64,000 nt of DNA, taken from Actinopolyspora mortivallis DSM 44261 (GTDB lineage: Bacteria; Actinomycetota; Actinomycetes; Mycobacteriales; Pseudonocardiaceae). Below are positions 1-64,000 of this stretch, piece by piece (the first letter of the stretch is position 1; each line of letters opens with the position of its first letter). The notes below the pieces were generated by a model, which did no database searches, was not told the DNA's origin, and worked only from the letters and a program-made list of their open reading frames with translations. The stretch spans positions 1,007,655 through 1,071,654 of the forward strand of contig NZ_KB913024.1 of assembly GCF_000384035.1 (NCBI RefSeq), written 5' to 3'. The translations under genes and the position numbers were made by a program.

Positions 1-1523
1 AGGCTGCCCTCGCCGAAGAACCGTTCGACGATCCCGGTCACGCAGTCGGACCGCCCGAGCGCTCCGTGGCCGCTTCCCAGCCAGTTCACCGTGATCCCCT
101 GGGTGAGGCTGTTGGCGAGCTTCTCACCGCCCTGGGCGGGCAGGAACGGATCGTGTTCGGTGGTGATCACCGGCACGGGGGGAAGGTCCCCGTTCCCGGG
201 GGAGGGAAGCGCCTCCTGCGGACGTGGCCACGGTGAGCACTGAACGAGTTCCTGGGCGAAGACCCCACCGAACAGGGGGAGTTCGTTCACCCACTGCCGC
301 ATGACGTCGGTGGCCCGTTCCGGGGGAAGTCGCACCATGGTGTCGTTGCACCTGGTGATCATGCGGGCGTCCAGTTCGGTCGGTGCCGGCACCGGGTCGC
401 GGACGAACGAGGCCAGTTCGGTGGCGTCTCCGTCGTCCGCCGCGGCGAGAGCCTCACCCAGACGGGGCCACGAATTCCGCTCGGCCAGCCCGCCCAGCAC
501 TGCGCGGATCACTTCACCGGGACGCAGGGCCTCGGCCGTCGTGGACAACCCGGACTCGCGTGCCTTCCGCAGCAGTCGCTGTACCAGTTCCCGTGGGGTC
601 TCATCCAAGGCGCAGTCCTGGCCCCGTCGGCACCACTGGGCGAACCTGTCGAAGGTTCTCTCGGCACTGCGGGCCTGGTTCTTGGCGCGGGCGAGTGGGT
701 CGAGCACGGGATCGGGGACACCGTCCAGCACCATCCTCCCGACAGAGTCGGGATACCTCCGGGCGTAGGTCGTCAGCACCCGTGAGCCCTCGCCCCGCCC
801 GATGACGTGCAACCTGGGCACTCCCAGTTCGACGCGCAGCTCCTCCAGATCCTCGGCCGTGTGCCGGGTGTCGTAGGTCTGGGCGCGGCGCTCCAGATCG
901 AGCAGGCACTCGTTGCTGGCCGAACGCGCGGAGTCCAACAGTTCGTCCAGCTCGGAGCCGCTCTCCGCCCGCGGGTCGAACCCCGTGAGGGTGGCGCGGT
1001 CCGCCGGGGGGACGCAGTCGAGTGGATCGGACTCGCCGCTTCCCCTGCGGTCCACTCCGATGAGGGTGAACTCGCGCAGCATCTCCTCGGGAAGCTGGGT
1101 GGCCAGCCGCGCCGCGAAGGTGGTGCCCGGCTCCCCGCGAATGTCGTTGACCACCACCAGCGGGATCCCTCCCGTGCCCACCCGCAGCAGGGCGATGCGC
1201 ATGGTTCCGCCGTACCGCATCCGGTCGGAGCCGACAGCGGTGGTCATGCGGGCGCAGGAGAAACGCGTGTCCTCGGCGGGCTCGGCTCCGTCCAGCTCGT
1301 TGCTGGTGCTCGCGGTGCAGTCGTGCCAGTCGAGTGCCTGCCGCCCCTGCGGCCCCAACGGCGGGAGGGGGCGTGGCCCGGGTGAGCCCCGGTCCGGGGG
1401 AACCTGCTGCTGCTCACCCCGCTGGGCCACCGCCGGACGGTCCGAGGGGCCGGCCGAACAGGCTGGGACCGCCAGCAGTAACAGCACGGCACAGATCCGT
1501 CCGACGAGGCGCGTGGGGGGCAC
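1..1523 (-). CDS. secreted alpha/beta hydrolase with TAP-like C-terminal domain (3' end outside window)
   Basis: Putative exported peptidase/esterase of the actinobacterial tripeptidyl-aminopeptidase-like family. The GTG start at 1523 is chosen because AAAGGAG lies five bases upstream. The product opens with a short positive stretch and a Leu-rich core ending in VPAC, which looks like a loose lipobox, so a lipoprotein is likely. The alpha/beta hydrolase core includes an oxyanion-type segment (VVVNDIRGEPG), a GVDRRGSG segment and a nucleophile-elbow region reading GRGEGS, where the usual GxSxG serine position holds Glu. The C-terminal region with ITTEHDPFLPA and SGHGALG matches the TAP-like domain that supplies the catalytic Asp and His. 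Family assignment is firm; loss of the nucleophile would mean an inactive or altered enzyme and is worth checking. Confidence 0.8.
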   Translation of the reverse strand, partial: MPPTRLVGRICAVLLLLAVPACSAGPSDRPAVAQRGEQQQVPPDRGSPGPRPLPPLGPQGRQALDWHDCTASTSNELDGAEPAEDTRFSCARMTTAVGSDRMRYGGTMRIALLRVGTGGIPLVVVNDIRGEPGTTFAARLATQLPEEMLREFTLIGVDRRGSGESDPLDCVPPADRATLTGFDPRAESGSELDELLDSARSASNECLLDLERRAQTYDTRHTAEDLEELRVELGVPRLHVIGRGEGSRVLTTYARRYPDSVGRMVLDGVPDPVLDPLARAKNQARSAERTFDRFAQWCRRGQDCALDETPRELVQRLLRKARESGLSTTAEALRPGEVIRAVLGGLAERNSWPRLGEALAAADDGDATELASFVRDPVPAPTELDARMITRCNDTMVRLPPERATDVMRQWVNELPLFGGVFAQELVQCSPWPRPQEALPSPGNGDLPPVPVITTEHDPFLPAQGGEKLANSLTQGITVNWLGSGHGALGRSDCVTGIVERFFGEGS

Positions 1524-1760
1524 GGGAACTCCTTTGCGACGCTGTCCGGTGGCGGGAGTCTCGCGCGGACTCGTTTCCGCGGGTGGTTCCGGGCCGAAGC
1601 ATCGCACGGGCGCCGTGATCATCGGGCGAGCGGGTTCACCCGGGACGGCGTCCGTGTCGTTCGGCTCGCATATTCTCCGGTCGGTGCTCCGGGGCCGCGG
1701 CCCGGTGGTTGCCGGAGCCGTCGCTGGTGACGCCCGGGAGGAAGGGAGTGCGAGGTCGAC

Positions 1761-2663
1761 GTGGAGCGCGCGAAGGAGGCCCCGACCGGCCGTGGAGTCG
1801 TCGCGGAGCTCGGCAGGTTGTCCGGCAGGGCGTTCGCAGCCGCCCCGCCACCGTTGTTCGTGGTGACCGGGATGATCAGTCTCCAGGTCGGTGCGGCCTT
1901 CGCCAAACGCCTGTTCGAGCTCGCCGGGCCGTTCGGGATCAGCGCTATCCGCCTCACCGTCGCCGCGACGGTGCTGCTGCTGGTGTGGCGGCCCTCACTC
2001 CGGATGGAGCCGCGGACCTTCCTCGTGGTCGCGGGCTACGGTGTGGTGCTGGCCGGGATGAACACCAGTATCTACCTGGCGTTCGAACGCATCCCCCTCG
2101 GAGTGGCCGTCACCATCGAGTTCCTCGGCCCGTTGGCGGTGGCGGTGATCGGTTCGCGGCGCGGGCTCGACGTGGTGTGGGCCGCGCTCGCCGCCGTCGG
2201 CGTGCTGCTGCTGTCCGGGATGGACGGAGGGCTCGATCCCGTCGGAGTCGGTTTCGCGCTGTTGGCCGCCGCGTGCTGGGCGGGCTACATCGTCATGGGG
2301 GGCAAACTCGGTGACCGAACCACCGGCGGGAGGGGACTCGCCGTGGGAATGGCCGTCGGCGCGCTGTTGGCGCTGCCACTCGGCGTGGTGGAGTCCGGCT
2401 CGGCGTTGCTGCGCCCCGGCGTGCTGGCCGCGGGACTCGTGGTGGCGCTGATGTCCTCGGTGATCCCCTACTCGATGGAGCTGGAGGCGTTGCGCCGCCT
2501 TCCGGCCAGGGTGTTCGGGGTGCTGATGAGTCTGGAGCCCGCCGTGGCCACGCTGGCCGGCTTGGTCGTGCTGCACGAGACGCTGGGGGTGGCGCAGTGG
2601 TTGGCCGTGGGCTGCGTGGTGGCCGCATCCGTCGGGGCGACCAGAACGGGACGAAGCGCCTGA
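1761..2663 (+). CDS. EamA/RhtA-family inner-membrane exporter
   Basis: A 300-residue, ten-helix drug/metabolite transporter of the EamA type, closest in character to RhtA threonine/homoserine exporters. Two internally similar halves are visible: each has alternating hydrophobic helices and a conserved helix end (GPLAVAVIGSRR in the first half, SLEPAVATLAGLVVLHE in the second), as in other EamA proteins. The GTG start at 1761 follows an AGGAAGGGAG stretch about a dozen bases upstream; an internal ATG (MISLQVG) would remove a cytoplasmic N-terminus of about 36 residues but keep all helices. It converges on the envelope-stress block with a 19-base gap. The substrate is not determinable from sequence; amino acid or related metabolite export is the family expectation. 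Confidence 0.85.
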   Translation: MERAKEAPTGRGVVAELGRLSGRAFAAAPPPLFVVTGMISLQVGAAFAKRLFELAGPFGISAIRLTVAATVLLLVWRPSLRMEPRTFLVVAGYGVVLAGMNTSIYLAFERIPLGVAVTIEFLGPLAVAVIGSRRGLDVVWAALAAVGVLLLSGMDGGLDPVGVGFALLAAACWAGYIVMGGKLGDRTTGGRGLAVGMAVGALLALPLGVVESGSALLRPGVLAAGLVVALMSSVIPYSMELEALRRLPARVFGVLMSLEPAVATLAGLVVLHETLGVAQWLAVGCVVAASVGATRTGRSA

Positions 2664-2682
2664 GCTCCGAACCGGCGGAGCC

Positions 2683-3312
2683 TCAGCGCACCCTCGGTTC
2701 CCGGGAGCGGTCCAACTCCAGGCGGATCGCGGTGGGCAGCACCTCGGTCTGCAGGGCGCTGCGCGCCCGGGACAGCACTTTGTGGTCCAGTTCCTCCCAG
2801 ACCCCGCGTACGTCGGTGTCGTCGCGCAGGGACAGCACCATGCGGATCCCGGGACGTCGCTGAGTTCCGGTGGTGCGTACCCGGGCGCCGACGACCCCGG
2901 TGACCTCGTGGGCGTCGGTGCGGATCGCCTCGGCCAGGGCCCTGCCGGACAGGGAGATCCGACCGTCACCGCCCTCCCCGACGCGGAAGTCGGGCCGCGA
3001 CTCGGGGCGCGACGCGCGCACCACCCACCAGAGACCGAGCACGATCAGCACGATCCCGAGTACCACGGCGGCGGCCAGGGTGAGACGGGGCTGGTCCGTC
3101 ATCCAGCGTCGGGCGAGCGGGTCCAGCAGGGGACGTCTCGCTCGGTAGGTGCCCAACGCACCGCTTCCGACCAGCAACACGAACGTGCCGACCAACAGGG
3201 CCAGCGTTCCCACGAGCGCCGTCACCGTCCGTTCGAGGGCGATCGTTCTCCCCAGCAGCCGTGCGGAGTTCCCGCCGCCGTCGCGGGGGGCGTTGGCTCG
3301 TTCCGTTTCCAC
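2683..3312 (-). CDS. AmaP/DUF6286-like membrane protein of the Asp23 block
   Basis: A 209-residue protein with a basic cytoplasmic N-terminus, two hydrophobic helices (about residues 30-53 and 76-98) and a C-terminal soluble domain with a Gls24-like tail containing a paired VGARVRTTG / GIRMVLSL pattern. This resembles the alkaline-shock membrane anchor AmaP, which in Firmicutes tethers Asp23 to the membrane. GTG start at 3312, with GAGGAG upstream. It is the last gene of the minus-strand envelope-stress block, 26 bases after the preceding DUF6286 protein. The anchor function is inferred from topology and neighbours. Confidence 0.75.
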   Translation of the reverse strand: METERANAPRDGGGNSARLLGRTIALERTVTALVGTLALLVGTFVLLVGSGALGTYRARRPLLDPLARRWMTDQPRLTLAAAVVLGIVLIVLGLWWVVRASRPESRPDFRVGEGGDGRISLSGRALAEAIRTDAHEVTGVVGARVRTTGTQRRPGIRMVLSLRDDTDVRGVWEELDHKVLSRARSALQTEVLPTAIRLELDRSREPRVR

Positions 3313-3338
3313 TGTGGGCTCCTCGGGCGTGTGCGGGC

Positions 3339-3872
3339 TCAGTCCCGTTTCGCCGGGCGAACCGTGACCGAGACTTTCGGGGCGGAGACCAGCGGAAGCT
3401 CGTCCACGGCGGTGCGTGCCGTCTCCCGCAGTCTGTGTTCCAGGTCCTCGGACTCCTCACCGTCGCCGAGCGCGGTCACCCGTACCGCTCCGCGTCGAGC
3501 GACCACGGTGGCTTTCGCGACCCCCTGCTGGGCCCGCACCCGGTGGCCGACCACCCTGGCCAGGGAGCGGGGACGCGTGACCACGGTCACGCCCTCGGCG
3601 GGATCGTGCAGCCGGATCTCACCACGTCCCGCACGCAGTGAGAACCACAGCAGTAGCAGGCCGAGCACCGCCGTGACGGCCGCCCCCGTCCGGACGACGG
3701 TGGATCTCCAGGACACCGCGCTCAGTTCGTCCTCCAGGGAGGAGCTGTCCGGCAGCGGGGTGGTGACGTCGGGAAACATCGTCAGCAGGACGATCTCGGT
3801 CAGCAGCAGTGCTCCCGCGGCCAGCAGAACCAGGCCGAGCAGCACCGTGAGCAACCGGATGACAAGACGCAT
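3339..3872 (-). CDS. DUF6286-type two-helix membrane protein
   Basis: 177 residues: a first helix in about the first 32 residues, an acidic external loop with FPDVTTPLPD, a second helix around residues 62-82, then a soluble C-terminal domain (RVRAQQGVAKATVVARRGAVRV) ending in a charged tail. This is the same plan as the next gene downstream, so the two are probably paralogous AmaP/DUF6286 proteins. It begins three bases after the upstream Asp23-like gene, so co-translation is likely. No catalytic motif is seen; a structural or scaffolding role at the membrane is the reasonable reading. Confidence 0.72.
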   Translation of the reverse strand: MRLVIRLLTVLLGLVLLAAGALLLTEIVLLTMFPDVTTPLPDSSSLEDELSAVSWRSTVVRTGAAVTAVLGLLLLWFSLRAGRGEIRLHDPAEGVTVVTRPRSLARVVGHRVRAQQGVAKATVVARRGAVRVTALGDGEESEDLEHRLRETARTAVDELPLVSAPKVSVTVRPAKRD

Positions 3873-3875
3873 CGC

Positions 3876-4268
3876 TCAATCCACTCGGGGTTTCCGGGGG
3901 TGGGGGACCAGGGCGTTGACGCGCACGTCGATCGCGTGCACCCGGCAGTTCGTCATGCGGTCGAGTTCGGTTCGTACCCGCTCGCGCACGGCGCGGATGG
4001 TGGCCTCCACCGGGGCGGGGTAGCGCAGCGCGAGGTCGAGCCGTATCCGCAGCGCCCTGTCGGGGCCGCTCACCCGGGCGCTCGTGCCGTGTCCACCCGC
4101 CCCGAAGCGTCGGGGGGTGTCCACGCAGTCGGGTTCCAGGTTCGCCGTGTGTTCCACGATCTTGCGCAGCACCTCGCGGTCGATCCGCAGCGTCCCGCGC
4201 TCGGACGCCTCGGTGGAGTGCTCCTCGGGACTCGCCGAGGAGTGGCGGGTGTCCAGTGTCTCGGTCAA
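3876..4268 (-). CDS. Asp23/Gls24-family envelope stress protein
   Basis: 130 residues with the family pattern: a strand-forming start (GTLRIDREVLRKIVEHTANL), a central DLALRYPAPVEATIRAVRERVRTEL segment and a terminal VHAIDVRVNAL strand, matching the repeated 'x-V-D-V-x-V' layout of Asp23 proteins. The start is a TTG whose TG is shared with the TGA stop of the upstream DUF2273 gene (TTGA overlap), which implies translational coupling. In Firmicutes Asp23 forms a membrane-proximal network bound to AmaP; here it sits directly before two AmaP-like genes. Its exact biochemical role is unknown. Confidence 0.82.
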   Translation of the reverse strand: MTETLDTRHSSASPEEHSTEASERGTLRIDREVLRKIVEHTANLEPDCVDTPRRFGAGGHGTSARVSGPDRALRIRLDLALRYPAPVEATIRAVRERVRTELDRMTNCRVHAIDVRVNALVPHPRKPRVD

Positions 4269-4447
4269 CGGTCCCTGCCCCGGCCGAACAGCTCACCGAC
4301 GTCCATGCCGTTGTCCACGAAGCGGCCCACCGCGAAACCGAGCACGCCGACGGCCGCGGTGATCAGGAACGCGGTGAAACCCCCCAGGGCCACCGCCACG
4401 CCGAGTATCAGTCCGGCCAGCAAGCCGGTCTGTGTCGCGTTCACCAC
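4265..4447 (-). CDS. DUF2273-type small membrane protein
   Basis: A 60-residue peptide with two glycine-rich hydrophobic helices (TGLLAGLILGVAVALGGF and a following ITAAVGVLGFAVGRFV) and a short charged tail. DUF2273 proteins of this size usually sit between Asp23 and AmaP genes, as here. GTG start at 4447 preceded by AGGAAGG; the coding end overlaps the next gene by four bases. It probably assembles with the Asp23/AmaP proteins in the membrane; this is inferred from conserved linkage. Confidence 0.8.
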   Translation of the reverse strand: MVNATQTGLLAGLILGVAVALGGFTAFLITAAVGVLGFAVGRFVDNGMDVGELFGRGRDR

Positions 4448-4495
4448 GAAAACCTTCCTGTTCGGTGTTGTGTGCTTGCTCGACGCGCCCGGTGC

Positions 4496-4792
4496 TCAGA
4501 GCACCCGGGGACCGCGTCTCCGACGGCTCCGCCATTCCCGCAGCCGCGCCAGCAGCCCGCGCAGACCGTCCCGGCGGACGATCACGACCGTGTCTCCGGC
4601 GCGGGTTTCCCGGGTTGTCGGCGGGGTGGGGGAGAACCCGTCGGCCTCGTCCCGTCCGCGCTGCAACGCGGCGATGCCCGCGGCGAAGGTCTCGGGGTCC
4701 CCGCCCACGTCGGGGTGATGTGTGCGGACGAACTCGCGCAGTCGTGCACGAGCCGCGGAGCGGTCCCGTGTGTACTCATCCGTCCCGGTCAT
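4496..4792 (-). CDS. small HPD-motif (J-domain-like) protein with basic C-terminus
   Basis: 98 residues. The first half contains RARLREFVRTHHPDVGGDPETF, so there is an HPD tripeptide in a helix-loop context as in DnaJ J-domains, with a shortened first helix. The second half is a Pro/Thr linker, a short strand (DTVVIVRRD) and an Arg-rich amphipathic tail (LARLREWRSRRRRG) that could bind the membrane or nucleic acid. ATG at 4792 is preferred over an upstream ATG because GGGAAG lies just before it; it overlaps the upstream gene by 17 bases. The HPD motif is seen directly; recruitment of an Hsp70 is inference. It may be an ordinary small protein peculiar to this actinobacterial locus. Confidence 0.65.
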   Translation of the reverse strand: MTGTDEYTRDRSAARARLREFVRTHHPDVGGDPETFAAGIAALQRGRDEADGFSPTPPTTRETRAGDTVVIVRRDGLRGLLARLREWRSRRRRGPRVL

Positions 4793-5132
4793 CGTGTCTT
4801 CCCGTCGAGGGTTCGGGAGGGGAGGACTCCTCGGGGGCAATCACGTCGCTCACCGTGATGTTCACGGAGTCCTGCCCCGTCAGTTCCTCCAGCCGGGCGC
4901 GCAGCTCGGTGACGATCTCGGGCACTGGTCGGGACAGGCGCAGTACCACTCCCACCTCCGGCGGGCCGTCCGGAGGAAACCGCACTCCGGTGACCCGTCG
5001 CCCGGGCAGGTAAGTGGCGAGGGTGCCGTACTCTCCACCGTCCAACCGCACCACGCAGGGATGGCCGAGCGCCGCCTCGGCCAGGCGCTCGGCCGGACTG
5101 CTCCGGGTCTCCGGGGCGTTCTCACTGTTCAA
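4776..5132 (-). CDS. short Asp23/Gls24-like protein
   Basis: 118 residues beginning LNSENAPETRSS. Asp23-like features: AALGHPCVVRLDGGEYGTLATYLPGRRV, a GVRFPPDG strand, an ARLEELTG helix and the typical SVNITVSDVIAPEE ending. No ATG is available; the TTG at 5132 is chosen because GGGGAGA is six bases upstream and translation farther upstream runs into low-complexity residues. It overlaps the following HPD gene by 17 bases. Members of this shorter subfamily commonly accompany full-length Asp23 genes in actinobacteria and may form mixed assemblies. Confidence 0.72.
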   Translation of the reverse strand: MNSENAPETRSSPAERLAEAALGHPCVVRLDGGEYGTLATYLPGRRVTGVRFPPDGPPEVGVVLRLSRPVPEIVTELRARLEELTGQDSVNITVSDVIAPEESSPPEPSTGRHDDRDG

Positions 5133-5221
5133 CGTCGTCTCCCCGTCTCCGGGACGTGTGCGATGGGGTTCTCCTCCGGGGCGGGGAGGGGACACGACCG
5201 GGTGGCCGTGGCCCCTCCGGG

Positions 5222-5764
5222 TCACTGCACCCGTGACCCGCCTCCGTTGCCGCCGTTCTCCTCCTCGTCCTCCGAGGGCAGGTGAATGTCGTTGACCGAG
5301 ATGTTGACCTCGGTGACTTCCAGGCCGCACATGCGCTCCACGCTGTGGATCACGTTGCGCCGCACCGCCCGGGCGAGGTCCACGATCGCCGCCCCGTACT
5401 CCACGACGATGTCCAGGTCTATCGCCGCCTGACGTTCGCCGACCTCGACCTGCACTCCCGAAATGTTCGAGCTGCCGCTGCCGCCGGGAATGCGTTCCCG
5501 CAGGGCCCCGAACGCGCGCGAGACCCCGCCACCCATCGAGTGGACGCCGGCGATCTCCCGTGCCGCTATTCCCGCGATCTTCTGCACCACGGAGGAGGAG
5601 ATGCTCGTTTTCCCCTGGCTGGTGTCGTCGGCGAGTCGGGCCGGGGTGCCTCCGGAACGGGACTCCGGGATGGTGGCTGCGGTCTCGCTCGCTCCGGACT
5701 GGTCCGCGCCGGACCGTGTGGAACCGGACGTGCTCGTGTGCTGGGTGCCACCGGACTGACTCAT
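5222..5764 (-). CDS. Asp23/Gls24-family envelope stress protein (main copy)
   Basis: 180 residues. A Ser/Thr/Gly-rich disordered N-terminus of about 50 residues precedes a canonical Asp23 domain: GKTSISSSVVQKIAGIAAREIAGVHSMGG, then VEVGERQAAIDLDIVVEYGA, then a RAVRRNVIHSVERM helix and the closing VTEVNISVNDIHLP. The ATG at 5764 is picked for the GGAGGGA box three bases before it. It starts after a 144-base gap downstream of the anti-sigma gene, so it may have its own promoter, possibly driven by the neighbouring ECF sigma factor (inference). It is probably the abundant structural member of the cluster. Confidence 0.85.
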   Translation of the reverse strand: MSQSGGTQHTSTSGSTRSGADQSGASETAATIPESRSGGTPARLADDTSQGKTSISSSVVQKIAGIAAREIAGVHSMGGGVSRAFGALRERIPGGSGSSNISGVQVEVGERQAAIDLDIVVEYGAAIVDLARAVRRNVIHSVERMCGLEVTEVNISVNDIHLPSEDEEENGGNGGGSRVQ

Positions 5765-5879
5765 GGGTTCCCTCCGCGGGTCTTGTTGGCAGCTGTCGGT
5801 TGTTCTCGGCAACGGTGGTGACCGTGTGTCCGGTCAGATGCTAGTTCCGTTCCCGCCCTTCCGGCTCGTTCCGGAATAC

Positions 5880-5893
5880 CCCCCGATCGGGGG
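5880..5893. other. 14-base perfect palindrome in the anti-sigma/asp23 gap
   Basis: CCCCC-GATC-GGGGG reads identically on both strands and lies in the 144 bases between the anti-sigma stop and the asp23 start. It could be a regulator site or a short hairpin that partly ends the sigma/anti-sigma transcript; there is no T-run after it on the minus strand, so a classical terminator is unlikely. GGAAC-type pentamers resembling ECF -35 elements lie nearby on the minus strand, without a convincing -10. Confidence 0.4.
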
Positions 5894-5908
5894 ATGTGAC
5901 TCGGGTGT

Positions 5909-6487
5909 TCATCGTTCGTGCTCGTTCCGTGTGGGTGGGGCCACGTCGGCCAGGCGCACGGTGATCTCCGGGGCACTCACCCCCAGGTGCTCCACGAGCT
6001 CGGCCTCGATCCGCTGCCGGAGGCCGGGCAGCAGACGCCATGCCGCCGCCGGGTAGGTCGCCACCAGGTCCACGCGCAGCACCCGCCCCTCCGGGACGCA
6101 GGAGAGCAGGGTCAGCTCCGGGGTCTCCCGCAGGATCCGCCGGACCAACCCGCGCGTCAGGGACACGGTCGCGGTGGGCCGGATGTAGAGCCTGCCGCGT
6201 TCCTGCTGGAGTTCCACCCACTCGCCGGTGTCGTGGTCCCGGGACTCCCGCAGAACGGCCAGCGTCCGTTCCAGCAGACCCTCCGGGGCCCGTACCGGGG
6301 TCTCGGCGGCGCGCCGCACCGCCCCCCAGCGCTCGGCGATCTCGGCCAGTTCGGCCTGGCAGTGCGGACAGGTGGCCAGGTGTTGCTCCAGGGCGGAGTC
6401 CTCCCCGTCCAGGTGGTAGTCGAGGAGTTCGCCGGTGCTGTGTCCGCACGGAAGGGGCCGGTCGGACACGGGGGTTTCCACGTTCAC
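5909..6487 (-). CDS. zinc-finger anti-sigma factor fused to an Asp23-like domain
   Basis: 192 residues from a GTG whose bases form GTGA with the stop of the sigma gene; GGGAGG lies five bases upstream. Residues around 12-45 form a zf-HC2/ZAS module (CGHSTGELLDYHLDG followed by EQHLATCPHC, the HxxxCxxC ligand pattern), known in anti-sigma factors that bind ECF sigmas. After a helical linker, the C-terminal half reads like an Asp23/Gls24 protein: ATVSLTRGLVRRILRETPEL, VLRVDLVATYPAAAWRLLPGLRQRI and VSAPEITVRLADV. No transmembrane helix is visible. The fusion suggests the anti-sigma factor senses the state of the Asp23 assembly directly; that is inference from domain architecture. Confidence 0.8.
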   Translation of the reverse strand: MNVETPVSDRPLPCGHSTGELLDYHLDGEDSALEQHLATCPHCQAELAEIAERWGAVRRAAETPVRAPEGLLERTLAVLRESRDHDTGEWVELQQERGRLYIRPTATVSLTRGLVRRILRETPELTLLSCVPEGRVLRVDLVATYPAAAWRLLPGLRQRIEAELVEHLGVSAPEITVRLADVAPPTRNEHER

Positions 6488-7077
6488 GGCACCTCCCTCA
6501 ACTCGGTGAGCAGCGCCAGCCGTGCCCGGTGCAGACGGGAGCGCAGGGCGGTGATGTTGACCTCCAGCACCTCGGCCACCTCCTCGTAGGACATGCCCTC
6601 CAGCTCGCGGAGCACCAGCGGCAACCGCTGGGACGGTTCGAGCCGCGCTATGGCGGTGTGCACCCGTCGAGTCTCCTCCTCCCGCAGCGCCGCTCCCTCC
6701 GGGTCCCCCGTGCCTTCGGGGGAGACCGCGGTGAGGGGAGACTCCTCGGTGAGATCCAGCGGAACGGTCGGTTTCCGCTTGCGGACCTGGCTCAACGCCG
6801 CGTTGGTGACCACCCGGTACAACCATGTCGAGGCGGCGGCGTCCCCGCGGAAGGTGGCCAACGCGCGCCAGGCGGAGACCCAGGCCTCCTGCACGGCGTC
6901 CTCGGCTTCGACCGGGTCGTCCACGATGCGCAGGGCGACCCGGTAGAGCCGGTTCGTGTGGGTTCGCACCAGCGAGTCGAACGCCGACGTGTCGCCCTCC
7001 TTGGCGGCCATGAGCAGGGCGCTGTCGTCGGGGACGCTCCCCGTCGCCCGTTCGTCGGCGTCGACTCCCTCGGTCAT
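6484..7077 (-). CDS. ECF-type RNA polymerase sigma factor
   Basis: 197 residues with region 2 (YRVALRIVDDPVEAEDAVQEAWVSAWRAL, core binding and -10 recognition) and region 4 (LEPSQRLPLVLRELEGMSYEEVAEVLEVNITALRSRLHRARLAL, -35 recognition), separated by a Glu/Pro-rich linker; no region 1 or 3, as expected for ECF sigmas. It overlaps the preceding reductase gene by ATGA and the following anti-sigma gene by GTGA, so the three are very probably one translationally coupled unit. Likely kept inactive by the adjacent zinc-finger protein and expected to control the Asp23 block. Confidence 0.92.
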   Translation of the reverse strand: MTEGVDADERATGSVPDDSALLMAAKEGDTSAFDSLVRTHTNRLYRVALRIVDDPVEAEDAVQEAWVSAWRALATFRGDAAASTWLYRVVTNAALSQVRKRKPTVPLDLTEESPLTAVSPEGTGDPEGAALREEETRRVHTAIARLEPSQRLPLVLRELEGMSYEEVAEVLEVNITALRSRLHRARLALLTELREVP

Positions 7078-7844
7078 TCCGCGGTTCTCCCGTAGCGGAG
7101 CAGAAGTACGGAGTCATCGGCGCGCAGTGCCGACAGCAGCCGCATTCCCCGGGGCGCTTCCACACCGTCGCCGAAGGCGATCCTACTGGCTCTGCCCGCG
7201 GTCAGCAGGGGCGAAACCGTCAGGCACAGCTCGTCGACCACATCGGCGGCCACGAGCGAGCCGAACAGGGCGGGGCCGCCCTCACACCCGATCCGGTACA
7301 GGCCGCGTTCGGCCAGCGCGCGAAGGACGTGTGGTGGATCCACCTCCTCGGTTCCGGCGACGATCACGTCCGCTCCGGCCCGGGCCAGCTCGCGACGCCA
7401 CTCCACGGGGGAGGCGGCGCTGGTCACCACGATCGGGGTGGCGACCGTGTCGGTGATCAACGGTGAGTCCACCGGGACCGAACCACGGGCGGTGACCACG
7501 GCTATCGGGGGCACCTCGCCCAGTCCGCGCTCCCGACGCCGTCTGCTGCGGACCTCGGTGCGCCGCACCCCGCGATATCCCTCGGCCAGCGCGGTGCCCG
7601 CTCCGACGAGCACCACGTCGGACAGGTCCCGGATCAGGGCCAGCACCCGCTGGTCCGTGGGGCTGGACAGCCCCCGGGAGCTGCCTTCCACGGCGACCGC
7701 GCCGTCGAGACTGGAGACGAAGTTCACCCTCAGCCACGGGCGGTCCAGTCCCGTGGGGTAGGCGTAGATCCCTTCCAGGGTTTCGACGTCGGTGAACTCG
7801 CTGTCCACCTGTTTTGTCGTGGAGATGGGCCACAGCTGGTGCAT
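7074..7844 (-). CDS. RibD C-terminal-type pyrimidine reductase family protein
   Basis: 256 residues of the RibD_C/dihydrofolate reductase-like fold: RVNFVSSLDGAVAVEGSSRGLSSPTDQRVLALIRDLSDVVLVGAGTAL is the typical substrate/NADPH segment, and IGCEGGPALFGSLVAADVVDELCLTVSPLL the conserved C-terminal part. Stand-alone members are common in actinobacteria and are only presumed to act on a riboflavin-pathway-like pyrimidine with NADPH. It starts 55 bases from the divergent zapE gene and runs into the sigma factor gene with an ATGA overlap, so the promoter in that short gap probably drives the sigma/anti-sigma pair as well. Why a reductase heads this operon is unclear. Confidence 0.85.
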   Translation of the reverse strand: MHQLWPISTTKQVDSEFTDVETLEGIYAYPTGLDRPWLRVNFVSSLDGAVAVEGSSRGLSSPTDQRVLALIRDLSDVVLVGAGTALAEGYRGVRRTEVRSRRRRERGLGEVPPIAVVTARGSVPVDSPLITDTVATPIVVTSAASPVEWRRELARAGADVIVAGTEEVDPPHVLRALAERGLYRIGCEGGPALFGSLVAADVVDELCLTVSPLLTAGRASRIAFGDGVEAPRGMRLLSALRADDSVLLLRYGRTAE

Positions 7845-7899
7845 TGCCCCATCTCAGCACGCCGAGGACCCTCGTCGGAGGAACGGTTACAGTTCCCCC

Positions 7900-8943
7900 A
7901 TGAGCACCCCGCGCCTGGTGGAACGTCACCCCGAGCTCGGTTCCGAGGAACTGGTGGCCGCGCTGGCACCGCCGCCGCGTTTCGACGGGGTTCGCCTCGA
8001 CAACTACGTACCGAACCCCGAGGAGCCGAGCCAGGCCGAGGCGGTGGCGCGGTGCCGTGAGTTCGTCTCCGAGATCGGACGGGGGACGAGCCGGGGCGGT
8101 TCGTGGCTGCGCGCGTTGTTCGGTCGGGTGAGCGGGAAGACCGCGGGAGAGGACGGCTTCCGGCCGGGGCTGTACCTGGACGGCGGGTTCGGTGTCGGCA
8201 AGACCCACCTGCTGGCTTCCATGTGGCACGCCGTGGAGGGGCCGAAAGCCTATGCCACCTTCGTCGAGTTGACCAATCTGGTGGGGGTGCTCGGGTTCGG
8301 GGAGGCGGTACGCCGACTCTCGGAGCACCGTCTGCTGGCCATCGACGAGTTCGAACTCGACGACCCCGGCGACACCATGCTGGTGACCCAGTTGTTGTCC
8401 AAGCTCACCGAGGCCGGGGTGCGGGTGGCCGCGACCTCGAACACGTTGCCGGACAAGCTGGGGGAGGGCAGGTTCGCCGCCGTGGACTTCCTTCGTGAGA
8501 TCCACGCGATGGCCGAACGTTTCACGGTGGTGCGCATCGACGGACCGGACTACCGCCACCGGGACTTCCCCGAGCCGCCGGAGCCGTTGGGCGAGGACGA
8601 ACTGGTCGGGTTGGCCCACCGGACTCCGGGGAGCACGCTCGACGACTTCGGGGAGTTGTGCGCGCACCTGCGGCGTGTCCACCCGTCGAAGTACGGGAAG
8701 ATGGTCGACGAGGTCACCGCCGTGCACCTGAGCGGGGTGCACGCCGTCCCCAACCAGAGTGTGGCTCTGCGGTTGGTCGCGCTGGTCGACCGGCTCTACG
8801 ACCGTGCCGTGCCGGTGCGGATCTCGGGGAGTTCGCTGTCGGCCCTGTTCACGGAGGAGATGCTGGCCGGCGGGTACCGGAAGAAGTACCTGCGTGCGTT
8901 GAGCAGGCTGACCGCCCTGTCCCGGGAGCTGGCCAGGTCGTGA
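7900..8943 (+). CDS. zapE: ZapE/AFG1-type AAA ATPase
   Basis: 347 residues. P-loop GGFGVGKTH at about 95-103 and Walker B LLAIDEFELDD at about 145-155, followed by a sensor-like RVAATSNTLPDKLGEG segment and the family helix FLREIHAMAERF. In Proteobacteria ZapE associates with the divisome and destabilises FtsZ polymers; mitochondrial AFG1 is involved in protein quality control. Actinobacterial homologues share the fold, but their role is not well established. ATG at 7900 gives the usual N-terminus; the nearest GGAGGA is about 17 bases upstream, rather far. Divergent from the reductase gene. Confidence 0.88.
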   Translation: MSTPRLVERHPELGSEELVAALAPPPRFDGVRLDNYVPNPEEPSQAEAVARCREFVSEIGRGTSRGGSWLRALFGRVSGKTAGEDGFRPGLYLDGGFGVGKTHLLASMWHAVEGPKAYATFVELTNLVGVLGFGEAVRRLSEHRLLAIDEFELDDPGDTMLVTQLLSKLTEAGVRVAATSNTLPDKLGEGRFAAVDFLREIHAMAERFTVVRIDGPDYRHRDFPEPPEPLGEDELVGLAHRTPGSTLDDFGELCAHLRRVHPSKYGKMVDEVTAVHLSGVHAVPNQSVALRLVALVDRLYDRAVPVRISGSSLSALFTEEMLAGGYRKKYLRALSRLTALSRELARS

Positions 8944-9003
8944 TCCGCCCGGCGGAGCGGGCTCGACGGGCGGACCACGAGGTAGGGAAGGACCGCCTCC
9001 GGG

Positions 9004-10242
9004 TCAGTTCCCGTCCAGCACCCTCACGACCGCGTCGAGCCCCTCGTGGAGCTCCTCCGTGCTGATGACCAGCGGTGGGGCGATGCGCAGCGTGTTGTCC
9101 TGGGTCTGTTTGCACAGCACACCGTGTTCGAGGAGGCGTTCGCAGACCTGGCGTCCGGTGGGGCCCTCCGGGGGGAGGTCCACTCCGGCCCACAGCCCAC
9201 GACCACGGACGGCCGTGACCGTCCGGCCGACCAGCCCGCCGAGCCTGTCGTGCAGCTGTTGGCCCAGTTCGCGGGAGCGCTGCTGGAAGCTTCCGTCGGA
9301 GAGCAGCCTGATCACGGCACGTCCGACCGCGCAGGCCAGCGGATTACCACCGAAGGTGGAGCCGTGCTCGCCGGGCTGGAGGACTCCCAGCACGGAGCGG
9401 CTGCCCACCACCGCCGAGACGGGAAGGATCCCTCCGCCGAGCGCCTTGCCCAGGGTGTACAGGTCGGCGCGGACCCCCTCGTGGTCGGTGGCCAGCAGCT
9501 CGCCGGTGCGGGCCAGCCCGGACTGGATCTCGTCGCAGATCAGCAGCACGTCGTTGTCGTCGCACAGGCGTCGCAGCCGGGGCAGGTAGTCCCGTGGCGG
9601 GACGACGACGCCGGCCTCGCCCTGGATGGGTTCCACCAGCACGGCGGCCGTGTGCGGGGTGATGGCCTCCTCCACGGACCGCGCGTCGCCGTACTCGGTG
9701 ACGACGAAGCCGGGGGTGTAGGGACCGTAGTCGGCACGTGCCTCGGGGTCGGTGGAGAACGAGACGAGCGTGGTGGTACGGCCGTGGAAGTTGGAGCCGG
9801 CCACGATGATCTCGGCCCGGTCCTCGGCGATCCCCTTCACCCGGTAGGCCCACTTGCGCGCGACCTTGAGGGCCGACTCCACCGCCTCGGCCCCGGAGTT
9901 CATGGGCAGCACCATCTCCGTGCCGGTGAGTTCGGCCAGCTCGCGGCAGAACGGTCCGAACTGGTCGTGGTGGAAGGCCCTGCTGGTCAGGGTCAGACGC
10001 CCGAGCTGTTCGGTGGCCGCGGCGACGAGATCCGGGTGGCGGTGTCCGAAGTTCAGCGCGGAGTAGCCCGCCAGGAAGTCCAGATAGTCGTGACCGTCCA
10101 CATCGGTCATCCGGGATCCGGACGCCGTCGCCAGCACCACCGGCAACGGGTGGTAGTTGTGCGTGGAGTAGGTCTCGTCCAGCGCGAGGAAGTCGGATGT
10201 CTCCAAGGGCGTGTCACGCACGCCGGGTACGGCCGCTGTCAT
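9004..10242 (-). CDS. rocD: ornithine aminotransferase
   Basis: 412 residues, class III PLP aminotransferase. It converts L-ornithine and 2-oxoglutarate to glutamate 5-semialdehyde and glutamate in the cytosol. Seen: STHNYHPLPVVL N-terminus characteristic of OAT, NSGAEAVESALK (phosphate binding), LICDEIQSGLARTG with the PLP-binding Asp near 237, and TLGKALGGG with the Schiff-base lysine near 266. The product, glutamate semialdehyde/P5C, is the substrate of PruA encoded 36 kb away in this window. It converges on zapE with a 60-base gap. Confidence 0.93.
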   Translation of the reverse strand: MTAAVPGVRDTPLETSDFLALDETYSTHNYHPLPVVLATASGSRMTDVDGHDYLDFLAGYSALNFGHRHPDLVAAATEQLGRLTLTSRAFHHDQFGPFCRELAELTGTEMVLPMNSGAEAVESALKVARKWAYRVKGIAEDRAEIIVAGSNFHGRTTTLVSFSTDPEARADYGPYTPGFVVTEYGDARSVEEAITPHTAAVLVEPIQGEAGVVVPPRDYLPRLRRLCDDNDVLLICDEIQSGLARTGELLATDHEGVRADLYTLGKALGGGILPVSAVVGSRSVLGVLQPGEHGSTFGGNPLACAVGRAVIRLLSDGSFQQRSRELGQQLHDRLGGLVGRTVTAVRGRGLWAGVDLPPEGPTGRQVCERLLEHGVLCKQTQDNTLRIAPPLVISTEELHEGLDAVVRVLDGN

Positions 10243-10604
10243 GGCAACAGGCTATGTCGTGACGACGACTGTTTCAGCCGGAACCCGTTGCTTTTTACGG
10301 CAATTCGTTGCTTCGTGGCCGTCCTTCTCTTTGTTTCGTTGCGTTTTCCCCGGTTCAGGTGGAGCTCGTGACAGTGCTTCGCCGCCGTGTCCGAGCCGGT
10401 GCGGAAAAACCCGGCATTCCCCGGGGAGCGGGCCGTGCCGCTGCTGCGGGCGGAACAGCGCCGTCTCCCGGGCGGATGCGCCGTTTTTCCCAGCCGTGAT
10501 CACCCGAAGGGAGCGATTTTCCTCCGGTCACCCGTGTGCGCCTTTCGTGGCCTCTCGATCGCTGATAGTCACGAACAGTCGATCACGGCCACCGGAGGTT
10601 ACTC
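10243..10604. other. divergent intergenic region between rocD and the SGNH lipase
   Basis: About 360 bases holding the promoters of two divergent genes. It has a T-rich stretch near 10300-10345, unusual for this genome. Near the lipase, TCGATC occurs twice (around 10555 and 10580), flanking GCTGATAGTCACGAACAG, and ACCGGAGG immediately precedes the lipase GTG. No open frame with coding character and no RNA gene was recognised. Confidence 0.45.
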
Positions 10605-11420
10605 GTGCGCAGATCAGCGTTGTCCAGTTGTCTTTCCGTCGCGTTCGCGACGGCGTTACTCCCCCTGTCGGCTCCACTCGCCGGTGCCGAACCGCAGGCG
10701 GAGCCCTTCGAGTACGTCGCCCTCGGAGACTCCTACGCCTCCGGACTGGGGACCGGAGAGTACCTACCGGAGAGCGGCGACTGCCGCAGGAGCGAGTTGG
10801 CCTACCCGAGCCTGGCGGCCTCGGAGGTCGGGGCGGACTCCTTCTCCTTCGTCGCCTGCGCCGGGGCCAAGACCGAGGGGGTGCGAACCGAGCAGGTCAC
10901 GGCCCTGAGTGAGGGCACCGACGTGGTCACCGTCTCCGTCGGCGGCAACGACGTCGGGTTCGGCCCGGTGGTGACCACCTGCGTGACCGAGAGCGAACAG
11001 TCCTGTGACCAGGCGGTCTCCGAGGCCGAGGTCTATGCCACCGAACAGCTTCCCGGGCTGCTGGACGACACCTACGACGCGATCGCGGCGGCGGCTCCCT
11101 CCGCGCGCGTCGCCGTGGTGGGGTACCCGAGGCTGTTCGAGACGGACCCCTGTCTCTCCCCGTTGACCCGGTTCGAGAGGCAGCGGCTCAACGAGGGCGC
11201 CGACACGTTGAACCGGGTCGTCGCGCAGCGGGCGCGCCAGGCCGGTTTCTCGTTCGTGGACGTGACCGAGGAGTTCGCCGGACACGGTGTCTGCGGTGCG
11301 CAGCCGTGGATCAACGGCCTCTCCTACCCCGCCGAGGAGTCGTACCACCCCAACGCGGCCGGGCACGAACAGGGCTTCCTGCCGAGCGTCTCCGGAGCCC
11401 TCTCCGGGGCCGTGGTGTGA
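10605..11420 (+). CDS. secreted SGNH/GDSL-family lipase/esterase
   Basis: 271 residues. A Sec signal peptide is clear (MRRSALSS, hydrophobic core, cleavage near APLAGA-EP, residue 28). SGNH blocks are present: block I ALGDSYASG with the nucleophile Ser near 43, block III SVGGNDVGFG, and block V YHPNAAGH carrying the catalytic Asp/His region. Cysteines at CRRSE, VACAGAK, TTCVTES, SCDQA, DPCLS and GVCGAQ could form three disulfides, as in the Streptomyces rimosus/S. coelicolor lipases. Likely an extracellular lipase or esterase. GTG start with CGGAGG directly upstream. Confidence 0.9.
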   Translation: MRRSALSSCLSVAFATALLPLSAPLAGAEPQAEPFEYVALGDSYASGLGTGEYLPESGDCRRSELAYPSLAASEVGADSFSFVACAGAKTEGVRTEQVTALSEGTDVVTVSVGGNDVGFGPVVTTCVTESEQSCDQAVSEAEVYATEQLPGLLDDTYDAIAAAAPSARVAVVGYPRLFETDPCLSPLTRFERQRLNEGADTLNRVVAQRARQAGFSFVDVTEEFAGHGVCGAQPWINGLSYPAEESYHPNAAGHEQGFLPSVSGALSGAVV

Positions 11421-11443
11421 GCCGGGCGGTGCGCGGACACCGC

Positions 11444-13066
11444 TCACAGCACCCGTGAGTCGTAACGGCGCGGCGCGTACTGTCGCAGCGCGGCACGGAG
11501 CCGCCGCGCCTCCCGACGGCGTTTCCACCATCCGCCACTGGCGCCGATGGTGAAGATCCTGCTCGCACCGCGGTACTCGCGGACCCGGTGCCACCAGCGG
11601 GAGTCGTGGGACACGCCGGGAACGAGCCACACCGCCAGGGCCTGCTTCTTCCCGGCACCCACCAGAGCGACCCTGCCGACGTGCTTCCAGGGGATCTGTC
11701 GGTGCAGCCCCATTCGGGAGATGCGGATACCGTCCTGGTTGATCTTGAGTTTCTTGCCGGGAAGCAGCGCGTGGGCCAGCGAGAGCACGGCACTGAGCAC
11801 CAGCAGGAACACACCCAGCGCGAGGACGGCCCGCATGGAGGCGGTGAGGTGGAGTTGTCCGCCCAGACGTATCGCCCCGTAGGCCAGCAGAGCCGAGAAC
11901 CCCGACCACAGCAGCGCGCTCAGGTGTCCGGCCGTGCGGAACACCTGCCCCGGCAGCTCCGCGCGGACCTCCTCCCGGGGCGGACCCGGTGGGGAGGGCC
12001 GTGCGGACGGCTCAGCCGTGGGGGGCTGTTCCGGGGGACTCCGCCGGGGCGCCGCGTTGGGGGAGGGCTCCGGAGATGGTCCGGCACCGGCGGAGCCGGA
12101 GGCGGGTGGGCCGGATCCCGCGGGCGAGAGTGTGTCGACCCGTTCCCGTGCGGCGGGTGAGCCGTCGAGCTGTCGGGTGGAGCGGTGCAGTACCCGCTCC
12201 AGCTGTGCGGCGTGTCCGGTGATCAGAGCGGTCACGTCGGGCGGGAGCCACTCTCCGGACGGGCGAGCGGAGTCCCCGATGGTGTTCAGCAGTTCCCCCG
12301 TGCTGGGGCGCGCGTTGGGGTCCTTGGCCAGACAGGCGGCCACCAGCCGACGAGGTTTTTCCGGCAGCCCGTCCAGCTCGGGTTCGTTGTGCACCACCCG
12401 GTAGAGCATGGCGGGGGTGTTCTCGTCCCCGAAGGGGGCCGAACCGGTGGCCGCGAACGCGAGCACTGCCCCGAGGGAGAACACGTCACTGGGTGGGCCC
12501 ACCTCGGTTCCCATCGTCTGTTCGGGGGAGAAGAACCCCGGGGTGCCGAAGAACATCCCGGTGGAGGTCATCCCGGTGGAGGCCATCGCCCGGGAGATCC
12601 CGAAGTCGATGACCCGGGGACCGTCCGGGCCGAGCAGCACGTTGGCGGGTTTGAGGTCACGGTGCACCAGCCCGGCCCGGTGCACGGCCTGAAGTGCCTC
12701 GGCCAGCCCCGCCCCCAGGGAGAGCACCGCGTGTTCCGGGAACGGCCCGTGCTCGGCCACCGCCCGGTGCAGGGTGGGGCCGGGCACGTACTCGGTCGCC
12801 AGCCAGGGGTGTGGGGCCTCGGGGTCGGCGTCGACCACGGTCGCGGTCCAGAACCCGCCGACGGCGGCCGACATGCGCACCTCGCGGCGGAAACGCTCGC
12901 GGAACTCCTCGTCGGCGGCCAGCTCCGGTTTGGCCACCTTCACCGCGACCGGACGTCCTCCCCGGGAGCTGCCGAGATAGACGGCCCCCATCGCGCCCTT
13001 GCCGATACGGGCCAACAGTCGGTAGTCCCCGACCCTGCTCGGATCGCCGTCCAGCAGCGGCTGCAC
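11444..13066 (-). CDS. membrane-anchored PknB-type Ser/Thr protein kinase with C-terminal PH-like region
   Basis: 540 residues. Catalytic domain 15-285: glycine loop IGKGAMGAVY, ATP lysine AVKV near 43, HRDLKPAN with catalytic Asp near 137, DFG near 154 and SPEQ in place of APE. The activation segment contains STGM twice in nine residues, offering several Thr/Ser phosphosites. A Pro/Ser-rich linker (about 300-375) leads to two hydrophobic helices (about 385-435) and a cytosolic C-terminal module (KKLKINQDGIRISRMGLHRQIPWKHVGRVAL) resembling bacterial PH-like domains. The topology is kinase inside, two helices, second domain inside, so it lacks the extracellular PASTA sensor. Convergent with the lipase gene (23-base gap). 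Confidence 0.88.
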   Translation of the reverse strand: MQPLLDGDPSRVGDYRLLARIGKGAMGAVYLGSSRGGRPVAVKVAKPELAADEEFRERFRREVRMSAAVGGFWTATVVDADPEAPHPWLATEYVPGPTLHRAVAEHGPFPEHAVLSLGAGLAEALQAVHRAGLVHRDLKPANVLLGPDGPRVIDFGISRAMASTGMTSTGMFFGTPGFFSPEQTMGTEVGPPSDVFSLGAVLAFAATGSAPFGDENTPAMLYRVVHNEPELDGLPEKPRRLVAACLAKDPNARPSTGELLNTIGDSARPSGEWLPPDVTALITGHAAQLERVLHRSTRQLDGSPAARERVDTLSPAGSGPPASGSAGAGPSPEPSPNAAPRRSPPEQPPTAEPSARPSPPGPPREEVRAELPGQVFRTAGHLSALLWSGFSALLAYGAIRLGGQLHLTASMRAVLALGVFLLVLSAVLSLAHALLPGKKLKINQDGIRISRMGLHRQIPWKHVGRVALVGAGKKQALAVWLVPGVSHDSRWWHRVREYRGASRIFTIGASGGWWKRRREARRLRAALRQYAPRRYDSRVL

Positions 13067-13291
13067 CTGTTTCTCCCCCTTCGCCGGTTCGGTCCCAACC
13101 TTACGACGTGCGGACCGATGCCGGGTTGCGAACCGCTCGACGAGTCCGACCGGGGGACCACCGAGTGTTCCGAATCATTCCGTGGTGGATTGGTTACTCG
13201 CCGGGGCGAAATCCTTCCGGGGGATCTCCGGAGTGGTTATGATCCGGCTCGTGTCTCCGGGGCGATGCGCCGAGCCGTCGGGAGGTTCGTG

Positions 13292-14818
13292 GTGGTGGAG
13301 GAACCCGCGCGGCACGCGGAGCCGACAGAGGTGCCCCGGGCGCGCCTGCTCCGGGTGAGCAAACGATTTCCCGGAGTGGACGCGGTGACGGACGTGAGCC
13401 TCGACGTGTTCGCCGGGGAGGTCCACGTCCTGGCCGGGGAGAACGGCGCTGGCAAGTCCACGCTGATGAAGATCCTCGCCCAGGTGGACGCTCCCACCTC
13501 GGGCGGGATCGAGATCGACGGTGTTCCCGTCGCTCATCGCGGTCCGGCCCACGCCCGACGACTCGGCGTGTCGATGGTGCATCAGGAGTTCGCCCTGGCC
13601 CCGGACCTCACGGTCGCCGAGAACCTCTTCCTCGGCCACGAACCCGGCCGTCTCGGCTGGATACGACGTCGTGTGGAGCGCGCGAGGGCTCGCCGGCTGT
13701 TGAGTCGTGTGGGGCTGGACGTGCGGGAGACCCGCACGGTGCGGACGCTGTCCACGGCACAGCAGCAGCGCGTCGAGATCGCCAAGGCCCTGGCCGTGGA
13801 CACCGGACTGCTCGTGTTGGACGAACCGACCGCCAGCCTCACCGAACAGGAGAGTGCCGAGCTCTTCACCGTGCTGAGGTCGCTCACCGCCACCGGCACG
13901 GCCGTCTGCTACGTCTCGCACCGCCTGGACGAGATCTTCACCATCGGTGACCGGGTCACGGTGCTCCGGGACGGATCAGTGGTGACCACCCGTCCCGTCG
14001 GGGAACTGGACCAGGCCGCGCTCGTGCGTTCCATGGTCGGTCGTGACGTGGAGAACCTGTACCCGCGCGTCTTCCGCGAACCGGGTCCGGTTCGGCTCCG
14101 GGTGCGCGGGCTGGAACGCGCGGAGGCGGTGCGGGGCGTCGACCTGAGCGTGCGGGCGGGCGAGATCCTGGGGCTGGCCGGGTTGATCGGAGCCGGTCGT
14201 ACCGAACTGGCCCGTGCCGTGTTCGGAGCGGAACCGGCCACCGCGGGCCGTCTCACCCTGGACGGTCGAGACCTGCGTGTCCGCTCCCCCCGGGAGGCCA
14301 TGGCGGCGGGAATCGGATACCTGACCGAGGACAGGAAGGGTGACGGGCTGGCCCTGCAACTGGGGGTGGACGTCAATATCACCCTCGGTGCCCCGCCCAC
14401 GCGGGGTGGGCTGATAGATCTCCGTGCCGAACGCGACGAGGCCGAGCACTACCGGGATCGCCTCGGGATCAGGACACCACGGGTGAACAGTCCCGTACGG
14501 CTGCTGTCCGGAGGCAACCAGCAGAAGGTCGTGCTCGCCCGTGTGCTGCGCACCGGCGCCGGGGTGCTCTTCGTCGACGAGCCGGGACGCGGCATGGACG
14601 TGGCCGCCAAGTCCGAGATGTTCCGGCAGCTCGACGAACTGGCTGCCGAGGGCAGGGCTATCGTGCTGATCTCCAGTTATCTGCCGGAGTTGATGAACAT
14701 GTGCGACCGCGTTCTGGTGTTGCGGGCCGGCCGGGTCGCCGGTGAGCTGGACCGCGTCGAGTTCTCCGAACGGCGTCTCGTCGCACTGGCGACCGGTGCC
14801 GGAGGCGGAGATGAGTGA
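13292..14818 (+). CDS. RbsA/MglA-type sugar ABC transporter ATP-binding protein
   Basis: About 508 residues with two fused nucleotide-binding domains. NBD1: Walker A GENGAGKST, signature LSTAQQQ (usual variant for this family), Walker B LLVLDEPT. NBD2: degenerate P-loop GLIGAGRTE typical of RbsA/MglA, signature LSGGNQQK and FVDEPGRGMD. It powers import of a monosaccharide with the next two gene products. Start choice: GTG at 13292 has GGGAGG six bases upstream; an in-frame ATG at 13265 adds nine residues and lacks a good ribosome site. A TATGAT -10-like hexamer lies at 13238-13243. The last eight bases overlap the permease gene. Confidence 0.9.
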   Translation: MVEEPARHAEPTEVPRARLLRVSKRFPGVDAVTDVSLDVFAGEVHVLAGENGAGKSTLMKILAQVDAPTSGGIEIDGVPVAHRGPAHARRLGVSMVHQEFALAPDLTVAENLFLGHEPGRLGWIRRRVERARARRLLSRVGLDVRETRTVRTLSTAQQQRVEIAKALAVDTGLLVLDEPTASLTEQESAELFTVLRSLTATGTAVCYVSHRLDEIFTIGDRVTVLRDGSVVTTRPVGELDQAALVRSMVGRDVENLYPRVFREPGPVRLRVRGLERAEAVRGVDLSVRAGEILGLAGLIGAGRTELARAVFGAEPATAGRLTLDGRDLRVRSPREAMAAGIGYLTEDRKGDGLALQLGVDVNITLGAPPTRGGLIDLRAERDEAEHYRDRLGIRTPRVNSPVRLLSGGNQQKVVLARVLRTGAGVLFVDEPGRGMDVAAKSEMFRQLDELAAEGRAIVLISSYLPELMNMCDRVLVLRAGRVAGELDRVEFSERRLVALATGAGGGDE

Positions 14819-15809
14819 GACCGGGACGCGGCGGGGAGAACGCGCCGGTCCGTGGACCCGGCTGCGGAACTCGGGCGCGGTGTCCGGAGTGGCCGCCGCG
14901 GGGGCCCTGATCGTGCTCTTCGTCGTGTTGTCCGTGGTGGCACCGTCCTTTCTCACCGCGGACAACCTGTTCAACCTGGCCTCGCAGACCTCGGTGAAGG
15001 CGGTGATGGCCGTCGGGGTGACGATGGTGATCATCACCGGTGGCATCGATCTGTCCGTGGGCTCGGTCGCGGCCCTGTCCGGCGTGGTCGGAGTGCTGCT
15101 GATGGCCGAACACGGACTGAACCCGCTGCTCGGAATCCTCGGCGGGATCGCGGTGGGGGCCACGGCCGGGCTGGTCAACGGACTGTTGGTCGCCCGGGTG
15201 GGACTGCCGCCGTTCATCGCGACACTGGGCATGCTCAGTGTCGCCCGCGGAGTGGTGCTGATCCTCACCGGCGCCGTGGCGGTGTTCGGTGCCCCGGACT
15301 CGTTCCGGCTGCTCGGCCAGGGAGTGCTGGGTCCGGTACCGATCCCGGTGCTGGTGATCGTGCTCGTGGCCGTGATCGGCCACCTGGTGCTGACCCGCAC
15401 CCGCCTCGGCCGGTACGCCTACGTGCTGGGCTCCAACCCGGAGGCGGCCCGGCTCTCGGGGGTGGCGGTGGCCAGGCACACCGCCTCCGTCTACGTGCTG
15501 TCCGGGGTCTTCGCCGGGCTCGGTGGGATGATCGCCGCCTCGCGGATCAACTCCGGGCAGCCGAACTTCGGGGAGGGGCTGGAGCTGGACGTGATCGCCG
15601 CCGTGGTGATCGGCGGTGCCAGTCTGTTCGGCGGACGTGGGACGGTGCTCGGTTCGCTGATCGGAGCCTTCCTCGTGGCGGTGATCCGCAACGGGGCGGT
15701 GCAGCTCGGTATCGGGACCTTCTACCAGAACGTGTTGATCGGAGTGATCATCTGGGTGGCGGTGTGGTGGGACGGTTACCGGCGCGGAAAGTTCGGTGCG
15801 CGGGGATGA
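14811..15809 (+). CDS. RbsC-type sugar ABC transporter permease
   Basis: 332 residues, roughly ten hydrophobic helices. It carries the branched-chain permease (BPD_transp_2) signature: VMAVGVTMVIITGGIDLSVGS in the N-terminal half and LGSNPEAARLSGV followed by GLGGMIAASRINSG in the C-terminal half, with the GGASLFGGRGTVLGSLIGA loop expected to contact the ATPase. ATG at 14811 follows GGAGGCGGA. It overlaps the upstream ATPase gene by eight bases and the binding-protein gene by ATGA, so the three subunits are translationally coupled. Confidence 0.93.
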   Translation: MSETGTRRGERAGPWTRLRNSGAVSGVAAAGALIVLFVVLSVVAPSFLTADNLFNLASQTSVKAVMAVGVTMVIITGGIDLSVGSVAALSGVVGVLLMAEHGLNPLLGILGGIAVGATAGLVNGLLVARVGLPPFIATLGMLSVARGVVLILTGAVAVFGAPDSFRLLGQGVLGPVPIPVLVIVLVAVIGHLVLTRTRLGRYAYVLGSNPEAARLSGVAVARHTASVYVLSGVFAGLGGMIAASRINSGQPNFGEGLELDVIAAVVIGGASLFGGRGTVLGSLIGAFLVAVIRNGAVQLGIGTFYQNVLIGVIIWVAVWWDGYRRGKFGARG

Positions 15810-16870
15810 CGGCCGGCGGTGTCGTGCCCGTGGTCGCCGTGTGCCGCTCTCGGGGTGGTCGTGTGCGAGGTGTGCTGCTGGTCTGCTGTCTGATCCCGCT
15901 GCTGGTCTCCACCGCCTGTGGGGCCCGGGTGTATCGGCCCGGAGCCGCCGAGCAGGGGGACGGTGGCGGAGCTTCGCGGGTCGCCGTGGTGCCCAAGGCC
16001 CTGGGCTTCGACTTCTGGGAGCGGGTGCGTCGGGGAGCCGAGTGCGCCGCCGAGCGCTACGACGGGATCAACCTGCACTGGGACGGTGTGACCTCCGAGA
16101 GCGACGTGAGCGGGCAGCAGAGCCTGTTGCAGAACCTGCTCGCCCAGGGACTGGACGGGCTGGTCTACGCGGCCACCGACGCCAGGGCGCTCGCTCCCGT
16201 CACCCGCACGGCCCTGCGGCAGGGCGTGACGGTGGCCAATATCGACTCGGGAACCACCCCCCAACCCCCGGAGGTGCCGGTGTTCGCCACGGACAACGTG
16301 ACGGCCGCCGAGCGGGGGACCGAGCTGCTGGCCGACCGGATCGGTGGAAGCGGCACGGTGGCGCTGATCGAGTTCCAACCGGGCACCAACACGAACGCCA
16401 CCAGGGTTCGGGGCTTCCACCGGGAGCTGCGGCAACGGCCCGGCCTGGAACTGGTCGCCAGGCAGTCCAGCGACAGCAGCTACAACCGAGCGTTGCAGGT
16501 CACCCAGGACATCCTCACCGCGCACCCCGATCTGGACGGAATATACGCCGCGAACGAACCCAGCACGCTCGGTGCCGCCGAGGCCGTGCGCCAGGCGGGC
16601 AGAGTCGGCGATATCCGGATCGTGGGTTGGGACGCCTCCGAAGGACAGGTGCGTGCCCTGCGGCAGGGGGTGTTGACGGGGCTGATCGCCCAGGACCCGT
16701 TCCGCATGGGCTACGAGTCGGTGCGGGCCACCGTGGACGAACTGCGTGGCGGAAGCCCGCGTTTCGCGGACACCGACACCGGAGCCCGGTTGGTCACCAG
16801 GGATAACGTGGACTCCCCCTCCGTGCGGAGGCTGCTCGAACCGGACTGCGCCTCCAGAACGACGTCCTGA
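15806..16870 (+). CDS. sugar-binding lipoprotein of the RbsB type
   Basis: 354 residues. A long basic N-terminus is followed by a hydrophobic core and STAC, which reads as a lipobox; the Cys would anchor it outside the membrane. The mature part is a type I periplasmic-binding fold (Peripla_BP_4): VAVVPKALGFDFWERVRRGAECAAE, QNLLAQGLDGLVYAATD, VANIDSGT, GTVALIEFQPGTNTNATRVRGF, IYAANEPSTLGAAEA and IRIVGWDASEGQVRALRQG. It delivers a sugar to the RbsAC-like channel. No sugar kinase, isomerase or regulator gene adjoins the operon, so the ligand cannot be named. A 13-base gap separates it from the convergent peroxiredoxin gene. Confidence 0.9.
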   Translation: MTAGGVVPVVAVCRSRGGRVRGVLLVCCLIPLLVSTACGARVYRPGAAEQGDGGGASRVAVVPKALGFDFWERVRRGAECAAERYDGINLHWDGVTSESDVSGQQSLLQNLLAQGLDGLVYAATDARALAPVTRTALRQGVTVANIDSGTTPQPPEVPVFATDNVTAAERGTELLADRIGGSGTVALIEFQPGTNTNATRVRGFHRELRQRPGLELVARQSSDSSYNRALQVTQDILTAHPDLDGIYAANEPSTLGAAEAVRQAGRVGDIRIVGWDASEGQVRALRQGVLTGLIAQDPFRMGYESVRATVDELRGGSPRFADTDTGARLVTRDNVDSPSVRRLLEPDCASRTTS

Positions 16871-16883
16871 CCCTCGTGCTCGG

Positions 16884-17336
16884 TCAGCTACGGGAGCGGA
16901 GGAACTCGATCGCCCTGTCGGCGTGGACGGCCATGCGGAACTCGCTGCGGATCACGTGCAGCACGCTCCGGTCCCGATCCACCACGAACGTGTGTCTTTT
17001 GACGGGAAGCGGTCCGAAACCGCGGCGCACCCCGAACTGTTCGGCCACGGTCGCGTTCTCGTCGGACAGCAACGGGAACCACAGGGAGTGGGACTCGGCG
17101 AACCGGGCCTGCTTGTCCACCGGGTCGGGGCTGACACCGACCGGCTGGGCGCCGAGAGCGGCGAACTGGGTGCCCAGGTCTCTGAACCGGCAGCTCTCGG
17201 CGGTGCAACCCGCTGTCATGGCGGCCGGGTAGAAGAAGAGCACCACGAGGCCGTTGTTCAACAGCCCGGACAGGGAACGGGGTGTTCCCTCCTGGTCGGG
17301 GAGCTCGAAGTCGGGGACGGTCTCACCTGGCCGCAC
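16884..17336 (-). CDS. BCP/PrxQ-type peroxiredoxin
   Basis: 150 residues, AhpC/TSA thioredoxin fold: FYPAAMTAGCTAESC gives a peroxidatic Cys near 44 and a second Cys five residues later, the spacing used by two-cysteine BCP/PrxQ enzymes. It reduces peroxides using a thioredoxin-like donor. The GTG at 17336 is preferred because GGAGG precedes it by six bases; an upstream ATG (17375) would add 13 residues unlike the family. It is divergent from the DJ-1 gene, and the intervening 190 bases contain a SigB/SigF-like promoter facing the latter. Confidence 0.88.
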   Translation of the reverse strand: MRPGETVPDFELPDQEGTPRSLSGLLNNGLVVLFFYPAAMTAGCTAESCRFRDLGTQFAALGAQPVGVSPDPVDKQARFAESHSLWFPLLSDENATVAEQFGVRRGFGPLPVKRHTFVVDRDRSVLHVIRSEFRMAVHADRAIEFLRSRS

Positions 17337-17412
17337 TGGCCACCTCCGCTGGTCGGCTTCGGTCCTGTCCCACAACCTACCGCCTCACCTCGGGGGCTCC
17401 TGTCGGGTTCGA

Positions 17413-17440
17413 GGTTTGGGAACGCACCGGCTCGGGGTAT
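17413..17440 (+). promoter_or_regulatory. SigB/SigF-type stress promoter before the DJ-1 unit
   Basis: GGTTT at 17413-17417 and GGGTAT at 17435-17440, separated by 17 bases, match the GGTTT-N15-17-GGGTA consensus of actinobacterial stress sigma factors (SigF of Mycobacterium, SigB/SigH group of Streptomyces). It points rightward and would start RNA about 80 bases before the DJ-1/PfpI gene. Confidence 0.6.
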
Positions 17441-17528
17441 CGCCGGGTGACGGGGCTCCGGTGACCGTCAACAGCGGTGCCTGCCCGGCAGCACCCGGAG
17501 TGGCGACGAGGAGTGAGGTGATCACCGG

Positions 17529-18113
17529 ATGACGGCGAGGTTGCACGGCTCGCGGGTGGCCTTCCTGGTGGCCCCCGAAGGAGTGGAGCAGGTGGAGCTG
17601 ACCGCCCCTTGGCGTGCCGTGGGGGAGGCCGGAGGAAACGCCGAACTGGTGTCGGTTTCCTCCGGGCCCGTGCGGGCGTTCGAGCACCTGGACAAGGCGG
17701 ACACGTTCACGGTGGACAGGCTCGTCGACGAGGTCAGCGCGGCCGACTACGCGGGACTGGTTCTTCCGGGAGGGGTGGCCAATCCCGACATGCTGCGCCG
17801 CCACGAGGAGGCGGTGCGTTTCGTGGGGGACTTCTTCCGCGAGTCGAAACCGGTGGCCGCGATCTGCCACGCCCCCTGGATGCTGATCGAGGCCGACGTG
17901 GTGCGCGGCAGGAGACTGACCTCCTACCCCAGTCTGGCCACCGATCTGCGCAACGCGGGTGCCCACTGGACCGACGAACGGGTGGTGGTCGACTCCGGGC
18001 TGGTCACCAGTCGTTCCCCCGCGGATCTGGAGGCGTTCTGCGCCAAGCTGGTGGAGGAGATCGCCGAGGGGCCGCACCGCCTCCGTTCCCGACAGACCGA
18101 GCGGACCGGCTGA
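17529..18113 (+). CDS. DJ-1/PfpI family protein
   Basis: 194 residues, class I glutamine amidotransferase-like fold. The nucleophile elbow AICHAPW places the conserved Cys at 113, with a Glu in an early APEGVEQVE segment as in PfpI/YhbO proteins. These are proposed glyoxalase III/deglycase or chaperone-type stress proteins; the activity is debated. It heads a rightward unit with the Vms1/baeRF and DUF2795 genes (gaps of about 90 and 70 bases) behind a SigB/SigF-like promoter, consistent with general-stress expression. Confidence 0.87.
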   Translation: MTARLHGSRVAFLVAPEGVEQVELTAPWRAVGEAGGNAELVSVSSGPVRAFEHLDKADTFTVDRLVDEVSAADYAGLVLPGGVANPDMLRRHEEAVRFVGDFFRESKPVAAICHAPWMLIEADVVRGRRLTSYPSLATDLRNAGAHWTDERVVVDSGLVTSRSPADLEAFCAKLVEEIAEGPHRLRSRQTERTG

Positions 18114-18201
18114 TCCTCTCCCGTGAGGTGGCTGTCCCCGCGGGACTCGCGGTGCCGACGGGGCCGGTGGACCAGAGACGACGGCAGGAGTGCGAATTTC
18201 G

Positions 18202-19341
18202 ATGAAGCTCGGGTATCTGCAGCACGTCTACGCCCATGAGGGACCGTTCGTGACGGTGTACCTGGACACCTCCGCCGACTCCGCCGACGCCGGAAAGGAG
18301 ATCGAGCTGCGCTGGCGTTCGGCCCGGGAACGGCTGGCCGAGCACGGGGCCTCGGCCGAGGACCTGCGTGCCGTCGACGAGACGGTGGGATCCCACGAGT
18401 GGCGGACCGGCAGACGGGGGAACGTCCTGGTCGCCGCAGGAGGTGGGATCGTTTTCCGGGACGAGCTGCCCGAAGCCCCCGAGGAGTTCTCCGACGACGA
18501 GTTGGCGCGTCTCGGACCGGTGCCGCATCTGATGCCCTACCTGCGTCTGCGCGGAGCCCGGGTTCCCCACGTCCTGGTGCTGGTCGACCGCACCGGTGCG
18601 GATCTGCACGTGGTCGACGCGGCCGGGCACAGCGGAGTGGTCACCGTGCAGGGCGATGCCACGCCGCTGCACAAGAGTCACACCGCCGGGGAGGGGCACG
18701 AGAAGTCCCACCACGACGCCGTCGAGGAGCAGTGGCTGCGCAACGCCGGTCAGGTGGCCGCCGAGGTCGACACCCGGGCCCTACGTACCGGAGCCGAGGT
18801 CATCGTGCTCGCCGGGGACGTGCGGATGCGTCGGATGGTGTACGACCACCTGCACAAGGGGCTGCGTGACCGGGTGGTGGCCACCGAGGCGAGCCACCGG
18901 GACCGCAACGCCTCGGAACAGACGCTGCGTGAGGAGGTCCACGAGGCGGTGCGCTCGGTGGTGCGGGAACGCACCGAGTCCACGGTGCGCGAGTTCGAGC
19001 GGGAACGCGGGCAGCACGACCGTGCGGTGGACGGCTGGGCGGACACGGTGGGGGCGTTGCAGCGCGGCCAGGTGGCCACGGTGCTGCGTAGCACCAAGGA
19101 GGTGGGCGAGTCCCCCGAGAGCCTGTGGATCGGCCCGGACCCCAACCAGACAGCGGTCGAGCGGAGCACTCTCACCGACATGGGGGTTTCCTCCCCCGTG
19201 AGCGTCTCCGCCGACGAGGCGGTACTGCAGGCCCTGGTGGGTACCGACGCGGAGCTGGTGCTGGTCGAGCCGGAACGGATCACGCTGACCGCCGGGATCG
19301 GGGCCGTGCTGCGTTACAGCGATTCGGGCAGTGGCCACTGA
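18202..19341 (+). CDS. Vms1/baeRF-type peptidyl-tRNA hydrolase family protein (Rv2629-like)
   Basis: 379 residues. The order of elements (KLGYLQHVYAHEGPFVTVYLDTS, an acidic middle, LVLVDRTGADLHVVD, the HTAGEGHEKSHHDAVEEQW loop, AEVIVLAGDVRMRRMVYDHL, and a terminal ALVGTDAELVLVEPERITLTAGIGAVLRY) matches actinobacterial Rv2629-type proteins, assigned to the bacterial eRF1-like/Vms1 group that releases nascent chains from stalled ribosomes. The residue equivalent to the GGQ/GSQ glutamine is not certain from reading alone. ATG at 18202 follows AGGAG. In M. tuberculosis the relative is in the dormancy regulon; here a stress promoter precedes the unit. Confidence 0.78.
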   Translation: MKLGYLQHVYAHEGPFVTVYLDTSADSADAGKEIELRWRSARERLAEHGASAEDLRAVDETVGSHEWRTGRRGNVLVAAGGGIVFRDELPEAPEEFSDDELARLGPVPHLMPYLRLRGARVPHVLVLVDRTGADLHVVDAAGHSGVVTVQGDATPLHKSHTAGEGHEKSHHDAVEEQWLRNAGQVAAEVDTRALRTGAEVIVLAGDVRMRRMVYDHLHKGLRDRVVATEASHRDRNASEQTLREEVHEAVRSVVRERTESTVREFERERGQHDRAVDGWADTVGALQRGQVATVLRSTKEVGESPESLWIGPDPNQTAVERSTLTDMGVSSPVSVSADEAVLQALVGTDAELVLVEPERITLTAGIGAVLRYSDSGSGH

Positions 19342-19412
19342 CTCCGCCCTCCCGGGGCACGGCCGAGGGGCGTGCTTCCCGGCGACGGGCTGTTGGTTCC
19401 GAAGGGAGTGTC

Positions 19413-19742
19413 ATGACCACCGACAGGGAGAAGCTGCGTACGAGTCTGTCCTCCGTGGACTTCCCGGCGGGCAAGGACGAGCTGGTCGCCCACGCGGAAC
19501 GCAACGGGGCCGACGAGGACACGCTGGCGGCGCTGCGGGCCATGCCGCGCGCGGACGACTACGCGAACCTGACCGAGGTACAACGTTCGGTGTCGCTGGA
19601 TCCGGCCTCGGAGGCGGGCCAGAGCGAGGCGGACAAGGCAGAACAGAACACGCGACGTACGGCCGACGGGCTGGCCGAGCACGAGACGAGCACCTCCAGC
19701 AACCCGATCGTGGAGGAGCTGGGCGAGAACCGGGGCAGCTGA
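19413..19742 (+). CDS. DUF2795 small acidic protein
   Basis: 109 residues; the N-terminal 55 (SSVDFPAGKDELVAHAERNGADEDTLAALRAMP) are the DUF2795 pattern, a small helical domain found singly or doubled in stress-linked actinobacterial genes. The C-terminal half is Ser/Glu-rich and probably disordered. ATG at 19413 follows GAAGGGAG. Third gene after DJ-1 and the Vms1-like protein; function unknown. Confidence 0.8.
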   Translation: MTTDREKLRTSLSSVDFPAGKDELVAHAERNGADEDTLAALRAMPRADDYANLTEVQRSVSLDPASEAGQSEADKAEQNTRRTADGLAEHETSTSSNPIVEELGENRGS

Positions 19743-19817
19743 ACCCGGCGGTGGCCCCGGGACGGGACCGAAGCCCCGACACGGGACCCGACGGGCAGCG
19801 GGTCGTGTGGTCTCCGT

Positions 19818-21050
19818 TCAGTCCACCAGCGCCTGGTAGACCAGCGGTTGCAGCTCGGTGCGGATCGGATGCGCCGTGGAGGGCATGAGCTGGGTCAGGA
19901 ACAGCACGGTCAGCTCCTCGGCCGGATCCACCCAGAACACGGTGCTCGCCATACCGCCCCAGGAGTACAGCCCGGGGGAGGAGAGGACCTTGCCCGCCTC
20001 CGGTCGTTCGACGACGGAGAACCCCAGCCCGAATCCCTTGCCCGCGTTGGTGACCTCGGAGAAGGTTCCCGTGGCGAGTTCGGTCAGGTCCGCTCCCCCG
20101 GGCAGGTGGCTGCGGGTCATGTACCGCACCGTTCTGCTGCCGAGCAGGCGTGTGCCCTCCAGCTCCCCCTCACCGAGCAGCATCCGGGTGAACCTGTGGT
20201 AGTCCCGGGCCGAGGAGACCAGCCCACCACCTCCGGAGAGCACCTGCGGCGGGCGTGTGCCCACGCGGTCCAGGCGGGTGTTGCGCACGGCCAGCCCCTC
20301 ACGGTCGGCGCTGTAGAGCGCTGCCAGCCGATCCAGCTCGGACTCGGGAACACGGAAACCGGTGTCCCGCATGTCCAGGGGGTCGAAGATGTGCTCGCGG
20401 AGGAACTCGTCCAGGTTCCTGCCGCTGACCACTTCGATCACCCTCCCCAGCACGTCGGTGGCCACCGAGTAGTTCCACCGCGTGCCGGGGTCGAAGAGCA
20501 GCGGCAGTTCGGCCCACTCCGAGCAGGCTCTCGCCAGGTCGGCGTCCTCGGGATAGCCCGCTTCGAAACCGTGTTCCCGGTACAGCTGGTCCACCGGGTG
20601 GACGCGGTGGAAACCGTAGGTCAGCCCGGCGGTGTGCGTGAGCAGGTGCCAGATCCGTATCGGTTCGACGGCGGGACGGGTCTGCGGGGCCGCCGCCGGA
20701 CCTCCCAGGTAGACCCGGGTGTCGGCGAACTCGGGGACGTAGTCGGAGACGGGATCGGTCAGCTGGAGCAGCCCCCGCTCGTGGAGCATCATCGCCGCCA
20801 CCGAGGTGATCGGTTTGGTCATCGAGTAGATGCGGAAGATCGTGTCCGTCTCCACGGGCAGACCCTCCTCCACGTTCCGCGCTCCGTGGGTGCGCAGGTA
20901 GGCGATCTTGCCTCCGCGGGCGATCAGCACCAGCCATCCGGGCAGCTTGCCCGCCGTGACGTACTTCGCCAGGTGGTGTTCGATGCGTCGCAGTCTCTCC
21001 GGGGCGAGTCCCACGTCGGCGGCCTCCACCTCGACCTGCAGTTGACCCAT
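19818..21050 (-). CDS. class C beta-lactamase-fold serine hydrolase
   Basis: 410 residues, no signal peptide. SxxK is seen as SMTK in RIYSMTKPITSVAAMMLHERG, the YxN motif as YSV in WNYSVATDVLGRVIEVVSG, and an HTAGLTYGF segment typical of EstB-type esterases and penicillin-binding-protein-like hydrolases. The C-terminal LYSWGGMASTVFWVDP corresponds to the third (KTG-like) motif in such esterases. A cytoplasmic esterase or amidase is likelier than a true beta-lactamase. ATG at 21050 with AAGGAGG eight bases upstream. Confidence 0.87.
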   Translation of the reverse strand: MGQLQVEVEAADVGLAPERLRRIEHHLAKYVTAGKLPGWLVLIARGGKIAYLRTHGARNVEEGLPVETDTIFRIYSMTKPITSVAAMMLHERGLLQLTDPVSDYVPEFADTRVYLGGPAAAPQTRPAVEPIRIWHLLTHTAGLTYGFHRVHPVDQLYREHGFEAGYPEDADLARACSEWAELPLLFDPGTRWNYSVATDVLGRVIEVVSGRNLDEFLREHIFDPLDMRDTGFRVPESELDRLAALYSADREGLAVRNTRLDRVGTRPPQVLSGGGGLVSSARDYHRFTRMLLGEGELEGTRLLGSRTVRYMTRSHLPGGADLTELATGTFSEVTNAGKGFGLGFSVVERPEAGKVLSSPGLYSWGGMASTVFWVDPAEELTVLFLTQLMPSTAHPIRTELQPLVYQALVD

Positions 21051-21349
21051 GCCGGAAACCTCCTTCGACGGGATGCGGGGGGACCGGAGGACGGGTTGCT
21101 CGGGTGGGGCGCTGAACCGGCGCGGCAGGGAAGACACCCGGTCAGGCCGAGGACCCGATGCGGTTCCGGCCCCCTGGGATGGCTTTCGTCCCCGCCGTCC
21201 GGGGCGGCTTCGTGCGTCGGACGGGCGCGGGCCGAGGCAAACCGTTCCGCAAGGACCTCTCGCCGTGATCTTCGGGCACGTGGCGGCGGGACGCAATGGG
21301 AACCGACGAGTTGGGTGGTCTCGTGTCCGTCGGCCGGTCGGAAAGGTTC

Positions 21350-21375
21350 GTTTGGGTGGACCGTCGAACGGTAAT
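21350..21375 (+). promoter_or_regulatory. possible SigB/SigF-type promoter before DUF5709
   Basis: GTTT at 21350-21353 and GGTAAT at 21370-21375 with a 16-base gap (GTTT-N15-CGGTAA if read one base earlier) resemble the GTTT...GGGTA stress promoter, one base off in the -10. It lies 55 bases before the DUF5709 ATG in the 379-base gap after the divergent serine hydrolase; nothing else was recognised in that gap. Confidence 0.45.
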
Positions 21376-21429
21376 CACCGGGGAGGAGTCGGTGAAGGTC
21401 GTGGTGTCTCGACGGAGCAGGGGGCGCAG

Positions 21430-21753
21430 ATGTCCGATCCGTTCGACGAGCGGGCTCCCTCGGCGGACGAGCCGTCGGACGAGGAGCTCAGTGATCCCGC
21501 CGAGTTGCAGTCCGCGGGGGACCTGGACGAGGACGAGCTGGGCACCGACCCGATGGAGGGCGGGGTGGAGCCGCCTTCGCACTGGTCGACGGTGACCAGA
21601 CGGCGTCCCACGCCGAGTGAGCGTTCCGAGGACGACGACCTGGACGAACGCTTGGCCCAGCAACGTCCGGACTTCGGCGCGGAGGAGGACACCGCGGCGG
21701 GGGACGAGGCCGGAACGGCCGAGGTGGACGAGGGAACGGAGTTCGACGAGTGA
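21430..21753 (+). CDS. DUF5709 acidic protein
   Basis: 107 residues, strongly acidic and probably disordered except for the family core (GVEPPSHWSTVTRRRPTPSERSEDDDLDERLAQQRPD). The short WSTVTRRRPTP segment with its following acidic LDERLAQ helix identifies DUF5709. No enzyme motif. ATG at 21430; an in-frame GTG at 21394 with GGGGAGGAG upstream is an alternative. It is followed after 54 bases by an alpha/beta hydrolase gene and preceded by a stress-type promoter candidate. Role unknown. Confidence 0.75.
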   Translation: MSDPFDERAPSADEPSDEELSDPAELQSAGDLDEDELGTDPMEGGVEPPSHWSTVTRRRPTPSERSEDDDLDERLAQQRPDFGAEEDTAAGDEAGTAEVDEGTEFDE

Positions 21754-21807
21754 CGCGCGGGGCCGTGCACCACGGTCCCGCGGAGGAAACCGAACGGGTG
21801 GAGGACA

Positions 21808-22518
21808 GTGGTCGCTGAACGAGGAGCCCCACAGGACGGGGTCGAACGGGGGACGGTGTCGCTGCCCGCCCGGGACACGGCCACGGGGGAGTTCCTGACG
21901 GGGGATCTGGCCGGACTGGACAACCGGGACGGGCTCGTCGTGTTCGTGCACGGAAGTGGTTCCTCGCGGCACAGCCCGCGTAACAGGGCCGTGGCCAGCG
22001 GACTGAACCGGGCGGGGTTCGCCACCTTGCTGATGGACCTGCTCACCCCGGCCGAGCACACTTCCGACGAGCGCACGGGCAGACTGCGTTTCGACATCGA
22101 GTTGCTGACCGTGCGGGTGCTCGGGGTGCTGGACTGGGTGGCCGAGCATCCCGGGCTGCGGGAACGCCGGCTGGGACTGTTCGGAGCCAGTACCGGCGCG
22201 GCGGCCGCTCTGGGGGCGGCGGTGCGGCGACCGGGACGGGTCTCGGCCGTGGTCTCCCGCGGTGGACGTCCCGATCTCGCCGTGGACCGACCGGAGCTGG
22301 TGCGGGTGCCCACGCTGTTGGTCGTCGGTGCGCGGGACCGCGAGGTGCTGGAGCTCAACGAGCGGGTGGCCGGCAGGATTCCCGCCGACAACGAGGTTCA
22401 CCGGATTCCCGGGGCGACCCACCTGTTCGAGGAGGAGGGGGCGTTGGAACAGGTGACACGGGCCGCCGGGGCGTGGTTCGCGCACTATCTCGCCGAGCCG
22501 ACCGCCACCTCGTCCTGA
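21808..22518 (+). CDS. dienelactone hydrolase-like alpha/beta hydrolase
   Basis: 236 residues. The oxyanion segment is VFVHGSGSSRHSPRNR, the nucleophile elbow GLFGASTGAAAAL has Ser in G-A-S-T-G, the acid Asp is in LLVVGARDREV and the His in IPGATHLFEE: a full catalytic triad. Related proteins are often fused to or found beside phosphoribosyltransferases, but here the hydrolase is free-standing. GTG at 21808 with GGAGGACA before it. Substrate unknown; probably co-transcribed with the DUF5709 gene. Confidence 0.85.
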   Translation: MVAERGAPQDGVERGTVSLPARDTATGEFLTGDLAGLDNRDGLVVFVHGSGSSRHSPRNRAVASGLNRAGFATLLMDLLTPAEHTSDERTGRLRFDIELLTVRVLGVLDWVAEHPGLRERRLGLFGASTGAAAALGAAVRRPGRVSAVVSRGGRPDLAVDRPELVRVPTLLVVGARDREVLELNERVAGRIPADNEVHRIPGATHLFEEEGALEQVTRAAGAWFAHYLAEPTATSS

Positions 22519-22719
22519 AGGGGCCCGGTTCTCCTTCCCGCACCGGGGGCGGCTCCCTCCGCGCCGTCCGGGGCGGCCCGTTCGGGGGTGCCACTTTCCT
22601 TCCCGCACCGTGGCACGACACAATGACCGCCGGTAGGGTTACCGTCCGGTAATACCTGAGTTCGTTGTAGTGCGGGCAGCGGAGACCGTTGTCCGGTTCC
22701 CCGATCCGAAAGGACGCGA

Positions 22720-23583
22720 GTGGTGCAGCAGATCCAGCGACTGGGGGTCGTCGGCGGTGGCCTGATGGGGGCCGGGATCGCCGAGGTGGGAGCCCGTGCC
22801 GGACTCGACGTGGTGGTTTCCGAGGTCGACGAGTCCGCCGCCGAGGCTGCCCGGAAACGGATCGGTGGCTCGATGGACCGGGCGGTGCGCAACGGAAAGC
22901 TGGAGGAGTCCGAGCGGGACGCCGCCCTGGCACGGCTGCGTGTCGTCCCCACGCTGTCCGAGCACGCCGACCGCCAGCTGGTCGTCGAGGCGGTGGCGGA
23001 GAACCCGGAGATCAAGAGTTCGGTGTTCGCCGAACTGGACCGGGTGGTCACCGACGAGGAGGCGATCCTGGCCTCGAACACCTCCTCGATCCCGATCGCG
23101 AAGCTGGCCGCGGCCACCGGGCGCCCGGGCAGGGTGTTGGGTATCCACTTCTTCAACCCCGTTCCGGTGCTGAAGCTGGTGGAGCTGGTGCCCTCCTTGC
23201 TCACCGAGGAGGACACGGTGCGGCGCGCGGCGGCGTTCGCGACCGACCAGCTGGACAAACGGGCCATCCGGGCCCAGGACCGGGCCGGTTTCGTGGTCAA
23301 CGCCCTGCTGGTGCCTTATCTGCTCTCGGCCGTCAGGATGTACGAGAGCGGTTTCGCCTCGGCCGAGGACATCGACAACGGCATGGTGCTCGGCTGTGCG
23401 CATCCGATGGGGCCGTTGACCCTGGCCGACATGGTCGGGTTGGACACGGTCGCCGCCATCGCCGAGTCGATGCACGCCGAGTACAAGGACCCCAACTACG
23501 CTGCCCCGCCGCTGTTGCAGCGCATGGTCGACGCCGGGCTCTACGGCAAGAAGTCGGGCAGGGGGTTCTACGACTACTCCTGA
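22720..23583 (+). CDS. 3-hydroxyacyl-CoA (3-hydroxybutyryl-CoA) dehydrogenase
   Basis: 287 residues, FadB2/PaaH type. NAD-binding GGGLMGAGIAEVGA at the N-terminus; catalytic segment ASNTSSIPIAKLA and the signature GIHFFNPVPVLKLVELVPS containing the catalytic His; C-terminal domain with GFVVNALLVPYLLSAVRMYESG and KKSGRGFYDYS. It oxidises (3S)-hydroxyacyl-CoA to 3-ketoacyl-CoA with NAD. It could act after crotonyl-CoA hydration in the glutarate route encoded just downstream, though it is in a separate transcript. AAAGGA lies five bases before the GTG. Its last ten bases overlap the end of the opposing regulator gene. Confidence 0.92.
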   Translation: MVQQIQRLGVVGGGLMGAGIAEVGARAGLDVVVSEVDESAAEAARKRIGGSMDRAVRNGKLEESERDAALARLRVVPTLSEHADRQLVVEAVAENPEIKSSVFAELDRVVTDEEAILASNTSSIPIAKLAAATGRPGRVLGIHFFNPVPVLKLVELVPSLLTEEDTVRRAAAFATDQLDKRAIRAQDRAGFVVNALLVPYLLSAVRMYESGFASAEDIDNGMVLGCAHPMGPLTLADMVGLDTVAAIAESMHAEYKDPNYAAPPLLQRMVDAGLYGKKSGRGFYDYS

Positions 23584-24347
23584 CCGCTCCCTTCCGGAAA
23601 CGGCGGAGGCCCCGCGTCGTGGTGTCCCGGCGCGGGGCTCTGCCCGTCGGAGTGTGTCCGGTGGGACCGCCCCTCCGGCCCGTGCGTCGCGCTTCCCCCG
23701 GAAGGGGGCGGCATCGTGTCCCGCAGTGCGGCCACGGCGTGCTGTCGGTGCGCGTGCAGCAACCGGGCCAGCTCCGTGCCGTCGCGCTCCCAGGCGGCCC
23801 GCAGGATCGCCTCGTGCTCGGCGAGCACCCGGCCACGGTTGTCCACGGAGTTGTAGTACACGGCGCGGTAGGCGTCGGTGGCGTCCCAGAGGGTGCGGAT
23901 CACGCGCATCAGCCACGGCATCCCGGCCGGTTCCAGCAGCGCGAAGTGGAACCGGCGGTTGGCGGCGATCATCTCCACCAGGTCCTCGCGTTCGGCGGCC
24001 TCGGCCACCGCCCGGTGCTCGGCCGCCACCCGCTCCAGTTCCGCCGTCTCAGCGCGACGTGTCGCGTGGTGGGCGGCCTCGGTCTCCAGCAGTTCCCGGA
24101 GTCGGTACACCTCCAGCAGGTCCTCCAGTGAGAGCTCGGCCACCGTGTATCCCCGGTGGGGGCGGTAGACCACCTGCCCCTCCGCTTCGAGGGTCTTCAG
24201 CGCCTCGCGCAGCGGAACCCGGCTGACCCCGAGTCGTCGGGCCACGGAGTCCTGTCTGATCGGCTGGTTCGGGGCCAACTCCCCGGACAGGATCGCCTTG
24301 CGCAGCTCGTCGAGTACGAACTGCTGGGTGGTCGGAGGTCGTGACAT
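23574..24347 (-). CDS. GntR-family regulator of the FCD subfamily
   Basis: 257 residues. N-terminal winged helix: FVLDELRKAILSGELAPNQPIRQDSVARRLGVSRVPLREALKTLEAEGQVVYRPHRGY. C-terminal FCD helical domain: LEVYRLRELLETEAAHHA, an NRRFHFALLE segment and LAEHEAILRAAWERD with metal/ligand-type Asp/His positions, then a Pro/Gly-rich tail of about 45 residues beyond the usual end. ATG at 24347 has GAGGG upstream. It is divergent from the CoA-transferase gene, with ATTGGATCCAA between them, so it probably represses the glutarate operon and itself and is relieved by an acid or CoA ester ligand. Confidence 0.9.
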   Translation of the reverse strand: MSRPPTTQQFVLDELRKAILSGELAPNQPIRQDSVARRLGVSRVPLREALKTLEAEGQVVYRPHRGYTVAELSLEDLLEVYRLRELLETEAAHHATRRAETAELERVAAEHRAVAEAAEREDLVEMIAANRRFHFALLEPAGMPWLMRVIRTLWDATDAYRAVYYNSVDNRGRVLAEHEAILRAAWERDGTELARLLHAHRQHAVAALRDTMPPPSGGSATHGPEGRSHRTHSDGQSPAPGHHDAGPPPFPEGSGQE

Positions 24348-24489
24348 CGCACCCTCGCGCATGGGTCGGCACGGTGTTCCCCGGGTGAACGCCCGTCGCG
24401 AGGATCGTGCCGGAACGTGACCGGTGCGGTCGGCCGCGGGACCGTCCGGTGCGTTCGACCAGGGTTGACCGAGGGCTTTTCAACTGTAT

Positions 24490-24501
24490 ATTGGATCCAA
24501 C
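24490..24501. promoter_or_regulatory. VanR-like FCD operator (ATTGGATCCAAC)
   Basis: TTGGATCCAA at 24491-24500 is a perfect palindrome; with the flanking A it matches 11 of 12 bases of ATTGGATCCAAT, the operator known for the GntR/FCD regulator VanR of Caulobacter. It lies in the 211-base divergent gap between the FCD regulator and the CoA-transferase genes, about 57 bases before the latter's ATG, in a locally AT-rich stretch suited to a promoter. Confidence 0.75.
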
Positions 24502-24558
24502 TTTGCGCCGACGCAAGTCGCCCACCCGGTCACCGAGCGCGGAAAGGTCTCAGGTCGC

Positions 24559-25767
24559 ATGGCGCGGACACTGCCCCTGGAAGGTGTGCTGGTCGCCGAC
24601 TTCAGCCGTGTGCTCGCCGGACCCTACGCGACCATGATGCTCGCCGACCTCGGAGCCACCGTCGTCAAGGTGGAACGACCCGACACCGGCGACGACACGC
24701 GTTCCTGGGGACCACCGTGGACGGAACGGAGCTCCTCCTACTTCGAGTCCCTCAACCGGGGAAAACGCAGCCTCGCTCTGGACCTGACCGTCGAGGAGGA
24801 CCGCCGCGCCGCAGTGGAACTGGCCGGCAGGGCCGACGTGCTGGTGGAGAACCACAGGCCCGGTTCACTGGAGCGGTTCGGGCTGGACTATCCCGCCCTC
24901 AGTGCCGTCAACCCGGGACTGCTCTACGTCTCCATCACCGGGTTCGGCAGTGAACGGGGAGCGGAACTGTCCGGCTACGACTTCGTGGTGCAGGCGGTGG
25001 GGGGACTGATGAGCATCACCGGTTTCCCGGAAGGGCCGCCGACCAAGGTGGGCGTGGCCGTGGTCGACGTGCTCACCGGCAAGGACGCCGCGTTCGGTGT
25101 CCTCGCCGCGCTGCGCCAGCGCGAAACCACCGGCCGTGGGCAGCGTATCGAGGTCAATCTGCTGTCCAGTCTGCTGTCCGGCCTGGTCAACCAGGCGGGA
25201 GCCTTCCTCGCCACCGGCGAGAGCCCCGAGCGCATGGGCAACCGTCATCCGAGCATCGCTCCCTACGAGACCCTGCGGTGCGAGGACGGTCCGCTGGCCG
25301 TGGCCGTGGGCAACGACGCGCAGTTCCGGAGGTTCACCGAGACGCTCGGGCTGGTCTGGATGGCCGAGGACCCCCGCTTCGCCACCAACGCCGACCGGGT
25401 CCGCAACCGGGAGGAGCTGGTGGCCGAACTGGAGAACGTGCTCGGTGCCAGGCCGGCGGCCGCCTGGCAACAGCGCCTGCAACGGGTCGGCATAGCCTGC
25501 GGTCAGGTCAACGACCTGGCCGGAGCCGTTCGCCAGGCGGAGTCGCTGGGGCTGGAGCCGACGGTCACTCCCACGGGGGGAGCACCGGGGATACGTCACC
25601 CGGTGGAGTTCTCCGGTGCCGCACGGGCCCGCCCCACCGCCCCACCGTCGTTGGGTGAGCACAACGAGGAGGTGCTCGCCTGGCTGTCCCGCCCGGACGC
25701 ACCGTTGAGCGGGCCCGAACCGGAAACGTCGACGCCCGCTTCCGACCGGGACGTCGGAATCGCCTGA
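24559..25767 (+). CDS. type III (CaiB/BaiF) CoA-transferase, probably for glutarate
   Basis: 402 residues. Family III hallmarks: LEGVLVADFSRVLAGPYATMMLADLGATVVKVERP, RGKRSLALDL, DVLVENHRPGSLERFGLDY with the catalytic-type Asp region downstream in VVDVLTGKDAAFGVLAAL, and GNRHPSIAPYETL. It moves CoA between acyl groups, typically from succinyl-CoA. Because the next gene is a glutaryl-CoA dehydrogenase, a succinyl-CoA:glutarate CoA-transferase (human SUGCT and Pseudomonas GcdG type) is the best guess. Divergent from the FCD regulator; 20 bases separate it from gcdH. Confidence 0.85.
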   Translation: MARTLPLEGVLVADFSRVLAGPYATMMLADLGATVVKVERPDTGDDTRSWGPPWTERSSSYFESLNRGKRSLALDLTVEEDRRAAVELAGRADVLVENHRPGSLERFGLDYPALSAVNPGLLYVSITGFGSERGAELSGYDFVVQAVGGLMSITGFPEGPPTKVGVAVVDVLTGKDAAFGVLAALRQRETTGRGQRIEVNLLSSLLSGLVNQAGAFLATGESPERMGNRHPSIAPYETLRCEDGPLAVAVGNDAQFRRFTETLGLVWMAEDPRFATNADRVRNREELVAELENVLGARPAAAWQQRLQRVGIACGQVNDLAGAVRQAESLGLEPTVTPTGGAPGIRHPVEFSGAARARPTAPPSLGEHNEEVLAWLSRPDAPLSGPEPETSTPASDRDVGIA

Positions 25768-25787
25768 ACCGTCTGGAGGCCGTAGCC

Positions 25788-26978
25788 ATGAACTCCGGAA
25801 AGCGCCCCGACTTCGACCCCCACGACCCCCTCGGTGTCGACGACGAACTCAGCACCGAGCAGCTGGCGGTCCGGGACAGCGTCCGCGCGTTGTGCCGGGA
25901 CCAGGTGCTTCCCCACGTGGCCGACTGGTTCGAGCGCGGGGAACTGCCCCGGGCCCGGGAACTCGCTCGGGAACTGGGCAGGCTCGGGGTGCTCGGCATG
26001 CACCTGGACGGCTACGGGTGCGCCGGTATGTCCGCCGTGGACTACGGCGTGGTCTGCGAGGAACTCGAAGCGTGTGACTCCGGGCTGCGGTCGTTGGTCT
26101 CGGTACAGGGCTCGTTGGCCATGTTCGCCATCCACCGCTGGGGCTCGGAGGAGCAGAAGCGGCACTGGCTGCCGCGGATGGCCGCCGGGGAGGCCATCGG
26201 TTGTTTCGGGCTGACCGAACCGGACCACGGCTCGGATCCCTCCTCGATGCGCACCTCGGCCCGCAGGGACGGGTCCGACTGGGTGCTCAACGGGCGCAAG
26301 ATGTGGATCACCAACGGCACCATCGCCGACGTCGCGGTGGTCTGGGCCCGCACGGAGGAGGGCGTTCGCGGGTTCGTGGTGCCCACCGACACACCGGGGT
26401 TCACCGCCCCGGAGATCGCCCACAAGCTCTCCCTGCGTGCCTCGGTCACCAGTGAGCTCGTGCTCGACGACGTACGGCTGCCCGCCGACGCCGTGCTTCC
26501 GGAGGCCCACGGGCTGCGGAGCCCCCTGAGCTGCCTGAACGAGGCCAGGTACGGGATCGTGTGGGGGGCCAACGGAGCCGGACGCAGCTGCCTGGAGGCG
26601 GCCCTGGAGTACTCCACCACCCGCGAGCAGTTCGGCAAGCCCCTGGCGGGGCACCAGCTGACCCAGTCCAAGCTCGCCGACATGGCCGTGCGGGTGCACA
26701 ACGGGCGGCTGCTCGCGCTGCACCTGGGGCGCCGCAAGGACGCGGGAACCCTGCTTCCCCAGCAGGTCAGTTTCGGGAAGCTGGACAACGTGCGGGGTGC
26801 CCTCGACGTGGCGCGGACCGCGCGCACCCTGCTCGGGGCCAACGGCATCTCCCTGGAGTACCCGGTGATGCGGCACATGACCAACCTCGAGTCGGTGCTC
26901 ACCTACGAGGGCACCTCCGAGATGCACACGTTGACCATCGGGGCCGCCATGACCGGTGTGGACGCCTTCCGCGGTTGA
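25788..26978 (+). CDS. gcdH: glutaryl-CoA dehydrogenase
   Basis: 396 residues, FAD acyl-CoA dehydrogenase; oxidatively decarboxylates glutaryl-CoA to crotonyl-CoA, passing electrons to ETF. Compared from memory with human GCDH: the DPL N-terminus, GYGCAGMSAVDYG, GCFGLTEPDHGSDPSSM, WITNGTIADVAVVWAR, CLNEARYGIVWG and YEGTSEMHTLTIG are shared. The catalytic Glu is near 374; Arg near 101 and Ser near 105 (SGLRSLVSVQ) correspond to the glutarate-carboxylate-binding pair that separates GCDH from other acyl-CoA dehydrogenases. TGGAGG precedes the ATG. Forms an operon with the CoA-transferase. Confidence 0.92.
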   Translation: MNSGKRPDFDPHDPLGVDDELSTEQLAVRDSVRALCRDQVLPHVADWFERGELPRARELARELGRLGVLGMHLDGYGCAGMSAVDYGVVCEELEACDSGLRSLVSVQGSLAMFAIHRWGSEEQKRHWLPRMAAGEAIGCFGLTEPDHGSDPSSMRTSARRDGSDWVLNGRKMWITNGTIADVAVVWARTEEGVRGFVVPTDTPGFTAPEIAHKLSLRASVTSELVLDDVRLPADAVLPEAHGLRSPLSCLNEARYGIVWGANGAGRSCLEAALEYSTTREQFGKPLAGHQLTQSKLADMAVRVHNGRLLALHLGRRKDAGTLLPQQVSFGKLDNVRGALDVARTARTLLGANGISLEYPVMRHMTNLESVLTYEGTSEMHTLTIGAAMTGVDAFRG

Positions 26979-26997
26979 GGCACCCGGCAGCGCCGGG

Positions 26998-27025
26998 CCG
27001 TCGGGGTAGGCCCTTTCCCCGACGG
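26998..27025 (+). terminator. hairpin after gcdH
   Basis: CCGTCGGGG at 26998-27006 pairs perfectly with CCCCGACGG at 27017-27025 around a 10-base loop with a short T run inside; a smaller CCGGC/GCCGG hairpin precedes it. It probably ends the CoA-transferase/gcdH transcript, leaving the MFS gene as a separate or read-through unit. Confidence 0.55.
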
Positions 27026-27141
27026 GGTGGAACCGGGTCGGAAGGTGGAGGGATCCGTCACTCATCCGTTCGGAGGGTCACCGCGGGGTGCTATCACGCG
27101 GTGGTGCGTTTTCTTGCGTCGAGCGAACAGCGGGTGTGGTG

Positions 27142-28344
27142 ATGGTGAAGGTCTCCCTCGGTGTCGGATCCCGCGCCGAGTACGGTCCGGCGCGGACGGT
27201 CGCCGTGGTGAGCGGGGTGGTCACCGTCGGGATACTCCCCGTTTTCCTGGTCGGGGGGCTCGGGGTGCAGTTGCAGGAGGGGCTCGGGTTCGGTCCGGCG
27301 GTGCTGGGCCTGGGGGCCGCCGGGTTCTTCGCCGTGGCCGCGCTGTGCTCCCGGCCGATGGGATGGGTCTCCGGACGGATCGGGCCGCTGGCCTCCCTGC
27401 GCGTGGCCGCCGTGGGAAGCTCGTTGTGCCTGCTGGGCGCGGCCGTGGCGCGTGATCCGGTGTGGCTGCTGATCGCTCTCTGGCTGGCGGGGATGCCGAA
27501 CGCGCTGGGACAGCCCGCGTCGAACTCGCTGATCGCCCGTTGTGTTCCCTTCCGTTACCGGGCCACCGCCTTCGGGGTCAAACAGGCGGCCATTCCCACG
27601 GCCACCCTGCTGTCCGGGATGGCGGTGCCGACCGTGGCCCTCACACTCGGCTGGCGTTGGGCCTTCGCGATGGCGGCCCTGGCCGGAGTGGGGATCGTGC
27701 TGCTGCTGCCCGCCGAGGTGGGCACCGTGGGCTCGGGCGCGGACGGTTCCCCCTCGCCGGGAGGGGAGTTCGCTCCGGTGGGAAGGGGAGTGCTGCTGCT
27801 CATCGCCACGGCGGCCGGACTCGGTTCGGCGGCCGCGAACGCGCTCGGGTCCTTCGTGACCACCACCGGGGTGCACGTGGGATTCACCCAGGCCACGGCG
27901 GGTGTGGTGCTGGCGGTGGGATCCGCCTGCGGCCTCGGTATGCGGCTGGCCGTGGGGGCGCTCACCGACCGCAGGAACCTGGACCCGTTGGTGCTGATCA
28001 CCGTGATGCTGCTGGTCGGTTCCGCCGGGTTCGTGCTCATGGCCGTCCCGGATCCGTACGTCTTTCCCGTGGGGGCCGTGATCGGTTTCGGTGCCGGGTG
28101 GGCCTGGCCGGGACTGCTCAACTTCGCCGTGGCCGCGTTGTCGCCGGGACGGGTGGCCGAGGCGACCTCGGTGAGTCAGACGGGTGTCTACGTCGGGGGC
28201 AGCGCTGGCCCGTTGCTATTCGGCCTGCTGGCTTCCCACGCGGGGCTCTCCGAGGCGTGGTTGTCCGCCGCCGCGGTGGCCGTGCTCGCCTCCGTCCTGC
28301 TGTGGTTCGCCCGGCGCGGGACCCGGACGTCCCGGAGCGGTTGA
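27142..28344 (+). CDS. MFS transporter
   Basis: About 400 residues with twelve hydrophobic segments. The loop 2-3 region RPMGWVSGRIGPLASLR and the mid-protein LTDRRNLDP loop are MFS signatures; LIARCVPFRYRATAFGVKQAAIPTATLL lies in helix 4-5, and SVSQTGVYVGGSAGPLLFG in helix 11. It resembles cyanate/aromatic- or dicarboxylate-type MFS carriers, but the substrate is not readable. Start uncertain: ATG at 27142 is used, longer in-frame starts exist upstream. It follows gcdH after 160 bases containing a hairpin, so a role in glutarate uptake is a guess. Its last 129 bases are also coding on the opposite strand. Confidence 0.82.
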   Translation: MVKVSLGVGSRAEYGPARTVAVVSGVVTVGILPVFLVGGLGVQLQEGLGFGPAVLGLGAAGFFAVAALCSRPMGWVSGRIGPLASLRVAAVGSSLCLLGAAVARDPVWLLIALWLAGMPNALGQPASNSLIARCVPFRYRATAFGVKQAAIPTATLLSGMAVPTVALTLGWRWAFAMAALAGVGIVLLLPAEVGTVGSGADGSPSPGGEFAPVGRGVLLLIATAAGLGSAAANALGSFVTTTGVHVGFTQATAGVVLAVGSACGLGMRLAVGALTDRRNLDPLVLITVMLLVGSAGFVLMAVPDPYVFPVGAVIGFGAGWAWPGLLNFAVAALSPGRVAEATSVSQTGVYVGGSAGPLLFGLLASHAGLSEAWLSAAAVAVLASVLLWFARRGTRTSRSG

Positions 28345-29181
28345 GCGCACCTCCGCGCGGAAACCGGTGCTGCGTACCGGTTTGCGGGCTATCCCGCCGT
28401 GCAGCAGCGGATACCGTGTTCCGCGTGAGCGCAGGTGAGGGTCCGGCCGCCACGAGCTCAGTTGGCCCGGCCCCGGCGGGAACCGTTCGAAGTCGCCGAA
28501 CAGGGCGTCGATCCGCTCCACGTCCCGGGGAAAAAGGGGATCGGTGGTCTCGGCGTAGAGGGCGCGCAGCGTTTCGGCCGCCTCGGGGGCCACGGATCCG
28601 GTGACGTGGCCCAGAACCAGATGGCTCCCTTCGGGGAGTCCACGGCGGTACTCCTCCAACAGGGCGAACGGTTCGGCCTCCTCCGGCAGGAAGTGCAGTA
28701 CTCCGGTGGCGACCAGGGCGACCCGCAGGTTCCAGTCGATCCTCCCCTGCCGCTGCGCGGCGTCGAGGACCGCCTCGGGGTCGCGACAGTCCTCGTGCAG
28801 TACCGTCGCTCTCGGTTCCCCCTCCAGGATTCTGGCTCCGTGGGCGGCCGTGAGGGGTTCGTTGTCCACGTAGACCACCCGGTGGTGCGGGGTGATCCTC
28901 CCGGCGATCTCGTGGATGTGGCCGACGGTGGGCAGTCCGGAGCCCAGGTCGAGGAACTGGTGGATTCCGCAGGAGAGGGCGTGGTCCACCGCCCTGCGGA
29001 GGAAGTCCCTGCTCTGTAGGAAGAGCTCGGTGATCCCGGGCAGGGTCCGCTCGGCGCGGAGTACGAAGCCTCGTTCCGCCCCGAAGTTGTGACAGCCACC
29101 GAGGAAGGCGTCGGTGATGCGTGCCGAGCACGGTTGCCTGAGGTCCAGCTCTCTCCGATAGCGCGGGGTTTCCGCGGACAT
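28216..29181 (-). CDS. DUF574 S-adenosylmethionine methyltransferase with unusual C-terminal extension
   Basis: 321 residues. The DUF574 (Methyltransf_19) core is plain: ARITDAFLGGCHNFGAER, FLDLGSGLPTVGHIHEIA (SAM site), VVYVDNEPLTAAHGARIL, LVATGVLHFLPEE and LPEGSHLVLGHVTG. Members normally stop just after a GGxxRKP sequence; here HGGIARKP (around 28378) is followed by 53 more low-complexity residues that run antisense across the last 129 bases of the MFS gene. The extension looks like read-through after loss of an ancestral stop. ATG at 29181 with GGAAGG upstream; GTG at 29184 is an alternative. Substrate unknown. Confidence 0.85.
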   Translation of the reverse strand: MSAETPRYRRELDLRQPCSARITDAFLGGCHNFGAERGFVLRAERTLPGITELFLQSRDFLRRAVDHALSCGIHQFLDLGSGLPTVGHIHEIAGRITPHHRVVYVDNEPLTAAHGARILEGEPRATVLHEDCRDPEAVLDAAQRQGRIDWNLRVALVATGVLHFLPEEAEPFALLEEYRRGLPEGSHLVLGHVTGSVAPEAAETLRALYAETTDPLFPRDVERIDALFGDFERFPPGPGQLSSWRPDPHLRSRGTRYPLLHGGIARKPVRSTGFRAEVRSTAPGRPGPAPGEPQQDGGEHGHRGGGQPRLGEPRVGSQQAE

Positions 29182-29184
29182 CAC

Positions 29185-29542
29185 GCCTGCCTTCCGAAGT
29201 CGCGCCGCGAATCGTCACCGGCGGTCACCAACGACGCGGGGTCGCGCGAACGGTGCGTCCCCACGGGCGGAGTACCCGGTGGGAACGTCGGGGTGACGAC
29301 GACTGCCCGCCTTCCGTGGTGCTCGACAGAGCGAAATCACACGGTAGTTCTTCGAACACCCATAGTAGGTCAACGGTCCGTCGCGGGGAACGCCTCGTCC
29401 GACACGGGAACGGGGTCGGTCTGTCCTCTGGAGACGGCCGGGGACATTCGATCGGGCGAGTTCGTCGGCGGGTGACTTGTGTGTGGCGGCGGAACGTACG
29501 AGGATGATCACGTACGGTTCCCCGCGCTCCCGGAGGTCGTTG
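29185..29542. other. divergent intergenic region before the mycothiol-formaldehyde operon
   Basis: About 358 bases between the DUF574 methyltransferase and mscR starts. A GTTC-TTC-GAAC palindrome lies near 29347-29357, followed by an AT-rich CCCATAGTAGG stretch, the most promoter-like part. A TTG-initiated frame entering from 29477 is in frame with mscR but would add 22 atypical residues. No RNA gene was recognised. Confidence 0.4.
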
Positions 29543-30628
29543 TTGGCGACTGAGGTACGTGGAGTGGTGGCCACCGGGGCGGGACGCCCGGTGGAGACGA
29601 CCACGGTGCGTGTTCCCGATCCCGGATCGGGAGAGGCCCTCGTCCGCGTGCAGGCCTGTGGGGTGTGCCACACCGACCTGCATTACCGGGAGGGAGGAGT
29701 CAGTACGGACTTCCCGTTCCTGCTGGGGCACGAGGCCGCCGGAGTGGTGGAGGCGGTCGGTTCCGACGTGACCGACCTGGACGTGGGCGATTTCGTGGTG
29801 CTCAACTGGCGGGCCGTGTGCGGCCGGTGCCGGGCCTGCCTGCGGGGCCGTCCACAGTACTGCTTCGACACACACAACGCGGCCCAGCCGATGACCCTGG
29901 CCGACGGCACGCCGCTGTCGCCTGCGCTGGGGATCGGGGCCTTCGCGGAGCGGACCCTGGTGCACTCGGGCCAGTGCACCCGGGTGGATCCGTCCGCCTC
30001 GCCCGTGGTGGCCGGGTTGCTCGGTTGCGGTGTGATGGCCGGCTTCGGTGCCGCGGTGAACACCGGTGGGGTCGGCCCGGGGGACTCCGTGGCCGTCATC
30101 GGTTGTGGGGGCGTCGGTGACGGGGCGGTGCTCGGTGCCGCCGCTGTCGGGGCCAGGCGGGTGATCGCGGTGGACAAGGATCCGCGGAAGCTGGAGTGGG
30201 CCCGTGAGTTCGGTGCCACGCACACCGTGAACGCGGCCGAGACGGACACCGTGGAGGGGATCCGGGCGGCGACCGGCGGCGTCGGTGCCGATGTGGTCGT
30301 GGAGGCCGTGGGCAGCCCGAACACCTACGAGCAGGCTTTCTACGCCCGTGACCTGGCGGGGACCGTGGTGTTGGTGGGGGTGCCCACCCCGGACATGCGG
30401 TTGGACCTGCCTTTCCTGGACGTGTTCGCCCGCGGGGGCGCGTTGAAGTCCAGTTGGTACGGCGACTGCCTGCCCAGCAGGGATTTCCCCGCGCTGGTGG
30501 AGATGTCCCTCCAGGGGAGGCTTCCCCTGGAGAAGTTCGTCACCGAACGGATCGGGTTGGACGAGGTCGAGCAGGCCTTCGACAGGATGTCCCGTGGAGA
30601 GGTGCTGCGTTCGGTGGTGGTGTTGTGA
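29543..30628 (+). CDS. mscR: S-(hydroxymethyl)mycothiol dehydrogenase
   Basis: 361 residues, zinc alcohol dehydrogenase family; oxidises the formaldehyde-mycothiol adduct with NAD and can reduce S-nitrosomycothiol. Catalytic zinc ligands: Cys 39 in [15 protein letters not shown], His 63 in LGHEAAG. Structural zinc: four Cys at 93, 96, 99 and 107. NAD site GCGGVGDG. The TTG at 29543 is chosen because GGAGG lies six bases upstream and the resulting 361 residues equal the usual family length; longer in-frame starts add unrelated sequence. The GTGA overlap with the next gene mirrors the mycobacterial Rv2259-Rv2260 arrangement. Confidence 0.9.
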
Positions 30629-31254
30629 GCGCGCGTATCGAGCACACGGTGACCTCCGGCACGTTCTCCCTGGACGGCCAGACGTTCGAGGTCGACAACA
30701 ACGTGTGGGTGATCGGGGACGACCGCGAGTGCGTGGTCGTCGACGCCCCGCACGACGTGGAGGCCATTCTGGAGTTGGTGGCGGGACGCGACGTGCTCGC
30801 GGTGCTCGCCACTCACGGTCATGACGACCATGTTCGGTGCGCGCCCGAGCTGGCCGACCGGGTGGGTGCTCCGGTGCTGCTGCACCCGGACGACCTCGTG
30901 CTCTGGCGGATGACCCATCCGGACCGTGAGCCGGACCGGATGCTGGTCGACCGCGAGGTGGTCGGTGTCGCGGGAGTGGGGCTACAGGTGCTGCACACGC
31001 CGGGACACGCGCCCGGGGCGGTGTGCCTGTACGTCGCGGATCTGTCCACGGTGTTCACCGGGGACACCCTGTTCTCCGGTGGCCCGGGGGCCACGGGACG
31101 TTCCTACTCGGATTTCGACGTCATCATCGAGTCGATTTCCGAAAGACTGTTCACCCTTCCTCCCGACACCACGGTGTGTCCGGGACACGGCCCGACCACC
31201 ACGATCGAGGCCGAGCGCCCCCAGCTGCGGAGCTGGATCGAACGCGGTTACTGA
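30625..31254 (+). CDS. metallo-beta-lactamase-fold hydrolase partnered with MscR
   Basis: 209 residues, glyoxalase II-like. Metal ligands: THGHDDH near 64-69, [15 protein letters not shown] with the bridging Asp, and CPGHGP near the end. The conserved pairing with mscR suggests hydrolysis of S-formylmycothiol to formate and mycothiol, completing formaldehyde detoxification. The GTG start shares bases with the mscR stop codon (GTGA). The Rv2260 relationship is recalled, not searched. Confidence 0.87.
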
Positions 31255-31283
31255 GTGATTCCACGACGGAGAACACCCACTCC

Positions 31284-31299
31284 GTAACCTTTTCGTTAC
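31284..31299. promoter_or_regulatory. GTAAC inverted repeat before the two-component operon
   Basis: GTAAC at 31284-31288 and GTTAC at 31295-31299 form an inverted repeat with a six-base CTTTTC spacer; a further GTTACTTTCTCCG copy follows near 31319. The spacing suits a response-regulator dimer, and the site lies about 185 bases before the kinase gene. Autoregulation by the NarL-type regulator is a guess. Confidence 0.4.
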
Positions 31300-31482
31300 C
31301 TCCGTTCCCTCGTACGCTGTTACTTTCTCCGCAGGTCGCCGGTACGGACTGTTTCTCCGGGGCCTGCTGTTCTCCTCCGAACAGGTGGGCTCACTCACCC
31401 GTTCGGGCGGGCCGATGACTGCCCTCCCGAAAACGGTGGAGGATCGTGGACGAGCGCGAGTCGAACCGAGGGTGCGAAGGCA

Positions 31483-32820
31483 GTGCCGGTGGATGCGTCA
31501 CGGAGTGGGAATCCCGGTTCGGTGGCCGGGATCGTTCGACGGTTCGCCCGCACCGCACCGCGTGGAGTCCTGCTCGACGCGGGACTCGTGCTGGCCTTCG
31601 CGACCTGTCACGTCCTCGTGGTGCTGCTGACCCCGCACGAACGGGAGCCCCTCTGGTGGTGGTCCCTGCTGGTGGCTCTGCCCGCCCACGGCTCGCTGCT
31701 GGCGCGACGCCATCTGCCGTGGGTGAGTCTGCTCGTACTGCTGGCGGTCACCATTCTGCTGACCTGGTTGGGAGAACCGGTCGGTTCGCTGAACCTGGCC
31801 ATTCTGGTCAGTGTGTACTCGGTGTGCGTCCGCGGTGGTCTCGTGGCCACCCTGGTGGCGGGGGCGCTGGCCATGGTCTGGCCGTTGAGCAAGCTTCCCC
31901 TGATGTCCTCGGCCGGAGCGGCGACCGTGATGCTCTCGGGAGCGCTGGTCAACCTGACCATGATCCTGGGCTGGGGACGGTCGATGCGGATCAAGAGGGA
32001 CCAGGCGGCTCAGCTGGAACAGGCCGTGCAACTGCTCGACGAGGCCAGGGAGCAGCTCGCCGAGGAGTCCGCCACGGTCGAACGGGCGAGAATAGCCAGG
32101 GAGTTCCACGACATCGTCTCCCACAACCTGTCTGTGGTGGCGCTGCGGGCCGGTGTGGCCCGCTCGCTCCTGGACCGGGATCCGGACCACGCGCGGGACA
32201 CGCTGCGGGAACTGGAGCAGACCTCCCGGTCCTCCCTGGAACAGATGCGCCAGTTGCTCGGGGCCCTGCGTACGGCTCCCGAGGTTTCCGCCGACAGGGA
32301 CGTTTCCCCCGAGGCCGCCGAGCGAGTCGTGCGAAGGCCGGCTCCGGGACTGGCCCAGGTGGACGAACTGATCGACTCGGTGCGCGGAACGGGGGTGAAC
32401 TGGCGGCTGGAGCGCTGTGGGCAGGTGCGGGAGCTGGGACCGGGGGTGGAGACGACCGCCTACCGGATCGTGCAGGAAGCGGTGACCAATGTGCTCAAAC
32501 ACGCCGGAAGCGGCTACGCCAGGGTGCTGCTGAAGTATCAGCGGGACCAGCTGGCCATCGAGGTGAGCAACCACCGGACGAGCCCGCCCGCCGAGAACGG
32601 GGCGTTGCTCTCCGGCTGGCAGACCGGCGCGGAGGCGAGTTCCTCCACGGAGGACAGACAGGCGAGTGGCCACGGTCTGGTCGGGTTGCGTGAACGGGTC
32701 TCGTTGTTCGGTGGGGCGTTGACCGCCCACCCCGTTCCGAACGGGTTCCACTTGTCGGCCGTGCTACCGTGCCCCGAAACTTCGGACCCGGTGCGAGCCG
32801 AGGAGGTCCGCGGGCGATGA
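31483..32820 (+). CDS. NarL-type sensor histidine kinase (HisKA_3)
   Basis: 445 residues. Five or so hydrophobic helices (about 28-160) form the input domain with no large extracellular part, so a membrane or lipid-proximal signal is likely. After a coiled coil (QLEQAVQLLDEAREQLAEE) the dimerisation domain ERARIAREFHDIVSHNLSVVALRAG carries the phospho-His. The ATPase domain has ETTAYRIVQEAVTNVLKHAG (N box) and SGHGLVGLRERVSLFGG (G box). GTG start at 31483. The end overlaps the response-regulator gene by ATGA. Confidence 0.9.
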   Translation: MPVDASRSGNPGSVAGIVRRFARTAPRGVLLDAGLVLAFATCHVLVVLLTPHEREPLWWWSLLVALPAHGSLLARRHLPWVSLLVLLAVTILLTWLGEPVGSLNLAILVSVYSVCVRGGLVATLVAGALAMVWPLSKLPLMSSAGAATVMLSGALVNLTMILGWGRSMRIKRDQAAQLEQAVQLLDEAREQLAEESATVERARIAREFHDIVSHNLSVVALRAGVARSLLDRDPDHARDTLRELEQTSRSSLEQMRQLLGALRTAPEVSADRDVSPEAAERVVRRPAPGLAQVDELIDSVRGTGVNWRLERCGQVRELGPGVETTAYRIVQEAVTNVLKHAGSGYARVLLKYQRDQLAIEVSNHRTSPPAENGALLSGWQTGAEASSSTEDRQASGHGLVGLRERVSLFGGALTAHPVPNGFHLSAVLPCPETSDPVRAEEVRGR

Positions 32821-33548
32821 CAGAGTCGGTCACGAACGTGCTGGTCGTCGACGATCAGGCGATGATTCGCGGTGGTTTGGTGGCTCTGCTGTCAGCCGAG
32901 TCGGACCTGCGTGTGCTGGCCGAGGCCGATGACGGGCGCACCGCCGTGTCCGCGGTGCGCCGGCGCAGACCCGACGTGGTGCTCATGGACGTCCGTATGC
33001 CTGGCAAGGACGGGATCAGCGCGGCCCGCGAGATCATCGAGTGCACCGAAGGGCAGACGGCAGTGATCATGCTGACCGTCTATGACCTCGATGAATACGT
33101 TTACTCGGCATTGCGTGCGGGTGCGAGCGGCTTCGTGCTCAAGGACGCGCCTCCCGAGGAGCTCGTCCGGGCCGTCCGCACCGTCGCCTCGGGCGACGCG
33201 TTGCTCGCCCCCAGCGTCACGCGCAGGTTGCTGCACAGGTTCGCCGCCCTGGAGATGCGTGAGGCCTCCAGCGAGTTGGCCGCGCTGACCGAACGGGAGA
33301 AGGACGTGCTGTTGGAGGTGGCCCGGGGCGGGTCCAACGCCGAGATCGCCGCGAACCTGGGGCTGGCGGAACTGACCGTGAAGTCGCACGTCTACCACGT
33401 CATGCAGAAGCTCAACCTGAGTTCCCGCACCCAACTGGTGATCACGGCCTACGAGACGGGGTTGGTCTGTCCGGGTCAGGACAGTACTCCCGGTGAACCT
33501 CCCGTGGCGAGCGCTCCGGTGCGGATGGAGCGGGACAAGAGCGCCTGA
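32817..33548 (+). CDS. NarL/FixJ response regulator
   Basis: 243 residues. Receiver: acidic VDDQ near 11-13, phospho-acceptor Asp 58 in VVLMDVRMPGKDG, switch Thr in IMLTVYD, Lys in FVLKDAPPEE. DNA-binding LuxR-type helix-turn-helix: LTEREKDVLLEVARGGSNAEIAANLGLAELTVKSHVYHVMQKL. A 30-residue Pro-rich tail follows. ATG overlaps the kinase stop, so the two are co-translated. Targets unknown. Confidence 0.93.
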   Translation: MTESVTNVLVVDDQAMIRGGLVALLSAESDLRVLAEADDGRTAVSAVRRRRPDVVLMDVRMPGKDGISAAREIIECTEGQTAVIMLTVYDLDEYVYSALRAGASGFVLKDAPPEELVRAVRTVASGDALLAPSVTRRLLHRFAALEMREASSELAALTEREKDVLLEVARGGSNAEIAANLGLAELTVKSHVYHVMQKLNLSSRTQLVITAYETGLVCPGQDSTPGEPPVASAPVRMERDKSA

Positions 33549-33643
33549 GCGGACGCTCTTCCGCCCTTCCTGCGCCCTCCGGGCGGGCCGCACAGCCCTC
33601 GGGAGGTCACCAGACGCCGGCGGGCCGCTGGTGTAATGAGGAC

Positions 33644-34723
33644 ATGGATTCTCCGGAACGGTTACGCGTCGGGCTGCTCGGTTACGGCCTGGCTGGAGAG
33701 GTGTTCCACGCTCCCCTCATCAGAGCCGAACCGCGTATGCGGCTGGACGCCGTGGTGACCGGAAGCCAGCGACGCGCCGAACAGGTACGGCAGGACCATC
33801 CGGGGACCCGGGTGTTCCCGCGGGCCGAGAGCCTGTTCGAACGGTCCGACGAGCTGGATCTGGTGGTCGTGGCCACCCCCAACAGCAGCCACGCGGAGCT
33901 GACCGGCCGAGCGCTGGACGCGGGAGTCCCGGTGGTGGTGGACAAGCCCTTCACCCCCACCGCCGCGCAGGCTCGTGACCTGGTCGAGCGTGCCCGGCGG
34001 CTGGCGGTGCCGTTGACGGTGTTCCAGAACCGCCGTTGGGACAGTGACGTGCTCACCCTGGGGCGGGTGCTCGCGGCCGGGGAGCTGGGCAGGGTGCACC
34101 GCTTCGAGTCCCGTTTCGAGCGGTGGGTGCCCACCCCCAAGGACTCCTGGAGGGACAGCGGCGGCCCGGAGGACGCGGCCGGGGTACTCTACGACCTCGG
34201 CAGCCATCTCGTCGACCAGGCCAGGCTCCTGTTCGGGCCGGTGGAGTCCGTCTACGCGGAGATGCGGACGCTGCGGGACGGGGTGCGGGCCGACGACGAC
34301 TCCTTCGTGGCGCTGCGCCACTCCGGAGGGGTGAACAGCCATCTCTGGATGGGCAAACTGGCAGCCCAGCAGGGACCGCGGCTGCGGGTGCTCGGGGACC
34401 GGGGGGCGTTCACCAAGTACGGCATGGATCCCCAGGAGGCCGCGTTGCGTGCCGGAGGGCTTGCCGGGGACCAGGACTGGGGGAGGGAGGACGAGAGCCT
34501 GTGGGCCACGGTCGGTGTGGGCGAGTGGACGCGTCGCTGCCCCAGCGAACCCGGTCGTTACCAGGACTTCTACGCGGGTGTGGCCTCCGCGTTGGACTCG
34601 GGGGGCGCGATGCCGGTCGATCCGGCCGACGCGGTCCACGGACTGGCCGTTATCGAGGCGGCCATCCGTTCCGCCCGCAACGGTTCGGTCGAGACACCCG
34701 TGGACCATCTCGGAAGCGAGTGA
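33644..34723 (+). CDS. Gfo/Idh/MocA-family NAD(P)-dependent oxidoreductase
   Basis: 359 residues. Rossmann start LRVGLLGYGLAGEVFHAPLI, an ATPNSSHAELTGRALDAG segment and the conserved VVVDKPFTPTAAQA (EKP-like motif in which Glu is replaced by Asp). The C-terminal domain has RVHRFESRFERW and GGPEDAAGVLYDLGSHLVDQARLLFG with the catalytic-type Asp/His. Close in layout to YhhX/scyllo-inositol-dehydrogenase-like members; substrate probably a sugar or cyclitol. Free-standing gene. Confidence 0.88.
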   Translation: MDSPERLRVGLLGYGLAGEVFHAPLIRAEPRMRLDAVVTGSQRRAEQVRQDHPGTRVFPRAESLFERSDELDLVVVATPNSSHAELTGRALDAGVPVVVDKPFTPTAAQARDLVERARRLAVPLTVFQNRRWDSDVLTLGRVLAAGELGRVHRFESRFERWVPTPKDSWRDSGGPEDAAGVLYDLGSHLVDQARLLFGPVESVYAEMRTLRDGVRADDDSFVALRHSGGVNSHLWMGKLAAQQGPRLRVLGDRGAFTKYGMDPQEAALRAGGLAGDQDWGREDESLWATVGVGEWTRRCPSEPGRYQDFYAGVASALDSGGAMPVDPADAVHGLAVIEAAIRSARNGSVETPVDHLGSE

Positions 34724-35014
34724 GGGGGCGGGCTCGTTGGTGAGAACGGTGATGTTCGTCCGGCTGGGCGGGCCGTGCACACGGAAAGTGCTTGTGTGCG
34801 GGAGGTACTTTCCCTCGGAGTCGTGATATTCCCTCTTTCGAGGGAGCTTCTGGGTTGGAAACCGGCATCATCCCCCGGGCGGTTCTACCGTGACGAACAG
34901 GTCGGTGCGCTCGGCGGACACGGCGCCGCGCACTCGGATTCCCGTTTTCGACACGCCGCGAGTCGCGTACTCGGAACGGATTCCCCTGCTTCGCACGCCC
35001 GGGGGTGGTTGTCG

Positions 35015-35428
35015 GTGAACGATCTCGCCGTCTGTCTGGCGACGGTCATCGGGGTCACGGGGTCCCTCATGATCGTGCTGCTGGCGATGAACGGGGTGGA
35101 GCAGCGCTTCGTGGGGACGGTACCGTTCCGCCCCACCAGAGTGGGGGAGTCGAGAACGGACCCGCCGCAGTCCCGCTCGGAACCTCCCGTCGAAGTACGA
35201 CCAACCCCGAGACGCGGGACGGAACGAGCACGGACCGCCGTGTCACCCTCGGCGACACTTGGCCGAGGTGTCACCCCGTTCGGAAGTACTCCGGTTCGGC
35301 CGGCACGGCCCGTGGTGAGGATCGAGGATCCCCGCACCCGTCGTCTCGCCCTGTCCGGCGTCTGTGCCCTCGTGGCACTCGTCTGTGTGGCGGTCCAGGC
35401 ACGGTCCCCCACACGGGGGCATCGCTGA
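35015..35428 (+). CDS. hypothetical small membrane protein
   Basis: 137 residues if begun at the GTG at 35015. One hydrophobic helix near the N-terminus (VCLATVIGVTGSLMIVLLAM) and one at the C-terminus (RRLALSGVCALVALVCVAVQA) flank a Pro/Arg-rich, probably disordered, middle. No family recognised. The frame is open from 34775, but the extra upstream residues show no conserved character. The expression signal is weak (GGGGGTGG upstream). It may not be real; the two terminal helices argue that it is. Confidence 0.45.
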   Translation: MNDLAVCLATVIGVTGSLMIVLLAMNGVEQRFVGTVPFRPTRVGESRTDPPQSRSEPPVEVRPTPRRGTERARTAVSPSATLGRGVTPFGSTPVRPARPVVRIEDPRTRRLALSGVCALVALVCVAVQARSPTRGHR

Positions 35429-35453
35429 GGCGGCTGAGACCGTGGCCACGGTT

Positions 35454-36242
35454 TCAGGAGCAGACCTCGAAATCGGCGAAGTCGAATCCGGGCGAGACCA
35501 CGCAGCTGACCAGGACCTCGCGCTGCTGAACCGGTTCCGCGCACTGCCAGGTTCCGGCGGGAACCAGCGACTGCGGGTGTTGTCCGGCGGCGAGATCCGT
35601 TCCCAGCGTGACCGTGTCCGGACTCTCGCCCGGCCGGGATCCCCGCCCCGCCGTGGACAGGCGCAGCGGACTCCCGCTGTGCCACATCCAGAGCTCGTCC
35701 GAGCGGACCGCGTGCCAGCGCGAGAACTCCCCGGGGGCGAGCAGGTAGTGGATGGCCGTGGCACTGGGACGGCTTGCCCGCCCGGAGCCGAGTTCCACCG
35801 GTGAGGTCCAGGTGCGGCGATACCAGCCTCCCTCGGGGTGGGGGAGAAGGTCCAGGCGCTGCGCCGTGAGTCCCCTGGTCTCGAAGGCCACGAACCGACC
35901 GTGCACGTCCCGCCGCGCGTAACGCAGCCCCCGAACGGCCTCCCGCTCCAGGGGGCCGTACACATGGGGGAACAGGGTGCGCGCGCTCACGCCCTCCGGG
36001 GGTTTCGGGGAGGGAGGTTCCCAGCGCACCGGAGCGGACAGCCGGGAAGGGTCGAGCTCGACGAGCACCAGCTGCTCCTCGGCGGAGCGGTACAGCTCGT
36101 TGGCCACGGCCAGTGCCGTCCCCGGGTCCGGTGAGCAGTGCACGAACCCTTCGGTTTCCAGCGAGGCGGCGGTGATCGGACGAGCGGTGTCGGCGTGGTA
36201 CTCGCCGAGCGGGAGCAGGTGGAACAGCGATGACGTGGTCAC
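35454..36242 (-). CDS. DUF952-DUF985 (cupin-like) fusion protein
   Basis: 262 residues with two domains. Residues 3-115 match DUF952: LFHLLPLGEYHADTARPITAASLETEGFVHCSP, then LVLVELDPSRLSAPVRWEPP and TLFPHVYGPLEREAV. From about residue 122 the DUF985 cupin-like fold follows: RLDLLPHPEGGWYRRTW, SATAIHYLLAPGEFSRWHAVRSDELWMWHSGSPL and SLVPAGTWQCAEP, ending VSCVVSPGFDFADFEVC. Both are small-molecule-binding folds of unknown activity. GTG at 36242 is the only suitable start, with GGAG ten bases upstream. The fusion implies the two act on one pathway. Confidence 0.82.
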   Translation of the reverse strand: MTTSSLFHLLPLGEYHADTARPITAASLETEGFVHCSPDPGTALAVANELYRSAEEQLVLVELDPSRLSAPVRWEPPSPKPPEGVSARTLFPHVYGPLEREAVRGLRYARRDVHGRFVAFETRGLTAQRLDLLPHPEGGWYRRTWTSPVELGSGRASRPSATAIHYLLAPGEFSRWHAVRSDELWMWHSGSPLRLSTAGRGSRPGESPDTVTLGTDLAAGQHPQSLVPAGTWQCAEPVQQREVLVSCVVSPGFDFADFEVCS

Positions 36243-36414
36243 GGTAACCAGTCTCCGGTACCCGGGGACGCTCCGAACAGTCCGGGGAGGCGAAGGACAT
36301 GATCGGTTTTGCGCCCTCGCCTCGGTCCCGTGGTTCGGCCTCGGCGGGTAGGCTGCCGTCCCCGGCGGATCACGGCCGGTCGAACAACCGATCAGAGCAC
36401 CGACTGGGAGCACC

Positions 36415-37416
36415 ATGCTGAACCACGGCTCAGCGAACCGCGGGACCGCGGTCGCCGTCCTGGACGACTACCAGAACGTCGCCAGGAGGTACGGCGACTG
36501 GGAAAGCCTGCCCGCCGACACCGAGGTGGTGATCTTCGACGAACACATCGGTGACCCCGAGGAACTGGTGCGCGAACTGCGCCGGTTCGACGTCGTCGCC
36601 GCCATGCGGGAGCGAACCGCCTTTCCCCGCGAGGTGTTGCGCCGGCTTCCCGAGCTGAAACTGCTGGTCACCACGGGTATGGGCAACGCGGCGATCGACA
36701 TGGAGGCCGCGACGGAACAGGGGGTCATCGTGTGCGGAACCGGCAACGGATCCGCACCCGGCGCGGAATGGGCTCCCACCGGGGAACTCACCTGGGGCCT
36801 GATCCTGGCCCTGGTCCGTGGAATCCCCCAGGAGGACAGGGCGGTGCGCACCGGCGGATGGCAGCACACCGTGGGAACCGACCTGGCGGGGCGGACACTC
36901 GGAGTGCTCGGTCTGGGCCGACTCGGCGGGCAGGTGGCCACCGTCGGCCGTGCCTTCGGCATGGAGGTGCTCGCGCACAGCGCGAACCTCACCGACCAGC
37001 GGGCCCGTGAGTTCGGCGCCCGTGCCGTGGGCAGGCGGGAGCTGTTCTCCGCCTCCGATGTGGTGACCATCCACATGCGCCTGAGCGAACGTACGCGTGG
37101 GCTGGTCGGACGGGACGAGCTCGACGCGTTGGGTCCCCACGGATATCTGATCAACACCTCGCGCGGCCCGATCGTGGACGAACGGGAACTGCTCTCCGCG
37201 CTGCACGAGGGTCGTATCGGCGGCGCGGGGATCGACGTCTACGAACGTGAGCCGCTGCCTGCGGACGACCCCTGGCGCAGCGCCCCCCGTACGGTGCTCA
37301 CCCCGCACATCGGGTACGTGGCCGAGACGACCTATCGGACGTTCTTCACCGAAACGGTGGAGGACATCCGCCGGTATCTGGCGGGGAGTCCCGTGCGGGT
37401 GCTCAACGCGACCTGA
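36415..37416 (+). CDS. D-2-hydroxyacid dehydrogenase family protein
   Basis: 333 residues, formate/glycerate dehydrogenase fold. NAD-binding GVLGLGRLGGQVATVGRAFGM with the Rossmann glycines; catalytic Arg in INTSRGPIVDERELLSAL, Glu in GIDVYEREPLP and His in LTPHIGY. An N-terminal AVLDDYQNVARRYGDW is typical of the actinobacterial subgroup, whose 2-oxoacid substrate is not established. GGAGCACC precedes the ATG. Confidence 0.9.
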   Translation: MLNHGSANRGTAVAVLDDYQNVARRYGDWESLPADTEVVIFDEHIGDPEELVRELRRFDVVAAMRERTAFPREVLRRLPELKLLVTTGMGNAAIDMEAATEQGVIVCGTGNGSAPGAEWAPTGELTWGLILALVRGIPQEDRAVRTGGWQHTVGTDLAGRTLGVLGLGRLGGQVATVGRAFGMEVLAHSANLTDQRAREFGARAVGRRELFSASDVVTIHMRLSERTRGLVGRDELDALGPHGYLINTSRGPIVDERELLSALHEGRIGGAGIDVYEREPLPADDPWRSAPRTVLTPHIGYVAETTYRTFFTETVEDIRRYLAGSPVRVLNAT

Positions 37417-37447
37417 GGGTGGGGCCGCGTGGCGGGCGGCCCCACCC
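37417..37447. terminator. bidirectional hairpin between two convergent genes
   Basis: GGGTGGGGCCGC at 37417-37428 and its exact complement at 37436-37447 form a 12-base-pair stem with a seven-base loop, directly after the dehydrogenase stop and before the end of the opposing LLM gene. The following bases GGGGTTTCC are weakly T-rich rightward. Confidence 0.7.
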
Positions 37448-37478
37448 GGGGTTTCCTTCCGGCGGAGCGGGAGCCCGG

Positions 37479-38525
37479 TCAGAGCTCGTCGGCGAGTTGG
37501 CGGATCCGTTCGATCAGGCGGGTGCGCTCGGCGCTCGACCCGGCCAGAGGGGTCACGTTGAGCGTGGTCACTCCGGACTCCCTGAACGCGGCGAGCCGTT
37601 CCCGCACGTGTTCCTCCGGGCCGATCAGGGAGGTCCTGGTCAACAGCTCACGCGGAACGGCCGCCGCCGCCTCGTCCTTCTTCCCGTCCAGGTAGAGGTC
37701 CTGGATGCGTTCGGCCTCGGCCTCGTAGCCGTAGCGGCGGGCCAGGTTGTTGTAGAAGTTCTTGCCCTTGGCTCCCATGCCCCCGATGTAGAGGGCCAGC
37801 ATGGGACGCATCGAGTCGAGCAGTTCGTCGAGGTCCTCGCCGATGGCCAGCGGGGTCTGCACCACCGTGTCGAGTTCACCGAGTGCGGGATCCCGTTTGG
37901 CCTTGCCCGCGCGCAGGGACTCGCCCCACACCTCGTCCGCCTTCTCGGGGACGTAGAAGATCGGCTCCCAGGCCTCGGCGATCTCGGCGGTCATCGCCAC
38001 GTTCTTGGGGCCGATGGCAGCTATCATGATCGGGATCCGTTCCCGGATCGGGTGATTGACCAGCTTGAGCGGTTTGCCCAGGCCGGTGCCCTCCTCCTCG
38101 GGGAGGGGAATGGTGTAGTTCCGGCCCTGGTGGGTCAGTTTCTCCCGGCGCCACACCTTGCGGCAGATGTCGACGATCTCCCGGGTGCGGGCGAGCGGTG
38201 CCTGGTAGGGAACCCCGTGGAACCCTTCGATCACCTGGGGGCCGGAGGCACCGATACCCAGGGTGAAACGCCCGTCCGAGACGTAGTCCAGCCCGGCCGC
38301 GGTCATCGCGGTGAGGGTGGGGGTTCGGGTGTATATCTGCATGATGCCGGAGGCGATCTCCAGACGTTCGGTGCGGGCGGCGATGAATCCCATCTGGCTG
38401 ACCGCGTCGAAGGAGTAGGCCTCCGGCACGTAGACGATGTCCAGGCCGGCCTTCTCGTACTCGACCAGCTCGTCGATGGTCTCCTTGAAACCCCCGCTGT
38501 AGTTCAGCGGCATTCCGATGCGCAT
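37479..38525 (-). CDS. LLM-class F420-dependent oxidoreductase
   Basis: 348 residues, luciferase-like TIM barrel that probably uses coenzyme F420. Typical features: MRIGMPLNYSGG start, EKAGLDIVYVPEAYSFDAVSQMGFIAART, GIMQIYTRTPTLTAMTAAGLDYVSDGRFTLGIGASGPQVIEGFHG and IPIMIAAIGPKNVAMTAEIAEAW. The substrate is unknown; actinobacteria carry dozens of such paralogues. ATG at 38525 with GGAG ten bases upstream; a GTG three codons earlier is too close to that site. Confidence 0.9.
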   Translation of the reverse strand: MRIGMPLNYSGGFKETIDELVEYEKAGLDIVYVPEAYSFDAVSQMGFIAARTERLEIASGIMQIYTRTPTLTAMTAAGLDYVSDGRFTLGIGASGPQVIEGFHGVPYQAPLARTREIVDICRKVWRREKLTHQGRNYTIPLPEEEGTGLGKPLKLVNHPIRERIPIMIAAIGPKNVAMTAEIAEAWEPIFYVPEKADEVWGESLRAGKAKRDPALGELDTVVQTPLAIGEDLDELLDSMRPMLALYIGGMGAKGKNFYNNLARRYGYEAEAERIQDLYLDGKKDEAAAAVPRELLTRTSLIGPEEHVRERLAAFRESGVTTLNVTPLAGSSAERTRLIERIRQLADEL

Positions 38526-38761
38526 GTTGCTCACTCTCCGCCGGGACGTCTCCGCTCGGAACTCCTCGTCGCCCGAGGAGCGTGCGCACAGGTTACCGAC
38601 GAGTATGGGCCGAGGGCAGTCCCGTGGCGGAATCGGTGGACACCGCGGCCCGGAGACCGTGCCGTCGGGTGAACACGATCGCGCGGACCTTTTCCCACGG
38701 CACGATCTTCCCCAGTAGCGTTGGGTGCGCGGACGAGGCAGCAGCGGCGAAGGGAACGATC

Positions 38762-39160
38762 GTGGCACTCGTAGTGCACGTACTGATCACGGCTGTGGCC
38801 GTGTGGATGACCACGGCACTTCCGGGAATCACCCTCGGCGACCGGGGGCTCGGTACCGAGGGTCCGGCGGCCCAGGTACTGACCCTGCTCGTGGTGGCCG
38901 TGGTGTTCGGAATCGTCAACGCCGTGCTCAAGCCGGTCGCCAAGACGCTGGGCTGTGTGCTGTACATCCTCACCCTCGGGCTGTTCGGGCTCGTGGTGAA
39001 CGCCCTGCTGTTCTGGTTGACCGGGTGGGTGGCCGGACGGTTGGAGCTGCCCTTCCACGTGGACGGGTTCTGGTCGGCATTCTGGGGCGCGATCATCGTC
39101 ACCGTGGTCAGCAGCCTGCTGCACGGGATCGTACGTCGTGTCGCCGAACCGGAGGACTGA
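38762..39160 (+). CDS. four-helix membrane protein, phage-holin superfamily IV (housekeeping type)
   Basis: 132 residues with four hydrophobic helices and a GIVNAVLKPVAKTLGCVLYILTLGLFGLVVNALLFW core typical of the 'phage holin family' membrane proteins that are widespread in actinobacterial chromosomes and not tied to phage. GTG start with AAGGGA upstream. No lysin or phage gene is near. Function unknown, presumably envelope-related. Confidence 0.82.
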   Translation: MALVVHVLITAVAVWMTTALPGITLGDRGLGTEGPAAQVLTLLVVAVVFGIVNAVLKPVAKTLGCVLYILTLGLFGLVVNALLFWLTGWVAGRLELPFHVDGFWSAFWGAIIVTVVSSLLHGIVRRVAEPED

Positions 39161-39174
39161 GAGCACATCGGGCG

Positions 39175-39218
39175 CCGTGGTGGGCGAGCGGGCGGGACCG
39201 CTCCTCCGCCCACCACGG
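39175..39218. terminator. long hairpin between convergent genes
   Basis: CCGTGGTGGGCG at 39175-39186 pairs perfectly with CGCCCACCACGG at 39207-39218, and the loop contains a nested AGCGG/CCGCT stem. It sits between the stops of the holin-like gene and of lhgO, so it can serve both strands. No T-run, as common in GC-rich actinobacteria. Confidence 0.7.
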
Positions 39219-39250
39219 TCGGGAGTGCCTCTCGACAGCCACTCGTCGGT

Positions 39251-40471
39251 TCATCCCCCCTCCGTGTGGTGGGCGAGACGTGCGGCGATCTCCCTGCCGA
39301 TCACCAGGGAGGCGGTGGCCGCCGGGGAGGGCGCGTTGAGCACGTGGATCCAGTGCGCGTCGGACGTGACCAGGAAGTCGTCCACCAGCGTTCCGTCGGG
39401 GCCGAGAGCCTGGGCCCGTACGCCCGCCGGAGCCGGACGCAGGTCCGCCGCTCGTGTCCCGGGAACCAGCTTGCGGGCCGCCCGCGCGAACAACGAGGTG
39501 GACAGGGAACGGGTCAGCTCCGCCGCTCCCACACGCCAGTACCGGCGGGCCAGGGCGCGTGCCCCGGAGTAGCCGGCGAACTCACGCAGCTGGGCGAGCG
39601 AGCAGTCCCTGTGCCGGTAGCCCTCGCGGGCCAACGCCGGTACGGCGTTCGGGCCGATGTGCAGACTCCCGTCGAGCATCCGGGTCAGATGCACCCCCAG
39701 GAACGGGAACGCCGGATCGGGCACGGGATAGACCAGCGTACGCACCTCCGGAGCGTTCGGGGCGACGTTCTCGTAGTACTCCCCGCGGAAGGGCAGGATC
39801 CGTACCGGGGGATCCCCTCCGGCCAGCCGGGCGACGCGGTCGCTGTGCAGTCCGGCGCAGTTGATCGCCCGGCGGGTGCGGATTCGTCCGGAGGTGGTGG
39901 ACAGTACGAGCTCTCCGCCGGACACCCTGCTGCCCACCAGTTCCGTGCCGGTGCGTAGCTCGACCCCGGCCGCCTGGGACAGTTCGGCGAGTCTGGTGCA
40001 CACGGCTCCGTAGTCGGTGATGCCCGCGTCGGGAACGTGCAGCGCCCGGATCCCGCGGACGGCGGGCTCGTGTTCCCGGAGTCCGGTGGCGTCGAGTTCC
40101 TCCACGCGAACCCCGTTCGCCCGTCCACGGCGGGCGAGCTCCTCCAGGGCGGGCAGTTCCCGTTCCTCGGTGGCCACCACCACTTTGCCGGTGCGCCGTG
40201 CGGGGACGCCGTGGTGTCCGCAGAACTCGTACATTTCCTCCGCCCCTGCGCGGGCGAAACGGGCCTTGGAACTGCCCGGGGCGTAGTACAGCCCGCTGTG
40301 GATGACCCCGGAGTTCCGCCCGCTCTGGTGGCGGCCCCATCGGGACTCCTTCTCGACGAGGGTGATCCGGGTGTTTCCGGGGCCTCCCGCCTTCGTGACG
40401 GAGAGCGCGTAGGCCGTGGCCAGGCCGATGATGCCTCCACCGACGATCGTCACGTCCCTGGTTGTCGTCAT
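39251..40471 (-). CDS. lhgO: L-2-hydroxyglutarate oxidase/dehydrogenase
   Basis: 406 residues, FAD-dependent DAO-fold enzyme that oxidises L-2-hydroxyglutarate to 2-oxoglutarate. Dinucleotide site TIVGGGIIGLATAYAL; family signatures VEKESRWGRHQSGRNSGVIHSGLYYAPGSSKA, INCAGLHSDRVA, ILPFRGEYYENVA, VPDPAFPFLGVHLTRMLDGSLHIGPNAV and HVLNAPSPAATASLVIG. In E. coli the homologue acts in glutarate use (CsiD-LhgO); no CsiD-like gene is in view and the glutarate operon here is of the CoA type, so this may simply be metabolite repair. ATG at 40471, weak ribosome site. Confidence 0.92.
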   Translation of the reverse strand: MTTTRDVTIVGGGIIGLATAYALSVTKAGGPGNTRITLVEKESRWGRHQSGRNSGVIHSGLYYAPGSSKARFARAGAEEMYEFCGHHGVPARRTGKVVVATEERELPALEELARRGRANGVRVEELDATGLREHEPAVRGIRALHVPDAGITDYGAVCTRLAELSQAAGVELRTGTELVGSRVSGGELVLSTTSGRIRTRRAINCAGLHSDRVARLAGGDPPVRILPFRGEYYENVAPNAPEVRTLVYPVPDPAFPFLGVHLTRMLDGSLHIGPNAVPALAREGYRHRDCSLAQLREFAGYSGARALARRYWRVGAAELTRSLSTSLFARAARKLVPGTRAADLRPAPAGVRAQALGPDGTLVDDFLVTSDAHWIHVLNAPSPAATASLVIGREIAARLAHHTEGG

Positions 40472-40579
40472 GGACCCATGTTTTCCCGTCGGCGTGGGCG
40501 GGGGAAGGAGTCGGTGACGGAGCCTCGGCGGGGAAGTGAGATCTCCCACACCGGAGGTGCATCCGGGGTGCTTCGGAGC

Positions 40580-41653
40580 TCAGCCCGAGGGGGAGGGCGT
40601 CCTCCGCAACTCCACCACGCGCCACCAGGTGAGGCAGCGCCAGCCCCATTCGAGGGGGCCGTAGCGGAACTTGGCCAGCCAGATCCGTCCGAAGGCCCAC
40701 TGCGCCGTCAGGATCGCCGCGCACAGCGCGAGCATGGGAAGCCAGGAACTCGACTCCCACAGACCGAGCAGGTGGCCGAGCGGAACGAACAGCAGGGTGG
40801 CGCTCACGTAGTTCGTCAGCGCCATCCGTCCCAGGGTCTCCAGGACGGGGGAGAGACGCCGACCCGCTCGGGTGCGCAGCACGAGCAGCAGTCCCGTGGC
40901 GTAGGTCAGGGCCAGACACATGCCGGCCACCGCCGAGGCACGGTTGAATCCGGCGGAGAGCGGGTCCTGTTCCTGCCAGAGCAGGGCACTCGCCGACAGC
41001 ACCAGGGAAACCGCGAACGTCGTGCTCGTCCCGTTCACGGCTCGGCCGATGCGGTACACCACGCCGCTTCTGCCGAGCAGGAAGCCGAGGCCCAGAACTC
41101 CCGGCACCAGGGCGAGACCACCGCTGGCGGCGGTCAGTCCGGTCACCGTGAGGGCTCCCGCCAGCAGGGCGTGCAGCCACAGCGGTGTCCAGCTGAGCGG
41201 GAGCAGTACCAACAGCCCCCCGATCCCGTAGAACAACAGCGCTTCGCCCGGATGCGGGAGCTGGTGCAGTGCCCCCAGTCCGGCGAGGACGAGCGACCTG
41301 CGCGCGAGTACCCACCTCGGATGCGGGGTGCTGTCCTGCGCTCGGCGCAGCATCAGGGCGAAACTGATCCCGAACAACAGGGAGAAGAGGGGGAAGAAGC
41401 GCTGCTGCACGAACATGTCCAGCACGTGGCGCACCGCATACTTCTCGCCGTCCGTGATCCCACGCATGTGCAGGACCTGGGGGACGTTGACGAGGAGGAT
41501 GCCACAGAGCGCGAAGCCGCGCAGCGCGTCGAGCCAGCGCAGTCGGGCACCGGCTCCGGACGGAGACGCTGTGGACTCGCCCGAGCGGGTCGGTGGGACC
41601 GTGTGTGCGGTTTCCGCTTCGGTGTCTACCGGTGCGAAGCGTGAGCTGTGCAT
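40580..41653 (-). CDS. DUF418-type polytopic membrane protein
   Basis: 357 residues with about nine to ten helices. A Ser/Thr-rich cytosolic N-terminus leads to RLRWLDALRGFALCGILLVNVPQ, the hallmark start of acyltransferase-3/DUF418-like proteins, and the C-terminal GRMALTNYVSATLL ... FGRIWLAKFRYGPLEWGWRCLTWW block is the DUF418 signature. Function not established; transport or acyl transfer at the envelope has been suggested. ATG at 41653 lacks a clear ribosome site, so the start is tentative. Confidence 0.85.
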   Translation of the reverse strand: MHSSRFAPVDTEAETAHTVPPTRSGESTASPSGAGARLRWLDALRGFALCGILLVNVPQVLHMRGITDGEKYAVRHVLDMFVQQRFFPLFSLLFGISFALMLRRAQDSTPHPRWVLARRSLVLAGLGALHQLPHPGEALLFYGIGGLLVLLPLSWTPLWLHALLAGALTVTGLTAASGGLALVPGVLGLGFLLGRSGVVYRIGRAVNGTSTTFAVSLVLSASALLWQEQDPLSAGFNRASAVAGMCLALTYATGLLLVLRTRAGRRLSPVLETLGRMALTNYVSATLLFVPLGHLLGLWESSSWLPMLALCAAILTAQWAFGRIWLAKFRYGPLEWGWRCLTWWRVVELRRTPSPSG

Positions 41654-41988
41654 ACGAGCAGTCTGGAGGGGCCGGTCCCGTCTCCGGGACGGTAAGTCGG
41701 TCGTGACGGTTCCGTCGATCGGTCCGGATGTGGAGCGTCGACTCGACCGAAAGAAGGAGAACACGGAATGTGCTTGTATATGAGCGAAAAGTGATGAAAT
41801 GTGGTTGGGGATTGTCCTGACGTGGGCGGGTTCCGTTCGGAAATCACCGTGACATCCGGAGGACTCACCGAAAAGTGGCGTGGGTGGTGTGTTTCGCGTC
41901 ACCCTCTTCGAGGGTATCGGGGAAAACCGGGAAAGCCCGGGGCGTGGTTCACCCGAGGAATGGGGAGTGCCCGCCGGAAAGAAACCCG
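41654..41988. other. intergenic region upstream of the DUF418 gene
   Basis: 335 bases, less GC-rich than the surroundings, holding the DUF418 promoter and the far side of the tRNA-Val terminator. ACCCTC-TTC-GAGGGT at 41901-41915 is a perfect 15-base palindrome and the only operator-like element noticed. Short open frames here have poor codon character. Confidence 0.4.
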
Positions 41989-42028
41989 AAAAAAAGTCGG
42001 ACCACTTCACTCTCGGCGAAGTGGTCCG
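41989..42028 (-). terminator. intrinsic terminator of tRNA-Val(CAC)
   Basis: On the minus strand an 11-base-pair stem (CGGACCACTTC with GAAGTGGTCCG, loop nine bases; plus-strand 41998-42008 and 42018-42028) is followed by AC and seven T residues (A7 at 41989-41995). This is a textbook Rho-independent terminator, rare for such a GC-rich genome, 24 bases after the tRNA 3' end. Confidence 0.93.
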
Positions 42029-42051
42029 AAGAGAACATGTGACCGTACGGG

Positions 42052-42123
42052 TGGGCGATACTGGGATCGAACCAGTGACCTCTTCGGTGTGAACGAAGCG
42101 CTCTCCCGCTGAGCTAATCGCCC
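42052..42123 (-). tRNA. tRNA-Val (anticodon CAC)
   Basis: 72 bases. Acceptor GGGCGAT/ATCGCCC, D-loop AGCTCAGCGGGAGAGC, anticodon arm CTTCG-TTCACAC-CGAAG giving anticodon CAC (reads GUG), T-arm CTGGTTCGATCCCAG, discriminator A. No encoded CCA. It shares D- and T-arms with the tRNA-Val(GAC) 2.1 kb away on the other strand. Confidence 0.97.
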
Positions 42124-42182
42124 TGTTCTTGTTCTGTTGGCCTCGCCCCGTCGGCGACATCGAAAAGCATACACGAGCTCTC

Positions 42183-42677
42183 TCAGGGGGTGAACAGGGG
42201 GGAGGCCAACCAGTGCCACTCCACCCCGAACAGCCTCCCGACCAGGTCAAAAGCCCCGACGAGCCAGAGTGTGGCGAGCACGGTCAGTCCGGTGGCTCCC
42301 ATGACCGAGAGCTTGACCAGCGGATGCTGTCGGGAGAGCCAGTGCGCCCACCGCTGGTAGTGATGCTTGGCGAAGGCGTTGACCCGGTGTGCCCAGGCGA
42401 ACTCGGTGGCCAGCAGGCCGAGTCCGGTGAAGACGCACAGCCAACCCGGGCCGGGGTAGGGGATCATCACGATGCCGAGCACGAGCACCATCCCGCCCAC
42501 CAGGCCGAGGGTCCCCCGGTAGAGGGTGTTCAGGGTGGGGCGGGCACGGATGCGTTCCCTGCGGGCGTGCAGTCGTTCCCGCAGTCGGTGCAGCCGATCA
42601 CGCAGGCCCGCAAGGGAACCCTGGGGCGGTTCGTGGTGCTGTCGGTCCCGCGGGCCGGGGCTTGTGGTCCTGCTCAG
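42183..42677 (-). CDS. TIGR02611-family membrane protein; start codon unresolved
   Basis: The recognisable part spans an Arg-rich amphipathic N-terminus (LRDRLHRLRERLHARRERIRARP) and hydrophobic helices with the family core GIVMIPYPGPGWLCVFTGLGLLATEFAWAHR, then a third helix and WLVGAFDLVG. The only in-frame ATG/GTG (42500, 42491) would delete the conserved N-terminal part of the domain. Upstream, the frame contains no ATG, GTG or TTG; a CTG at 42677 follows GGCAGGTG. A GTG in the next frame (42681-42683 region) begins a plausible MSSEQDHKPR peptide, so a frameshift in the sequence or a rare start is possible. Function unknown. Confidence 0.7.
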   Translation of the reverse strand: MSRTTSPGPRDRQHHEPPQGSLAGLRDRLHRLRERLHARRERIRARPTLNTLYRGTLGLVGGMVLVLGIVMIPYPGPGWLCVFTGLGLLATEFAWAHRVNAFAKHHYQRWAHWLSRQHPLVKLSVMGATGLTVLATLWLVGAFDLVGRLFGVEWHWLASPLFTP

Positions 42678-42762
42678 AAGACACCTGCCAGTGGACGGAT
42701 CTCTCGTGCTCGGCGCCCTCGGGTCGGTGGTGAGGGCTGTTGTCCTCAGTGTTCCAGCATAG

Positions 42763-43300
42763 AAGAGACCGTGTGGCCTGTAGACTGGTCAACGGCTCTC
42801 CCGGTGCGTCCGGTTCCGAGTGGGTGCGACGTACGGGAGAGGTCCCCGCCGGGCCGGCTATCTCACACTGTGACTCCGCTCTCTTCCGTGAGGGGCTCTC
42901 AGGCGTGAGAACGCGGTTTCGGAGTATTCGATATTAGCCCGTTTCGGTGAATGTTTGTGGTGTGCCTCTCCTGGTTGTCTTGCGTGAAACGGCTTGCTGC
43001 GCAACTATCGCTTATCCTGAAAGTGACGTCCCGTGAGGGCCGCGCGACAACGATCGTTTTCGAGGGTCGTGCCGGTCTCGTCGGGGTGTTGCCCACGGGT
43101 TCGTTCCATGTCGGTCCGGACGATCTGTGTTGGGGTGCATAGATCCGAAAGGAAGTATCGCGGTTGATATCGGAACCGGCGCGGTTGTCGATTGCGTGAT
43201 CGGTGTGCTCGGTGGTTTTCTTCGAGGTGTCGGCGGCGGCGCCGTGGCGACGAATCGGGAATCCACCCTGCCCGCGGGGATATCCGGTTACTCTGTGGAG
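42763..43300. other. long, relatively AT-rich region upstream of ssgB
   Basis: About 540 bases without a convincing gene. The stretch 42900-43060 is markedly less GC-rich than the genome average and could hold several promoters. A 65-residue frame (43127-43324) exists but opens with a doubtful TTG and shows no family features. A terminator-like hairpin follows at 43301, implying that something is transcribed rightward through this region: a small RNA, a leader, or read-through. Confidence 0.45.
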
Positions 43301-43328
43301 TTCACTGGTAGCCCAGTGAATTAATTTT
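43301..43328 (+). terminator. hairpin plus T-rich tail upstream of ssgB
   Basis: TTCACTGG at 43301-43308 and CCAGTGAA at 43313-43320 form a perfect eight-base-pair stem with a TAGC loop, followed by TTAATTTT. Rightward this has the form of a Rho-independent terminator; leftward there is no T-run. Confidence 0.6.
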
Positions 43329-43343
43329 CACCCTCATGGGTGA
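43328..43343. promoter_or_regulatory. BldM-type 16-base palindrome upstream of ssgB
   Basis: TCACCC-TCAT-GGGTGA is perfectly palindromic in both arms and matches the 16-base TCACCC-N4-GGGTGA element that, as I recall it, is bound by BldM homodimers in Streptomyces. It ends 101 bases before the ssgB ATG, a sensible place for an activator of a sporulation gene. Confidence 0.65.
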
Positions 43344-43444
43344 TCTGTTCAGGAGTGGCGAGCGAATGAACCCGGCCAACCGTCACAACTGTGTTGCTCG
43401 GTCGATGTCCCAGTGACCGAAGGGAACCTAGGAAGGCGAGGACG

Positions 43445-43870
43445 ATGCGCAACGATCATGTAACCCTTCGCTCGACGGCGGTGTTCGATCTGCTGGCTCC
43501 GCAGACGCCCGCCGTGCCCGTCCAGGTCGAGCTGCGTTACGACACCCGTGACCCCTACGCGGTGGTGGCCGCTTTCCGTACCGGCCGCGCCGGCTGGGTC
43601 GAGTGGGTGTTCGCGCGGGATCTGCTCGCCGACGGGTTGATCGCACACGCCGGCGAGGGGGATGTGGCCATCCGGCCCTCCGCCGACGATCCGGAAGTGG
43701 TGGTCATCGAGCTCAGCTCTCCCTCGGGACACGCGGTGTTCGAGGCCTCGGCCCAGGAGCTCGCGGACTTCCTCGACCGCACTTACGACGTGGTCGTTCC
43801 CGGCAACGAGAGTCTCTGGGTCAGCATCGACGAGGCGCTGACCAGGTTGCTCCCGCACGACCTCTCCTGA
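43445..43870 (+). CDS. ssgB: SsgA-like sporulation/cell-division protein, SsgB type
   Basis: 141 residues: STAVFDLLAPQTPAVPVQVELRYDTRDPYAVVAAFRTGRAGWVEWVFARDLLADGL and the closing DFLDRTYDVVVPGNESLWVSIDEALTRLL are the SALP family pattern, and the length matches SsgB, the member conserved in all sporulating actinomycetes. SsgB recruits FtsZ to future septation sites during sporulation-specific division. GAAGGCGAGGACG precedes the ATG at 43445. Upstream palindromes suggest developmental control. Its presence argues for a mycelial, spore-forming host. Confidence 0.93.
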   Translation: MRNDHVTLRSTAVFDLLAPQTPAVPVQVELRYDTRDPYAVVAAFRTGRAGWVEWVFARDLLADGLIAHAGEGDVAIRPSADDPEVVVIELSSPSGHAVFEASAQELADFLDRTYDVVVPGNESLWVSIDEALTRLLPHDLS

Positions 43871-44009
43871 TTCGCACCCCGAGGGGTCTTTCCCGCGGGG
43901 GCGTTCACCGAGAGGGCCCCCCGGTTTGATCGCGCTTCGTGGCGTGGTCTAGAGTCATGGTGCAACACGGCGGAGACGTCGAGCCGGAGTGAGCGGTCCC
44001 GTCGTGAAC

Positions 44010-44081
44010 GCGGATGTAGCGCAGCGGTAGCGCATCAGCTTGCCAAGCTGAGGGTCGCGGGTTCGAATCCCGTCATCCGCT
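44010..44081 (+). tRNA. tRNA-Gly (anticodon GCC)
   Basis: 72 bases. Acceptor GCGGATG/CATCCGC, D-arm GCGCAGCGGTAGCGC, anticodon arm with loop TTGCCAA giving GCC, T-arm CGGGTTCGAATCCCG, discriminator T. First of a three-tRNA cluster. Confidence 0.97.
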
Positions 44082-44124
44082 CTGGTGCTCACCACCCCAG
44101 CCGGTGGGGTGGGTGAGTGAGTTC

Positions 44125-44196
44125 GGCGGAGTGGCCGAGTGGCTTAGGCAAGGGCCTGCAAAGCCCTGTACGCGGGTTCGATTCCCGCCTCCGCCT
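44125..44196 (+). tRNA. tRNA-Cys (anticodon GCA)
   Basis: 72 bases. Acceptor GGCGGAG/CTCCGCC, D-loop with GGCTTAGGC, anticodon arm GGGCC-TGCAAA-GCCC giving GCA, T-arm CGGGTTCGATTCCCG, discriminator T. Second of the cluster, 43 bases after tRNA-Gly. Confidence 0.97.
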
Positions 44197-44197
44197 C

Positions 44198-44272
44198 GCG
44201 CGATTAGCTCAGCGGGAGAGCGCTACCTTGACACGGTAGAGGTCACTGGTTCGATCCCAGTATCGCGCACCA
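44198..44272 (+). tRNA. tRNA-Val (anticodon GAC) with encoded CCA
   Basis: Acceptor GCGCGAT/ATCGCGC, anticodon arm CTACC-TTGACAC-GGTAG giving GAC, T-arm CTGGTTCGATCCCAG, discriminator A at 44269 followed by encoded CCA. It starts one base after tRNA-Cys, so the two must be cut from one precursor. The Gly-Cys-Val order is common in actinobacteria. Confidence 0.97.
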
Positions 44273-44535
44273 CGGAGCCCGGGTACCGCCGGTGCGGCGG
44301 ACGGCTCCTTCCGCGCCGCGGAACACACCCCCGGCCGAGGCGAGGTATCCCGGCAGTGACTCCGCCCTGTGGGCGTGACGACTTTCTCCACCCCTTCCCA
44401 GCGACCACCGTCGTGTTCACCTGTGGTGCGTCCTGTCCGCGACACGCGGTCTCCCCCACCACGCCTCGGGGGAATCCGACGGCGTGTGCCCCAGGGAGAC
44501 GTGATCGGAAAGGCTCCGGGTGTCCCCGACACGAG

Positions 44536-44575
44536 AACGGCTCCGGTGGCCGACCACACGGCCACCGGAGCCGTT
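44536..44575. terminator. perfect 17-base-pair hairpin between tRNA cluster and proline dehydrogenase gene
   Basis: AACGGCTCCGGTGGCCG at 44536-44552 pairs base for base with 44559-44575 around a six-base loop (ACCACA). It lies in the 362-base gap between the rightward tRNA operon and the leftward proline dehydrogenase stop, so it can end either transcript. The AA/TT ends make it look like a GC-rich bidirectional terminator. Nothing else was seen in the gap. Confidence 0.75.
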
Positions 44576-44634
44576 CGGCCCACGGTGGGATTCCCTTCGG
44601 CGGGAGGAGGAGAAGGAATCCGCGGGTGGGGGTC

Positions 44635-45561
44635 TCAGCGGGCCAACAGCGAACGCAGGAAGAACCCGATGTTGGCCGGCCGCTCGGCCAGCCTGCGCAT
44701 GAAGTAGCCGTACCACTCCTCGCCGTAGGGCACGTAGACACGCAGCCGTTGTCCGGACTCGGCGATGCGCTGCTGCTCGGCGGGGCGGATGCCGTAGAGC
44801 ATCTGGAACTCGTAGCTGTCGTCGGTGCGTCCGGCCCGACCGGCGAGTTCGGAGGCGATGCGCAGCATCCTGGGGTCGTGCGTGGCCACCATGGGGTAGC
44901 CCTCCCCTTCCATCAGGACACGCAGGCAACGCACATAGGACCTGTCGACCTCCTGCTTGTCCTGGAAGGCGACCGAGGCGGGTTCGGAGTAGGCCCCCTT
45001 GCACAGTCGCACCCGGGAGCCCTCGGCGGCGAGGTCGCGGCAGTCCTGTTCGGTGCGGTGCAGGTAGGCCTGCAACACCGCACCCACCCACGGGAAGTCC
45101 ACGCGCAGGTCGGACAGCGTCCGCAGCGTCATGTCCGTGGTGGTGTGGTCCTCCATGTCCAGAGTGACCGTGGTTCCGGCCTCCGAGGCGGACTCGCAGA
45201 TCCGACGGGCGTTGTCCAACGCGATCTTCTCCCCGTCGGTGGGCAACTGCTGGCCCACCGCGGAGAGCTTCACCGACACCTCCGCCCGGTGCGCCAGCCC
45301 CGCCCGGCTCAGTTCGCCCAGCAGGCGCTGGTAGGCCCGCACCGTGTCGTCCGCCCGCTGCGCGTCGGTGGTGTCCTCCCCGAGATGGTCGAGCGTCACG
45401 TGCAGCCCTTTTTCGGCGAGCCGACCGGTCACCCCGATCGCGTCCGAGGTGTCGGCACCGGCGACGAAACGGTCCACCACGGGACGGGTCAGCGGATTGG
45501 CTTCCACCAGCCTGCGTACCGCACCGGAGCGGGCCGCGGCCAGCATAGTGGTGCGCAGCAT
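44635..45561 (-). CDS. putB: proline dehydrogenase (monofunctional)
   Basis: 308 residues, FAD-dependent PRODH barrel: oxidises proline to P5C, feeding electrons to the respiratory chain. Seen: VSVKLSAVGQQL, TLDMEDHTTTDMTLRTL, GAVLQAYLHRTEQDCRDLA, VRLCKGAYSEPASVAF and the substrate-binding YVPYGEEWYGYFMRRLAERPANIGFFLR end. AGGAGA lies just before the ATG. It is downstream of the P5C dehydrogenase gene by 221 bases on the same strand and probably shares its control by the divergent PucR-type regulator. Confidence 0.93.
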   Translation of the reverse strand: MLRTTMLAAARSGAVRRLVEANPLTRPVVDRFVAGADTSDAIGVTGRLAEKGLHVTLDHLGEDTTDAQRADDTVRAYQRLLGELSRAGLAHRAEVSVKLSAVGQQLPTDGEKIALDNARRICESASEAGTTVTLDMEDHTTTDMTLRTLSDLRVDFPWVGAVLQAYLHRTEQDCRDLAAEGSRVRLCKGAYSEPASVAFQDKQEVDRSYVRCLRVLMEGEGYPMVATHDPRMLRIASELAGRAGRTDDSYEFQMLYGIRPAEQQRIAESGQRLRVYVPYGEEWYGYFMRRLAERPANIGFFLRSLLAR

Positions 45562-45782
45562 CTTCTCTCCTGGAAACTGTTCTCGGAAGTGATTCGCGGA
45601 GGTGGTCGTCGGGCGGACCCTCCCGTGGGTGGGCCGTGTGACGGTCCCTTCCGGCCCCGTCCGCTCGGAACACGACTGTCCCGGGGCCGTTCCGGGCTCG
45701 TGGTAACGCCCTTCCGGGCGCCCACCGCCGATGCCCCGGAAGGGCCCGGAGGGATGGTGTCGCCCTCCGGGCCCCGTCTGAC

Positions 45783-47411
<1,629 letters not shown>

Positions 47412-47541
47412 AGCCGTACGCCTCCTCGCGCGACTGCTTGCTCGGATCGGTGGCCCGCCCGTGGCCGACCGGCTCGTCTGCTGTCGAGCATAGGAGTCAC
47501 CGGGCTCACCCCGCTTGTACACACGTCTATCGTTGACAGCG

Positions 47542-49260
47542 ATGGATTGGCCGATCGAACAAATCGCGAACGCGCCCGGACCCTCCACGGAGGGGACGGG
47601 CGGTTCGACGGAGCCCGACTCCGCTCGGGAGGGCTCACGGGGGGTGCCGCTGCGGCAGTTGTTGATCGCCGTGGGGGAACCACTCGTCGACGTGCTCGCC
47701 GCACCGGCCGGTTTCGACGTGGAGGTGGGCGACGTGGTCATCGTCGACCCCGAGGAGGACTCCGGTGCCGGGGCCGGTGACCTGGTGCTGATCATCGGTG
47801 CCCGGGGGCGTTCGGCCGTGCGACTGGTGCGCCGCGCGGCCCGGGCCTCGGCCTCGGCGGTGGCCGTGAAGGTGGACGCAGAGCAGGACGCGCGGGCACT
47901 GCGGGAGGCGGCGATCGACGAGGGGGTCGCCCTGCTCGGGGTGCGCCCGGGGGTGCGTTGGGAGCAGCTGGAGTCGTTCGCCCGTTCGGCGGTGGACAAC
48001 GCGCGTGTGGCCGGTGAGGGGGACGTCGGCGAGGCACTGGGGGACCTGTTCTCGCTGGCCCAGACGGTGGCCGCGATCACCGACGGCATCGTCAGCATCG
48101 AGGACACCGCGAACCGGGTGCTGGCCTACTCGCGCTCCGACGACGAGGTCGACGAGCTGCGCAGGCTGTCCATTCTCGGTCGCCGGGGCCCGGAGTCCTA
48201 CCTGGCGATGCTGCGGGAGTGGGGGGTGTACCGCCGCCTGCGGCACGGGGAGGAGGTCGTGCACGTCGAGGAGCGCCCGGAGCTGGGGATCCGTCGGAGG
48301 ATGGCCGTGGGCATCCACGCGGGAAGCCAGCCGCTGGGCACCATCTGGGTCCAGGAGGGTGCCCGTCCGCTGAGCGAACGCACCGAACGCGCTCTGGTGG
48401 GAGCGGCCAGGGTGGCGGCCCTGCACCTGATCCGTCAGCGGACCGAGACCACGATGGGACCCCGGTTCCGCGAGAACCTGCTGACGGGACTGCTGGAGAA
48501 CCGCATCGACGGGCAGTCGGCCGCGGCCAACATCGGGGCGGATCCGCACCGTCCCGTGGTGGTCGTGGTGCTGACCCTGCGTCCCCGCGAGCAGGCCGGA
48601 ATGTCCAACAGGTCCGAGATCGAGTTGGAACGTGCCGAGATGACCAGCCTGATCTCGGTGCACGCGGCGGCCTACCGGCGCAGCGCGTTGGTCACCACGA
48701 TCGGATCGCGGGTCTACGTGCTGCTTCCCGACCTTCCCGAACGGCAGGCGACCACGGCCGTGGCCACCCTGACCCAGGAGATCGTCACCGCCGCCCGCGG
48801 GCACCTCCGTTCCCGGGTCCAGGCGGGGATCGGCTCTGTGGTGCCGGGGCTGGAGGAGGTGGCGGTCTCGCGGAGCGAGGCCGACCGGATCCTGGACGCC
48901 CTGGGCCACGATCCCGGAACGGAGGTCGCCACGATCGCCGACGTCCGCTCCCGGGTGCTGCTCAGTGAGGTGTTGACCACCCTCGGGGACAACGAGCGGA
49001 TGCGCGATCCGCGCCTGGCCCTCCTACGGGCGCACGACAGGGACAACGGGACCGAGTTCACCCGTTCCCTGCTGTGCTACCTGGAGTCCTTCGGGGACGT
49101 GCGTGCGGCCAGCCTGACGTTGCACGTGCATCCGAACACCCTTCGGTACCGTGTGCGCAGAGCCGTGGAGATCAGCGGGGTGGACCTCGACGATCCCGCG
49201 GAACGGCTGAGTGTCCACCTACAGCTGCTGTTGGCCCGGCGCGAGAGCACCCGTCGTTGA
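47542..49260 (+). CDS. PucR-family transcriptional activator of proline catabolism
   Basis: 572 residues. N-terminal PucR-like sensory region (VPLRQLLIAVGEPLVDVLAAPAGFDVEVGDVVIVDPEED), a central GAF/GGDEF-like region, and the C-terminal PucR helix-turn-helix ESFGDVRAASLTLHVHPNTLRYRVRRAVEISGVDL. Divergent from pruA with a 130-base gap that includes TTGTACAC. In mycobacteria and Streptomyces homologues at this position (PruC/PruR type) activate the proline genes in response to proline. The assignment to this role rests on family and location. Confidence 0.9.
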   Translation: MDWPIEQIANAPGPSTEGTGGSTEPDSAREGSRGVPLRQLLIAVGEPLVDVLAAPAGFDVEVGDVVIVDPEEDSGAGAGDLVLIIGARGRSAVRLVRRAARASASAVAVKVDAEQDARALREAAIDEGVALLGVRPGVRWEQLESFARSAVDNARVAGEGDVGEALGDLFSLAQTVAAITDGIVSIEDTANRVLAYSRSDDEVDELRRLSILGRRGPESYLAMLREWGVYRRLRHGEEVVHVEERPELGIRRRMAVGIHAGSQPLGTIWVQEGARPLSERTERALVGAARVAALHLIRQRTETTMGPRFRENLLTGLLENRIDGQSAAANIGADPHRPVVVVVLTLRPREQAGMSNRSEIELERAEMTSLISVHAAAYRRSALVTTIGSRVYVLLPDLPERQATTAVATLTQEIVTAARGHLRSRVQAGIGSVVPGLEEVAVSRSEADRILDALGHDPGTEVATIADVRSRVLLSEVLTTLGDNERMRDPRLALLRAHDRDNGTEFTRSLLCYLESFGDVRAASLTLHVHPNTLRYRVRRAVEISGVDLDDPAERLSVHLQLLLARRESTRR

Positions 49261-49379
49261 CTTCGGTGGGGACGGCCACCGGGAGGTGCTCGGAAGGAGG
49301 CGACGGCGTCACGGGGTGCGCACGTGGTCGTTGGTGTGTGCGCCCGGTGTGTCCGAGCAGCCCCGTGTGAGGAGAAACG

Positions 49380-49829
49380 ATGCCGCCCTACCGCAGTGTC
49401 GTGGTCGGGACCGACGGGTCGCCGCCGTCGATGCGTGCCGTCGCCCGCGCCGCCGAAGTGGCCGGAGACTCCGCCGAACTGGTGATCGTGTGCGCGTATC
49501 ATCCGAACAGCGGACGTGACGTGGAACGTGCCCGGGACGAGATGGGGGAGGAAGCCTTCCAGGTGGTCGGTTCGGCCCCGGCCGAGGAGAGGTTGCGGAC
49601 GGCCACCGAGCACGCCCGTGCGGCCGGGGCACGCCTGGTAGATACCGTGGCGGTGCTGGGATCGCCGGTCGAGTCGTTGCTCGACGTGGCCGAGCGGCGC
49701 CCGGCCGAGCTGCTCGTGGTGGGAAGTCGCGGGCTGAACACGGTGAAGGGACGCATTTTGGGATCGGTTCCCTCGGAGATCTCACGACGTTCGGAGTGCG
49801 ATGTGCTCGTCGTTCGAACCACACGATGA
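49380..49829 (+). CDS. universal stress protein (UspA family)
   Basis: 149 residues, single UspA domain. SVVVGTDGSPPSMRAVARAAEVA forms the N-terminal strand-loop and LLVVGSRGLNTVKGRILGSVPSEISRRSECDVLVVR contains the G-S-x-G-L-x9-G-S-V-S-type ATP-binding pattern, so it probably binds ATP. GAGGAG precedes the ATG. Its last 29 bases overlap the start of the nucleotide cyclase gene, suggesting coupled production. Confidence 0.92.
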   Translation: MPPYRSVVVGTDGSPPSMRAVARAAEVAGDSAELVIVCAYHPNSGRDVERARDEMGEEAFQVVGSAPAEERLRTATEHARAAGARLVDTVAVLGSPVESLLDVAERRPAELLVVGSRGLNTVKGRILGSVPSEISRRSECDVLVVRTTR

Positions 49830-50787
49830 CTTCGTGGCTCCCGAGCACCCGGTGGAACGGTCCCTGCTCGGGGGAGAGCCCCGGTACCGCAAGAGCGAGG
49901 TGGCACGCCTGGCCGGGGTGGAGCTGTCCAGAGCGGAACGGCTCTGGCAGGCGATGGGGTTCGCCCACGTCTCCGACGAGTCCGTGGTGTTCACCGACCT
50001 CGACGTCACCGCGTTGCGCACCGTGGTTCAGCTCGTCTCGGCCGAGGTGATACCGCCCGAACTGGAAACCGCGGTGGCGCGTTCGCTGGCGCAGACGATG
50101 TCCCGGCTGGCCGAGTGGCAGATGGGGATCTTCCGCTCGGTGCTGGGGGAGAGCTTCTCCGACGACATGGCCACCACGGCCCGCTTCGCCGACGCGATCC
50201 TGCCCGTCATGGAGGACCTCCAGAACTACGTCTGGAGGAGACACCTGTCGGCGGTGGCGGTCCGCGAACTCAACGAGCGCGACACCCGCCCCGAGGAGCC
50301 CACCCTGGTGGTGGGGTTCGCCGACATCGTCGGCTACACCAGGCTCATCCGCGACTACAGCGAACTCGAACTCGCCGGGTTGATCGACGCCTTCGAGGAG
50401 CTGGTCACCGGGGTGATCGCCGAGAACCACGGCAGGATCGTCAAAACCGTCGGTGACGAGGTGCTGTTCGTCGCCGACACGGTGCGGGAGGCCGGTGAGA
50501 TAGCGCTCTCGCTCAACGAGCGGGTGGCCGCCGAGTCACTGTTGCCCCCACTGCGGATCGGACTGGCCAAGGGCAGGGTGCTGGCCAGGTTCGGGGACGT
50601 GTACGGCTCCACGGTCAACATAGCCAGCAGACTCACCACACTGGCCCGTCCGGCCTCGGTGCTGGTCGACCGCGAGTGCGCGCGGGAGATGCACGAACTC
50701 GCCGGGTTCGCGCTGACCGGACTCGGGCCGAACAAGGTTCCGGGTTTCCGCGGGCTGGAGGCCTGGGCACTGCGTCGTGCCCGCTGA
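49801..50787 (+). CDS. class III adenylate/guanylate cyclase with N-terminal regulatory domain
   Basis: 328 residues. An N-terminal helical domain (YRKSEVARLAGVELSRAERLWQAMGF and a following DVTALRTVVQL) matches the regulatory domain of mycobacterial Rv1264/Rv2212-type cyclases. Catalytic domain from about 165: VVGFADIVGYTRLIRD with first metal Asp, IVKTVGDEVLFVAD with the second Asp, GRVLARFGDVYGSTVNIASRL with the transition-state Asn/Arg region. Makes cAMP (or cGMP) in the cytosol. The ATG lies inside the usp gene with CGGAG just before it. The substrate-specifying Lys/Asp pair was not confirmed. Confidence 0.88.
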   Translation: MCSSFEPHDDFVAPEHPVERSLLGGEPRYRKSEVARLAGVELSRAERLWQAMGFAHVSDESVVFTDLDVTALRTVVQLVSAEVIPPELETAVARSLAQTMSRLAEWQMGIFRSVLGESFSDDMATTARFADAILPVMEDLQNYVWRRHLSAVAVRELNERDTRPEEPTLVVGFADIVGYTRLIRDYSELELAGLIDAFEELVTGVIAENHGRIVKTVGDEVLFVADTVREAGEIALSLNERVAAESLLPPLRIGLAKGRVLARFGDVYGSTVNIASRLTTLARPASVLVDRECAREMHELAGFALTGLGPNKVPGFRGLEAWALRRAR

Positions 50788-50868
50788 GCGGGTAGCGTCG
50801 CTCACAGTTCGCGCGGATCGGTCCGGACGGGATGCCGTCCCCGGGCCGGGGGCCTAAGGTCGGAGATC

Positions 50869-52254
50869 ATGGAGACCGATTCCCCGAATCCCGCCGCGGA
50901 GGCCGGCCACGCCGCCGAGGTCTCCGCGCTGCTGACACGGTACGAACGGATCCCCTCGTCGGAGCGGATCCGCCTGGCCAAGTCCACCTCGAACCTGTTC
51001 CGTTTCCGTTCACCGGTGCGGGGCAGCGGGCTCGAGGTCGCCGGGCTGGACCGGGTGCTGTCGGTGGATCCGCACTCCCGCACGGCCGAGGTGCAGGGCA
51101 TGACCACCTACGAGGACCTGGTGGCCGCCACCCTGCGGCACGGTCTGATGCCCACCGTGGTGCCGCAGCTGAGAACGATCACCCTCGGCGGTGCCGTGGC
51201 GGGACTGGGAATCGAGTCCTCCTCGTTCCGGAACGGTCTGCCCCACGAGTCCGTGCGCGAGATGGACGTGCTCACCGGGGACGGTCGGGTGGTCACCGCG
51301 CGGGCCGACAACGAGCACGCCGAACTGTTCCGCGGGTTCGCGAACTCCTACGGCTCGCTCGGCTACGCCCTGCGGCTGGTGATCGACCTGGAACCCGTCC
51401 GGGCCCACGTGTGGCTGCGGCACGTGCGGTTCACCTCCGCCGAGGAGTGTGCCCGGGCCACGGCGGAGATCCGGGCCCACCACGCCTGGGAGGGCGAACA
51501 CGTCGACTTCGTCGACGGCACGGTGTTCGGTCCCTCGGAGCTCTACCTGACCCTGGGAACCTTCCGGGACGGGGCGCCGTTCCGCAGTGACTACACCGGC
51601 AACCGGATCTACTACCGGTCGGTGCGGGAACGCGCGACCGACTGTCTGCGGGTCTCCGACTACCTGTGGCGGTGGGACACCGACTGGTTCTGGTGTTCCC
51701 GGGCGTTGGGAGCCCAGCACCCGTGGATCCGGCCGCTGTGGCCCCGCAGGTACCTCAGGTCCGACTTCTACCGCAGACTCGTGTCCCTCGACCAGCGTTT
51801 CGGCCTCTCGGACCGGCTCAACCGGGTCCGGGGCCGTCCGCGACGGGAACCGGTCATCCAGGACGTGGAGATTCCCGTGGAGCATCTCGCGCGGTTCCTG
51901 GAGTTCTTCCACGACAGGATCGGTATCAGTCCGGTGTGGCTGTGCCCGGTCCGCCTGCGGGACGAGGCGGGGTGGCCGCTGTATCCCATGGACCCGCACC
52001 GGCTCTACGTCAACGTCGGTTTCTGGGCCACCGTCCCGGTGCGCCCCGGCGGACGGTTCGGGGACCACAACCGCGAGATCGAGGCGAAAGTGGCCGAACT
52101 GGACGGGCACAAGTCGTTGTACTCGACCGCGTACTACGGCCGTGAGGAGTTCTGGCGGCACTACGACGGCGACACCTACCGACGGCTCAAGGAGCGTTAC
52201 GACGGGGCGGGCAGGCTCCCCGGACTGTACGAGAAGTGCGTGTTGGGTGAGTGA
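50869..52254 (+). CDS. tmsA: FAD-binding oxidoreductase, TmsA-like (10-methyl fatty acid synthesis)
   Basis: 461 residues, FAD_binding_4 family related to sterol reductase DWF1/DHCR24. The FAD-binding part has TAEVQGMTTYEDLVAATLRHGLMPTVVPQLRTITLGGAVAGLGIESSSFRNG; the remainder shows WLRHVRFTSAEECARA and a C-terminal HKSLYSTAYYGREEFWRHYDGDTYRRLKERYD typical of this group. Directly followed by a cyclopropane-synthase-type methyltransferase, the arrangement of tmsAB/bfaAB: the methyltransferase adds a methylene to oleoyl chains at C10 and this enzyme reduces it to 10-methylstearate. The symbol is assigned from synteny plus family. Confidence 0.85.
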   Translation: METDSPNPAAEAGHAAEVSALLTRYERIPSSERIRLAKSTSNLFRFRSPVRGSGLEVAGLDRVLSVDPHSRTAEVQGMTTYEDLVAATLRHGLMPTVVPQLRTITLGGAVAGLGIESSSFRNGLPHESVREMDVLTGDGRVVTARADNEHAELFRGFANSYGSLGYALRLVIDLEPVRAHVWLRHVRFTSAEECARATAEIRAHHAWEGEHVDFVDGTVFGPSELYLTLGTFRDGAPFRSDYTGNRIYYRSVRERATDCLRVSDYLWRWDTDWFWCSRALGAQHPWIRPLWPRRYLRSDFYRRLVSLDQRFGLSDRLNRVRGRPRREPVIQDVEIPVEHLARFLEFFHDRIGISPVWLCPVRLRDEAGWPLYPMDPHRLYVNVGFWATVPVRPGGRFGDHNREIEAKVAELDGHKSLYSTAYYGREEFWRHYDGDTYRRLKERYDGAGRLPGLYEKCVLGE

Positions 52255-52326
52255 ACGTTGTGCCGGGACTCGTCGGGGCCCGGCGGTACGACACACGCAC
52301 GCCCACCACAACGGAGGAATCGCGAA

Positions 52327-53556
52327 ATGACGTTGGCGAGTGTTTTCGCGCGGGTTTTCGGCGCGGAGCTGCCCGTGGAGTTCCGGGCCTACGACGGGAG
52401 CAGGTGCGGCCCCCGGCAGGCGCCGGCTGCCGTGGTGCTCGAGTCCCCGCTGGCCCTGGCCCATCTGGCCGCGGCCCCCGGGGAACTGGGACTGGCCCGG
52501 GCCTACGTCAACGGTCACATCACCGTGCACGGTGACATGTACACGGCCCTCACGGCGTTCCCCCCGGTCGACCTGGGGGACATCCCGTGGCGGCTGCGTG
52601 CCGAGCTGTTCGCCCGGTTCGGCTGGTACCGGTTCTGGTGGCCGGTGCGGCCTCCCTCGGCTGAGAAGCGGGCGTGGGGAAGGCGGCACTCCAAGAGCAG
52701 GGACAGCCGCAGCATCTCGCACCACTACGACGTGTCCAACAGCTTCTACGAACGGGTGCTGGGGTCGTCGATGACCTACACCTGCGCCGTGTTCGACAAG
52801 CCGGACGCCTCCCTGGAGCAGGCGCAGTACGAGAAACACGACCTGGTGGCCCGCAAGCTCGGACTGACCGAGGGGATGCGGCTGCTGGACATCGGTGCGG
52901 GGTGGGGCGGCATGGTGCTGCACGCCGCCGAGCACTACGGGGTGCGCGCCATCGGGGTCACCCTCTCCCGGCAGCAGGCCGAGTGGGCCCAGCGCGCCAT
53001 CGCCGAGCGGGGACTGAGCGGTGTGGCCGAGGTACGCTACCAGGACTACCGCGACGTTCCCGAGAGCGGCTTCGACGCGATCAGCTCCATCGGGCTGACC
53101 GAGCACATCGGGCGGGAGCAGTTGCCCGGCTACTTCCGTTCGCTGCGGGACAGGCTCCGTCCCGGGGGGAGGCTGCTCAACCACTGCATCACCCGTCCCG
53201 ACGGTTCCTACCCGGCCCGGGCGGGCAAGTTCATCGGACGCTACGTGTTCCCGGACGGCGAGCTGGAACCGCCCGGTGAACTCGTCACGCGGATGCACGA
53301 CAACGGGCTGGAAGTGCGGCACGAGGAGAACCTGCGCGAGCACTACGCCCTCACGCTGGCAGGTTGGTGCGCGAACCTGGACCGGAACTGGCAGGAGGCG
53401 GTGGCCGAGGCCGGACTGGCCACGGCCAGGGTGTGGCGGTTGTACATGGCCGCCTCGCGGCTGGCGTTCGAACGGGGCGGTATCCAGCTGCACCAGATCC
53501 TCGGAGTGCGTCCGGACGGTGGGGACAGCGCGATGCCGTTGCGTCCGGACTGGTGA
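52327..53556 (+). CDS. tmsB: SAM-dependent fatty acid methyltransferase, TmsB-like
   Basis: 409 residues, cyclopropane-fatty-acyl-phospholipid synthase family. The N-terminal domain (ALAHLAAAPGELGLARAYVNGHITVHGDMYTAL) is the usual CFA N-region. The catalytic domain has SISHHYDVSNSFYERVLGSSMTYTCAVF, SAM site LDIGAGWGGMVLHAAEHYG and ISSIGLTEHIG, all CFA hallmarks. Acts on unsaturated phospholipid acyl chains at the membrane. Paired with the FAD reductase 72 bases upstream it predicts tuberculostearic-type lipids. GGAGGA lies nine bases before the ATG. Confidence 0.88.
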   Translation: MTLASVFARVFGAELPVEFRAYDGSRCGPRQAPAAVVLESPLALAHLAAAPGELGLARAYVNGHITVHGDMYTALTAFPPVDLGDIPWRLRAELFARFGWYRFWWPVRPPSAEKRAWGRRHSKSRDSRSISHHYDVSNSFYERVLGSSMTYTCAVFDKPDASLEQAQYEKHDLVARKLGLTEGMRLLDIGAGWGGMVLHAAEHYGVRAIGVTLSRQQAEWAQRAIAERGLSGVAEVRYQDYRDVPESGFDAISSIGLTEHIGREQLPGYFRSLRDRLRPGGRLLNHCITRPDGSYPARAGKFIGRYVFPDGELEPPGELVTRMHDNGLEVRHEENLREHYALTLAGWCANLDRNWQEAVAEAGLATARVWRLYMAASRLAFERGGIQLHQILGVRPDGGDSAMPLRPDW

Positions 53557-53659
53557 GCCGGATCCGTTCCCGACCGGATTCGCCCGACAGACCCGTCGGT
53601 CCCCACCGCGGTGGCGGGGACACGGGTGGACGGGTCCGTGTCCCCGCTTCCCTGGTGCG

Positions 53660-53696
53660 GCGGCCCGCCGGACGGCCGGACCGTCCGGCGGGCCGC
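53660..53696. terminator. 16-base-pair hairpin after tmsB
   Basis: GCGGCCCGCCGGACGG (53660-53675) and its exact complement (53681-53696) with a CCGGA loop. A smaller hairpin with GGGGACACGG/CCGTGTCCCC arms precedes it in the same gap. Together they probably end the tmsAB transcript before the nsrR gene. Confidence 0.75.
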
Positions 53697-53770
53697 AAGG
53701 GGTAGCCCGCCGACGGCGGGACCGCAGCGTCACGACCGAGGTGGTTCCGCTCACTCGAAGTGGAATCCAT

Positions 53771-53782
53771 GATTCGTATTTG
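53771..53782 (-). promoter_or_regulatory. candidate NsrR operator before nsrR
   Basis: GATTCGTATTTG on the plus strand; its complement CAAATACGAATC differs by one base from CAAATACGATTC upstream of hmp. It lies 15 bases before the nsrR GTG, so binding would block its own transcription. The surrounding stretch is AT-rich for this genome. Confidence 0.6.
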
Positions 53783-53797
53783 GATAGTCTCCACACC

Positions 53798-54238
53798 GTG
53801 CGACTGACCAAGAGCACCGACCTCGCGTTGCGCGTCGTGATGCGCCTGGCGGTGCTGGAGGGGGAAACGCCCACCACTCGGGAGGTGGCCGCCGCCGTGG
53901 CCGCTCCGTACAGCCACGCGGCCAAGGTCGTCACCCGGCTCCGGCATCTCGGCGTGGTGGAGGCGCGGCGTGGTCGGGGTGGCGGTTTGGGTCTCACCGC
54001 GACAGGCCGGTCCGCCTCGGTGGGCTGGCTCGTGCGGGAGCTGGAGGGCGCCGGGGACGTGGTCGGGTGCGAGGAGGACCCGCCCTGTCCGCTGCGGAAC
54101 GCGTGTCGGCTGCGCACGGTGTTGCGGGAGGCCCAGGAGGCCTTTTTCGCGTCCCTGGACCCGATCGTCGTCGGGGATCTCGTCACCGCTCCGGCGGGGC
54201 CGGTGCTGCTGAGCCTCTCCGCGCGGTCGAGTGGCTGA
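53798..54238 (+). CDS. nsrR: Rrf2-family nitric-oxide sensor, NsrR type
   Basis: 146 residues. N-terminal winged helix VRLTKSTDLALRVVMRLAVLEGETPTTREVAAAVAAPYSHAAKVVTRLRHLGVVEARRGRGGGL; wing with RGRGGG. Three Cys with C-x5-C-x5-C spacing (GCEEDPPCPLRNACRL) match the iron-sulfur ligands of Streptomyces NsrR. NO destroys the cluster and releases repression. The next gene is the flavohemoglobin, its classical target. GTG start at 53798 with no strong ribosome site, possibly leaderless. Confidence 0.92.
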   Translation: MRLTKSTDLALRVVMRLAVLEGETPTTREVAAAVAAPYSHAAKVVTRLRHLGVVEARRGRGGGLGLTATGRSASVGWLVRELEGAGDVVGCEEDPPCPLRNACRLRTVLREAQEAFFASLDPIVVGDLVTAPAGPVLLSLSARSSG

Positions 54239-54297
54239 TCACCCCGCGACCGAGTCCGGTGCCGATCCGCGCCGGACGTGTCGGTCTCACATGCCCT

Positions 54298-54309
54298 CAA
54301 ATACGATTC
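54298..54309 (+). promoter_or_regulatory. candidate NsrR operator before hmp
   Basis: CAAATACGATTC, ending 24 bases before the hmp ATG; 11 of 12 bases are shared with the (reverse-oriented) element before nsrR. In the 95-base gap between the two genes it is the only AT-rich element. Confidence 0.6.
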
Positions 54310-54333
54310 TGAGATACCGGTTCGGGGTTCGCG

Positions 54334-55524
54334 ATGTTGTCCGAGAAGTCAGCCCAGACCGTCCGTGCCACCCTGCCTGTGGTGCGCGGCGCCATCGACG
54401 AGATCGCCGCTCGTTTCTACGACAGGCTCTTCACCGCTCATCCGGAGCTGTTACGGGATCTGTTCAACCGGGGCAACCAGGCGAACGGCACACAGCGTCG
54501 GGCGCTGGCCGGTTCGATCGCCCACTTCGCCTCCGCGCTGGTCGACGAACAGGGCACCCGCCCCGAAGGGATACTCGCGCGCGTCGCGCACAAGCACGCC
54601 TCGCTGGGCGTCACCCGCGACCAGTACCGCGTCGTGGAGGTGAATCTCTTCGCGGCGATCGCCGAGGTGCTGGGTGAGGCCGCGACCGACGAGGTCCTCG
54701 GCGCCTGGGAGGAGGTCTACTGGCTGATGGCCGAGTCCCTGATCGCCCGCGAGGAGAAGCTGTACGCCGAAGCCGGAGCCCCGGACGGTGACACGTGGCG
54801 CGAGTACCGCGTCGACGCTCGTCTCCCCGAGACCCCGGAGGTGGTGACCTTGCTGCTGCGTCCGGTGGACGGTGGGCCGGTATCCGAGTGGCGAGCCGGG
54901 CAGTACGTCTCGGTGCGGGTCCCGCTGCCGGACGGTGCTCGACAGATTCGCCAGTACAGCCTGACCGGCGACCCGCGCGCCGAGGAGCTCCGGATCACCG
55001 TCAAGAGGGTGAGCGGCGAGCCGGACGGCGAGGTCTCGAACCGACTGCACGACCACGTCCGTGAGGGCGACGTCCTGGGGGTCAGCGCTCCCTTCGGGGA
55101 CGTGGTCCTGGAGGAGGGAAGCGGTCCGCTGCTGTTGGCCTCCGCCGGGATCGGGTGCACCCCCGTGATCGCGATGCTGCGCCACCTCGTCGCCACCGGC
55201 TCCGCCCGTCGGGTCATCGCCGTGCACGGCGACCGCCGCCCGAGCACGCACGCGTTCCGCGCCGAGTTCGAGCGGTTGGTCGCCGAACTCGACAACGTCG
55301 AGGCACACGTGTGGTACGAGAACCCCGAGGGAGCCTGGCCGGAGCAACGGACGGGGACACCCGACCTGACGGGACTGGGGATCCCGCCGGGCACCGAGGC
55401 CTACCTGTGCGGTCCGTTGGCTTTCATGCGCCGGGCGCACCGGCAACTGCTTTCGGCGGGTGTGGCCGAAACGGATATCCACTACGAGGTCTTCGAACCC
55501 GATCACTGGCGTACCGGGGACTGA
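54334..55524 (+). CDS. hmp: flavohemoglobin, nitric oxide dioxygenase
   Basis: 396 residues, three domains. The globin domain (about 1-140) contains RVAHKHASLGVTRDQYRVV with the proximal haem His; the FAD domain has RQYSLTGDPRAEELRITVKRV (RxYS motif); the NAD domain has ASAGIGCTPVIAMLRHL and YLCGPLAFMRRAH. It converts NO and O2 to nitrate using NADH in the cytosol. It follows nsrR by 95 bases and has an operator-like element, so NO-inducible expression is expected. Confidence 0.95.
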   Translation: MLSEKSAQTVRATLPVVRGAIDEIAARFYDRLFTAHPELLRDLFNRGNQANGTQRRALAGSIAHFASALVDEQGTRPEGILARVAHKHASLGVTRDQYRVVEVNLFAAIAEVLGEAATDEVLGAWEEVYWLMAESLIAREEKLYAEAGAPDGDTWREYRVDARLPETPEVVTLLLRPVDGGPVSEWRAGQYVSVRVPLPDGARQIRQYSLTGDPRAEELRITVKRVSGEPDGEVSNRLHDHVREGDVLGVSAPFGDVVLEEGSGPLLLASAGIGCTPVIAMLRHLVATGSARRVIAVHGDRRPSTHAFRAEFERLVAELDNVEAHVWYENPEGAWPEQRTGTPDLTGLGIPPGTEAYLCGPLAFMRRAHRQLLSAGVAETDIHYEVFEPDHWRTGD

Positions 55525-55666
55525 GCGGACGTTTCCGAGACTGCGGTGGACGTGGTGTCGATCCGGTGGTCTCGGAGTTCGTCCGTAACGAGGGTGAGGG
55601 GCGTGGCCGCGACCGGTCGGCCGACAGTCCGCCTTCGGACCGGGTCCCCGGCAGCGTCTTCGCCGT

Positions 55667-57118
55667 TCATCCGTTCGGCGCCACGTCGTCCAGGGACACG
55701 GCCGGGACCAGTTCGGTGACCGGGGTGCGGACCCACCAGACGCCGCTTTCCCGTCGTTCGCGCGGGGTGCTGAAGCGGTAATGGAACAGCCGTGCCCGTA
55801 CGTAACGCGGGGGCCGCCCGTGGAACGGGTCGTGGCGTAGCAGCCGCAGCACGTTCCGGTCCCCGCGCAGCAGGGCGAGCAGCAGCCGTTCGAGCCATCC
55901 CCTCCCGTAGGAGGGCGATATCGCGACGAACCACATCAGCCAGTCGAGCCGCAGGTGGTAGGGGGCGATCTGGGGAGGCCGACGGGTGACCTCGCCCGGT
56001 TTGCCCCGGAACCCGTACTCCCGCCACTCGGACTCCCCGGTGGCCAGTCCCTCCAGGATCACCTCGTGGCGGGTGCGCGTGACGCTGCCGAAGGCCCCGT
56101 AGGTGTTGCCCAGGTGCAGTTTGTTGAAGCTGCGGTTCATCACCTGTCCGCTGCCGAGCATGTTGCGTACCGGCCAGTAACTGAGCACCACCATCAGCGC
56201 GGTCAACGCCAGCACGGCCGCGCGGTGCCACAACGGGGTGCTCCCGTCCTGGGGGAGTTCCGCGGCGGGAGTGAGGGCCTGGGTGGGCAGCCAGCCGAGC
56301 AGGGTGGTGTCCGTCGCGGAGAAGGCCAGGGTGATCGTGACCAGGTTGAGCCAGGCGAAGTTGCCGCTGAGCAGCAGCCAGCCCTGGGTGACGATCATGA
56401 CCAGGGCGGCGGCCGAGGCCACCGGTTGGGGCAGGAACAGGGCGAACGGCACGATCAACTGGGTGATGTGGTTGGCCACCACCTCGGCGCGGTGCAGTGG
56501 GCGCGGAGCGCGGTGGAACGCCCGACTCAGCGGACCGGGCATCGGCTGGGTCTCGTGGTGGTAGTACAGGGCGGTGAGATCCCGCCAGGCGGGGTCACCG
56601 CGCATCTTGATCAGACCGGCTCCGAACTCCACCCGGAACAGCAGCCAGCACAGCAGCCAGATCACCGGAACCGGGGTCGTGGTGTGGGCGGGGCCCAGGA
56701 AGACCGCCAGGAATCCCGTTTCGAGCAACAGGGACTCCCAGCCGAAGGCGTACCAGACCTGGCCGGTGTTGACGATCGACAGGTACAGCGCCCACAGCGC
56801 GAACCACACCGTCATCGCCGCCCACAGCGGCAGGAGGTCGGTGGCGCCGAGGAACGCGCCCAGACTGAGCAGCAGCCCGCACCATCCGACCACGCGCAGC
56901 AGTCGGTCCGAGTAGTGGAGGTGGAACAGCGTGGGGCAGCGGCGGAAGGAAACCCGTTCCAGGAAGCGGGGCGCGGGGGTGAGTCCGCGTTCGCCGAGCA
57001 GCGGGACGAACTGGTTGAGTACGTTGAGGAAGGCCAGGGCGTAGGTGGCCGCGAGCAGGCGCTGGAGCACGAACCGGGCGGGGTCGTACTCCGGGGCCCA
57101 GAACCAGTCCCAGGTCAT
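55667..57118 (-). CDS. lipase maturation factor family membrane protein
   Basis: 483 residues. Eight or so hydrophobic helices with LMF1 signatures: LGERGLTPAPRFLER, WYAFGWESLLLETGFLAVFLGP, WLLFRVEFGAGLIKMRGDPAWRDLTALYYHHETQPMP, and a C-terminal soluble part with GSVTRTRHEVILEG and APYHLRLDWLMWFVA. In vertebrates LMF1 assists lipase folding in the ER; actinobacterial members are integral membrane proteins of unproven role. A secreted lipase is encoded at 10.6 kb, but no link is shown. GGAGACGG precedes the ATG. Confidence 0.9.
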   Translation of the reverse strand: MTWDWFWAPEYDPARFVLQRLLAATYALAFLNVLNQFVPLLGERGLTPAPRFLERVSFRRCPTLFHLHYSDRLLRVVGWCGLLLSLGAFLGATDLLPLWAAMTVWFALWALYLSIVNTGQVWYAFGWESLLLETGFLAVFLGPAHTTTPVPVIWLLCWLLFRVEFGAGLIKMRGDPAWRDLTALYYHHETQPMPGPLSRAFHRAPRPLHRAEVVANHITQLIVPFALFLPQPVASAAALVMIVTQGWLLLSGNFAWLNLVTITLAFSATDTTLLGWLPTQALTPAAELPQDGSTPLWHRAAVLALTALMVVLSYWPVRNMLGSGQVMNRSFNKLHLGNTYGAFGSVTRTRHEVILEGLATGESEWREYGFRGKPGEVTRRPPQIAPYHLRLDWLMWFVAISPSYGRGWLERLLLALLRGDRNVLRLLRHDPFHGRPPRYVRARLFHYRFSTPRERRESGVWWVRTPVTELVPAVSLDDVAPNG

Positions 57119-57295
57119 GCTCTGCCGTCTCCGCCGGGACGTCGTGACACGGTCCTTCCGCGTGGTGCGGTCGAAACTACGGTGTGCCGACGATGATCGC
57201 AGCGAGCCGTGTCCCGTGACGGAGGCACCGTACGTGCCCGAGGCACGGCCCGGGGCCGTGGGTGGTCGGCGGCCCCGAGCGGTCGGTGCGCGGTC

Positions 57296-58651
57296 TCAGG
57301 ACTCCGCGCCGTGGCTGATGCGCACCATCTCGTCGCGTTCGACGACCTTCATGCGTTCCCGGCCGCGCTGTGCCCCGAGTGCCCGTTCGTGCTCGTCGAG
57401 GCGGTTCCAGCCTTCCCAGGTGGTGTAGTCCACCCCGCGCTCGTCGAGCATCCGCAGTACCGCGTCCCGGTCGCTCTCGGTCGGGGTCGGCAGGTTTCCG
57501 AGGTCGGCGAGCAGGTTGTTGACGGTTTCCAGCGCGTCACCCTTGGTGTGGCCGATGAGTCCCACGGGCCCGCGTTTGATCCAGCCGGTGGTGTAGACCC
57601 CCGGAACGTGCTCGCCGTCGAGGTCGAGCACCCTTCCCCCCTCGTGGGGGATGGTTCCCGAGTCGTGGTCGAAGGGGACGTCCGGCAGGGCCGAGCTCAG
57701 GTAGCCCACGGCCCGGTAGACGGACTGCACCTCGTGGGTCTCGTACTCGCCGGTTCCACGGACCGAGCCGTCCCCGGTCAGCTCCATGATCTCGGTGCGC
57801 AACCCGGTGACCTCGGTCTCGCCCAGGATCTCCACGGGACGGCGCAGGAAGTGGAAGTGCAGCCTGCGGGCGGCCTGTCCCGAGGGGTCACGCAGCGCCC
57901 AGTCCTGCAGGGTCTTGACCACGGACTTGACCTGGTTGTTGGTGCGGACGGACTCCTCGCTGGCCTCGTCGAGTTCGAAGCCCTCGGGGTGCACGATCAG
58001 CTCCGTGTTCGGCTGGTGGCCGAGCTCGCGCAGTTCCAGCGGGGTGAACTTCGTCTGTGCCGGTCCGCGTCGGGCGAAGACGTGCACGTCGGTCACCGAG
58101 GAGGCGCTCAGTGCCCGGTGGACGTTGTCGGGGATCTCGGTGTCGAGCAGGTCGTCGGCCTGTTTGGCGAGCACGCGCGCCACGTCGAGGGCCACGTTGC
58201 CCGCCCCGAGGATCGCCACGCCGCGGGCGTCGAGGTTCCAGTCCCTGGGGGCGTCGGGGTGGCCGTCGTAGAAGGAGATGAACTCCGAGGCGCCGTGGCT
58301 GCCCGGCAGTTCGACGCCGGGCACGGGCAGGTTCCGGTCGTCGGCAGCGCCCGTGGCGAACACCACGGCGTGGTAGTGCTCGCGCAGGTCCTCCAGCTTG
58401 CAGTCCACCCCGTACTCCACGTGCCCGAGGAAGCGGATTCCGGGGGTGTCCAGCACCTTGTGCAACGCGTTGACGATGCCCTTGATCCGGGGGTGGTCCG
58501 GGGCGACGCCGTAGCGGACCAGCCCGTAGGGGGCGGGCATCCGGTCGAACAGGTCCACTTCGACGGGGGTTTCCGACTTGTTCAGGATGTCCGCGGTGTA
58601 GACACCGGCGGGGCCGGCGCCGATCACGGCCACTCGAAGCGGCTGGCTCAC
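57296..58651 (-). CDS. fprA: ferredoxin--NADP+ reductase, FprA type
   Basis: 451 residues, adrenodoxin-reductase-like. FAD site RVAVIGAGPAGVYTADIL, PYGLVRYGVAPDHPRIKG (family hallmark), NADP site ILGAGNVALDVARVLA, and TTGWIKRGPVGLIGHTKGDA near the C-terminus. It transfers electrons between NADPH and ferredoxin for cytochrome P450s or Fe-S biogenesis. GTG start with GAGGAGG upstream. A good DtxR/IdeR-type iron box lies 43 bases before the start, so it should be induced when iron is scarce. Confidence 0.94.
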   Translation of the reverse strand: MSQPLRVAVIGAGPAGVYTADILNKSETPVEVDLFDRMPAPYGLVRYGVAPDHPRIKGIVNALHKVLDTPGIRFLGHVEYGVDCKLEDLREHYHAVVFATGAADDRNLPVPGVELPGSHGASEFISFYDGHPDAPRDWNLDARGVAILGAGNVALDVARVLAKQADDLLDTEIPDNVHRALSASSVTDVHVFARRGPAQTKFTPLELRELGHQPNTELIVHPEGFELDEASEESVRTNNQVKSVVKTLQDWALRDPSGQAARRLHFHFLRRPVEILGETEVTGLRTEIMELTGDGSVRGTGEYETHEVQSVYRAVGYLSSALPDVPFDHDSGTIPHEGGRVLDLDGEHVPGVYTTGWIKRGPVGLIGHTKGDALETVNNLLADLGNLPTPTESDRDAVLRMLDERGVDYTTWEGWNRLDEHERALGAQRGRERMKVVERDEMVRISHGAES

Positions 58652-58693
58652 GGTGGTTCCTCCTCAAGGCCCGGTGGGCACGTCTTCCTCCCC

Positions 58694-58712
58694 ATAGCTT
58701 AGGCATACCTAA
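58694..58712. promoter_or_regulatory. DtxR/IdeR-type iron box before fprA
   Basis: ATAGCTTAGGCATACCTAA agrees with 16 of 19 positions of the consensus TWAGGTWAGSCTWACCTWA and includes the palindromic core TTAGG-CATA-CCTAA. Position and score fit iron-dependent repression of the fprA promoter. Confidence 0.8.
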
Positions 58713-59075
58713 CTACACTGCCCGGCATGTGGACGGGTGAGTCCGGTTACAGGGCTCGGCCCGCCTCGTGGGAGGTTCGCGCCGGTGAGCGGGGAGTTCG
58801 GGCCCGTTTCGAGTAAGGGAGTGCCCCACCCGCGGGAGCGGGGTTGCGTCCGAAAAGGCTCCGAAACCCCCGAACGAGGGATGTGGGTGCGTGGTTCCGA
58901 CAGCCGACCGTGAGTGTTCGAGCGCGGGGTGTCACAGTATTATTCGTGTTGATCACTCGACGGTAGCTCCGGAAGACGGGCGGGGGAGCTGCGTCGTCGG
59001 CCATGCACACAGAGCGAGATCAGGGCCCGGGTGTCGGGGGGCACTGCTGGTGGCCCGTGACAACAGGGAGCTTCC
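58713..59075. other. divergent intergenic region between fprA and the DUF574 methyltransferase gene
   Basis: About 360 bases. Beyond the iron box, the stretch near 58930-58965 (CACAGTATTATTCGTGTTGATCACT) is the only AT-rich, promoter-like part and probably serves the rightward methyltransferase/GGDEF pair. No small gene or RNA was recognised. Confidence 0.4.
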
Positions 59076-59882
59076 ATGACAGACCCGAACCGCCTACCCG
59101 CGGACGTCGACCTGGAGAAGGCCAGTGCGGCACGGTGCTACGACTACTACCTCGGCGGTTCACACAACTTCGAGGTGGACCGCGAGCTGGCCCGGAAGGT
59201 GGAGGCCAGGGTTCCGCACGTGAAACCGCTGGCGCAGAACAACCGGGCCTTCCTGCGCCGGGCCGTCCGGTACTGCCTGGACCGGGGGATCAGACAGTTC
59301 CTCGACCTCGGCTCCGGCATCCCCACGGTGGGCAACGTGCACGAGATCGCCCAGGACCGCGCCCCCGAGGCGCGGGTGCTCTACGTGGACAACGAGCCGG
59401 TGGCCGTGGCCCACAGCCGCACGATCCTGGAGGGCAACGAGCGGGCCGACGCGTTGCAGGCCGACTTCGACTCCGTCGAGGAGATCCTCGCCTCGGAGCA
59501 GGCCGGACGGCTGCTGGACCTCTCCGAACCGATCGCGGTGATGATGGTGGCGCTGGTGCACTTCGTGCCGGACTCGGCCGGACCCCACGAGACCATCCGG
59601 GCCTACCACGAACGGATGCCCCCGGGCAGCTACCTGGGATTCTCCCACGTCACTCACGAGGGGTATCCCGAGTTCACCCAGAGCATCATCGACCTCTACG
59701 CCGACAGCAGCAATCCGGTGGTCTCCCGCACCCACGAGGAGGTCGCCGAGCTGCTCTCCGACTTCGAACTGGTGGAGCCGGGCCTGGTCTACGTGCCGGA
59801 GTGGCGTCCGGACACCGAGGAGGACCGCTGGGAGGATCCGGCCCGGTCCCTGGTCTACGGGGCGGTTGGGCGCAAGGTGTGA
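59076..59882 (+). CDS. DUF574 S-adenosylmethionine methyltransferase
   Basis: 268 residues, normal family length. SAARCYDYYLGGSHNFEVDRELARKVEA, FLDLGSGIPTVGNVHEIAQD (SAM site), VLYVDNEPVAVAHSRTILEGN, MMVALVHFVPD and the usual ending LVYGAVGRKV. Substrate unknown; actinomycetes carry many paralogues, including one at 28.2 kb here. It is three bases before the GGDEF/EAL gene, so the two are co-translated, which hints that the methyltransferase and the c-di-GMP-type protein share a signalling role. Confidence 0.92.
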   Translation: MTDPNRLPADVDLEKASAARCYDYYLGGSHNFEVDRELARKVEARVPHVKPLAQNNRAFLRRAVRYCLDRGIRQFLDLGSGIPTVGNVHEIAQDRAPEARVLYVDNEPVAVAHSRTILEGNERADALQADFDSVEEILASEQAGRLLDLSEPIAVMMVALVHFVPDSAGPHETIRAYHERMPPGSYLGFSHVTHEGYPEFTQSIIDLYADSSNPVVSRTHEEVAELLSDFELVEPGLVYVPEWRPDTEEDRWEDPARSLVYGAVGRKV

Positions 59883-59885
59883 TCG

Positions 59886-62072
59886 ATGAACGACACCCCG
59901 GTTGAGGAGGAACCGGTCCTTGCCGGTGCGCCGGCGGGAACCTCCCGGCAGGCCGCGGAACCCGATCCGCTCGTGGACTTCGCCCGGCGGTGGAGCCGAG
60001 CCGTGATCGACACCAGCTACGTGCCCATGTCCCGCCCCGAGCTGTGGGAGTTCCTCACCGAACGCGTCAGGAGACTGCTCGGGACCCTGCTGGCCGAACA
60101 CCACGACGGGAAGGCGGTCGCCGAGGTGGGCGCGGAGCTGGTTCGGGAGCACGTGGTGGCGCCCGAGGCCCTGCGCAGGACGTTGCTGTTGCTCGGCTCC
60201 GAGCTGTCGGAACTGGCCGCCCGCGTGGAGCCGGGCACCGTGGTCCCGGCGGGACGGCGGCTGGAACTGCTCGCCTCCCTGGCGGCGGGTTTCGACGGGG
60301 CCGCCCGGGACAGGGTGTTGGCCGAGCAGGGAGTCATCCAGCGGGCCGTGCTCAACGCCAGGGACGCCGCCGAGGAGGCGCTGCGCTCCAGCGAGGCACG
60401 CTTCCGGGCCGTGTTCACCTCCTCGGCCCTCGGTATCGCCGTCGTCGGCCTGGACGGAGTGTTGCAGGACGTCAACGACTCCATGACGGTCATCTTCGGC
60501 GTTGCGCGTGAGCGGCTGCTCGGTTGTCACATGCTGGAGCTGGCCGACCCCGACTGGGTGGACAAGCTGCACAAGTCCGACAGGGCGCTGTTGGCGGGCG
60601 CCACCGAGCGGTTCGCCGTGGACGTCCGCTACACCACCCCCGAGGAACGGACCGTCTGGGCCCAGGTCTCCGGGGCGCTGGTCACCGACGGTGCCGGAGA
60701 GCCCGACTACCAGGTGGTGCTCTACGCCGACGTCACCGACAGGTACATGTTGCAGGCGGAGCTGCGCAGGCAGGCCACGCACGATCCGCTCACCGGCCTG
60801 GCGAACCGGACCCTGCTGGCGACCAGGCTGCAGGAGGCGCTCAGGCCCGTGCCGGGCAACCGGAGGGTGGGGATCTGTTACCTCGACCTGGACGGGTTCA
60901 AGACGATCAACGACAGCCTCGGCCACCCGATCGGTGACGACCTGCTGTGCGCCGTGGCCAACCGGATCAACAACACGGCCACCGGCCACGGGGCGCTGGC
61001 GGCCCGGATGGGTGGTGACGAGTTCGTGGTGCTCGTCGCCGACACCGACGGGCCGACCCGGATGCTGGGCCTGGTGGAACACCTGCTGGACGAGATCGGT
61101 CGTTCCGTGCGCATCGGCGGGCACGAACTCAACGCCACGGCCAGCGCCGGTGTCGTGGAACAACCCGTGGCCGGTTCGGATCCCGAACAGCTCCTGCGGG
61201 AGGCCGACATCACGCTGTACCGGGCCAAGGAGGAGGGCAGAGCCCAGTGGGTGATGTTCGACTCCGAGCGCAACGCAGCCGCGCGTCGTCGTTTCCGGCT
61301 GTCGGCCACGATGCCCGCCGCCCTGGACCGCCACGAGTTCTTCGTGGAGTACCTGCCGGTGCGTCGACTCTCCGACGGGCGCACCGTGGCCATGCGCGCC
61401 GACGTGCGCTGGGACCACCCCGAGTACGGCGAACTGGCCGCGGAGCAGTTCGTCGGCCTCGCCGAGGACACCGGGGCGATCACCCGGCTGAACGACTGGT
61501 TGCTGCGCCAGGCCTGTGCCCACGCGGCTCACTGGGTCCGCCGGCTCGGTACGGAGGCTCCCCTGGTCACCGTCGACCTCTCCGGACGGTACTTCCGCGA
61601 TCCGGACCTGGTCAGTGATTTCCGGGAGATCCTGGAGGAGACCGGCCTGCCCGCCGAGCAGCTGCGGCTGGCCGTGCCAGAGCAGGCCCTGTTCGACGAG
61701 GTGGGCGATCCGGCCGACACGGTCGACATCGTTCGCGAGCTCGGAGCGGCGTTCGTCGTCCGCGACTTCGGGGCCCGCTACACCGAGAGCCGCAGGCTGC
61801 GGGAGCTTCCCGTCACCTCGGTGCGGGTCACCGGGGAGTACCTGCGCAGGCTCTCGGAGGGTCCGCGTCCGGACCCGTTGGACGAGCACCTGGTCTCCAG
61901 TGTGATCTCGGCGGCCCACCTGCTGGACATGACGGTGGTGGCCGACGGGGTGGACACGGCCGAGCAGGCGCGGCGGCTGCGGGCCATGAAGGTGCACGCG
62001 GTGCAGGGCGCCTGCGCGGGCGAACCGGTGTCCGCCCTGGAGGTACCCGAGCTGTTCGCCTCCTCGGGCTGA
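59886..62072 (+). CDS. PAS-GGDEF-EAL protein with intact GGDEF and degenerate EAL
   Basis: 728 residues. N-terminal helical region (about 20-155), PAS domain (about 165-285: FRAVFTSSALGIAVVGLDGVLQDVN), GGDEF domain (about 290-460) with DPLTGLANR and an intact GGDEF in ARMGGDEFVVLVAD, lacking the RxxD inhibitory site. The EAL domain (about 475-725) has lost its hallmarks: MRADVRW stands for EALLRW, LAVPE for the LEITE-type strand and RDFGARYTE for DDFGTGYSS. It therefore probably makes c-di-GMP but does not hydrolyse it; the EAL part may bind or sense the nucleotide. No membrane helix, so it is cytosolic. Confidence 0.9.
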   Translation: MNDTPVEEEPVLAGAPAGTSRQAAEPDPLVDFARRWSRAVIDTSYVPMSRPELWEFLTERVRRLLGTLLAEHHDGKAVAEVGAELVREHVVAPEALRRTLLLLGSELSELAARVEPGTVVPAGRRLELLASLAAGFDGAARDRVLAEQGVIQRAVLNARDAAEEALRSSEARFRAVFTSSALGIAVVGLDGVLQDVNDSMTVIFGVARERLLGCHMLELADPDWVDKLHKSDRALLAGATERFAVDVRYTTPEERTVWAQVSGALVTDGAGEPDYQVVLYADVTDRYMLQAELRRQATHDPLTGLANRTLLATRLQEALRPVPGNRRVGICYLDLDGFKTINDSLGHPIGDDLLCAVANRINNTATGHGALAARMGGDEFVVLVADTDGPTRMLGLVEHLLDEIGRSVRIGGHELNATASAGVVEQPVAGSDPEQLLREADITLYRAKEEGRAQWVMFDSERNAAARRRFRLSATMPAALDRHEFFVEYLPVRRLSDGRTVAMRADVRWDHPEYGELAAEQFVGLAEDTGAITRLNDWLLRQACAHAAHWVRRLGTEAPLVTVDLSGRYFRDPDLVSDFREILEETGLPAEQLRLAVPEQALFDEVGDPADTVDIVRELGAAFVVRDFGARYTESRRLRELPVTSVRVTGEYLRRLSEGPRPDPLDEHLVSSVISAAHLLDMTVVADGVDTAEQARRLRAMKVHAVQGACAGEPVSALEVPELFASSG

Positions 62073-62280
62073 GCACACGCCGGCCACGCTCCCGGGACCC
62101 GTCGCCCGTCCCCACCGGGTGGCGGGAGCCCGGGGGCGGCCGGATCGTGGGAGGTGCATCGGTGGCCGATAGCATCGACAGGACAGTGTTCGTCCGATCC
62201 GGCGGTGTTTCCGACGTCCTTCGAGACCTCGGCCGGATCACGCGCACATCCCGTTCGAGCAAACGATCGTAGGAGTAACC

Positions 62281-64000
62281 GTGTCAGTCTCGCCGCTCCA
62301 AACCCAGCAGGAATCCCGGGTGAAGGTACCGGCGGGCACTACGGCTGGTGATGCCGTCCAGCAGGCGGGATTGCCGTCCAAGGGCCCCGAGGCGGTCGTC
62401 GTGGTCCGGGACGCCGAGGGAGAGTTGCGTGATCTTTCCTGGGCTCCCGAGGCGGACGTGGAGGTCGAGGCGGTACCGGCCAACACGGAGGCGGGCCGCA
62501 GTGTCATCCGGCACTCCACCGCCCACGTGCTGGCCCAGGCGGTGCAGCAGCTGTTCCCCGAGGCGAAGCTGGGCATCGGCCCGCCGATCACCGACGGATT
62601 CTACTACGACTTCGACGTCGAACGACCGTTCACCCCGGAGGACCTGCGGGCGCTGGAGAAGCGCATGAAGCAGCTCGTCAAGTCCGGGCAGAAGTTCTCC
62701 CGCCGAGAGTTGGGCTCGGTGCGGCAGGCCCGTGAGGAACTCGCGGACGAGCCCTACAAGCTGGAGCTGATCGACCTCAAGTCCGGTGCGGGCGAGGTGG
62801 ACACCAGCGAGGTGATGGAACTCGGCGACGGCGAGCTGACCGTCTACGACAACGTCGACCGGCACGGGCAGACGGTCTGGGGGGATCTCTGCCGGGGCCC
62901 ACACGTGCCGCACACCAGGTTCCTGCCCGCCTTCACGCTGACCCGGGTGGCGGCCGCCTACTGGCGGGGGGACCAGAACAACCGCCAGCTGCAACGGATC
63001 TACGGAACCGCCTGGGAGTCCAAGGAGGCCCTCGACGCGCACCTGGAGTGGTTGGCCGAGGCCGAACGCAGGGACCACCGGAAGCTGGGTGCGGAGCTGG
63101 ACCTGTTCTCCTTCCCGGAGGAGATCGGCTCCGGGCTGCCGGTGTTCCACCCGAAGGGCGGGGTGATCCGGCGGGAGCTGGAGGACTACTCGCGCCGCAG
63201 GCACGAACAGGCCGGGTACGAGTTCGTCAACTCGCCGCACATCACCAAGAGCGCGCTGTTCGAGACCTCGGGACATCTGGGCTGGTACGCCGACGGCATG
63301 TTCCCCCCGATGCATCTCGACGAGGAACGCGACGCCGACGGCGAGGTGCGCAAACCCGGGCAGGACTACTACCTGAAACCGATGAACTGCCCGTTCCACA
63401 ACCTGATCTACCGCTCGCGGGGCCGTTCCTACCGGGAGCTTCCGCTGCGGTTGTTCGAGTTCGGCTCGGTCTACCGCTACGAGAAGTCCGGGGTGGTCCA
63501 CGGGCTCACCCGGGTGCGGGGGATGACCCAGGACGACGCGCACATCTACTGCACGCCGGAACAGCTGCGCGCCGAGCTGAAGTCCCTGCTGCACTTCGTG
63601 CTGGACCTGCTGCGGGACTACGGGCTGGACGACTTCTACCTGGAGTTGTCCACCAAGGACGAGCAGAAGTACGTCGGCAGTGACGAGCTGTGGGAGGAGG
63701 CCACCGAGACGCTGCGGGCGGTGGCCGAGGAGTCCGGGCTGGAGCTGGTTCCGGATCCGGGCGGGGCGGCCTTCTACGGACCGAAGATCTCGGTGCAGGC
63801 CAAGGACGCCCTCGGTCGCACCTGGCAGATGTCCACCATCCAGTTGGACTACCACATGCCGGAGCGGTTCGACCTGGAGTACACCGCCGCGGACGGCTCC
63901 AAACGGCGCCCGGTGAAGATCCACCGTGCGCTGTTCGGTTCCATCGAGCGTTTCTTCGGGGTGCTCACCGAGCACTACGCCGGTGCCTTCCCGGCCTGGC
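62281..64000 (+). CDS. thrS: threonyl-tRNA synthetase (5' part; runs past window end)
   Basis: 573 codons in view. TGS domain (about 10-65), the alanyl-like editing domain with [24 protein letters not shown] and CRGPHVPHT, then the class II catalytic domain: [57 protein letters not shown] (motif 2, zinc Cys in MNCPFH) and [27 protein letters not shown]. Motif 3 and the anticodon domain lie beyond the edge. GTG start with AGGAG six bases upstream. Charges tRNA-Thr. No T-box-like leader is seen in the 208 bases upstream. Confidence 0.96.

Follow-up and report, generated by a model that had tools for sequence, protein, structure and literature searches.

A predicted soluble anti-sigma factor of Actinopolyspora mortivallis that combines a ZAS module with an Asp23-fold domain

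Why should the putative anti-sigma factor of an operon that encodes Asp23 proteins be built, in part, like Asp23 itself? The question is raised by a gene in the window, the 64,000-nucleotide stretch of Actinopolyspora mortivallis DNA that was analysed. A sequence-only reading of this stretch had proposed that the product is a zinc (ZAS) module fused to a half that follows the Asp23 pattern, and that its sigma factor probably controls the Asp23 protein. It took this kinship to suggest sensing by an exchange of subunits, in which free Asp23-like surface or a changed polymer state would alter the release of sigma. The limits it gave for the gene (5909–6487) were exact.

The operon and its relatives

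The features of the locus are collected in Table 1. The anti-sigma gene, on the minus strand, begins with a GTG at position 6487 that overlaps the stop of the sigma gene and has GGAGG immediately upstream; its stop codon occupies 5909–5911. The gene before the ECF sigma gene (7844–7074, minus strand) is presumably RibD-like. Downstream, the 118-residue protein has no Pfam match, and its counterparts in L081, L098 and L142 (loci, genomes and genera compared are labelled L, G and g) give weak matches to the Asp23 profile; it thus resembles an incomplete third Asp23 domain, and the profile of the anti-sigma domain also fits it. A Pfam search with the 98-residue protein gave no match, and we take its HPDVGGD motif to resemble the J-domain signature of DnaJ. 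Another strong Asp23 gene is found in the same genome at C1:2969636–2969962, distant from the operon.

Table 1. Operon features, with positions in the window
Feature	Position	Strand	Basis
ECF-type sigma factor, 197 aa, regions 2 and 4	6484..7077	-	Pfam Sigma70_r2 6.5e-21, Sigma70_r4_2 1.1e-15
Predicted ZAS-Asp23 anti-sigma factor, soluble, 192 aa	5909..6487	-	Family profiles, hhalign, AlphaFold, hydropathy
ZAS module, residues 12-62, presumed zinc ligands C14, H36, C40, C43	6302..6454	-	Ligand invariance, AlphaFold helices
Predicted Asp23-fold domain, residues 91-183	5939..6217	-	Pfam on relatives, hhalign with controls, AlphaFold
Presumed promoter region, gap before asp23A	5765..5908	-	Alignment of five Actinopolyspora gaps
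Asp23 protein A, 180 aa, presumed structural partner	5222..5764	-	Pfam Asp23 4.4e-30; AlphaFold
118-aa protein, Asp23-like C-terminal half, TTG start inferred	4776..5132	-	Weak Asp23 matches of counterparts
98-aa protein with HPDVGGD motif	4496..4792	-	Kept in 10/10 Actinopolyspora/Saccharopolyspora loci
Small membrane protein, 59 aa, DUF2273-like	4265..4444	-	Pfam DUF2273 8.1e-4, under cut-off
Asp23 protein B, 130 aa	3876..4268	-	Pfam Asp23 3.8e-8
AmaP-like / DUF6286 membrane protein	3339..3872	-	DUF6286 1.7e-17; AmaP model 4.5e-9, under cut-off
AmaP-like / DUF6286 membrane protein	2683..3312	-	AmaP model 58.6 bits (cut-off 55); DUF6286 under cut-off

The gene order is conserved in all ten named loci of Actinopolyspora and Saccharopolyspora, for which the sigma factor, the anti-sigma factor, Asp23 A, the 118- and 98-residue proteins, Asp23 B and both AmaP-like proteins were tested. 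A related sigma gene lies directly upstream of the anti-sigma gene, with a gap of at most 45 nt, in 96 of the 97 loci screened (80 distinct pairs); the sole exception, L109, is a plain Asp23. The ZAS module, the overlap with the sigma gene and this constant pairing suggest that the 5909–6487 product acts as an anti-sigma factor. In Geodermatophilus and Blastococcus, a divergent asp23 operon lies opposite the sigma/anti-sigma pair. Short ZAS proteins that lack the Asp23 domain follow a related sigma gene in L096 and L144; their C-terminal stretch looks hydrophobic (L096 shares its contig with L145).

A stand-alone Asp23 gene is located within about 2 kb in 19 of the 31 named loci with the family and within about 7 kb in two more (Cellulomonas L084 and Arthrobacter L090). 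None was found on the stretch examined in the other ten, three of which are on contigs shorter than 9 kb. A genome-wide search for six of these ten loci and two further ones returned strong stand-alone Asp23 genes in 8/8, which amount to seven distinct genomes because two give identical rows. Within genus g65 the family occurs in 24 of 39 genomes, and in 24/24 an Asp23 gene is no more than about 1.5 kb away. Within genus g104 a stand-alone Asp23 is near the family in 13 of the 14 loci scanned; the profile is matched in 57 of 61 genomes, mostly by a plain Asp23 alone, and at least 17 rows cover both halves.

Domain composition of the anti-sigma factor

The N-terminal half contains the Hx3Cx2C zinc motif with a fourth ligand upstream, as in ZAS anti-sigma factors. 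C14, H36, C40 and C43 are invariant in 30/30 aligned sequences (the window protein and its 29 best-scoring relatives) and in 28/28 of a wider alignment, for which C40 and C43 had already been fixed by the search pattern that collected the sequences. AlphaFold places helices at residues 18–27, 31–39 and 41–62. Single-sequence matches of this half are weak, and the protein is under the curated cut-off of all three profiles: the NCBIfam anti-sigma profile NF052375 (E 3.6e-7, 30.4 bits against a cut-off of 100), NCBIfam RsrA (2.7e-4, 21 bits against 62.5) and Pfam zf-HC2 (0.028, 15 bits against 22.2). In the PDB, RsiW is matched at 0.05. The highest 19-residue hydropathy mean of the whole protein is only 1.1, as compared to 2.6–2.8 in the AmaP-like proteins, so the anti-sigma factor has no membrane-spanning stretch, which agrees with the sequence-only view that no transmembrane sensor is needed.

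The two motifs quoted for the C-terminal half are present, RVDLVATYPAA at residues 138–148 and APEITVRLADV at 172–182. The window protein alone gives no match to Pfam Asp23 (PF03780) at E ≤ 1, and its BLASTP comparison with Asp23 A of the window is insignificant (E 2.7); the single sequence is therefore not by itself proof of an Asp23 domain. Such single-sequence tests (Pfam, BLASTP against Asp23 A, PDB) were set aside as too weak to decide. Among 30 close family members, 16 match the Asp23 profile at E ≤ 1 (best 2e-5) and none is over the Pfam cut-off; six of the ten displayed have a match, each on the C-terminal half of the profile. All ten distant relatives scanned (taken from 21 distant named relatives) match Asp23, seven of them over the cut-off and eight across nearly the whole profile, with a best E of 1.1e-14. 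Four further relatives are spread widely: L137 is over the cut-off, L135 just under, L140 reaches E 0.048 and L133 has no Asp23 match, and the last two match DUF6286 better. In BLASTP, Asp23 A of the window finds three distant anti-sigma factors (4e-7 to 3e-5).

Comparison of profiles with hhalign links the anti-sigma factors to stand-alone Asp23 proteins, with E 4.1e-6 for the close family (residues 136–190) and 9.1e-15 for the wider family, and the homology to the structural protein proposed in the sequence-only reading is thereby upheld. The C-terminal halves of the two families score 42.6 and 88.3 against Asp23. In the controls, 50 column shuffles for each family reach at most 20.2 and 17.3, the reversed profiles 17.7 and 20.5, and the ZAS halves 13.1 and 11.2. 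Taken separately, Asp23 A, Asp23 B and the 118-residue protein score 33–76 with the anti-sigma domain profile. The better DUF6286 matches of L133 and L140 led us to consider whether the domain descends from the AmaP/DUF6286 branch; this reading was set aside, as the C-terminal halves score 14–21, control level, against the operon's own AmaP/DUF6286 proteins.

In the AlphaFold model of the anti-sigma factor (mean pLDDT 84.8), strands at 91–95 and 98–102 are followed by a helix (104–119), two strands (125–133 and 136–144), a second helix (149–168) and a final strand (174–183). The model of Asp23 A (mean pLDDT 69.8, with disordered ends) has a helix at 57–69, strands at 74–77, 104–108 and 112–122, a helix at 127–146 and a strand at 149–161. 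The order helix, two strands, helix, strand is common to both. A sequence search for a solved Asp23 structure gave none, and neither model had a Foldseek match at E ≤ 0.001. The best 50 solved neighbours listed for Asp23 A are all MamM C-terminal domains, none significant; for the anti-sigma model, Era and others head the list and 14 of the 50 listed are MamM or MamB, again none significant.

Ligand invariance, the Pfam matches of the relatives, the hhalign controls and the AlphaFold models agree. By sequence comparison and structure prediction, the 5909–6487 product comprises a ZAS module and, C-terminal to it, an Asp23-fold domain, which bears out the proposed fusion; the limits of 60–192 first suggested for the Asp23 domain are replaced by approximately 91–183.

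A promoter-like dyad in related genera

A dyad, GTVACV-N14-KTGTCSAA, was derived by eye from the gaps before asp23 in L133–L136 and Geodermatophilaceae. At no more than one mismatch, it occurs at 13 sites in nine of 25 loci (about 349 kb), and 13/13 precede and point at asp23A or the sigma gene; the other 16 loci have no site. L133 and L134 have one copy pointing each way. The site in L084 and those before the sigma gene in L135 and L136 were unseen during derivation. At Cellulomonas fimi L084 (1245–2211), a further sigma-like frame adjoins asp23, which is preceded by the dyad; the ZAS-Asp23 pair is 6 kb away.

The dyad was then counted in 38 loci of two related genera, selected by protein only, of which L105 and L106 overlap the derivation set. 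Sites were taken as on target within 300 nt before the sigma gene or asp23 domain on the same strand. An on-target dyad is present in 23 loci (6/14 in g104 and 17/24 in g65) and absent from 15; 29 of the 30 sites are on target and one is off. With 40 permuted patterns on the same loci, the mean was 0.025 on-target sites and the maximum 1. Counted over whole genomes, the exact pattern lacks specificity: 61 genomes contain 39 sites, and 17 of the backward control; for a set of 39 genomes the figures are 45 and 34. The only two genome-wide matches in G706 and G643 are both at the sigma/asp23 locus. Matches elsewhere in the genome are seen in G183 and G846 (two each) and in G316 (one of two), and neither G020 nor the window genome has any. 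Among the matches listed, 68 pattern loci comprise 12 at the sigma/anti-sigma/Asp23 system, seven near another sigma gene and 49 at neither. We infer that the dyad is the promoter of the cognate sigma factor, and control of asp23 by sigma is well supported in these relatives.

The dyad at no more than one mismatch is absent from the window operon and from the 19 loci L064–L073 and L140–L148 (Actinopolyspora, Saccharopolyspora and ZAS-less relatives), and the gap 5765–5908 has none even at two mismatches. As the window's own family is without the dyad, control of asp23 there would hold only by analogy. The sequence-only suggestion that the sigma factor controls the Asp23 protein thus gains from the dyad in two related genera, and it finds no such site in the window operon or in the ten named loci. 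The asp23A gap is conserved among five Actinopolyspora yet without the dyad, and no promoter was assigned. An element resembling GCATCYGATC is repeated before asp23A in Actinopolyspora and relatives (5765–5908; L070, L073, L146 and L147; by eye). A palindrome, CCCCCGATCGGGGG, is located at 5880–5893, directly past the anti-sigma stop, and is partly conserved in Actinopolyspora.

Sensing of the Asp23–AmaP assembly and its alternatives

The soluble anti-sigma factor would hold the ECF sigma of its own operon via the ZAS module or, in lineages without the zinc ligands, via the remaining helices. The operon would build an Asp23 layer fixed to the membrane by the AmaP-like anchors, and the C-terminal domain would be a diverged Asp23 subunit. 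Through this domain, by docking on Asp23 or AmaP or by competing with them, the anti-sigma factor would sense the state or supply of the assembly. Damage or shortage would alter the release of sigma and so reset how much sigma, anti-sigma and Asp23 is made, in a feedback loop after the manner of PspA and PspF. Since the anti-sigma factor is kin to a product of its own operon and is encoded beside AmaP-like anchors, this is the simplest reading, and we regard its chances as evenly balanced. As to direction, free Asp23 may release sigma, or Asp23 may help to hold it. Two pairs of loci speak against such sensing: L133 and L140, nearer DUF6286 than Asp23, and L096 and L144, with their ZAS proteins devoid of an Asp23 domain. 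So do the lack of the dyad in the window's family, its poor genome-wide specificity and the ten named loci with no stand-alone Asp23 gene on the stretch examined.

A more far-reaching arrangement, which we consider doubtful, would have the anti-sigma factor co-assemble into the Asp23–AmaP layer as a decoy subunit of the scaffold. The polymer state would then set the amount of free anti-sigma factor, with no need of a transmembrane or zinc sensor. Among ten products compared (2683–8943) between the window and four Actinopolyspora (L064–L067), the anti-sigma factor is the least conserved, with 47–51% identity against 78–81% for sigma and 81–91% for Asp23 A. Divergence so much faster than that of Asp23 A does not favour a conserved co-assembly surface, and it counts against the proposed sensing of the assembly as well.

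The Asp23-fold domain could instead sense a ligand, be it a metal, a lipid or a metabolite, and make no contact with structural Asp23, the fold having been recruited like the cupin of ChrR. The MamM and MamB neighbours of the two models, although below significance, would fit such a role. So would YqhY, an Asp23-family protein that, according to the available text of PMC5437119, appears to control acetyl-CoA carboxylase in Bacillus subtilis. A ligand sensor would, however, leave unexplained both the link to the Asp23–AmaP operon and the dyad before both sigma and asp23, and we think it unlikely.

An RsrA-type redox or zinc switch would place the sensor in the other half: cysteine oxidation would open the ZAS module and free sigma, and the Asp23 domain would only dimerise or place the protein. 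The invariant C-H-C-C set resembles that of RsrA, and the RsrA profile is matched under its cut-off. However, the ZAS motif is absent from 13 of the 80 distinct pairs, with sigma and the Asp23 domain retained. Eleven of these, in the window's family, have the module deleted and begin at the helix before the Asp23 domain, as seen in L140–L143, which retain the sigma gene and the Asp23 operon; two keep the module with the ligands replaced. On a sigma tree (quick method), ZAS absence needs two changes, which well supported branches also force and which are most simply read as losses. That the module was lost at least twice with sigma and the Asp23 domain kept speaks against a central role for zinc or redox sensing in the system, and we judge a switch of this kind quite improbable. 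Least probable of all is a purely anchoring role, in which the Asp23 domain tethers the sigma/anti-sigma pair to the membrane via AmaP-like proteins and release occurs by other means such as proteolysis; the two AmaP-like proteins in the operon would speak for it.

With RsrA, ChrR and RsiW the window protein shares the N-terminal helical Hx3Cx2C zinc module and a gene that overlaps the sigma gene. The C-terminal domain differs, being a cupin in ChrR, a membrane-spanning sensor in RsiW and Asp23-like in the window, and the zinc ligands are dispensable in some lineages of the window's family. In the PspA–PspF membrane-stress loop, a membrane-associated polymer protein doubles as a negative regulator. 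The likeness is one of logic only, a membrane polymer protein or its kin serving as negative regulator, with no sequence relation claimed, and the window has an anti-sigma factor in place of an inhibitor of an activator. The Asp23/AmaP/DUF2273 envelope operon of Staphylococcus aureus (Firmicutes), in which asp23 depends on SigB, likewise groups Asp23, AmaP-like and DUF2273-like genes; the window operon differs in being headed by an ECF sigma and an anti-sigma factor that is itself Asp23 kin. According to the available text of PMC6954212, asp23 and amaP share one operon in S. aureus, AmaP keeps Asp23 at the membrane, Asp23 forms filaments and its molecular function is termed unclear.

That Asp23-family proteins serve as soluble anti-sigma factors is already predicted in print. 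The available text of a review (PMC8999054, citing Casas-Pastor 2021) states that ECF286 and ECF292 adjoin soluble Asp23-family proteins predicted as anti-sigma factors, a role that was prediction only at the time, and gives example sigmas from Streptomyces rimosus and Mycolicibacterium cosmeticum. The window has the same adjacency of an ECF sigma and a soluble Asp23-family protein taken as its anti-sigma factor. Its family probably overlaps these groups, to which it is likened by group description rather than by group models. For ECF286 and ECF292 the available text of the review describes no ZAS module, AmaP, promoter or ZAS loss. A literature search, largely without subscription journals, did not find the ZAS-Asp23 fusion, the repeated zinc loss or the dyad, and Asp23 proteins were tied to anti-sigma function in PMC8999054 only.

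Asp23 is a widespread Gram-positive protein family, and an anti-sigma factor built from an Asp23 domain, together with a sigma that apparently controls asp23, would report the state of the Asp23–AmaP assembly. Simple reporter fusions could probe the loop in relatives that carry the dyad before sigma and asp23, and in the ZAS-less relatives the roles of the zinc and Asp23 parts can be told apart. If the proposal is true, the cell may take a direct reading of its envelope scaffold, via an anti-sigma factor that shares the building block of the scaffold and presumably restrains a stress-response switch.
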